Shown: positions 1-40,072 of the stretch, piece by piece
How the letters are laid out: the number at the start of each line of letters is the position of its first letter
Numbering within the stretch: the first letter of the stretch is position 1
Assembly (NCBI GenBank): GCA_029880245.1
Contig: JAOUOR010000009.1
Location: forward strand, 1 to 40,072
DNA: 40,072 nt
Direction: 5' to 3'
Origin: Alphaproteobacteria bacterium
GTDB lineage: Bacteria > Pseudomonadota > Alphaproteobacteria > Micavibrionales > Micavibrionaceae
Notes under the pieces: model-generated
What the model was told of the DNA's origin: nothing
Database searches by the model: none
What the model saw: the letters and a program-made list of their open reading frames with translations, nothing else
Position numbers and translations under genes: made by a program

Positions 1-2
1 AA

Positions 3-635
3 TTCGGAGCGCATATGCATAAATTTTCGGAGATACTCAATAAGGATTTCGAGGGCGATGTGTATATGAGCTTTGTAACTCAGTGGCACAAACCAAAGAC
101 GATGGTTCTCGATGGTCATGAGCGCATTATTCCGCTGGTCGATCCGGATATGCAAATCGATGGCTTAAGCTTTGCCGAAAATATGATGTATTGGGATGCC
201 TTGACCTATTTGAACGGGGATATTCTGACTAAAGTTGATCGGGCTTCGATGGCGGTGAGTTTAGAGGCCAGAGCGCCTTTGCTGGATAAACGGATTTATG
301 ATTATGTCTGGCGTTTGCCGCTGGAAGCTAAGATCAGGAACGGTAAAGGCAAATGGCTGCTGCGTGAGGTTTTGAAAAAGCATATCCCCGAAGAGTTGAT
401 TGAGAGGCCAAAACAGGGCTTTTCTGTTCCTATTGGTGAATGGTTGCGCGGGGATTTGAAAGACTGGGCCGAGGATTTGCTGGATGAAAATATCTTGCGT
501 GATCAGGGGTTTTTCAATTATCCGGAAATTTTGAAAATTTGGAAGGAACATCAAAAGGGCCGCGGCAATCATGCCCAAAAGCTTTGGACCATTTTAATGT
601 TTCAGGATTGGTACAGGCAATGGGTGGTGTTATGA
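3..635 (+). CDS. asnB: Asparagine synthase (glutamine-hydrolysing), C-terminal part; 5' end outside window
   Basis: ORF open to window edge; '[42 protein letters not shown]' and '[26 protein letters not shown]' are typical of AsnB C-termini. Confidence 0.9.
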
Positions 636-1741
636 CGGGCCAAAAAATCCTTTATATCTTTGATGCTGTGGATTGGGATAGCCGGATTCCAGTGGCTTTG
701 GAAGCGCGGGAGCAAGGGCATGATGTCATTATCGGCCTGATCGGGAATGCCGATAAAATAACAGATACTCTGGCTTTTGATATAAGGCCCCTTTCCAAGC
801 CCAGCTTTAAACCGCATTCATTATCACCTCTAAAATCTGTGAGAGAAAAACGGGCGCTGATTAAAGATATAAAGCCGGACATCATGCATGTTGTGCCGCT
901 CAAATACGGGTTTCTGGCGGGGCTAGCTGCTTATAAGCTGGGTGATTTCAAAAAGATTTATACGCTGGCGGGATTGGGTTTCCTCTTTCGCAGCAATACA
1001 AAATCCTCTCTGGCCTTAAGGGGGGCTGTCAAACCAATGCTTTCTTATGTTCTGACCAAGCCCTGTACCCATCTGATCTTTCAAAATTCTGATGATCTTA
1101 AGCTTATGGTCAGAAAAAAATATGCGCATGAGCAGCGCTGTCATCTGATTCTAGGATCGGGCGTGCATATTGACAGGTTCACGCAAGAATCAGAAGAAGG
1201 GGATGTCCCGATTGTCCTGATGCCCACGCGCCTTGTCCGTGAGAAGGGTGTAAGCGTTTTTGTTGAAGCAGCGCGCATATTAAAGGCTAAGGGCGTAAAT
1301 GCCCGTTTCCAGATTGCCGGCGGAGAAACGGACAACCCCAAGGCAATCTCCCGCGCCGAGATGCTGGAGATGACTAAAGATGGGGCCGTGGAATGGCTGG
1401 GACGTGTGGAAGATATGCCGGAACTGCTTAGCCGGACATCACTGGTTGTTTATCCATCTTATTACGGGGAAGGCATCCCGCGTGTATTGCTCGAATCCTG
1501 CGCTGCCGGAAAAGCCATCGTGACCACTGATCATCCTGGATGTCGGGAAGCTGTGAGACACGGGGAAAATGGCTTGCTTGTCCCGATCAAAGATGCGCAG
1601 GCAACAGCATCAGCAATCGGGGAACTCCTCTCAAAACCGGAAAAACGCAGGCAAATGGGTGTTTATAGTCGTGAACGCGCCGAAAAAGAATTCGATATTA
1701 ATATTATTGCAGCTCAGACAGCCGCATTATATAAGCTTTAA
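632..1741 (+). CDS. Glycosyltransferase family 4 / group 1
   Basis: ATGA overlap with upstream stop supports start at 632 rather than 539; '[20 protein letters not shown]', '[34 protein letters not shown]' GT4 motifs. Confidence 0.9.
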
Positions 1742-1820
1742 AAACACTTTTCTTGGCAAGTGCGCATTTTTTATGTTAGCCTGATCCTACACATAATTAG
1801 CAAAAAGAAAGAGCGATATC

Positions 1821-2411
1821 ATGGCGGAGCGCTGGAGAAGAAAAATAGATTTCCTTAAAGGTAAACTCCTTATCGCCATGCCCAATATGGGTGATACACG
1901 CTTTGAACGCGCCGTTATTTTTATGTGTGACCATGATGAAAATGGTGCGATGGGATTGATCGTTAACCAAACAATTCCCCAGATTGAGTTTTCCGAGCTG
2001 GTGAGCCAGCTTAAAATAGAATCCGATATCACACTCAACATGCCGGAAGTGGATATGATTGTGATGAATGGAGGCCCCGTGGAAGCAGCGCGAGGCTTTT
2101 TGCTTCATAGCAGCGAGTTTTCCAAAAAAGATACGGTAAAATTCGAGCCTGACTACGGCGTTACTGGAACTGTCGAAGCTCTTAAAGACGTGGTAACGGG
2201 GCAGGGGCCAGAGAAAAAACTGTTTATGCTTGGCTATGCAGGATGGGGCGCCGGACAGCTGGAAGCTGAATTACAACATAATTCATGGCTTGTTGTTGAG
2301 CCTGACCCCGCCATTATTTTTCATAACGATAACAATGAAAAATGGACGATGGCCATTGGCAAACTGGGCTTTGAGCCGGGGATGCTCTCTACGCTTACAG
2401 GCTGTGCCTAA
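1821..2411 (+). CDS. YqgE/AlgH family protein (UPF0301)
   Basis: 'GKLLIAMPNMGDTRFERAVIFMCDHDENGAMGLIVNQ' and 'GYAGWGAGQLEAELQHNSWLV' family signatures. Confidence 0.93.
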   Translation: MAERWRRKIDFLKGKLLIAMPNMGDTRFERAVIFMCDHDENGAMGLIVNQTIPQIEFSELVSQLKIESDITLNMPEVDMIVMNGGPVEAARGFLLHSSEFSKKDTVKFEPDYGVTGTVEALKDVVTGQGPEKKLFMLGYAGWGAGQLEAELQHNSWLVVEPDPAIIFHNDNNEKWTMAIGKLGFEPGMLSTLTGCA

Positions 2412-2498
2412 AAATTTTCAATATAAAATAGTGACTATTCAGTCCTTTTAAACAAGCGTATATATAGCTTGTGTAGATAATTTTTAAGGACAACCATA

Positions 2499-3050
2499 TT
2501 GGGTAGTGACTTTGTTCTGCCTGTAATACAAATAAAAACGAGAGACGGAAATTTTATTCCAACTCTCTGTGTTTTGCATGATGGACTGATCATTCAAAAC
2601 GTGGATGAAGGTGATGTCGAAGAGTTAGCCTGTTTAGAAAAACGCAATTTTTCATTTCAGCAATATGGCAGCGACGTGCTGAGCGCAAAAAAATTCCTTT
2701 ATTTTTTAACGCGTGCAAATGCAGTGACTTTGGTGGCGAGAAGCGGTTCTGCAATACTTGGCTACGTTATTATAATATTTCGCAAAAATAGTAATATAGC
2801 AAGACTTTATACAATGGCTGTCGACCGACCGGCACGCGGTAAGGGGCTTGCAAAGAAATTACTTCAGGTGGCTGAAAAGCTGGCTGCTGGTTTTGGCTGT
2901 GCTTATATGAGTCTTGAAACGCGTATTGATAACAAGGCTATGCAAAACTTGTGTGAAAATAGCGGGTATCAGAAAAAAAACTTTCTTAAAAATTATTATG
3001 CAGATCATGGCGATGCTTATAAATATGTAAAGAGGTTAGGGGTACAGTAG
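2499..3050 (+). CDS. GNAT family N-acetyltransferase (RimI-like), partner of the RimK-like gene
   Basis: TTG start preceded by AAGGA; 'ARLYTMAVDRPARGKGLAKKLLQVAEKLA' acetyl-CoA loop; stop immediately adjacent to the next ATG. Confidence 0.82.
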   Translation: MGSDFVLPVIQIKTRDGNFIPTLCVLHDGLIIQNVDEGDVEELACLEKRNFSFQQYGSDVLSAKKFLYFLTRANAVTLVARSGSAILGYVIIIFRKNSNIARLYTMAVDRPARGKGLAKKLLQVAEKLAAGFGCAYMSLETRIDNKAMQNLCENSGYQKKNFLKNYYADHGDAYKYVKRLGVQ

Positions 3051-4538
3051 ATGCACAATAACCAGATCAAACATGTCATTATAACGGAAAATCCTGAAAA
3101 CATCAGCTATAAATCTGAAAATTCCATTGTGATAACACCGGAAAAATACATTGCCGATGAAAGTGCAAATTCGATTGTTCGCAAGGATACAAGTTTACGC
3201 ATTATCAATTTGTGTCAGGATTACAGCTATCTAAGTAAAGGGTATTATTGTTCGTTGATGGCAGAGGCAAGAGGGCAACGCTGTATCCCTTCCGTTGATA
3301 ACATTATTACGATGAACTGGACACGTCTTTCTAAGGATTTGAAGGAAGAGTTAAATGCACTTTTAGCAAGACATTATAAGGAAAAGCTGGATGCTGAAAT
3401 AGCCAAGACTTTTTTATTCATTTTTGGTCGCAGTGAGGAACCAAAGCTGGAATTTCTTTCTCGCAGGATATTTGATGCATTACGTTTTCCTCTGCTTTCA
3501 GTCGAGATCAAATATAATGGCAATAGCTGGGTTGTGGGGAAAATAGAGGCTGTGTCACTGAAAAATCTTCCTATCCAGAAATTACCTATTTTCGAACAGG
3601 CACTAGAGGCTTATACGGGTAAGGCCTGGAATGCTGCAAAGAAGAAAGTATCGGAGAAATTCTGGCTGGGTATATTGCATAATCCTAAAGAAATCATGCC
3701 TCCATCCAATAAAGGAGCACTGAATAATTTTCTATGTATCGCCAAAAAGAAAAACGTTTTTGCCGAGCTTATAACCAAAGAAGATATATCCAGTCTTCTG
3801 GAGTATGATGCATTGTTAATTCGCGAAACCACGGCCATTGACCATCACACATATCGTTTTGCTCATAAGGCTGAAAACGAAGGTATTCCGGTTATTGACG
3901 ACACAGCTTCGATTGTTCGTTGCTCTAACAAGGTTTTCCTTTATGAAACGATGGTGGCAAAAAATATTAATGTGCCGAAAACGTGGCTGGTGGACAGTAA
4001 AGCCATGAAGAAGATGATACAGGATAATCCAGAAGAGACTTTTATACTTAAAGTACCGGACGGGTCCTTTTCCAAAGGTGTTGTCAAAATTTGCAGTAGT
4101 GCCGAGGATAGACATGCCGCTCAAAACTTATTTAAGCGCAGTAATCTACTTCTGATGCAGGAATTCATGCCCTCGGATTATGATTGGCGGATTGGTGTTC
4201 TGGGCGGAGAGCCGCTTTTTGCCTGTCGATACTTTATGGCTGATGGGCATTGGCAGATTTATAACCACAATGCCAAAACCAAAAGTAAAAAATCTGGAAA
4301 TCATGAGACAGTCGCTCTACCCGAAGTTCCAAACGCTGTAATCCAAACAGCTATAAAAGCAACCAAACCTATGGGTAACGGGTTATATGGTGTTGATTTG
4401 AAAGAGAACGATCAAGGCGTTTTCGTAATCGAGGTCAATGATAACCCGAATATTGATAAAGGTATTGAGGATCAGATTGAAGGCAATGAAATTTATGCGC
4501 GCATTATTGATCATTTGGGCGCTCTGGTTGAAGCTTAA
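3051..4538 (+). CDS. RimK family ATP-grasp ligase with RLAN-type N-terminal domain
   Basis: 'INLCQDYSYLSKGYYCSLMAEARGQRCIPSVDNI' N-terminal domain; ATP-grasp 'FILKVPDGSFSKGVVKI', 'VIEVNDNPNID'. Confidence 0.9.
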   Translation: MHNNQIKHVIITENPENISYKSENSIVITPEKYIADESANSIVRKDTSLRIINLCQDYSYLSKGYYCSLMAEARGQRCIPSVDNIITMNWTRLSKDLKEELNALLARHYKEKLDAEIAKTFLFIFGRSEEPKLEFLSRRIFDALRFPLLSVEIKYNGNSWVVGKIEAVSLKNLPIQKLPIFEQALEAYTGKAWNAAKKKVSEKFWLGILHNPKEIMPPSNKGALNNFLCIAKKKNVFAELITKEDISSLLEYDALLIRETTAIDHHTYRFAHKAENEGIPVIDDTASIVRCSNKVFLYETMVAKNINVPKTWLVDSKAMKKMIQDNPEETFILKVPDGSFSKGVVKICSSAEDRHAAQNLFKRSNLLLMQEFMPSDYDWRIGVLGGEPLFACRYFMADGHWQIYNHNAKTKSKKSGNHETVALPEVPNAVIQTAIKATKPMGNGLYGVDLKENDQGVFVIEVNDNPNIDKGIEDQIEGNEIYARIIDHLGALVEA

Positions 4539-5170
4539 AGTAGAAGATTCTGAAGATTACTCACATGTGCTAATATTGTATTAGGTTTATGAGACACGAT
4601 TTCTTCTTCAGTTCCATACCCCCAGAGCACACCAGCAGAAGGAAGACCGTTTTCTTTGGCGGCAATGACATCGTGCTTGCGATCACCGATCATGATTGAA
4701 TTCTGGCAGATATAATTTTCTGTTAGCAGCCTTTTCAGTTGTGAAGATTTTTCAATACCTACATCTCCGCCGCTTAAGAATTCAAAACATTCCATAAGGC
4801 CAAACATTTCAAGAATAGGGCGTGCAAATCGTTCGGGCTTTGAAGTACAAACGCCCATTCGTATATTTTTGTCCTTAAACTCGAAGAGAATATCTTTGAT
4901 TCCATCATAAAGTACATTTTCTTTATAACCCTTTGAGGCGTATCTCTCACGATATGCGCTAACCAATGAATCTATATGGTTAGAATCTTCTCTTTTTGTC
5001 AGGGTTTTAAAGCTGAAATCTAGTGGAGGGCCTATGCAAAACTCCAGATCATCGGGAGAAATTTCATCATAATTATGAGATTTCAGGGCGTAATTTATGG
5101 ATTTTGTAATACCGGATTTAGGGTCGCTGAGTGTGCCGTCCAGATCAAATATCAGGCAGGCATAGTTCAT
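4535..5170 (-). CDS. HAD superfamily hydrolase, phosphoglycolate phosphatase-like
   Basis: 'LIFDLDGTLSDPKSGI', 'MIGDRKHDVIAAKENGLPSAGVLWGYG'. Confidence 0.88.
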   Translation of the reverse strand: MNYACLIFDLDGTLSDPKSGITKSINYALKSHNYDEISPDDLEFCIGPPLDFSFKTLTKREDSNHIDSLVSAYRERYASKGYKENVLYDGIKDILFEFKDKNIRMGVCTSKPERFARPILEMFGLMECFEFLSGGDVGIEKSSQLKRLLTENYICQNSIMIGDRKHDVIAAKENGLPSAGVLWGYGTEEEIVSHKPNTILAHVSNLQNLLL

Positions 5171-6429
5171 GCTGCCAGCCTTTTGCGGATACTTTCCAGA
5201 GATTCTAATTGTTTAAGTGGTCCGTTTGCGGCCAGCGTTACAGGCCCGTTAAAGATGGCATCGCAGACATCCTTGGTGGTGCCCATATCTACGTTATTGA
5301 TGCTCTCTATAATCTCGGCGCTCTCGCGGATTTTTCCACGAAAGATCAGGCTTTTTGCGTTTTGATCAACGCGGCGCATCATGGATTCACGAGCCATCAG
5401 GGTTGTTGCCCGCAGCTGCGCTTTGGCGCGATCCAGCTCTTCTTCTGTCAATGTATCAGCCAGTTTCACGATTTCATCACAAACCACAGGCACAAGCTCG
5501 GGCAGCTTATCCGGACCCGTTCCGGCGTAAACGCCGAATTGCCCGCAATCCAGAAAGGCCGAATGAAAGCTATAGATCGAATAGACAAGCCCGCGCTTTT
5601 CGCGGATTTCCTGAAACAGACGCGAAGCCATACCCCCGCCCAGTAAATTGGACAGGACTTGCGCGGCGTAGTATTGATCACTCAGGCGCGAAATGCCTTT
5701 AAAGCCCAGAATAATATGGCTTTGTTCAAGATCTTTTTCGGCTCTATTCTCTCCGCCTTTATAAGCCGCTACGGCTTTGTCGAAATCTTTATCTGCAGGC
5801 AGGTCGCAAAATTGCTCGGCCACTTGTGCCACGAATGTTTCATGGTCCAGATTTCCAGCCGCGCAGACGACCATATTTTGAGGCGTATAGAATTTCTCCA
5901 CATAGTCCATCAAAGTCTTGCGCTGCATAGCGCTAATGATCTCGGTCGTGCCAAGAATAGGCGCGCCCAAAGTCTGATCCGGATAGGCTGTCTCGAAATA
6001 ATGATCGAAGATAATATCATCGGGCGTATCGGCGCACATGCCTATTTCCTGCAGGATAACGCCGCGTTCACGCTCGACCTCGTCTTCGGGCATGGTGGAA
6101 TGCTGGACGATATCGCTTAAGACATCCAGAGCCAATGGCAGGTCTTCTTTGAGCAGGTGAATGTGATAGCTGGTAATCTCGCGGCCTGTATAGGCATTCA
6201 TATGCCCGCCGACATTCTCTATTACCTCGGCAATCTCGCGCGCATCCCGCTTTTTTGTGCCTTTGAAGAGCATATGCTCGACCATATGCGCCGTGCCGTT
6301 ATAGGCTAAATCTTCATGCCGCGCACCCACGCCAATCCACACACCCACAGCAACACTATCCACCGAAGGGACGCTATCTGTGGCCACGCGCAGGCCGTTT
6401 GGGAGGGTTGTGATTTGGATTGAGGTCAT
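5167..6429 (-). CDS. M16 family zinc peptidase (mitochondrial processing peptidase-like)
   Basis: 'NGTAHMVEHMLFKGTKKR' inverted HxxEH motif; 'LSNLLGGGMASRLFQEIREKRGLVYSIYS'. Confidence 0.94.
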   Translation of the reverse strand: MTSIQITTLPNGLRVATDSVPSVDSVAVGVWIGVGARHEDLAYNGTAHMVEHMLFKGTKKRDAREIAEVIENVGGHMNAYTGREITSYHIHLLKEDLPLALDVLSDIVQHSTMPEDEVERERGVILQEIGMCADTPDDIIFDHYFETAYPDQTLGAPILGTTEIISAMQRKTLMDYVEKFYTPQNMVVCAAGNLDHETFVAQVAEQFCDLPADKDFDKAVAAYKGGENRAEKDLEQSHIILGFKGISRLSDQYYAAQVLSNLLGGGMASRLFQEIREKRGLVYSIYSFHSAFLDCGQFGVYAGTGPDKLPELVPVVCDEIVKLADTLTEEELDRAKAQLRATTLMARESMMRRVDQNAKSLIFRGKIRESAEIIESINNVDMGTTKDVCDAIFNGPVTLAANGPLKQLESLESIRKRLAA

Positions 6430-6438
6430 TAATACACC

Positions 6439-7845
6439 CTAGCCTGAAATATGGTCTTTGACAAATGCTTGGACGAGTGCCAGATCATCAGGCAATTCTT
6501 CCATGCGCTCTTCGCGGTCAAAGAGATCGGAAAGATGTTCCGGCAATTCGGGACGAATACCAATCGCTTTTTCTACCGCATCGGGGAATTTCGCCGGATG
6601 GGCAGTAGCAAGCAACACAACGGCTCCCTCTGTTTGATCGACAAGGTCCTTCGCCCCTGCTAGACCGACTGCACTATGCGGATCAAGGATATAATCGGCG
6701 ATTTCATAGCATTCCTTGATCAAGGTCAGCGTTAGTTCATCATTGGCGCGTGACGCCATAAATTCTGCTCTGGCTGCGGTCATCTTATCATCATCCAGAG
6801 CCATAGAACCTGTTTCCTTAAAGGTTGTCATGAGTTCGGCCAGTTTGGCGCTATCTTGATCCAGCAGGAAATAGAGATAACGCTCGAAATTACTGGAGAT
6901 TTGTATGTCCATAGAGGGGCTGAGCGTGGCATAGGCCTGTGAAATTTTCATCTCTCCGGTTTCAAAAAAGCGCGTCAGGATATCATTTTTATTGGTCGAA
7001 ATGCCAAGGAATTCAATCGGCAGGCCCATTTGACGGGCGCAGAAGGCCGCAAAAACATTGCCGAAATTGCCTGTTGGTACGACAAAAGAAACAGGCTTGT
7101 TTTCTGCATCCAATTGAAGCCCGCAATAAACGTAATACACGATTTGCGCCATAATCCGCGCCCAGTTGATGGAATTGACGGCTGATAGATTAACGCTTGT
7201 CCGGAAATCCTCATCGGCGAACATGGCTTTGACCATATTCTGGCAATCATCAAAGGTCCCTTCCAGCGCGATATTATGGACGTTATCTGCCAGAATAGTT
7301 GTCATTTGCTTGCGCTGAACATCCGATACGCGACCCTTCGGATGTAAGATAAATATATCAATATGTTTGCTTTTATAGCAGCCCTCAATTGCCGCCGAGC
7401 CGGTATCGCCGGAGGTGGCCCCGACGATGGTGATGTGCTCGTTATTTTTGGTCAGGACATAATCGAATAGCTGCCCCAGAAGTTGCAGGGCTACATCCTT
7501 AAAGGCAATAGTCGGCCCGTGAAATTGCTCCATCACATAGATTTTGTCCTGCTCGTAATCAACCAGATGATGAAGCGGTACGACATGTTCTGATCGGAAA
7601 TTTTCCGGCCCGTAAACACGGGCAAGCATCGTGCGGAACTCTTCACGCGGAATGCAGCCTTCAACGAAGGGGTACATAACCGCTTCGGCTGTTTCGATAT
7701 AGGATTTCCCTTTAAGACTTTCCAGATCAAGGCGCGGCCAGTGATCGGGGACATAAAGCCCGCCATCGGGTGCAAGCCCCGCCAGCAAAACCTCTTCAAA
7801 ACTTTTCGGCTCACCGCCTCCGCGAGTGGAGATGTATTTAATCAT
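6439..7845 (-). CDS. thrC: Threonine synthase
   Basis: 'MIKYISTRGGGEPKSFEEVLLAGLAPDGGLYVP', 'ATSGDTGSAAIEGC', 'VPTGNFGNVFAAFCARQMGLPI'; ORF reaches 7881 but MIKYIS start is more likely. Confidence 0.95.
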   Translation of the reverse strand: MIKYISTRGGGEPKSFEEVLLAGLAPDGGLYVPDHWPRLDLESLKGKSYIETAEAVMYPFVEGCIPREEFRTMLARVYGPENFRSEHVVPLHHLVDYEQDKIYVMEQFHGPTIAFKDVALQLLGQLFDYVLTKNNEHITIVGATSGDTGSAAIEGCYKSKHIDIFILHPKGRVSDVQRKQMTTILADNVHNIALEGTFDDCQNMVKAMFADEDFRTSVNLSAVNSINWARIMAQIVYYVYCGLQLDAENKPVSFVVPTGNFGNVFAAFCARQMGLPIEFLGISTNKNDILTRFFETGEMKISQAYATLSPSMDIQISSNFERYLYFLLDQDSAKLAELMTTFKETGSMALDDDKMTAARAEFMASRANDELTLTLIKECYEIADYILDPHSAVGLAGAKDLVDQTEGAVVLLATAHPAKFPDAVEKAIGIRPELPEHLSDLFDREERMEELPDDLALVQAFVKDHISG

Positions 7846-7906
7846 AGGGCTAGTCTTAAAAACTTTGTGATCCGAAGTCAATTCCGGATCACATAATCTT
7901 CAAGTT

Positions 7907-9025
7907 TTAAGCGGCCGCATCATCATTCACAGCGGGACCAAGATTAATCCCGAATTTACGAAGGAGCGCCTGTCCGTTTTCAGTCTGGGATAATCCTTCC
8001 AGCATTGCCGCAAGATCGGTTCCGCCTTTGGACGAAAACAAATCCATGACGTTGGTCATGCCCGAAACCGGATCACCTGTATTGGCGATGATCTTGACAT
8101 CAGAAACTTTGAGCGCTTCGGCTTGTTGCAGGCCCACTGCTTTATTGGCATCAATGCCCTCAATACCCAGAAGATAAGTCTGATAGCCCTGATTTTCACC
8201 GATTTCTCTGGCCAGCGCAATTTGCGCCTCGACAGGGGCAAGCTGCATGGCTTTCTCGGCATCAGCCCTTGCGATACCTTCAACTTTGATCCCTTCGGCC
8301 TCTTTCTTCTTGGCTTCCAAATTCCCTTCCGCGCGCAGGATTGTAGAGATTTTATCTTCATCAGCCTTAACAATGTTCATTTCCTTGGTAATCTCGGCAC
8401 GTTTCACATCATTAACCTGAATAACAGCCATTTCTTTTTCTTTTGTGATGCGCTGTTGCTCCTTGATTTCCTGCTGCGCGTTTTCATTGGCAATACCAAC
8501 CACCTTGATCTTTTCGGCTTCTCGCTCGCCCACAGCTTGCTGGGCTTGCTCGTCACGGATATCGCGCTCTCTTTTTGCGTCAATTTCTGCGATTTCAGCA
8601 TTCTTTATGTTTTCGGCAACTTCTCTCCGGCTTTCCATCTCGATCAGGGATTTTTTCTTTTCCATGATGTTATGGACAACATAGTTACCTTCTGCATCAC
8701 GAATATCCATCAATTCGATGTTTTTAACAGGAACAACGCCCCAGCTTACAAGCTGGTCTTTTACAGCCTCTGTGAATTGCTCGCCGTAGATGCTTCGCTC
8801 AAGCATGATCCGGTCAATATCATGGGAAGCCAGAATAGTTCTGACCGCGCCTTGTACGATGGCCAGAAGCTGCCCTTCAAGCTCCCGAAAGCTTTCAACG
8901 CGCTGGGCGGCCATGTTACTATCATTGATCCGGAAGAAAGCGACAATATCAACGACAAAGGGAACGCGGCCTACATCATAAGCTTCATAAGCATTCAGGT
9001 GTAAATCAAAGACGGAAACCGGCAT
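7907..9025 (-). CDS. SPFH/Band 7 (flotillin-like) protein, apparently lacking the N-terminal membrane segment
   Basis: 'AYDVGRVPFVVDIVAFFRI', 'QGAVRTILASHDIDRIMLERS', long E/K/A-rich coiled coil, 'EGLSQTENGQALLRKFG' C-term; no TM segment in ORF. Confidence 0.82.
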   Translation of the reverse strand: MPVSVFDLHLNAYEAYDVGRVPFVVDIVAFFRINDSNMAAQRVESFRELEGQLLAIVQGAVRTILASHDIDRIMLERSIYGEQFTEAVKDQLVSWGVVPVKNIELMDIRDAEGNYVVHNIMEKKKSLIEMESRREVAENIKNAEIAEIDAKRERDIRDEQAQQAVGEREAEKIKVVGIANENAQQEIKEQQRITKEKEMAVIQVNDVKRAEITKEMNIVKADEDKISTILRAEGNLEAKKKEAEGIKVEGIARADAEKAMQLAPVEAQIALAREIGENQGYQTYLLGIEGIDANKAVGLQQAEALKVSDVKIIANTGDPVSGMTNVMDLFSSKGGTDLAAMLEGLSQTENGQALLRKFGINLGPAVNDDAAA

Positions 9026-9597
9026 GATAATCCGCTTCGTACCAGATCAATAAAATGCCTGTGCATCGGGGAGGGATAATCTTCGGTAAGCTCGGGGTGG
9101 AAGGTACTGGCGATTTTATTACCCTTTTGAACCCAGACAGGCGAGCCCTCGTGCTCGGCCAGAATCTCTACATCTTTTCCAATGTCTGTGATAATAGGGG
9201 CGCGAATAAAGGAAACCTTATAGCCGTTAATATCCGAGTGGTGGCTTTCCAGCTGCCGCCCGTAACCGTTGCGCTCTACAGTGAAGGGAAGAATACCAAA
9301 AGAGTCTTGCGCGGGGTTTGTAACTTTTTCAGCCATAAGAATCGAGCCTGCGCATATCCCCCAAACGGGCTTTGTCTTGAAGTTTTCAGCCAGAGCATCC
9401 CATAAGCCAAAATTCCTGATTAAACGCAGCATTGTCGTGCTTTCTCCGCCGGGCAGGATAAAGGCATCAATGTCTTCGAATTGTTTTTGCGTCTTTACGG
9501 CTTTAAAGTCCGCGCCACAAGCTTCGATATGCGGGCGATGTAACTCTACTGCGCCTTGCAGGGCCAAAACGCCGATAGTAGCATCCTTCTTGCTCAT
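8995..9597 (-). CDS. pdxT: Pyridoxal 5'-phosphate synthase glutaminase subunit PdxT, 3' end altered
   Basis: 'IGVLALQGAVELHRPHIEACGADFKAVKTQKQFEDIDAFILPGGESTTMLRL', 'WGICAGSILMA', 'STFHPEL'; adjacent to pdxS. Confidence 0.92.
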   Translation of the reverse strand: MSKKDATIGVLALQGAVELHRPHIEACGADFKAVKTQKQFEDIDAFILPGGESTTMLRLIRNFGLWDALAENFKTKPVWGICAGSILMAEKVTNPAQDSFGILPFTVERNGYGRQLESHHSDINGYKVSFIRAPIITDIGKDVEILAEHEGSPVWVQKGNKIASTFHPELTEDYPSPMHRHFIDLVRSGLSCRFPSLIYT

Positions 9598-9606
9598 AGA
9601 AAGTTT

Positions 9607-10506
9607 TTACCAACCGCGATTAGCCATGCGCATAGGCTCATCAATCTCGCTGATTTCCGTGCCGCGCATAGCAACGCCTTCAAGCTCTTTGGAGGCTTCA
9701 AGAACAATTGCGGGATCATCGAAATGAGCTGCGGCTTTGACAATGGCTTTGGCAAATTTCTCGGGATTATCGGATTTGAATATACCAGAGCCGACAAACA
9801 CGCTTTCGGCGCCAAGCTGCATACAAAGAGCCGCATCCGCAGGTGTAGCAATGCCGCCCGCTGCGAAATTCGGTACAGGAAGCTTGCCTTCCTCGCGAAC
9901 AATTTTCAGTAATTCGAAAGGAGCGCCTAAATCACGCGCCGCAGTCATAAGCTCGCTTTCATCCATATTGCTGACCCATTTGATTTGCGCGTTTATCTGG
10001 CGCATATGGCGCACAGCCTCAACAATATTACCTGTCCCCGGCTCGCCTTTGGTGCGCATCAGCGCGGCTCCTTCACCTATGCGGCGTAAGGCCTCGCCCA
10101 GATTTTTCGCACCGCAGACAAAGGGCACTTTAAAATCCTGTTTATTGATATGAAACTCTTCATCGGCAGGCGTTAAAACCTCGGATTCATCAATATAGTC
10201 AACGCCAATTTGCTGTAGTAATTGTGCCTCTGCAAAGTGACCAATACGGCATTTCGCCATAACAGGGATCGAAGAGACTTTCATAATTTCTTCGATAAGC
10301 TCCGGCGGGCTCATACGGGCAACGCCGCCGGCCTTGCGGATATCGGACGGTACGCGCTCCAGCGCCATCACGGCAACTGCGCCGGCTTCTTCTGCAACTT
10401 TGGCTTGATCAGCAGTTACAACGTCCATAATAACGCCGCCTTTAAGCATTTCTGCCAGACCGGTTTTAATATTAATGACATTGCTTGTAGATGAAGTTTT
10501 GCCCAT
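9607..10506 (-). CDS. pdxS: Pyridoxal 5'-phosphate synthase lyase subunit PdxS
   Basis: '[50 protein letters not shown]', '[32 protein letters not shown]'. Confidence 0.97.
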
Positions 10507-10691
10507 CGCTGTATCTCTTCTTTTCTTAAAGTTAATGCTTTAGCGGTCATTTATACACTGAAATCCAAGGAATGCAATCATTCTCGTATTCGGGTATATC
10601 CGTAAAACAGCATTTTTCTTGAAACTCTATGGAAATTGCCCTAGTGTGGTTTTTTTGACAAGATAAACAATTAACACGTTTTAGGGTGATC

Positions 10692-11270
10692 ATGAGTTTA
10701 AACAATGAATTTGGTAGTTTAGAAATTAAGATTGGTGAAGAGAAACCAAAAGCTGTGGAATGTGAATTGTTTACCGTGGCCAGTGATCTGTCAAAGATCC
10801 TTGAATTACCTTTGCGTGACGTGCTAAATGCCGCTCATGATCAAGCACTTAATATCGCTTATGAAATGGCGAGTGATGGAATGTTGGATATTGAAACGGC
10901 ACTGGAGGACGCTTATGAAATGGTGCTGGATAAATTTAAAGAATTTAAAGAGGAAAGCCAAGAGAGCGAGGATGTTAGATTTTGGGCAAAAGGTATTACG
11001 GGCGCTACTTTAATTGTATCACTGGGTTTGAGTGGCGCTAAATTTTTAGGCTCGGAAATTGAAGGAGCATTTGCTTTAGCTGTTTCGGCAATATTCCCCG
11101 CTTATTTTAGCTATTCGGCGGGCAAGGATTGTAACAAAATAAAGGACCGTATTCTGGAGGCTTCCCAGAGATTCCGGGATAAGAAAGGAAAATTACTTGA
11201 TTTTTTTGAACTCCAATTAAACGCCCCTGAAAATCAGAAACCGGAATCCCCTAATCCACAGTACTCGTAA
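10692..11270 (+). CDS. Hypothetical membrane protein, copy 1 of tandem paralogues
   Basis: ORF with AGGGTG upstream; hydrophobic stretches 'GITGATLIVSLGLSGAKFLG' and 'GAFALAVSAIFPAYFSY'; similar to 11387..11866. Confidence 0.7.
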   Translation: MSLNNEFGSLEIKIGEEKPKAVECELFTVASDLSKILELPLRDVLNAAHDQALNIAYEMASDGMLDIETALEDAYEMVLDKFKEFKEESQESEDVRFWAKGITGATLIVSLGLSGAKFLGSEIEGAFALAVSAIFPAYFSYSAGKDCNKIKDRILEASQRFRDKKGKLLDFFELQLNAPENQKPESPNPQYS

Positions 11271-11386
11271 TTTTTTCAGTGATCCGGTGCAGCAGTTTCT
11301 GGAATTTTCCCTTGGATCTCTATGGAAATTGACTTGGCGACATCTTTTTTGCATAATATATATCACCAACAAGTTTTAAGGTGATT

Positions 11387-11866
11387 ATGACTTTAGCAAG
11401 TGAATTTGATAAACCGAAACCAAAACCAACAGACGAAGAGGATAAGCTGTGGAACTATGCTGCATGTGTTTCAGACGTCCTTGATTTAGATTTGCGTGAA
11501 GTGCTTAATGCTCTTCATACAACACAGTCAAATAAATTTAAAGAAGTGGGAGAGAAAAGTGAGCAGAACCACAACCCAGAATTTTGGAAAATAATAATTA
11601 TATACATTTTTGCACTTATATCATTGGGTCTTTTTACTGCTAAACTTTCAGGCTCGGATGTTGGTGCGCCACTTGCTTTCACAACTTTGGTAACAGCCCT
11701 ATGCGGATACTCCCTTTTTAGTGGCAATGAAAATTATGATGAATTGAGGAATTCTGTTCAGGAAGCTTCTTGGCAATTCGAAGAAAGCGGCAAAACATTA
11801 TCACCATATTTTGAGGATATGATTGCGGAATCAATGAAACCGGAACCCTCTCAACCACAATTCTAA
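11387..11866 (+). CDS. Hypothetical membrane protein, copy 2 of tandem paralogues
   Basis: AAGGTG upstream; 'LDLREVLNALH' matches 'LPLRDVLNAAH' of copy 1; two hydrophobic segments. Confidence 0.7.
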   Translation: MTLASEFDKPKPKPTDEEDKLWNYAACVSDVLDLDLREVLNALHTTQSNKFKEVGEKSEQNHNPEFWKIIIIYIFALISLGLFTAKLSGSDVGAPLAFTTLVTALCGYSLFSGNENYDELRNSVQEASWQFEESGKTLSPYFEDMIAESMKPEPSQPQF

Positions 11867-11867
11867 T

Positions 11868-12422
11868 TTACTTCTTCCGGCGCAACAAAACATAAAATGC
11901 GCCTTCGCCCCCGTCTTTGGGTTTGGCGTGTTGCCATGAAAGAACATAAGGGGACAGCGCCGGATCAGAAAGCCATTCCGGCAGGGTTTGCCTTAAGATT
12001 CCCGGTTTTTTATCAATCAGCAATTCATCGGCGCTTTGCCAGCCCCCTTTGCCAGTAATAACAAGGACACATTTTTTTCTGCCCTCAAATGAGGCAAGTA
12101 TGAAGTCATGAAGGGCATCATAGGCTTGCTCTCGCGTCTTACCGTGTAAATCAAGGCGGGCTTCGATTTTGAATTGGCCGCGCCGTAATTTTTCCTGTGT
12201 GCGCCGATCCGTATTTTGCCGGACAGGGCTATTTTCGGTCTTTGGTCTTTGAGGCCGCGGGGCAGGGTCGGATTTCCTCTTGTGAGGGGTTTGTGATTGG
12301 GGCGCAGGGTCTTGAAAATTTATTTCTTTCTTATTTTGCAAAGGTTTGATATTTTGCGTATATGTTTCCCAAAGCGTCTGGTCAGGGTTTTTATTATGGA
12401 TTTTATCGTCTTTGTCAGCCAT
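11868..12422 (-). CDS. Smr (MutS2 C-terminal-like) domain protein
   Basis: 'EARLDLHGKTREQAYDALHDFILASFEGRKKCVLVITGKGG' Smr motif; 'VLSWQHAKPKDGGEGAFYVLLRRKK'. Confidence 0.93.
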   Translation of the reverse strand: MADKDDKIHNKNPDQTLWETYTQNIKPLQNKKEINFQDPAPQSQTPHKRKSDPAPRPQRPKTENSPVRQNTDRRTQEKLRRGQFKIEARLDLHGKTREQAYDALHDFILASFEGRKKCVLVITGKGGWQSADELLIDKKPGILRQTLPEWLSDPALSPYVLSWQHAKPKDGGEGAFYVLLRRKK

Positions 12423-12453
12423 GATTGGGAAATTGGTTTGCTGTTATAAAAAT

Positions 12454-13299
12454 ATGAATCTTATGTCTATGATCCGTCCTAGAAATATAAAGAGCAAGTT
12501 TTTTGTCTTTTTGACTGTTATTTTAATCTTCACAGGGGTGAATTCTGCTTCGGTTCCGGCTGCTAATGATGTCATGCTTTTGAAAGAGCCGGAGCCTCCG
12601 GGCTTGTTTGAACTTGCGGTTTTCGGGTTTTTTAGATTGGGCGGTATGGCGCCGGATTATGATCATTGGATTAAAAGCAGAAAATATTATGCAAGCGTAC
12701 CCGATGAGTTGAAAGAAGAATATTTTCTGCAGAAATCCATAGAATTAGGTGCTCAGTTTAGCAATTATAACCTTGATGAGGATTTACTTGTAATAGAAAC
12801 GGAAGTCATCGCCGAATTAAAGGCAGCAACAGAAGAGGGAAAGGCAGTTTTCTCTTTTCGATTCCCGGATGATGATAAAAGCAAGCCTTTTAATCCGGTT
12901 TTTGCTTTTTCCTATGGTCCGGATGTTATTGCTTTGAAGGTGATTGATCTTAAGTTTTTCTCTCATATGGAATTATCGGAAAGTCAGTTCAAAAGAATGG
13001 AAAGTAAGTTGGATTATTCAAGTGACCAAGAATTTCCGGCAATCTTGCATTTAAGGGTAAAACCGCATTTTGCCGATCATAAAAAGCCTGTTCTCAGTCC
13101 TGATAAAACAAAGCAATATATTATGGAAGGCAAAGTCGGATATGTTAATTGTGTTCAGGAAGATTATTTTACCCATAAGAAAGTTGAGTTATGGGACTAT
13201 GTTGCGCCGTGGTATAAAGAAATTTACGAGCGCCTGATAAGGGAAGCCGAAAACCCCGAAGGACAGTATCCGCATCCTTACGACCTTTTCAAGGATTGA
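12454..13299 (+). CDS. Hypothetical protein with probable N-terminal signal sequence
   Basis: ORF open from 12346; ATG 12454 gives 'KSKFFVFLTVILIFTGVNSASVPAAND' signal-like N-terminus. Confidence 0.65.
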   Translation: MNLMSMIRPRNIKSKFFVFLTVILIFTGVNSASVPAANDVMLLKEPEPPGLFELAVFGFFRLGGMAPDYDHWIKSRKYYASVPDELKEEYFLQKSIELGAQFSNYNLDEDLLVIETEVIAELKAATEEGKAVFSFRFPDDDKSKPFNPVFAFSYGPDVIALKVIDLKFFSHMELSESQFKRMESKLDYSSDQEFPAILHLRVKPHFADHKKPVLSPDKTKQYIMEGKVGYVNCVQEDYFTHKKVELWDYVAPWYKEIYERLIREAENPEGQYPHPYDLFKD

Positions 13300-13364
13300 T
13301 GCAGGTTTGAGTTTTTGCAGATTTTTTGCTATTATGCCGCTAAGCAGCTTTGAGGGCATAGAAA

Positions 13365-13940
13365 ATGTTACCCGTAATCAAAGATATAAAATTTTCAAAA
13401 TTTGATGAAACGCAGCAGACAGATGCGCGCCTCGGTCTTAACCATGACAAGCCATCTTCAAGTCACAAAGAAGAAAAAAGGGAGGAAGATAATCAAAATG
13501 ATGTTTTCGAATCCGTTAAAGAAAATTTTTCCGTTCAGTCTTTGATTATATATCTTGAAAATTATATTGAAGATCATTTGCTGGAAGAAGGGGAAGAAAA
13601 AGTTCAGGAACCTTCAGAATTCACTCAAAAGCAGGAAAAATTGAGTGGCTGGTATAATCCCGATCATAATAATTCCAGTTCTGCCGAGCGAAAGAAAGCT
13701 GTTCTTGCTTATGCCCGTACTGCTCGCGCAGCTCAGAAGGACCGTTATTTTTCTGGGACCCAGACCGATAAAAATTTCGATAGAAGCCGTAATACATATA
13801 GTTTGAATGAGATTTATCGTTTGTTATGGGATCTTCGGGGACTTAATGAAAAAGGGGTTAAGCGCCTTAAGATCAATACGAATGAGACATTGATTGTGGC
13901 TATTGAAAACGCAATCAAAACGGCAGGTGATTTTCTATAG
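13365..13940 (+). CDS. Hypothetical protein, charged
   Basis: Intact 191 aa ORF between annotated genes, no competing frame. Confidence 0.6.
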   Translation: MLPVIKDIKFSKFDETQQTDARLGLNHDKPSSSHKEEKREEDNQNDVFESVKENFSVQSLIIYLENYIEDHLLEEGEEKVQEPSEFTQKQEKLSGWYNPDHNNSSSAERKKAVLAYARTARAAQKDRYFSGTQTDKNFDRSRNTYSLNEIYRLLWDLRGLNEKGVKRLKINTNETLIVAIENAIKTAGDFL

Positions 13941-13948
13941 ATATCTGT

Positions 13949-14467
13949 TTATGGCGTATAATACCCATCGGCATCAGTCATTAAGATTTCAGGCTTTGAC
14001 GAATCAGTCTCTATTTTTTGGCGCAGTCGATAAATATGGGTCTCGATTGTGTGGGTCTCGGTATCTTTCGCATAATTCCATACAGCTTTGAGTAAATCTT
14101 CCCGTGAAACTCTTTCTCCGTTTTTGCTTGAGAGATATTTAAGAATAGCCACTTCTTTCTCGGTCAGATTAATTTCCGAGTGATCGGCCTTGGTAAAAAT
14201 ATGATGTGCTAAATCGAGTGAGCATAAACCAAAGTGAATGTAACGCACCGTACTTTCCTCATCCAAGAGATCAAGAAGTCGCCCAAGACGAAGGGGGAAA
14301 TCCAGTTTTACCTCTTCCTTATGCTCACGCTTGATAATAATCAGAGAGTTATCTAATGAATTATCAATTTCAAACTGACAAATTGCATCTCTTTTGTGGG
14401 TTTTTACATAGGAAGAAACTATCTCTATGATCGGCTCTTTTGCCTTGATAACCAGGGTTTCACTCAT
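13949..14467 (-). CDS. Winged-helix (OmpR/PhoB C-terminal type) protein without a recognisable receiver domain
   Basis: 'INLTEKEVAILKYLSSKNGERVSREDLLKAVWNYAKDTETHTIETHIYRLRQKIE' trans_reg_C signature. Confidence 0.87.
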   Translation of the reverse strand: MSETLVIKAKEPIIEIVSSYVKTHKRDAICQFEIDNSLDNSLIIIKREHKEEVKLDFPLRLGRLLDLLDEESTVRYIHFGLCSLDLAHHIFTKADHSEINLTEKEVAILKYLSSKNGERVSREDLLKAVWNYAKDTETHTIETHIYRLRQKIETDSSKPEILMTDADGYYTP

Positions 14468-14535
14468 GTTTTTGATCCATATATCCTTAAAATTCTGGCA
14501 CAGATATTGCTTTTCTATAATTCTAGGACAGTAAA

Positions 14536-15111
14536 ATGCAAGATATTAGTGTAAATACTATACTGGATACACAGCACAGTACACAAGGTTATGGTTTGCG
14601 CTGGGTGCGTAATGAGCGCATGGCGGGGACTGTGCCGTCTTATGGCGGAGTTTCTTCCGCGTCAAAACCTTCTGATATGACGAGTTTCGGCCAACAAGAG
14701 AAATTCACGTTCAAGGATTTTCTCGACATGATTAACCCGTTTCACCATATTCCGGTAATCAATATGATTTACCGTGAAATCACAGGCGACCAGATCAAAC
14801 CTGCCTCTAAAATCATGGGAGGAGCCTTGTTTGGCGGGCCGATTGGCGCGGCGGGATCATTGGTGGATGCTATCATTGAAAGAGAAACCGGATATGATCT
14901 TGCCAATAATACTCTGAACGCCATAGGCGTTAAGGAAAAAGCGCAAAGACAAAATATGCTTATTACACAGCAAAAAGCCTACGAGGATTTACCGGTAGCC
15001 TTGTTAGCCTTTACTGAAATTCCATTGCGCAATACAGAAGGCGCGAAAACGCAGCTTGGGAATGACTATATATCCCGCTCTCCGAAAAGGGCTGTACCTA
15101 TACGAATATAG
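14536..15111 (+). CDS. Conserved hypothetical protein
   Basis: 'MINPFHHIPVINMIYREITGDQIKPASKIMGGALFGGPIGAAGSLVDAI'; convergent 46 bp overlap with yggS. Confidence 0.7.
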   Translation: MQDISVNTILDTQHSTQGYGLRWVRNERMAGTVPSYGGVSSASKPSDMTSFGQQEKFTFKDFLDMINPFHHIPVINMIYREITGDQIKPASKIMGGALFGGPIGAAGSLVDAIIERETGYDLANNTLNAIGVKEKAQRQNMLITQQKAYEDLPVALLAFTEIPLRNTEGAKTQLGNDYISRSPKRAVPIRI

Positions 15112-15731
15112 GTTGCGCCCAGAGCTATGGCTTTCGGGTAATCACTGCTCATGCCCATACTCAGCTGCGCCAGATCGTGTTCACTTGCGAGTTTTTTCAA
15201 AAAAGCAAAATGCACGGCTGCTGGGTCATCGATGGGCGGAATGCACATGAGCCCCCTTATATCAAGCAAGCATTCCACGCGGCAAAAATGCAAAAAATCA
15301 GGCAAATCTTTCGGAGGAATCCCCGCTTTTTGTGGTTCTTCCCCTGTATTGACCTGAATAAGGCACGGCATGGATTTATTCTGGATTTTAAGCTCTTCCC
15401 CTAGTTTTCGGGCCAGTTTCTCGCGGTCAATCGTATGAATGACATCGAAAAGGGCAATCGCGTCCTTAATTTTATTAGTCTGCAAGGGGCCGATTAAATG
15501 AAGCTCCAGATCAGGATAATCGGCCTTGAGCTCTGCCCAATGTTCCTGTGCTTCCTGTACGCGGTTTTCGCCAAAGATCCGGTGGCCATAATCAAGAGCA
15601 GCGCGAAGCTTGTCTTGAGTTTGGCGTTTGCTCACAGCTATCAGATTCACATCCTCCGGATTGCGCCCATTATTTCTAGCTATTTCCGTGATTTCCAAGT
15701 CAAGCGATTTGAAATTTTCTGCGATGGTCAT
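15066..15731 (-). CDS. yggS: YggS family PLP homeostasis protein
   Basis: 'NLIAVSKRQTQDKLRAALDYGHRIFGENRVQEAQEHW', 'HLIGPLQTNKIKDAIALFDVIHTID', 'LSMGMSSDYPKAIALGATYIRIGTALFG'. Confidence 0.95.
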   Translation of the reverse strand: MTIAENFKSLDLEITEIARNNGRNPEDVNLIAVSKRQTQDKLRAALDYGHRIFGENRVQEAQEHWAELKADYPDLELHLIGPLQTNKIKDAIALFDVIHTIDREKLARKLGEELKIQNKSMPCLIQVNTGEEPQKAGIPPKDLPDFLHFCRVECLLDIRGLMCIPPIDDPAAVHFAFLKKLASEHDLAQLSMGMSSDYPKAIALGATYIRIGTALFGERDI

Positions 15732-15746
15732 CTAGTTTCTCATACC

Positions 15747-15787
15747 GTCATTCCCTGAATCCACGTTAAGTGGATTTTAAGGGAATC
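15747..15787. repeat. Palindromic hairpin repeat of the GTCATTCC...GGAATC type
   Basis: gtcattccctgaatccac-gttaa-gtggattttaagggaatc inverted arms. Confidence 0.7.
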
Positions 15788-15810
15788 TATAATTGCTTTT
15801 AGTCATTATA

Positions 15811-16020
15811 TGGATCCCCCTAGAATTTTCTATAGCCATTTAAAATATTGATTGGACAAACCAAATCTCGTCATTCCCCGAATTTTACGCAGTAAAATTC
15901 TAGGGGAATCCAGCTAATCATGGATTGCCTTAGAATTTTTTAAAAAATTCAGGCAATGACAGGCTTGGAAACTGTCCAATTCTTATCTTAAATGGCTATA
16001 ATAAAAATTCGGGGGATGAC
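15811..16020. repeat. Split palindromic repeat whose loop is occupied by the 15831..16000 element
   Basis: Left arm tggatccccctagaatttt (15811-15829), right arm aaaaattcgggggatgac (16003-16020), as in the uninterrupted hairpin near 24130-24173. Confidence 0.65.
15831..16000. mobile_element. MITE-like element with terminal inverted repeats TATAGCCATTTAA...TTAAATGGCTATA
   Basis: Left TATAGCCATTTAAAATATTGATTGGACA, right arm reverse complement TATAGCCATTTAAGATAAGAATTGGACA; two internal hairpins; inverted partial copy at 24078..24211. Confidence 0.8.
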
Positions 16021-16033
16021 GCTCTTGAAGCGG

Positions 16034-16066
16034 GCAAAAAAGAAAGGCGCTAAAAAAGCGCCTTTC
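16034..16066 (-). terminator. Rho-independent terminator of porin gene
   Basis: Minus strand GAAAGGCGC-ttttttA-GCGCCTTTC followed by TTTTTT. Confidence 0.85.
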
Positions 16067-16090
16067 AAAAATTCTTAAGAAAACTTCAAA

Positions 16091-17170
16091 TTAGAAGTTA
16101 ACTTGTGTACCAAGGATAACAGCTGTACCATCGGCATCTGTTGTTGAGTTGTCAACATCAGTAAACTGAAGAGAACCACGGAAGGACATGCCCGGGCCGT
16201 ATTCATAGACAACACCACCTGTGTAGCGGTCATATTCAGAAGACGCAGCAGCATCGCTGTCTTGATTCAAGTAAGAAACACCGATTTTGAATGGGCCAGT
16301 TGTGTAGTCACCACCAACAACCAATGTCTCTACATCAGCATTATCAACAAAAGTTGAGTCTTCCATGTAGGCAGCACCGATACCGAAAGCAGAAACGTCA
16401 AGGTCAAGACCTACGTTCCAAGCATCGCGGTCGTCCTGAGTGGCAGTTGCTGAGTTGTTTTCAACGTGCGCAAAACCGGCACCGGCAATAACACCAACTT
16501 GGTCAAACTGACCTTCATAACGAACAGCAAGTTCATATGCTTCATCACCAACGCCGTCAGTTGTCGTTTCTGTACCAGCACCTTCAAGGTCATCAGCGGC
16601 ACCACCAGTGGTAGCATTAGAATCTGGCGTATAAGTTACACCAGCCTGGAAGCCGTTCACGATTGGTGACAAATATGTCAATTTGTCATCTTTACCTGTT
16701 GGGTCCATATCATAGTCAAGACCTTGAACGCCTGTTCCGATATTACCTGTTGCGTTGAAAGGCTGAACATATTGACGAATACCATCAACGTTTGAGTCAG
16801 CTGAAGGAGCAGCAACCTGCAGAAGGTAACCGGCACCATCTTCCGCACCAACATTCACACGACCCCAGTTACCTGAGAAATATGCGTATGATTCGTCAGT
16901 CGCAGTATTATCAGCACCATCAACATCAAGTTCGAAATGAGCACCGACTGTCAGACCGTTATCCAGAGTTGTTTCTCCACTGATGTGAAGTTCTGTATCA
17001 CGGATAATGTCGAAGTCATTTACGCTTGTGCCGGCTGTTTCGTCTTGATCAACGAATACGCCATAGCCTTTGAAATAACCACCGACGTCAAGGTCGATGT
17101 CAGCATATGCAGGAGCAGAGGCAAGAGCCAAACCGCTTACTGCAACGCTTGCAAGTAATAGTTTTTTCAT
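16091..17170 (-). CDS. Porin (outer membrane beta-barrel)
   Basis: 'MKKLLLASVAVSGLALASAPAYA' signal peptide; 'VGGYFKGYGVFVDQ', 'GRVNVGAEDGAGYLL', terminal aromatic F 'AVILGTQVNF'. Confidence 0.88.
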   Translation of the reverse strand: MKKLLLASVAVSGLALASAPAYADIDLDVGGYFKGYGVFVDQDETAGTSVNDFDIIRDTELHISGETTLDNGLTVGAHFELDVDGADNTATDESYAYFSGNWGRVNVGAEDGAGYLLQVAAPSADSNVDGIRQYVQPFNATGNIGTGVQGLDYDMDPTGKDDKLTYLSPIVNGFQAGVTYTPDSNATTGGAADDLEGAGTETTTDGVGDEAYELAVRYEGQFDQVGVIAGAGFAHVENNSATATQDDRDAWNVGLDLDVSAFGIGAAYMEDSTFVDNADVETLVVGGDYTTGPFKIGVSYLNQDSDAAASSEYDRYTGGVVYEYGPGMSFRGSLQFTDVDNSTTDADGTAVILGTQVNF

Positions 17171-17481
17171 TTTAGTTTCCTCCTAATCAATTCCTTGCGG
17201 AAAAGATTAATAGTTAAAGTTAAATCCAATAAAGGATAGTTTAAGACAGAAAGTACCCGCCAAGAGCAGGTGAACACATTACGCCATGAACAAGAGTCGG
17301 GGTCAATTTAGATTTGTGGGGTTTTTGCAACATTTTTTGCGGCTGTGATATTTTTGCAACAAATACGATTTCTGCCTTTTTTAAAAACCCCTGTTGAAAG
17401 GCATTAAAACATTGCCACAGTGTCTTGTACCATAAGCAAAGCCGTGCTAAATGAAAACTATAATAATCAGGAAAAGAAAAT

Positions 17482-18012
17482 ATGTTTAAGAGCAAGAGCG
17501 GAATTCTTATTTTAGGCGCAGCTTTACTATCTTTGGGGGCTTGCGAATCTATTAAAACCGAAGCGAAATACCCGACAGGTCTGGATCGCAACCAAACCGG
17601 AGGCGATATTTACGGCAAAAAAGAAAGTGTTTTCGGTAAGGACGGGCTAAAAGTGCTCGGCGGCAAGGATAAAAAAGAAGAAGATAACGGCATAGGTGTG
17701 AACTCTTATCTTTGGCGTGCCTCGCTGGATACGGTGTCTTTTATGCCTCTGGCCAGCGCCGATCCGTTTGGCGGGGCGATTCTGACCGATTGGTATACTG
17801 ATCCGGCAACGCCTAATGAACGTATGAAATTGAACGTATTTATTCTCGGCAAAGAGCTGAAAACACAGAACTTGCGCGTTCGTGCTTTCCGTCAGGTTAA
17901 AAAATCCGGCTCATGGGTAGATGCCGAAGTTGCCGAAAACACGGCCCGCAAATTAGAGGACGCTATTTTAACCCGCGCCCGCGAAATGCGCATTTCAAAA
18001 TTAGGCGAGTAA
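17482..18012 (+). CDS. DUF3576 family lipoprotein
   Basis: Lipobox 'LLSLGAC'; 'NSYLWRASLDTVSFMPLASADPFGGAILTDWY' family signature. Confidence 0.87.
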   Translation: MFKSKSGILILGAALLSLGACESIKTEAKYPTGLDRNQTGGDIYGKKESVFGKDGLKVLGGKDKKEEDNGIGVNSYLWRASLDTVSFMPLASADPFGGAILTDWYTDPATPNERMKLNVFILGKELKTQNLRVRAFRQVKKSGSWVDAEVAENTARKLEDAILTRAREMRISKLGE

Positions 18013-18058
18013 GTTTCGATAGATATAAAAGAGAAGATGTTCTGCATAATGCGTGTGG

Positions 18059-18164
18059 TATAGTCCTTTGAAATAGTTTCCGGATAAGGCGCGAGCGCCG
18101 CAACGTATCAAACATACGTAAGAAGCGAAGCAACGATGTCCGAAACTAAAATCAAATGACTATA
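18059..18164. mobile_element. 106 bp MITE-like palindromic element with TATAGTC termini
   Basis: Left tatagtcctttgaaatagtttccgga, right arm reverse complement tatagtcatttgattttagtttcgga; internal GC-rich palindromes. Confidence 0.75.
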
Positions 18165-18237
18165 TCTTGCGCTGCGCGAGAAATTCCGCTAAGCCTTTTC
18201 CCTTGGATTAAAACACTTTGGATTAAAATAAACACAC

Positions 18238-20919
18238 ATGACAGAGCGCTATAATATCAGGCAATCCGAAGCCAAATGGCAGAAAAAATGGGCGGAAGCT
18301 AAAAGCTTTGAGGTCGCCGAGGATGAATCTAAGGAAAAATATTACGTCCTTGAAATGTTTCCTTATCCTTCGGGGCGCATTCACGTAGGCCATGTGCGCA
18401 ATTATACGCTGGGTGATGTGGTGGCGCGCTATAAGCGGGCCAAGGGGTATAATGTTATTCATCCGATGGGCTGGGATGCGTTTGGCCTGCCGGCAGAAAA
18501 CGCGGCGATCGAGCGAGGCGCGCACCCCGCGAAATGGACGCATGAAAATATCGCCGCCATGCGTGAGCAACTGCAATCTATGGGGCTTGCGATTGACTGG
18601 TCCCGTGAATTTGCCACTTGTGATCCGGAATATTACCGCCATGAGCAGGCCATGTTCCTGAAATTTCTGGAACGTGGCATAGCGTATCGCAAGGAATCTA
18701 TTGTGAACTGGGACCCTGTGGATAACACGGTGCTGGCGAATGAACAGGTGATTGACGGTAAAGGCTGGCGGACGGGCGCCCCCGTGGAGCGCAAGAAACT
18801 TAATCAATGGTTCCTGAAAATCACCGATTATGCGGAAGAACTCCTGAGCGAGGTCAAAAAGCTGGAACGCTGGCCGGAAAAGGTCCGCATCATGCAGGAA
18901 AACTGGATCGGCAAATCTGTCGGTCTTCAGTTCAAATGGGATGTTATCCCCCCCTGTCATTCCCGCGATCCGAGAGAAAGCGAGGATTTAAACGGCGGGA
19001 ATCCAGAAAAAGACAGCAGCAAAGCTGCTGACGTTATGGATCCCGTTTGTGCCGGTTCTGCTCTGCAGAACGCCAACGGGATGACAATAGAAGTCTACAC
19101 AACTCGTCCTGATACGCTGTTCGGTGCGAGTTTTCTGGCTTTGGCGCCAGATCATCCTATGACAAAGGATCTGTGTGAGGGCAAAGACGGCTTTAAGGCG
19201 TTTATCAAGGAATGCCAAGCCCATGGCACGTCCGAGGCCGCCATTGAAAAGGCCGAGAAGATCGGTTTCGATACAGGGTATAAAGCTACGCATCCGCTTT
19301 TGGGCCGCGAGGTTCCAATTTATATTGCGAATTTTATCCTGATGGATTATGGAACTGGCGCGATTTTCGGTGTGCCTGCCCATGACCAGCGCGACTTGGA
19401 TTTTTCCACGAAATACGGCTTGCAAATCACCCAAGTTGTCGCCGAGCGCGAGTTTTCTTCTTCGCCGTGTTCATTGCCCAAGGAGGAATTCGAGGTTTAT
19501 ACAGGCGAGGGCCGCATGATCAATTCGGATTTCCTGAACGGGATGGAAAATGAAAAGGCCAAGGCGGAGGTTATCAAGAAATGTGAAGAGGACGGTAGCG
19601 GCTTTGGTAAAACCAATTTCCGTTTGCGCGATTGGGGTGTGAGCCGCCAGAGATATTGGGGCTGCCCTATTCCTATTATTTATTGCGGAGATTGCGGTGC
19701 GGTTCCTGTGCCGGAAAAAGACCTGCCCGTGACTTTGCCCGAAGATGTCTCTTTCGATAAGCCGGGTAATCCGCTGGTCCATCATCCTTCATGGAAAAAT
19801 GTCGATTGCCCGTCTTGCGGCAAGGCAGCGCAAAGGGAAACCGATACATTCGATACATTTTTTGAAAGTAGCTGGTATCAATTCCGTTATTGCGACCCGA
19901 AGAATGAAAGCTTGCCCGTGGGTAAGGATAAGGCAAAATACTGGATGCCGGTCGAGCAATATATTGGCGGGGTCGAGCATGCGGTTCTTCACCTTCTCTA
20001 TGCGAGGTTCTTCACCAAGATCATGCGCGATTGCGGCTTTGTCGAATGTGACGAGCCTTTTTCCGGTTTGTTTACGCAAGGCATGGTCACGCATGAAACC
20101 TATCAGGATGAAAATGGCAAGTGGGTTTTTCCAACGGATGCCATCAAGAAAGAAGGGAAATGGGTGCATGCGGAAAGCGGCAAGCCTGTGAAAGTCGGCC
20201 CGTCGATTAAAATGTCGAAATCCAAAAAGAACGTCATCGACCCCGAAGCTATATTTGAAACTTACGGCGCGGATGCGGCGAGGCTCTTTATTCTCTCCGA
20301 CTCCCCGCCCGAGCGTGATCTGGAGTGGACAGAAAGCGGCATTGAAGGGGCTTGGCGTTTTGTAAATAAGGTTTATGCAACTCTTAAGGCAATCGAGCGT
20401 ACAGAATCTTCCGGCGACCTTTCCGAAAAAGGCGAAGACCTCCGGCGTTTAATGCACAAAACTATCAAGGCAACAGGTGAGGCGATTGAGGCTTTTGCCA
20501 TGAATAAGGCTGTGGCGGTTTTACGTGAGTTCTATAATGGCTTGAGCAGCTTTAAGCCACAGAATGATGGTGATAAGGTAATGCTTGGCGAAGCGGCGGA
20601 AACCTTTATTATTTTAGTAAATCCCATTATGCCGCATCTTGCCGAGGAGCTTTGGGAAATCCTTGGTCATAAGGAGATATTGGCCGATACGCCTTGGCCA
20701 TCTTTCGATGAAAGTCTGCTCAAGGCCGATACGGTAACAATCGGCGTGCAGGTCAATGGCAAGGTGCGTGCAACCATTACATTGGCGGCCGATGCAGGAA
20801 AAGACGAGGCCGAAAAGATTGCTCTCGCTGATGAAAAAGTCCAGCGCGCTATCGGTGATAAAACTGTGCGTAAAGTCATTGTCGTACCGGGCAGAATCGT
20901 CAATGTTGTGGTAGGGTAG
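18238..20919 (+). CDS. leuS: Leucyl-tRNA synthetase, with ~43-aa repeat-derived insertion
   Basis: HIGH-type '[14 protein letters not shown]', 'KMSKSKKNV', '[15 protein letters not shown]' editing domain. Confidence 0.98.
18956..19085. repeat. In-frame palindromic repeat element inside leuS
   Basis: GTCATTCCCGC...GCGGGAATCCAG / CAGCAGCaaaGCTGCTG / TGGATCCCGTT...AACGGGATGAC nested hairpins; outer ends inverted; same GTCATTCC/GGATGAC logic as intergenic repeats. Confidence 0.8.
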
Positions 20920-20923
20920 AAAT

Positions 20924-21433
20924 ATGAAATCAAAACTCTCACTCATCGCCTTTCTTTTTCTTTCTGCCTGTGGTTTCACGCCGATGTATGGTAATCTGAG
21001 CGGAGATTCCCAAAAAACAGAGCAAGTGCGTGAGGTTCTGTCCAATATCGAGATTGGCAATATCCCCGATGCGGAAGGTCAGTATTTACGGAATTTATTG
21101 ATTGATCGTTTCTATAAGGAAGGCTATCCGGATGATGCAAGGTATATCCTATCGGTAAGCCCCGTACAGGAAAGTGTTATTGATCTGGATATTACCAAGA
21201 CTTCCGATGCGACGCGCGGTCAGATGAAAGTTACCACAACAATGAAACTGACCGATAAAACTACCGGTAAAGTCGTGTTGACGAGAGGCTTGCGCTCCCT
21301 AAACAGCTTTAACATATTGAACAGCGAGTTTACCAATAGGGTTTCCAAGGAAAATACCCGCAAAAACGCGCTTGAGGATATAGCCCGGCAAGTCGAGCAA
21401 CAAATTGCGTTGTATTTAAATCGGCAAAAATAA
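20924..21433 (+). CDS. lptE: LPS assembly lipoprotein LptE
   Basis: Lipobox 'FLFLSACGFTPMYG'; position between leuS and holA; 'NALEDIARQVEQQIALYL'. Confidence 0.88.
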   Translation: MKSKLSLIAFLFLSACGFTPMYGNLSGDSQKTEQVREVLSNIEIGNIPDAEGQYLRNLLIDRFYKEGYPDDARYILSVSPVQESVIDLDITKTSDATRGQMKVTTTMKLTDKTTGKVVLTRGLRSLNSFNILNSEFTNRVSKENTRKNALEDIARQVEQQIALYLNRQK

Positions 21434-21520
21434 TATTCAATGTAACGCTCTTTTATTTGTCATCGAAAAAGATGATAGTTATTTTGGAAGGACACTAATT
21501 TCTATTATAAGGTTCATTTT

Positions 21521-22975
21521 ATGTCCGATGTTAAAGCCTCTGATTTTTCGGAAATAGATTCGCCCGGGGATGTTTGGGGCCTGTATCAAGGCGTTGGTGT
21601 AAACAGTAAATCCGGCATAGAAACTGAATTTCCGTTTTTTAGTGCTGATGAGCCGGATATGCCGGCAATGAATTTGTCCCAGAACAAGGCTTTAAAACAA
21701 GCTGCTATGAATGCCCTTCAAGGTGACTGGCTTCGTAACGAGCCAACCAGTGATTTGCTGGAAGTAACCTCGATCGCCATGCCGTTTAAAGAATGGAAAA
21801 CGGTTCTGGATGATACACAAAAGAAAATCAATATCTTAAGTCAAAAGGCTGGAGAGCTAGGTCTCAAGCGATCATATTTTCAGGAATTTCCGGATAAAAC
21901 AGCAGATGAGCTGCTTTCGCGTATTGTGGATATTGAACGCTATAAGATCATGTATGCGCCCTATCGCGCGGATATGTATGAATGTGTGCGGTATTTCGCC
22001 GTATGTAAATCCATGCAGGTTTCTGTAAGCCCCGGAAATGAAGATCATATGCTGGAAAATATCCGTAGGCTCTATACGCTTGCCCCGTTTTTATTCCTGC
22101 TAACGGGGAATAGCTCTGGCTTTATGGAAGGCAAATTTTTTAGCGGGCATCAGGGAATGTTCCTGCGCCGTAACGGGCTTCGGGAAAATCGAGGGGGTAT
22201 ACCGCCCTATGTGTATACAGCTCAAAGCGGTGAGGAGTTTATTGCCAATCATATTCATCATGTAATGAATAATCCGCTTTTCATGTTTTATGATCGCAAA
22301 GGCGTTCTTACGCGTGTGCCGTCTGGCGATTGGAGCGTCACTTTTGAATCGCTGAAGAAAAAAGGTCTGAATACGGGCAGTAATTACTTTTTGGCCCAGA
22401 GCATTATGTGGCCTGATGTCAAAATCGCAGCGCTGACAGATGAATCGGGAGATGTTTATGCGCACCGTTATGAAGCGCGTATGTTCGGCGTTGGAAATCA
22501 TCAGCATCAAACAGCGTATCTGATAACGACAGCCTTGGCTTTTGATCCTGATTTTGCGCATTCCGTTGATGGACTACTTAAGGCTTACGGCTTTGATCAA
22601 AAAACAGATTTGCCCTATACCTATAAATTGGTGAAAGATGCTTATAGCGCCGCTGAGAATCATAATGGTGCGTTTTTCGATATCGCCTATGGTAATGGGC
22701 GTATGAGCGACTTTGCCAAAATTTTTGCCGATTTGCTCGAAAACATGGCTGAGCGTCATGATATGCGAGGCGAACTATTGCCTGCGATCACAATTTGCCG
22801 TACAGGGTGCACGGATTCAAAAGTGAACTGCCTTATGTTCCCGACATATGAAGAAGTCTTAAATTTTCAGAAATCCTATGATCCGGCGATTTTTGATAAT
22901 CCGAATCTCTCGGCCTCCATGATTTTCGAAGATCGGATGAGTACAAAAACAGGCAACTTAAACTGTGCGGCGTGA
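21521..22975 (+). CDS. Divergent glutamate-cysteine ligase-like (GCS2-type) carboxylate-amine ligase
   Basis: 'SGIETEFPFF', 'CKSMQVSVSPGNEDHMLENIRRLYTLAPFLFLLTGNSSGFMEGK', 'GGIPPYVY', 'YEARMFGVGNHQHQTAYL' resemble the GCL order of motifs. Confidence 0.6.
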   Translation: MSDVKASDFSEIDSPGDVWGLYQGVGVNSKSGIETEFPFFSADEPDMPAMNLSQNKALKQAAMNALQGDWLRNEPTSDLLEVTSIAMPFKEWKTVLDDTQKKINILSQKAGELGLKRSYFQEFPDKTADELLSRIVDIERYKIMYAPYRADMYECVRYFAVCKSMQVSVSPGNEDHMLENIRRLYTLAPFLFLLTGNSSGFMEGKFFSGHQGMFLRRNGLRENRGGIPPYVYTAQSGEEFIANHIHHVMNNPLFMFYDRKGVLTRVPSGDWSVTFESLKKKGLNTGSNYFLAQSIMWPDVKIAALTDESGDVYAHRYEARMFGVGNHQHQTAYLITTALAFDPDFAHSVDGLLKAYGFDQKTDLPYTYKLVKDAYSAAENHNGAFFDIAYGNGRMSDFAKIFADLLENMAERHDMRGELLPAITICRTGCTDSKVNCLMFPTYEEVLNFQKSYDPAIFDNPNLSASMIFEDRMSTKTGNLNCAA

Positions 22976-23025
22976 TGCGGGTGAAATTTCTTGCGCTCCT
23001 ATACCGACTCACTTAACCTTGTCTT

Positions 23026-24048
23026 ATGAAGCTGCAATTCCGTGATATAGAGCCGTTTGTTAAAAATCCAAATAGGCAAGCGCGTGTTATCCTTATTTAC
23101 GGGCCGGATCATGGCCTGATAAAAGAGCGAGCCGCAATTATAGGCAAGACAATCGTTCAGGATTTGAATGATCCTTTTAATGCGGCGGTCATAGATGCCG
23201 GCGCCTTGCTCGAAGACCCTGCCAAGCTCTCGGACGAAGCCAATGCCATGTCCATGATGGGCGGCAATCGTCTTGTGCGCGTAGAAGGGGCGAGCGATAA
23301 AATAACCAAAATCCTGCAAGATTATCTGGCTGATCCCTCACCGGATAATCTGGTTCTGGTCCTGGCTGGTGAGCTAGGCCCGCGCTCACCTTTGCGTGCA
23401 TTATGTGAGAAAGACAAGGCTGCTGTGGCTCTGCCGTGCTATGTGGAGGATGCGCGGGATCTGACCCGCTTTATCCGCGAAACACTGGCGGCGGAGAAAC
23501 TCAACGCCGATCCTGACACAGTTCTATGGCTGAGTGAAAATATCTCCGGTGATCGCCTGAAAGTACGCAGCGAGCTTGATAAGCTGATGACCTATATCGG
23601 GCCGGATCAAAAATCAGTATCACTGGAAGATGCCGTTACTGCGTGCGCCTCGGCGGGGGCACAGAATTTCGATGATCTGGTTTACGGCGTGGCGGGCGGC
23701 AATAGTGACGCGGCGCTAAAAACCTATGCGAGTATGATGGAAGAAGGGGTTCCTTTTATTACGGTGCTGCGGGTGCTTCAAAACCATTTCCGCAGGCTCC
23801 ATATGACCAAAGCCCATATGGCGGATGGGGCGGATATGGATATGGCGATGAAAAAACTCAGCCCCCCTGTATTTTTCAAGCAAGCCCCCGCTTTCAAAAA
23901 ACAGCTTAATAACTGGTCGCTGCAAGGTCTTGATAAGGTGATGGAACGCCTTACCGATCTCGAAGCGCAGTGCAAACGCACCGGCATGCCAAGCGAAACG
24001 CTATGCGCTCAGGCGATTTTATCCATGAGCCGGATGCGCGCAGCGTAA
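23026..24048 (+). CDS. holA: DNA polymerase III delta subunit
   Basis: 'RVILIYGPDHGLIKERAAIIGKTI', 'SMMGGNRLVRVEGA', 'WLSENISGDRLKVRSELDKLMTYIG'. Confidence 0.94.
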   Translation: MKLQFRDIEPFVKNPNRQARVILIYGPDHGLIKERAAIIGKTIVQDLNDPFNAAVIDAGALLEDPAKLSDEANAMSMMGGNRLVRVEGASDKITKILQDYLADPSPDNLVLVLAGELGPRSPLRALCEKDKAAVALPCYVEDARDLTRFIRETLAAEKLNADPDTVLWLSENISGDRLKVRSELDKLMTYIGPDQKSVSLEDAVTACASAGAQNFDDLVYGVAGGNSDAALKTYASMMEEGVPFITVLRVLQNHFRRLHMTKAHMADGADMDMAMKKLSPPVFFKQAPAFKKQLNNWSLQGLDKVMERLTDLEAQCKRTGMPSETLCAQAILSMSRMRAA

Positions 24049-24077
24049 GAGTTTATTTGTCTTCCCTTGCAGCGATC

Positions 24078-24211
24078 GTCATTGCCTGAATTTTTTTTAA
24101 AAAAAATTCTAAGGCAATCCATAATTATCTGGATTCCCCTAGAATTTTACTGCGTAAAATTCGGGGAATGACGAGAATTGATTTGTCCAATTCTTATCTT
24201 AAATGACTATA
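24078..24211 (-). mobile_element. Partial copy, inverse orientation, of the 15831..16000 element
   Basis: Reverse complement TATAGTCATTTAAGATAAGAATTGGACAAAT...CATTCCCCGAATTTTACGCAGTAAAATTCTAGGGGAATCCAG...GGCAATGAC matches 15831..15960; second TATAG terminus absent. Confidence 0.75.
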
Positions 24212-24234
24212 GTCCGTTCCCGATACCCCGCCGA

Positions 24235-24930
24235 TCAGCCCGGTCCATGACCGGGTGATGACGGCGGGTGTTGAGTAGGTGAGTACATAAGCTTTTCTAA
24301 TGTGATTATTTCCAACTGGGCGTTTGCTCTATCCTCTACACCACTCCATCCTTTCCTTTTGGCCAGTTCTAATACCTCATTGATTTCTGAGGAGGCTTTA
24401 TCATACATTTTTTTTGATAGCAGGTAGTCTGCTTTAACAAAATAAGTCGAAGTATATGATGGTTTCTGACTTTTGGCCTTGTCCCAAGCCTTAAAGGCTT
24501 CTTTTTCTTTTCCCTGTTCTGCTAAAGACATTCCTAGATAACAGTAAGCATTTGCTGTATTAAGTTGTTGGCTACCGGCCAATTCAATGGATTTTTTGTA
24601 ATATTTTTCCGCTTCCTCATACTGTTCTAGCCAAAAAAGTGCCGATGCTGCCAGTTCACGTGATTCAAATTCATCAGGATGCTTTTTTATATACTGCTCC
24701 AAAACATCAAAGGCTTCTTGATATTGACCTGCCATTCCCAAACATCTGGCATAATATTTTGCAGCTCTTGAATTCGGAGCGAGGCCATATGCCTTTTCTG
24801 CCAATGATTTGATATGCTTGTCCCCAAAATCCACGGTATCCGCTTTTCTAACGGTATCCGCTTTTCTATATGTATCTATCTCTCTAAGGAACTCTTCTGC
24901 CCTAAGTTCTTTATAGTAGTCATCTGCCAT
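24235..24930 (-). CDS. Tetratricopeptide repeat protein, copy A
   Basis: 'AKYYARCLGMAGQYQEAFDVLEQYIKKHPDEFESRELAASALFWLEQYEEAEKYYKKSIELA' TPRs. Confidence 0.85.
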   Translation of the reverse strand: MADDYYKELRAEEFLREIDTYRKADTVRKADTVDFGDKHIKSLAEKAYGLAPNSRAAKYYARCLGMAGQYQEAFDVLEQYIKKHPDEFESRELAASALFWLEQYEEAEKYYKKSIELAGSQQLNTANAYCYLGMSLAEQGKEKEAFKAWDKAKSQKPSYTSTYFVKADYLLSKKMYDKASSEINEVLELAKRKGWSGVEDRANAQLEIITLEKLMYSPTQHPPSSPGHGPG

Positions 24931-25027
24931 TTACTCTTTTCCTTATTCTTTAAACAACCCTGTTTGGTTTTTGGGTTTTTACACGGTTTTTTTGAAATCG
25001 TCAAAGAAACTTGCCATAAGGCGATCA
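24931..25027. repeat. Duplicated 5' region of TPR gene (copy A)
   Basis: 60 bp identical to 25744..25803 (tttttgggtttttacacgg...ccataaggcgatca) plus near-identical flank. Confidence 0.9.
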
Positions 25028-25705
25028 GCCCGGCCCATCATTGGGTGATGACGGTGGAGGTTCAAGGAGACGCTTTTTCTGGTTATCTGTTATTTCTTTA
25101 ATATGATTTCTTGCTATACCCTCTATAACTTTCATTTTTAATTTTTTTGCATTTTCAAATGCCACAGTAAATTCGAATTCAGCTTCTTCTTTCTTGCCTC
25201 TTGCTAGGAAGTGGCGTCCTACAAAAAGATAAGGTACAGGATATGATTGGTCATGCCTCTTGGCCGTACGCAAAGCGTCAATAGCTTTACCAACTTTTCT
25301 TTGTGCTTGTAAAGACAATCCCAGATAACTGTAAGCAATCGCATTGGATCTTGCGTCAAAACCCACTTCAATACCCACGTCAATAGCTTGTCTGCAATAT
25401 TGTTCTACCTGTTTATAGCGCTCTAATTCAGCAAGGGATATCAGCGCGTGGTGATACGGTTCGAATTCATATGGATGATTGTTTATATAAGGCTCTAAAA
25501 TATTAAGGGCTTCTTGATGTTGACCTGTCGCTGCTAAACTTTTGGCATAGTATTTTGCGGCTCTTGAATCCGGAGCGAGTTCATAAGCCTCTTCTGCCAT
25601 TGATATGATCTGTTTGTCCCCAAAACCCAATATGTGTTCTTTTGTATATGTATCTATATCATCAAGAATCTCTTCTGCTTTAAGTTCGTCAAAGTTTTCT
25701 GCCAT
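25025..25705 (-). CDS. Tetratricopeptide repeat protein, copy B
   Basis: 'ALNILEPYINNHPYEFEPYHHALISLAELERYKQVEQYCRQAID'; paralogous to 24235..24930 and shares 'PPSSPxxGPG' C-terminus. Confidence 0.85.
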   Translation of the reverse strand: MAENFDELKAEEILDDIDTYTKEHILGFGDKQIISMAEEAYELAPDSRAAKYYAKSLAATGQHQEALNILEPYINNHPYEFEPYHHALISLAELERYKQVEQYCRQAIDVGIEVGFDARSNAIAYSYLGLSLQAQRKVGKAIDALRTAKRHDQSYPVPYLFVGRHFLARGKKEEAEFEFTVAFENAKKLKMKVIEGIARNHIKEITDNQKKRLLEPPPSSPNDGPG

Positions 25706-25803
25706 TTACTCTATTTCCTTACTCTTTAAACGACCCTGTTTGATTTTTGGGTTTTTACACGGTTTTTTTGAAATCGTCAAAGAAACTTGCCATAAGGCGA
25801 TCA
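25706..25803. repeat. Duplicated 5' region of TPR gene (copy B)
   Basis: Identical 60 bp block shared with 24968..25027. Confidence 0.9.
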
Positions 25804-25817
25804 CTTCGCTATAAAGC

Positions 25818-25918
25818 ACTCGGAAAGTCGGCGCGGGCGGATGCTCGCTTGTAATCGGTCAGGTCCGAAAGGAAGCAGCCACCAACGATTTCTCCGGGTC
25901 GTGTCCGGCTTTCCACTC
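25818..25918 (+). ncRNA. ffs: SRP 4.5S RNA (boundaries approximate)
   Basis: 'ggtcaggtccgaaaggaagcagcca' conserved domain IV; GGAAAGTCGG pairs with CCGGCTTTCC; directly upstream of dnaX. Confidence 0.9.
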
Positions 25919-26000
25919 TAGCCCTTTTCCTTTCCTGTTTTTTCCTGACATAGATGCTCTAAGGCTTGCACGGGCTTTGGAATCGCAGTAATACTTAATT

Positions 26001-27734
26001 ATGGCAGAAAAACAAGAAGCGTACCGCGTCCTAGCGCGCAAATACCGTCCCCAGAATTTTGACGAGCTTGTCGGGCAGGATGCACTGGTCCGCACCCTAA
26101 AAAACGCCATTGAGATGGGACGCATTGCCCATGCTTTTATGCTTACCGGTGTGCGCGGTGTCGGGAAAACAACAACGGCGCGTATTATCGCCAAGTCCTT
26201 GAACTATACCGGCCCTGACGGGAAAAGCGGGCCGACCACCGGCAGCACAGATGACTGCACGCTGTGTCAGGCCATATCCGAGGATCGCCATCCTGATGTG
26301 ATAGAAATGGATGCGGCAAGCCGTACAGGCGTAGATGATATCCGCGAAATCCTTGACGGTGTGCGTTATGCCCCGACCGAGGCCCGCTATAAGATCTATG
26401 TGATTGACGAGGTGCATATGCTCTCGAAAAATGCATTTAACGCATTGCTCAAGACACTGGAAGAGCCGCCCGAACATGTGAAGTTTATCTTCGCCACCAC
26501 CGAGATCCGCAAAGTGCCGGTTACCGTGCTTTCACGCTGTCAGCGCTTTGACCTCAAGCGTGTGGGCGTTGATCTTTTACAGGATCATTTTCAGAGCATT
26601 TGTAAATCCGAAAAAGTTAAGGCGGAAGACGAAGCCATCTCTATGATTGCGCGGGCCGCAGACGGCTCGGTGCGTGATGGGCTTAGTCTGCTGGATCAGG
26701 CTATGGCGCTGGCGGGTAAGAAAATCACAGGCGAGCTTGTGCGCGATATGCTGGGCCTGTCTGACCGTGCGCAGAACATAGATTTGCTGGAAAATGCACT
26801 TAGTGGCGATATGCCGGGCGCTCTGCAGATTATGGATGGCATTTACCAAAATGGCGGTATGCCGCTGGCTTTATTACAGGATTTGCTGGAGCTGACGCAT
26901 TTGCTGATCCGTATGCGCGCCGCGCCAAAAGCCACAGGTTTTAGCACCTCTCTTTCCCCTGACCAGCTTGACCGCCTTGGCGTATTGGCAACTAAGATTT
27001 CAATGCCCTCACTGGGTAAGGCATGGCAATTACTGTTAAAAGGTATAGGCGAGGTGAATGAAGCCCCTAACCCGCAGGCAGCTGCCGAGATAGTGATTAT
27101 CTCTCTGGCTTATGCGGCGAATTTGCCTGATCCTGCCGATCTGGTGAAAAAACTAAAAGACTCCAAGCCCTTAACAGGCGGCAATAGCGCCCCGCCGCAA
27201 GGAGGAAGCATTCCTGTCGGGGGTGGGGGAATGGTCACGGCATCCGGTCAGGTTACAAAACCGCAGGAAATGGCTTATGTGGAAAGCCAGCCGCAAATGG
27301 TTCTAAATCCTGAAAATGTGCCAACACTTAAAACCCTTGAAGATATGATTGCTCTGCTCAAAGCCCATCAGGAGTTTTTACTGGCCGAGCAGCTTCGCTA
27401 TGTAAGACCTGCCAAGCTGGAGCATATCAATCACGGTGAGAAAATTCATGGCCGCTTTGAGTTCTGCCCCGAAGAGGGTGCAATGCCGAAATTGGCACAG
27501 GATTTAGGCACTACTTTGAAAAAAATCACCAACCAGCGCTGGATGGTTTCGATTGTGCCGGAAAACGGTACGACGCCCACATTATTTGCATTAAGTGAAG
27601 CAAAACGTTTACAAGAGCTTGAAGACGTGGCAAAAATGCCTTTGGTTCATAATATTTTGCAGATGTTTCCCGACTCAACATTGGTGAAGGTACATCATAA
27701 AAAAGAAACTCAGGAACAAGAAGACAAGGATTAA
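26001..27734 (+). CDS. dnaX: DNA polymerase III subunits gamma/tau
   Basis: 'VLARKYRPQNFDELVGQDALVRTLKNAI', 'TGVRGVGKTTTARIIAKSLN', 'YVIDEVHMLSKNAFNALLKTLEEPP'. Confidence 0.97.
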   Translation: MAEKQEAYRVLARKYRPQNFDELVGQDALVRTLKNAIEMGRIAHAFMLTGVRGVGKTTTARIIAKSLNYTGPDGKSGPTTGSTDDCTLCQAISEDRHPDVIEMDAASRTGVDDIREILDGVRYAPTEARYKIYVIDEVHMLSKNAFNALLKTLEEPPEHVKFIFATTEIRKVPVTVLSRCQRFDLKRVGVDLLQDHFQSICKSEKVKAEDEAISMIARAADGSVRDGLSLLDQAMALAGKKITGELVRDMLGLSDRAQNIDLLENALSGDMPGALQIMDGIYQNGGMPLALLQDLLELTHLLIRMRAAPKATGFSTSLSPDQLDRLGVLATKISMPSLGKAWQLLLKGIGEVNEAPNPQAAAEIVIISLAYAANLPDPADLVKKLKDSKPLTGGNSAPPQGGSIPVGGGGMVTASGQVTKPQEMAYVESQPQMVLNPENVPTLKTLEDMIALLKAHQEFLLAEQLRYVRPAKLEHINHGEKIHGRFEFCPEEGAMPKLAQDLGTTLKKITNQRWMVSIVPENGTTPTLFALSEAKRLQELEDVAKMPLVHNILQMFPDSTLVKVHHKKETQEQEDKD

Positions 27735-27739
27735 ACACC

Positions 27740-28066
27740 ATGATGAATTTTCAAAAAATGATGAAGCAAGCTCAGGAAATGCAGTTTAAACTTCAGGAAG
27801 TTCAGGAAAAACTGAAAGATATTGAAGTCCAAGGTGAAGCAGGCGGCGGTCTTGTGAAGATTACCATGACCTGTGACGGCAAAGTTAGAAAAGTGGAAAT
27901 TGATGAGTCTTTAATGAACTCAGACAAAGAAACATTGGAAGATTTAATCGCTGCGGCCATTAATAATGTCAGCGAAGCAAAAGATGGAAAAGTCGAAGAA
28001 GAAACCAAAACTATGATGACAGAACTTGGTTTGCCTGCCGAGGCGGTCAGTGACTGGCCGTTATAG
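27740..28066 (+). CDS. YbaB/EbfC family nucleoid-associated protein
   Basis: 'MMNFQKMMKQAQEMQFKLQEVQEKLKDIEVQGEAGGGLVKITMTCDGKVRKVEID'. Confidence 0.95.
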   Translation: MMNFQKMMKQAQEMQFKLQEVQEKLKDIEVQGEAGGGLVKITMTCDGKVRKVEIDESLMNSDKETLEDLIAAAINNVSEAKDGKVEEETKTMMTELGLPAEAVSDWPL

Positions 28067-28085
28067 GGTTGGAGATTGTTGAAAT

Positions 28086-28511
28086 ATGATTCCGGCAAAT
28101 TATTTCGTATTTGGAACAGCTGCTTTATATGTGTTGCATTCTGTTTTTGTGAAATTGGCATCAGGAAAAATAGACCCTTATTCTGGAATCTTTGCATGGT
28201 GCTGCGGTAGTCTCCTTGCCGGTATTGTGTTTTTTCTCTATGGAAAAATAAATACAGAAACATCTTTCTCTGTGTCCTGCGGGGCGTTTGTATTTTTCGC
28301 CGGAATTTTTATCACCACAGGAACATTATTTTACTTGCTGGCCTTTCACAGAAATGTTGATTTTAGTTTTGCGACGCCTGTCGTTAATGTCAGTGTTGTT
28401 ATGGGCGGATTGTTATTTGGAATGGCCCTATTCGGGGAGCCTGTTTCGATGAATCGGATTATCGGGGTTGTATTGGGCATAGTCTCGATCATATTTTTGG
28501 TAAGAAGTTAA
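28086..28511 (+). CDS. Small EamA/DMT-type membrane protein
   Basis: 141 aa, four hydrophobic segments; 'FATPVVNVSVVMGGLLFGMALFGEPVSMNRIIGVVLGIVSIIFLV' EamA-like. Confidence 0.78.
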   Translation: MIPANYFVFGTAALYVLHSVFVKLASGKIDPYSGIFAWCCGSLLAGIVFFLYGKINTETSFSVSCGAFVFFAGIFITTGTLFYLLAFHRNVDFSFATPVVNVSVVMGGLLFGMALFGEPVSMNRIIGVVLGIVSIIFLVRS

Positions 28512-28515
28512 TTTG

Positions 28516-29304
28516 ATGCGTATTATCACATGGAATATTAATTCGGTGCGTTTGCGCCTTCCTCTGCTTCAAAGGCTTATTACCCAGACATCACCTGATA
28601 TTATATGTCTTCAGGAAACTAAAACCCCTGATGAGCATTTTCCTGCTGATTCGTTGAAAGAGTCCGGGTACGAGTATCAGCATTTTCACGGGATGAAAGG
28701 ATATAACGGCGTTGCCGTGATTTCCCGCATACCTTTTGAAGCTGGAAAAGTTCATAACAGGGTTGGAAAAGAAGACTGCCGCCATATCTCGGTCAAGTTT
28801 CCGAAATTCGAGCTTCATAACCTCTATATTCCCGCTGGTGGAGATGAGCCGGATATTACAATCAATGAAAAATTTCGGCATAAACTTGATTTCATAGATG
28901 AGATGGCCGAATGGTTTGCCGATCATTATACATCCGACCAGCCTATGATTACGGTCGGAGATTTAAATACGGCGCCCTTGGAACATGATGTCTGGTCGCA
29001 TAAACAGCTTTTGAACGTTATTTCTCACACACCGATAGAGGTTGAAAAACACACGAGAATGCAAAACTCTCTGGATTGGGTGGATGCAAGCCGCCATTTT
29101 GTGCCGCATGATCAGAAATGCTATACGTGGTGGTCTTATCGCAACCGTGACTGGAAGAAATCAAATCGTGGACGCAGGCTGGATCATATCTGGGTAACGC
29201 CCCCTCTTAAACCCTATCTATCAGGGCATGATATACTTTCTCATGTACGGGACTGGGAGAAGCCGAGCGATCATGTCCCGCTTCTTGTCGATCTTGATTT
29301 ATAA
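28516..29304 (+). CDS. xth: Exodeoxyribonuclease III
   Basis: 'MRIITWNINSVRLRLPLLQRLI', 'PDIICLQETKTPDEHFP', 'YNGVAVISR', 'GDLNTAP', 'SDHVPLLVDLDL'. Confidence 0.95.
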   Translation: MRIITWNINSVRLRLPLLQRLITQTSPDIICLQETKTPDEHFPADSLKESGYEYQHFHGMKGYNGVAVISRIPFEAGKVHNRVGKEDCRHISVKFPKFELHNLYIPAGGDEPDITINEKFRHKLDFIDEMAEWFADHYTSDQPMITVGDLNTAPLEHDVWSHKQLLNVISHTPIEVEKHTRMQNSLDWVDASRHFVPHDQKCYTWWSYRNRDWKKSNRGRRLDHIWVTPPLKPYLSGHDILSHVRDWEKPSDHVPLLVDLDL

Positions 29305-30207
29305 ACTTTCTCTTTGTTTTTCCGAAGCAGGGGGCGTTGCCTGACTGGGCGGATAGGATTTTTGCTCGATAGGCTTTTGATTCGGAACGGACATTATAGT
29401 CTCGGACGCAGGCTTGACTTCCCCCGCAGCCATAACAGGACCGTAATCATCCCCCGCATGAAGAGAGACAACATATCCAAGATCTTCAAGCTTATGCCCG
29501 TAGAATGCAAAGCGCTCTAATGGAACAGTGATATTAAGCATACCTTTTTTCCAGGGACCGATATGTTGCTGGGCTATAACTTCACGAAGTTTTGCAGGTT
29601 TTATTCTTGTTTCCGTTACAAAAGGGACGCTTATATTATCTTTGAGTTTATCCTGAATTTCTTTCGTTAGTTCCACATCCGGATCAACAATCAAACTGGT
29701 ATTGTCCTGATCGGGTGCATAGACATGCAAATAAAGCTCGCCCTTTACTTGGTCATCAGGAAGATCGGGAATGGAAATATGTAGAACCTTCCCTTCTTTT
29801 TCCAAATTAAGGCGACTAATTTCGTAGAGCGATCGGCTGGCTTTGATAGCTGTTTCGACATTATCAATACTGGCTTCCAGTTTTCCATTTACAAGAGCTT
29901 TCGTTGTCAAATTGCCATTAAAAAGTCCAAAAATATCTACGTAATGGAAACGCCTGTCAATGCAGGCTTTTTCAAATGGGTTAATGCCGGTTTTTTCACT
30001 GGATGTTTGCAGGTTACAATTCATCACTATGACATCCTGATCTTTTTTCAGTATGCGTCCGATATCATCTATAAATTTTTGATTACCTTTACAGGAAGGC
30101 GCCATATAAATTTCCAGAAAGACAAGCTTATTGGCAAAAGCCTGCGCAGGCAGGAAAAAGCCGGTTAAAAGGGCTACGGCAACAAAAGATTTTAAAAATC
30201 CGAGCAT
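29299..30207 (-). CDS. Secreted DUF1223-like (thioredoxin-fold) protein, divergent
   Basis: Signal sequence 'LKSFVAVALLTGFFLPAQAFA'; 'VFLEIYMAPSCKGNQKFIDDIGRIL' and 'VNGKLEASIDNVETAI' in DUF1223-like positions. Confidence 0.6.
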   Translation of the reverse strand: MLGFLKSFVAVALLTGFFLPAQAFANKLVFLEIYMAPSCKGNQKFIDDIGRILKKDQDVIVMNCNLQTSSEKTGINPFEKACIDRRFHYVDIFGLFNGNLTTKALVNGKLEASIDNVETAIKASRSLYEISRLNLEKEGKVLHISIPDLPDDQVKGELYLHVYAPDQDNTSLIVDPDVELTKEIQDKLKDNISVPFVTETRIKPAKLREVIAQQHIGPWKKGMLNITVPLERFAFYGHKLEDLGYVVSLHAGDDYGPVMAAGEVKPASETIMSVPNQKPIEQKSYPPSQATPPASEKQRESL

Positions 30208-30344
30208 CGTCCATTGACCTCCCAATCGCCAAAGCGTGTTGGCTCAGGGCGTTTTTCAAACCCGCCAATCTCTTTTTCCGTATCGGATATTACATCCTTT
30301 TCTAAAGGCTTGCCTTTGTTTTCGATTGGTTTTTGTGTGTCCAT
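30192..30344 (-). CDS. DUF1674 (SDHAF4-like) small protein, 50 aa, not in supplied ORF track
   Basis: Translation MDTQKPIENKGKPLEKDVISDTEKEIGGFEKRPEPTRFGDWEVNGRCSDF; 'EIGG..RPEPTRFGDWEVNGRCSDF' is the DUF1674 signature. Confidence 0.88.
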   Translation of the reverse strand: MDTQKPIENKGKPLEKDVISDTEKEIGGFEKRPEPTRFGDWEVNGRCSDF

Positions 30345-30379
30345 ACTTCATATTAGAATAAAATTAACAAAGGTATCAA

Positions 30380-31714
30380 ATGAATTCGCCACAACACGAC
30401 GCACCGCCCGAAGCGGATAATCTGCATCCCCGTAAAATAGCGCTGCAAATCTTTACCAATATTATTGATAAGCAGCAGGCACTGGACGGTGTTTTTGATA
30501 GCAGCGCGGAATTTGCAGCCTTATCAGTGCTTGATCGCTCTTTTGTACGGATGTTGGTGACAACCGCGATAAGACGGCTTGGGCAGATTGATGATCTGAT
30601 TGCTTTTGCTCAAGATCGTCCGGATTCCCTAAAAAGCAATATAATCAGAAATATCCTGCGTCTAGGTGTTACCCAGATGTTTTTCATGGATGTGCCCGAT
30701 CACGCCAGCGTTGATACGTCTGTCAGGCTGGCTGAGCAAGAGAATTTGGAAAGACAAAAAGGGTTTATCAACGCGATACTTAGAAAACTTGGTCGCGAGG
30801 GCAAAGCCCGATTGGATAAGCAAGACGCGGGAAGGTTAAACACGCCGGAATGGTTGATGAAACTCTGGATAGAGGATTATGGCCTGACAACCACAGCTGA
30901 AATTATGAATGCGCATCTCACCGAGGCGCCTCTTGATATTACTTTGAAAAGTGATGCTGATCATGGTTGGTGGGGAAATGTTTTAAAGGCTTTCACATTA
31001 TCGACGGGAACATTGCGACGGATCACCGGAGGGAATATCCGCGATCTGGAAGGTTTTGAAAAAGGACAATGGTGGGTACAAGATGCAGCGGCTGCAATAC
31101 CTGCCCAATTGTTTGGTGATGTGTATGATAAGCCCGTGGTTGATATGTGCGCAGCCCCCGGTGGGAAGACCATGCAACTGGCCGCGATGGGAGCGCATGT
31201 TACAGCAATTGATCGCTCGGCCAAAAGATTAAAAAGACTGGAAGAAAATCTGCAACGTATCGGATTGGAGTCTAGAGTAAAGATTGAAGTTGCCGATGCA
31301 TGCGCTTGGCGCCCAAAGAAGGCTGTGCCTTATATTTTGCTCGATGCGCCGTGTTCAGCCACAGGAACAATCCGTCGTCATCCTGATACACCTTACTTAA
31401 AGAGTGAAAATGATATTACGCGTCTCGTATCTCTGCAAAAGCGCCTTTTGGAGCACGCGGCAGGGCTCTTGGAAGTTGGTGGAATTGTTATTTATTGCAC
31501 ATGTTCATTACAGAAAATAGAGGGCGAAAAACAGATCGAGGAATTCCTGCATAATCATACAAACTTTGAGCGTATGAAAATCACCGCAAAAGAGATTGGT
31601 GACTATGAAGAGTTGATTAATGAAAATGGTGATTTACGAATATTGCCGACACATCTGAAATCCCAAGGTGGCTTAGACGGATTTTTTATCTCGCGCTTGC
31701 GTAAAATCTCGTAG
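30380..31714 (+). CDS. rsmB: RsmB-type 16S rRNA m5C methyltransferase (NusB-like N-terminal domain)
   Basis: 'DMCAAPGGKTMQLAAMGAHVTAIDRS', 'ILLDAPCSATGTIRRHPD', 'VIYCTCSLQKIEGEKQIEEFL'. Confidence 0.93.
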   Translation: MNSPQHDAPPEADNLHPRKIALQIFTNIIDKQQALDGVFDSSAEFAALSVLDRSFVRMLVTTAIRRLGQIDDLIAFAQDRPDSLKSNIIRNILRLGVTQMFFMDVPDHASVDTSVRLAEQENLERQKGFINAILRKLGREGKARLDKQDAGRLNTPEWLMKLWIEDYGLTTTAEIMNAHLTEAPLDITLKSDADHGWWGNVLKAFTLSTGTLRRITGGNIRDLEGFEKGQWWVQDAAAAIPAQLFGDVYDKPVVDMCAAPGGKTMQLAAMGAHVTAIDRSAKRLKRLEENLQRIGLESRVKIEVADACAWRPKKAVPYILLDAPCSATGTIRRHPDTPYLKSENDITRLVSLQKRLLEHAAGLLEVGGIVIYCTCSLQKIEGEKQIEEFLHNHTNFERMKITAKEIGDYEELINENGDLRILPTHLKSQGGLDGFFISRLRKIS

Positions 31715-31723
31715 AAAATTTTC

Positions 31724-31752
31724 TTGATAATCCTGACAAAGAGTTTTATAAG
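31724..31752 (+). promoter_or_regulatory. groESL promoter
   Basis: -35 TTGATA, 17 bp spacer, -10 TATAAG immediately 5' of CIRCE. Confidence 0.75.
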
Positions 31753-31753
31753 A

Positions 31754-31780
31754 CTAGCACTCACTTATTGAGAGTGCTAA
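31754..31780 (+). promoter_or_regulatory. CIRCE element (HrcA operator)
   Basis: CTAGCACTC-N9-GAGTGCTAA. Confidence 0.96.
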
Positions 31781-31889
31781 AACATCTTTCGTTTTGTGAG
31801 TATTTGGAGGGGTCTTTCTAACAATGGCTTTTAAGAAAAGCAAGGAGAAAGGCCTGCTTGTTTAACATATAGAAAAGGAGAAAAGCGAA

Positions 31890-32183
31890 ATGAAATTTCG
31901 TCCTTTACATGATCGCGTTCTAGTGCGCCGCGCAGAACCCGAAACAAAAACAGCCGGCGGCATTATTATCCCTGAATCAGCAGAAGAAAAACCATCGGAA
32001 GGTGTAATTGTTGCTGTGGGCTCTGGCTATGTGAATGATAATGGTGAAGTACGTGCCCTTGATGTGAAAAAAGGAGACAAAGTGATTTTTTCCAAATGGG
32101 CCGGAACGGAAATCAAGATTGACGGCGAAGAGCTGATGGTAATGAAAGAATCAGACATTATCGGTGTTGTAGACGCCGCTTAA
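31890..32183 (+). CDS. groES: Co-chaperonin GroES
   Basis: '[44 protein letters not shown]'. Confidence 0.98.
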
Positions 32184-32203
32184 GGAACGCTTGAAAAGTT
32201 TAA

Positions 32204-33874
<1,671 letters not shown>

Positions 33875-33916
33875 TTCCCCGCTACCTGAAGCACTCAAAA
33901 GCTTGTAAATATATTC

Positions 33917-33950
33917 GAAGCCCTGCGTAATGCGGGGCTTCTTATGTTTT
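33917..33950 (+). terminator. Terminator after groEL
   Basis: GAAGCCCTGC-gtaat-GCGGGGCTTC then ttatgtttt. Confidence 0.8.
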
Positions 33951-34015
33951 GGTTGATTTTATTATGCATAATAGAGTATAAAAACATTATTAGATAACCG
34001 GAAGGTGTCAGGCTC

Positions 34016-34390
34016 ATGACCGTTACAATGTTAAAAGCAAAAATCCACAGAGCCACCGTAACGCAGTGTGATTTGCATTATGAAGGCTCGATCACGGTTG
34101 CCGAGGATTTGCTGGAGGCTAGCGGCATTATGCCCTATGAGCAGGTTGATGTGCTTAATATTAATAATGGAGAGCGCTTCACGACCTACGCAATTACCGG
34201 TAAGGCAGGCTCCGGGATTATCGGAATTAACGGCGCCGCCGCAAGGCTGGCGCAAAAAGGTGATCTGGTTATTATTTGTGCCTATGAGGCAATGAGCAAG
34301 GAATCCGCGCAAGAACACGCGCCGACCGTGCTGTTGATGGATGAACAAAACAGAATTGAAAAATATCCGGTTTTGAAGGAAGCGGTGTAA
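34016..34390 (+). CDS. panD: Aspartate 1-decarboxylase
   Basis: '[56 protein letters not shown]'. Confidence 0.97.
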
Positions 34391-34391
34391 A

Positions 34392-34664
34392 ATGACGGGA
34401 ATTAAAGACGCTTTACAGGAAATTTTTTCTCTGAATAGACCTAATATGTTGCTTTTAAAAAAGACATTGGCAGACGGAGGAGTAAAGCAAAGTACAATTG
34501 ATACAATTATCAGTGAAATCGGAGAACGTTGTAAGGATCAGAAATTTGATTATCAAATGATTAGCGACATTCTAGCGCAAACTAATCTGTCAGGGGGCTT
34601 GGCGGATATTGTTATTCATCAGCAAGAAAAATTTCCTGATTTTGGATTGATTTGCTGCCCTTAG
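34392..34664 (+). CDS. Hypothetical protein
   Basis: 90 aa ORF starting 1 nt after panD stop, likely co-transcribed. Confidence 0.55.
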   Translation: MTGIKDALQEIFSLNRPNMLLLKKTLADGGVKQSTIDTIISEIGERCKDQKFDYQMISDILAQTNLSGGLADIVIHQQEKFPDFGLICCP

Positions 34665-34778
34665 ATTATGGTTACAAAATTTCCAATTTTTCAGTTGGGT
34701 GACTGTTCCTGCTCGGATATTTATATTTTGTAGTATAATCATCTAGTTGAAGGCATAGTTATAATTTATTGTTCCTGA

Positions 34779-35681
34779 TTATTGCGTATGCCTAAGTTCA
34801 GAAGTAAAGATGGGAGGATCTTCAGTTCCATTTTTGTGTTCTTTATCTGTCTTCTTAGGGTCTCCTGTAACCATTATTAGTTTAGTTTTCTTATTAGGGT
34901 ATTCGCAAGACTCTATTTCATCATGATATGAATAAGATAAATTAGTAAAATATCTTGATAATAACGGATCTAAACGTTCTTTATCGTAAGAATGAATTAT
35001 ATGACCAATACGACCTGTTTCTTCCTGATCATATGCGGCGGTGTAATCATCAAGTCTAATCATTGTTTCAGGATCAAAATTGTCTTCGTCTTTCAAACGG
35101 AATGTTGCAACAAATTTGCCATCATTTTTCAAAGCAAGCCTGATTTTATTAAGAATCATGGGAAGCTCTCTAGTAGGATCGGGTAAATGTAAGGTGCGGT
35201 GAGTAAAGACTATATCATAAGATGCCTGCGGAATATTGGCGCTTACAATATCACCATATGTAGTTTGCTGGCTTCCATTATAATATTTACTTTGAGACAG
35301 AGCGTGACCTGTTTCTAAAATCGCAATCAAGGATGTATCATAGCCTATATACCCCATGCCATGGTCAACAATGCTTTTTGCATCACGACCTGTGCCACAT
35401 CCTATTTCTAACGTACTAATATTTCCGCCGCTGTAATTAGTTGTAACATATACGCCACAAATACTTGGATCATTACCAAACACATGACCTCTAGCGAATC
35501 TCTGGCTCCATGGATCTAAGGTAGCAATAAATTCTGGAGGTAAACTTGCCACAATTGGTGAAAGATTGCCTTCTAACGGCAATCTTAAATTATGATCACT
35601 AAGTCCTCCAACTGTCCCTAACTTCAACTGTGCGGGAGAAAATATTTTTTTCATCCTAGCAAGCAAATTATCATCATTCAT
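34779..35681 (-). CDS. Class I SAM-dependent methyltransferase-like protein
   Basis: 'ISTLEIGCGTGRDAKSIVDHGMGYIGYDTS', 'YDIVFTHRTLHLPDPTRELPMILNKIRLALKNDGKFVATFR'. Confidence 0.82.
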   Translation of the reverse strand: MNDDNLLARMKKIFSPAQLKLGTVGGLSDHNLRLPLEGNLSPIVASLPPEFIATLDPWSQRFARGHVFGNDPSICGVYVTTNYSGGNISTLEIGCGTGRDAKSIVDHGMGYIGYDTSLIAILETGHALSQSKYYNGSQQTTYGDIVSANIPQASYDIVFTHRTLHLPDPTRELPMILNKIRLALKNDGKFVATFRLKDEDNFDPETMIRLDDYTAAYDQEETGRIGHIIHSYDKERLDPLLSRYFTNLSYSYHDEIESCEYPNKKTKLIMVTGDPKKTDKEHKNGTEDPPIFTSELRHTQ

Positions 35682-35706
35682 TTGTACTCAACCCAAATTG
35701 CTTTTA

Positions 35707-36399
35707 TTATTTTAGAGGCGGATCATAGGCCAACGTATTCCAAGCAATTAAAAACAAATCCCTATATCCTTTAGCAAAATCTGGCTGTTTCATAATACTT
35801 ATTGTTAGTTCCTCTTCTCCAAAATTCAGAAAGGCCAGACGATCATGATAGGAATAAAACGATTTTTCGTTAAAGAACTTTTCTTCAATCCATTTATATT
35901 TTGAATAGGCGGTTGTCGGAAAATTATGATCACCTTCTTTGACAATAATACGAACATCCATTAAATCTTTATCTCTAGTCATACGATCTGTATGATTCTT
36001 CCATCGTTCGCCACCCATCCACTTGATCCAGTTCTGGTGTACAACATTAGATAAAAAGACTTCCGTCGGTTTATTTTTTGCTCCGTATCTTACTGCTGTT
36101 TCATAAACATCATCCAGAAAATCACTCATCGCGTTTTTACCACGCAGGATTTGTACCTCGTTTGTCCTTTTCCGCACGCCGTTTTCACCAATAAACTCTA
36201 TATCGGCTTTATCAAATGCAGATGTAATACGGGCAATTGTGCTGGAGTTTGGCCTGTTCGTTCCGTTCTCAATTCTGGCAATGCCCGTCTGGGAGAGGTC
36301 TGCATGATCCGCCAGATCTTTCTGGCTCCATCCTATAAGTGCACGTGCCGCGCGTATTTGTTCTATCGTTGGCATATTACCCTGATCCTTAAATCCCAC
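35707..36399 (-). CDS. XRE-family HTH protein with C-terminal PLD/TrmB-like sensor region
   Basis: 'IRAARALIGWSQKDLADHADLSQTGIARIENGTNRPNSSTIARI' HTH; C-term 'YSYHDRLAFLNFGEEELTISIMKQPDFAKGYRDLFLIAWNTL'. Confidence 0.8.
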   Translation of the reverse strand: MGFKDQGNMPTIEQIRAARALIGWSQKDLADHADLSQTGIARIENGTNRPNSSTIARITSAFDKADIEFIGENGVRKRTNEVQILRGKNAMSDFLDDVYETAVRYGAKNKPTEVFLSNVVHQNWIKWMGGERWKNHTDRMTRDKDLMDVRIIVKEGDHNFPTTAYSKYKWIEEKFFNEKSFYSYHDRLAFLNFGEEELTISIMKQPDFAKGYRDLFLIAWNTLAYDPPLK

Positions 36400-36621
36400 A
36401 TATTCACAGAAAACTAGCCTCTCTATACAACATAAGCATGATTATTGTAAAGCAATTATGTATATACCATAATACGGCATACATAATCTATAGCAAAAAT
36501 GAGAAAAAATATTACTTTTTCTTGACCTGAGCCGATTCGAGGGTCATCATTAAACGACTTTCTTGTAAATAATATGCATATTTTAGTCAAACCGCGTCCC
36601 CACTGCTTTGCTCGAGTAAGA

Positions 36622-36667
36622 AAGCCGGTGCGGAGTGCATTTACGCAAACGTACCGGCTTTTTTTAT
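36622..36667 (+). terminator. Rho-independent terminator-like hairpin, possibly of an unannotated transcript
   Basis: AAGCCGGT ... ACCGGCTT followed by TTTTT. Confidence 0.65.
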
Positions 36668-36737
36668 CCTTGCCTTTTACATCCTTCCATAAACACGCTA
36701 TGATTTTTTGAAACATTAGACAAAAGAGGCAAGACTT

Positions 36738-37358
36738 ATGGCGCAAGTAAAAAAGACAGGGGCGGTGTGGATTCCGGCTGGTGTTATCATTGCGCTCGGG
36801 CTTGTGGCTCTTGCTTATATTTGGGGGGCGGATTTAAAACAATTCAAAAACCCAAGAACAGTAGAAAAACAAAGCCCTCAGACTTCTTCAGGGCTTATAA
36901 AAGTTCAAAACCAGATTAAGGAAAAGCTCCCAGAATTGCAAAAATCGCAAGCATTACAATCAAAGGAAGCTTTAAACGGCAGCTGGAAAATGGAATTCGG
37001 GGATAACAGGATTGCGGTGCTTACCATAGCCGGAGATTCGTTTCAGCTCATTGTCACGGACAGCGTATCAGGGCGCTATCGTCAATATTCAAGAGGGCAG
37101 ATCAAACATGACCCGCAGCGCGCTATCTTATCCCTGATTCCGGATAAGGCGGCCGGCGCACCTAAACCCATAGAAGGCGTTGTTTATAAAATTCTGACAA
37201 TGCGGAGTTATGATATGCAGGTTGCATCATATAAGGGTGATCCTCACCTATATTTAGTGGCATTGCAAAAAGACCTTCTTGCCAAAACCTATCATCCTTT
37301 ATTCAAGAGCGCGGATCATTCCGGAGCGCCTGTTTTGAAATGGACAAAGGTGGAGTAG
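36738..37358 (+). CDS. Hypothetical protein with single N-terminal TM segment
   Basis: 'WIPAGVIIALGLVALAYIWGA' near N-terminus; just upstream of mutM. Confidence 0.7.
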   Translation: MAQVKKTGAVWIPAGVIIALGLVALAYIWGADLKQFKNPRTVEKQSPQTSSGLIKVQNQIKEKLPELQKSQALQSKEALNGSWKMEFGDNRIAVLTIAGDSFQLIVTDSVSGRYRQYSRGQIKHDPQRAILSLIPDKAAGAPKPIEGVVYKILTMRSYDMQVASYKGDPHLYLVALQKDLLAKTYHPLFKSADHSGAPVLKWTKVE

Positions 37359-37365
37359 TGACCGC

Positions 37366-38208
37366 GTGCCTGAATTGCCCGAAGTCGAAACAGTTGCCAA
37401 GGGGTTGGCCGGCGCAATTTCCGGTAAAGTGATTGAACATGTTACCGTCAATCGGCGCGATCTTAGGCGTGCAATTCCAGATGGTTTGGAAAAACGCCTC
37501 ACGGGCAAGCGTGTTAAAGAGATAAAGCGGCGCGGCAAATATATCATCATTGAAATTAGGGGCGAGAATACGGTTATCCTGCATTTAGGGATGTCGGGCC
37601 GCATCAGGATTTATGCGCCGGATGAGTCTTACGAACCGGTCAAGCATGACCATGTGATTCTCTCAATGCGGGATGGAAGCAAAATTGTTTTCAATGATCC
37701 GCGGCGATTCGGGATGCTCTATATAAGCGAGTCTAAAGATTGGCAAAAAGATCTGCCTTTTTCACAAATGGGGCCGGAGCCACTGGATAACTGGAGCGCG
37801 CGGGATTTATTTCAGAAGCTAAGCCAGAAGAAAGTCCCGATTAAAAATGCTTTGCTTGATCAGGGCATTGTCGCGGGATTAGGTAATATTTATGTCTGTG
37901 AGGCTTTGTTTGAGGCAAGGATAGACCCGCGGCGTTTATCGTCTTCTCTTTCTTTAGAAGAATGTGATTCGATAATCAAAGCGGTTAAATCAGTGCTGGA
38001 AAGAGCCATCAAGGCGGGCGGCTCGACATTAAAAGATTATCGCCATGTGGATGGATCACTTGGGTATTTTCAGAACTCATTATCTGTCTATGACCGTGAG
38101 GGGCAGGATTGTGCTAATAAGCAATGCGGCGATAAAATCCGGCGTATAACACAATCAAGCCGTTCGAGTTTTTATTGCCCTTCCTGTCAAAACGCGCATA
38201 ATAATTGA
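37366..38208 (+). CDS. mutM: Formamidopyrimidine-DNA glycosylase
   Basis: GTG start; 'PELPEVETVAKGL', 'DQGIVAGLGNIYVCEALFEARIDP', C-terminal zinc finger 'CANKQCGDKIRRITQSSRSSFYCPSCQ'. Confidence 0.97.
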   Translation: MPELPEVETVAKGLAGAISGKVIEHVTVNRRDLRRAIPDGLEKRLTGKRVKEIKRRGKYIIIEIRGENTVILHLGMSGRIRIYAPDESYEPVKHDHVILSMRDGSKIVFNDPRRFGMLYISESKDWQKDLPFSQMGPEPLDNWSARDLFQKLSQKKVPIKNALLDQGIVAGLGNIYVCEALFEARIDPRRLSSSLSLEECDSIIKAVKSVLERAIKAGGSTLKDYRHVDGSLGYFQNSLSVYDREGQDCANKQCGDKIRRITQSSRSSFYCPSCQNAHNN

Positions 38209-38603
38209 CTATGAAAATGATCAGGCACTTTATATATATAATTCTCGGCGGTTTGATTTTACTGCCCTCATCATATAGAGCCGGCTTCGCTCAAGAAGCT
38301 GTAGATCAGACACAATATTTCTCCTCTATTCCCGATCTTCCTCTTATGGAAGGCTTAAGAGAATTACCCGACGAAACCCTGACCTTCGATAAACCGGAAG
38401 GGCGTATCATAGAAGTCTATGCTGTGATGGAAGAGATTAACCGCGAAGACATTTTGGTATTTTATCGCGGCACTTTGCCCCAATTGGGGTGGAGCCCTGA
38501 TGGCCCAACTCGTTTTTACAGACAAGATGAATATCTCGATCTGGAATTCAAGGACGGACCTGTTGGGGATATTTTGAAATTCATGATTAGCCCCGCTTTG
38601 TAG
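38205..38603 (+). CDS. Conserved hypothetical exported protein downstream of mutM
   Basis: 4-nt overlap with mutM; signal-like 'YIILGGLILLPSSYRAGFA'; 'VFYRGTLPQLGWSPDGPTRFYRQDEYLDLEF'. Confidence 0.75.
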   Translation: MTMKMIRHFIYIILGGLILLPSSYRAGFAQEAVDQTQYFSSIPDLPLMEGLRELPDETLTFDKPEGRIIEVYAVMEEINREDILVFYRGTLPQLGWSPDGPTRFYRQDEYLDLEFKDGPVGDILKFMISPAL

Positions 38604-38846
38604 GATTATTTTCAAACCTTGATTCGAAAAAGTTATTTTCATTTACAAAAAAATCATGAATCACTTGACAACAAAGGTGTTTGGAGCGTATTACTCACTC
38701 CGCAATCTGGTGAAAGGGCGTAAAACTTTCGAATCAGGTCGGGACAATTTAATAAGAATTGAGTTATTATGATTTTATTCCTGTGGATTGTTTATGTATA
38801 AGTACTGTGATAAAAAAAGCTAATAAGAGATTGAAAAGGTTTAAAT

Positions 38847-39107
38847 ATGGCTAATCATGCATCTTCAAAAAAACGTGTAAGACGCAATGCGAGACGTGTA
38901 GAAATCAATGGTGCTCGCCGTGGGCGCATTCGCAGCTTCATTAAGAAGGTCGAAGAATGTGTAGAAGCATCTGATTCCAAGGCAGCAAGCGAGGCGCTGA
39001 CAGCCGTTCAGCAAGAGCTATACAGAGGTGTAGCAAAGGGTATCTGGCACAAAAATACAGCAGCCAGAAAGCTTTCGCGCCTGAGTGCAAAAGTTAAGGC
39101 TTTATAG
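38847..39107 (+). CDS. rpsT: 30S ribosomal protein S20
   Basis: 'MANHASSKKRVRRNARRVEINGARRGRIRSFIKKVEE', 'GVAKGIWHKNTAARKLSRLSAKVKAL'. Confidence 0.97.
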   Translation: MANHASSKKRVRRNARRVEINGARRGRIRSFIKKVEECVEASDSKAASEALTAVQQELYRGVAKGIWHKNTAARKLSRLSAKVKAL

Positions 39108-39167
39108 GTATAAAATAAGCACGACGTTTGAAAAGACCGTCCTTTAACATATTGAAAAAATTACGTA

Positions 39168-39200
39168 AAAAGCTCCCGCTATGAAATTGGGGGCTTTTTT
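39168..39200 (+). terminator. Terminator after rpsT
   Basis: AAAGCTCCC-gctatgaaatt-GGGGGCTTTTTT. Confidence 0.8.
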
Positions 39201-39577
39201 GCTGTAGAAATATGAAAATAATTTTTTTATGTTTTTTTTCCATGTTCCTTGCATGTTCTTATTGCATCACAGTAAAATTTTAGTGTAGTCTTCTTTCCAC
39301 AGCCGAAGACAAAACAAGGTTACTTTAAACCTAAATAAGGGCAAAATTATCGTTTTGCTGAAGGTTTTTTGCGGCTGTCGCAGAGTAAGCCGCTAAGACA
39401 TTTTGGGGATGATCTGTTTTAAGTAAACCCTATTAAAGGGGACTTTGGGTTTTAGGACAGGTCTCAAAAAACGCCAGATATTAGACCTTAATAATGCAGA
39501 AATAGTATGTTTCTGCAAGGGTTGGTTTTTGGCTAAGACAGTCAAGTGCGTGCCATGTAAGCTGCGTAGAATATTAG

Positions 39578-39592
39578 TTAAAAAAAATTTAA
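39578..39592. promoter_or_regulatory. Candidate CtrA site TTAA-N7-TTAA upstream of dnaA
   Basis: TTAA aaaaaat TTAA, 23 nt 5' of dnaA ATG; AT-rich context weakens it. Confidence 0.3.
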
Positions 39593-39615
39593 TAATTAAA
39601 GAGAGGTATAAAAAA

Positions 39616-40072
39616 ATGTCTGAATCCTTAGGAGCTATGACACAAAATGTAAAGTCACCGAAACGTTCTATGGAGGACATGCCTCTTGAGCCTAGCGTTG
39701 AGATAAAGAATGTTTGGGAGAAAGTTCATGGGGATATGCGTCAGGAATTTGGAGAGGCGGTTTTTCGCAGCTGGTTAAAGCCATTAACACTGCAGGCTTA
39801 TTATCACGGCACGATGGAAGTATCTGTTCCTACACGTTTCATGCGCGATTGGATTCAAAATCACTATGCCGAGCGTATTTCCGCGATGTGCAGCGAATGT
39901 AACGCTGAAATAAAACGCGTCCAGATTGTTGTCGTTCAAAATGCTATTATTGACGACACTATAGAGACTCAAGGGTCAGTCTCGGAGGCTGACAGTGCTC
40001 AGGCCAATAAGCAGCTTCGTGTGGCAATTGAAGAAATTTCTTCTCCTCTGGATGTCCGGTTCAGGTTCGAGA
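39616..40072 (+). CDS. dnaA: Chromosomal replication initiator DnaA, N-terminal part, truncated by window end
   Basis: Translation MSESLGAMTQ...VWEKVHGDMRQEFGEAVFRSWLKPLTLQAYYHGTMEVSVPTRFMRDWIQNHYAERI matches DnaA domain I; mutM-rpsT-dnaA order. Confidence 0.93.
   Translation, partial: MSESLGAMTQNVKSPKRSMEDMPLEPSVEIKNVWEKVHGDMRQEFGEAVFRSWLKPLTLQAYYHGTMEVSVPTRFMRDWIQNHYAERISAMCSECNAEIKRVQIVVVQNAIIDDTIETQGSVSEADSAQANKQLRVAIEEISSPLDVRFRFE

Follow-up and report, generated by a model that had tools for sequence, protein, structure and literature searches.

CGTC-tagged REPs have been described as repeats without a dedicated transposase, and their mobilisation by other transposases has been posed as a question (Di Nocera et al. 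2013, PMC3733652). Published units have stems of 8-9 bp and loops of 4-5 nt, and the CGTC-1 family is listed in Micavibrio aeruginosavorus; some REP families form only heterodimers, for which protection from long-palindrome removal has been suggested (PMC3733652). The closest precedent for the locus reported here is the palindrome-borne REP dimers of Anabaena variabilis (GTAG-15 dimers in TATAGGA...TCCTATA palindromes) and Halothiobacillus neapolitanus (CGTC-1 dimers in 41-bp palindromes), in which the dimer always lies inside the TIR-like palindrome and no palindrome is empty (PMC3733652). No transposon family was named in either case. REPINs or BIMEs, which occur with RAYT, are also made of REP hairpins in inverted pairs scattered over a genome (PMC2817692, PMC3116915). 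Orphan MITEs of 100-170 bp with TA targets and a link to IS630 are represented by the Correia elements of Neisseria, which have TATAG ends (PMC2649163), and by RUP of pneumococcus (PMC2229807).

We analysed a window of 40,072 nucleotides, the whole stretch of DNA considered, from a Micavibrionales genome available as a 2.15-Mb draft of 125 contigs. For one gene of the window, the best match bearing a name was in Micavibrio sp. UBA1672 (78%). At positions 15831-16000 the window holds an orphan IS630-type MITE that carries a CGTC-REP dimer and lies inside the loop of another CGTC-REP. We class it as an orphan of IS630 type because its ends match the IS630 family in relatives and its own draft genome (125 contigs) has no DDE_3 match. 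The nest has three layers, a REP dimer around a MITE around a REP dimer, with one REP family throughout:

15746 to 16021, strand not assigned: host CGTC-REP heterodimer, split by the MITE, with unit 1 at 15746-15789 and the arms of unit 2 at 15811-15830 and 16001-16021, recognised from sequence and from the unit consensus of the genome-wide census
15831 to 16000, strand not assigned: IS630-type MITE of 170 bp, TATAG...CTATA, multi-copy, with a TIR match to IS630 ends
15831 to 15858, plus strand: left TIR of the MITE, sharing 25/28 positions with the left terminus of an IS630-like element in the relative G013
15869 to 15960, strand not assigned: CGTC-REP heterodimer inside the MITE and its best-conserved part, made of unit GTCATTCCCC... 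(15869-15912) and inverted unit GTCATTGCCT... (15921-15960)
15973 to 16000, minus strand: right TIR of the MITE

The original prediction, made from the letters of the window, had described a 170-bp element with imperfect TIRs of about 28 bp and two inner hairpins. All of these are present; the TIRs are 28 bp long and complementary at 24/28 positions. The flanks of the MITE, TGGATCCCCCTAGAATTTT and AAAAATTCGGGGGATGACG (15811-15830 and 16001-16021), are complementary arms of a separate hairpin, as had been claimed, and flanks and TIRs together make up a 45-nt inverted repeat that is 78% complementary. Folding of 291 nt around the MITE gave z = -7.4 relative to shuffles, with none of 200 shuffles as good. 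The MITE has no coding capacity (no ORF of at least 80 aa within it), an Rfam search of 15500-24500 yielded no real match, and a promoter arising from the insertion was rejected, the match being only weak (3 sites, 1.5 expected).

One part of the prediction fell. The hairpin at 24130-24173, taken for an uninterrupted version of the flank hairpin, is an inner hairpin of a second, one-armed MITE copy (24078-24211), and as the interior of that copy it was rejected as an empty flank site. It belongs to the same REP family as the split flank hairpin. The proposed insertion of one repeat family into the loop of another stands as an insertion; what had been missed is that the MITE interior is a REP dimer of the flank's family, so that the cargo of the MITE and the flank it interrupts are both dimers of one CGTC-REP family.

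The REP unit follows the consensus (C)GTCAT-NN-CCY-GAAT-(inner stem and loop)-ATTC-TA-RGG-NN-AT-CCA, with two inverted copies per dimer and the tags outward. Searching for the exact pattern gave 62 units in the genome, compared with none for a reversed control pattern, and units in 19 of 115 genomes; relying on one exact pattern, this census misses diverged units, among them unit 1 of the flank, which reads ATTTTA instead of ATTCTA. The units bear the marks of CGTC-REPs, namely a CGTC or TGTC tag, a stem starting with AT and a CCA tail, and share with the published families the inverted dimers and the lack of a dedicated transposase. They differ in a stem longer than 8-9 bp with a TA bulge, a fixed GAAT/ATTC block, an inner part of 9-15 nt with free inner-stem sequence in place of a 4-5 nt loop, and dimers of unlike units only. 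As the stem exceeds the published length, we consider the family an unlisted variant of the CGTC-REP superfamily, outside the four published CGTC families. REPINs and BIMEs are likewise inverted hairpin pairs dispersed in a genome, but the tag here is CGTC, not GTAG, and the genome is without a Y1 transposase.

All 63 close REP pairs (27 in this genome, 36 in relatives) consist of inverted units whose tags point outward. The variable stem dinucleotide differs between the units of every pair, where chance would make it the same in about 18; some pairs are related by descent, and counting the MITE cores once leaves 23 pairs in this genome, again with none identical. The pairing of unlike hairpins would fit a removal of identical pairs, two matching units amounting to a single long palindrome. 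Among 155 units (from G000, G006, G028, G068 and other genomes), the third variable stem position is T-A 58 times, T-G 54 times, C-G 43 times and never C-A. The two units of a dimer occupy opposite strands, so a single transcript would hardly account for a T-G bias that they share; the bias would fit a constraint acting, in each unit, on the tag-first strand.

The MITE family comprises four full copies, two defective copies and one possible relic in this genome:

C64, 15831 to 16000: full copy (the window)
C72, 14474 to 14645: full copy
C42, 4575 to 4745: full copy
C11, 14198 to 14364: full copy
C83, 6569: defective copy
C64, 24078 to 24211, minus strand: defective copy in the window without one TIR, matching over 118 nt at 91% and holding the 24130-24173 hairpin
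C4, 18447: possible relic

In the genome-wide copy search that had been proposed with the original prediction, the other copies ended at identical TATAG / CTATA positions, so that the prediction withstood its own test of refutation. The 400-bp flanks of the copies (the C4 relic left out) have no similarity to one another, and the copies are therefore separate insertions; multiple copies with unrelated flanks bear out the identification as a MITE. Among the 115 genomes searched, its own included, the complete MITE was found in this genome alone, with just the core elsewhere. TA is present at both ends of all full copies, consistent with the use of TA as target, and insertion may have duplicated it. 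Reconstruction of the hairpin at the split REP is compatible with one TA kept, as it is with other counts. Strain polymorphism or a close empty site was sought and not found, the nearest relative being only about 75% identical at the locus.

The position and orientation of the inner REP core do not vary between copies of the MITE; the core therefore travelled with it. Among the four full copies the core varies in 5 of 92 columns, versus 23 of 76 in the TIRs and linkers (p = 2e-5). Such conservation is unexpected for an inert passenger and counts against the explanation that we favour; selection, conversion among REPs or a later insertion of REPs could each be its cause. Under the last of these, the MITE shells would be old, and REP dimers would have been added to each of them separately at a later time, always at one favoured site, with the MITE not their carrier. 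The lower divergence of the core between copies agrees with such a history, and REP dimers of other bacteria have been described as "inserted within" palindromes (Di Nocera et al., PMC3733652). However, the position, orientation and linkers are identical in all copies, and no shell without a dimer was seen in this family, as in Anabaena and Halothiobacillus, while a second MITE family in the genome has no dimers. The cores are also 93-99% identical among MITE copies and only 70-83% identical to the ten free-standing dimers compared. The fixed arrangement and the lack of empty shells argue against later insertion as the cause of core conservation, and we regard this history as quite improbable.

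The IS630-like terminus matching the left TIR adjoins the start of a transposase and is seen at the ends of two G013 contigs. As background for the 25 matching positions, the 372 TATA-starting 28-mers of the window had a mean of about 10.5 matches, and the few high scorers include the TIRs themselves. The reading frame adjoining this end begins MHYPITFRRKVLAQIKEGMSKREAARLF, a 28-aa stretch that alone gives a weak HTH match only, and the other IS end, at contigs C6/C7 of G013, encodes a DDE_3 C-terminus; seen at broken contig ends with the middle unassembled, the two ends are probably parts of one IS. IS630 elements of relatives measure 893-931 bp and have TATAG/TATAA termini and IS630-type transposase frames, and the one scanned against Pfam, from G098, contains HTH_Tnp_IS630 and DDE_3. 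A 522-bp IS630 element in G028 (L154, 1501-2022), internally deleted with both ends kept, represents a stage midway from full IS to MITE. The suggestion that a TA-targeting, IS630-like transposase was involved thus gains from the TIR match to elements in relatives. A transposase in the same genome is not strictly defining for an IS630-derived MITE, orphan MITEs being known; cut-and-paste transposition and the past presence of the transposase in this genome are likely. The MITE shares its size, its IS630 link and probably its TA targets with Correia elements and RUP, and its TATAG ends with the former. Beyond TATAG its TIR is unlike theirs, reading TATAG[CT]CATTTAA... where Correia elements have TATAG[CT]GGATTAA..., which sets it apart from the Correia family, and Correia and RUP cores are not REP dimers. 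On many contigs of the relative G012 we counted about 22 IS630-type matches, several of them at contig starts, an expansion of IS630 in that genome.

The nest lies between a porin gene and yggS (Ala_racemase_N), and both the outer dimer and the MITE were inserted downstream of the porin terminator:

16042 to 16066, minus strand: intrinsic porin terminator, undamaged and lying upstream of both insertions, also visible in relatives

This gene order is conserved in 22 relatives with spacers of 55-241 bp, all without the MITE, and the spacer in the genome studied is 359 bp; in the nearest relative, G006, it is 82 bp with a recognisable porin terminator. Since the MITE splits the outer hairpin, the dimer was there before it, and the MITE-free orthologous spacers support the relative chronology first proposed from the sequence. 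No strain with the outer dimer but without the MITE was found among the relatives. The nest provides a clean relative date, with a REP dimer present before the MITE moved. An ancestral short spacer would have been entered by a CGTC-REP dimer, and a MITE already holding a REP dimer would then have landed at a TA within one outer hairpin's loop. The mover would have been an IS630-family transposase acting in trans, recognising the TATAG... TIRs, inserting at TA and now absent from the genome. Given the multi-copy composite with common ends and unrelated flanks, the MITE-free spacers of relatives, the TIR match and the absence of a transposase, we assign a probability of roughly 0.86 to a non-autonomous IS630/Tc1-mariner-type MITE with a CGTC-REP dimer as cargo that was moved in trans and landed in the hairpin loop of an older REP dimer.

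The shared family of outer and inner REPs, and their ability to fold as one long stem, would suit a single larger mobile unit made of outer dimer, MITE and inner dimer. Yet the outer arms are absent from every other MITE copy and the flanks are dissimilar, which already contradicts a large mobile nest and makes it extremely improbable. It is also conceivable that the MITE did not land by chance, REP hairpin loops being a preferred target of the transposase: REPs are known as IS targets in other bacteria (cited in PMC2817692), and on C108 a MITE of the second family has a REP dimer about 14 bp away. Only one of six copies of the 170-bp family lies within a REP, however, and not one of the second family's 13 matched copies does; a single event cannot show a preference for REP loops; we consider such targeting unlikely.

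Y1 genes were present in 5 of the 19 genomes that have the REP repeats and in 28 of the 96 that lack them, and the own genome has no Y1 (RAYT) transposase. With no Y1 gene here and no association across relatives, RAYT was rejected as the mover of these REPs. The copies of the MITE show that this REP dimer, at least, was copied round the genome within an IS630-type shell, and as CGTC-REPs have no known transposase, such a shell is a plausible vehicle for some of their copies. In contrast to the Anabaena and Halothiobacillus palindromes, the shell here has been linked to IS630 ends, and a REP of its cargo's family surrounds it in turn. Only 6-7 of the roughly 30 dimers in the genome lie in MITE shells and most stand alone. 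CGTC-REP dimers might in general spread inside IS630-type shells and stay behind as free dimers once the shell decays, which would also explain the Anabaena dimers in TATAG palindromes; we hold this extension to be doubtful. In this RAYT-free genome, a REP dimer in a multi-copy element with the ends of a named transposase family makes CGTC-REP mobility testable.

The second MITE family (TATAGTCATTTGAGATAGTTTCCGGACA...) yielded 13 end-to-end matches and many partial ones, and combines Correia-like size and ends with a different core. Its sites are the one in the window and others on contigs C108, C110, C86, C105 (3 copies), C1, C103, C37, C62, C24 and C72:

18059 to 18164, plus strand: second-family MITE of about 106 bp whose TIR tips are related to those of the 170-bp family and which has no REP inside

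Elsewhere in the window, at 24235-25803, two adjacent TPR-protein genes form an apparent tandem duplication in which the upstream regions were copied as well (90 nt at 97%). Intergenic clusters of several short hairpin repeats occur at L189 (C52) and L190 (C72), with the REP subfamily CCACGYTAAGTGG recurring every 235-250 bp or so.
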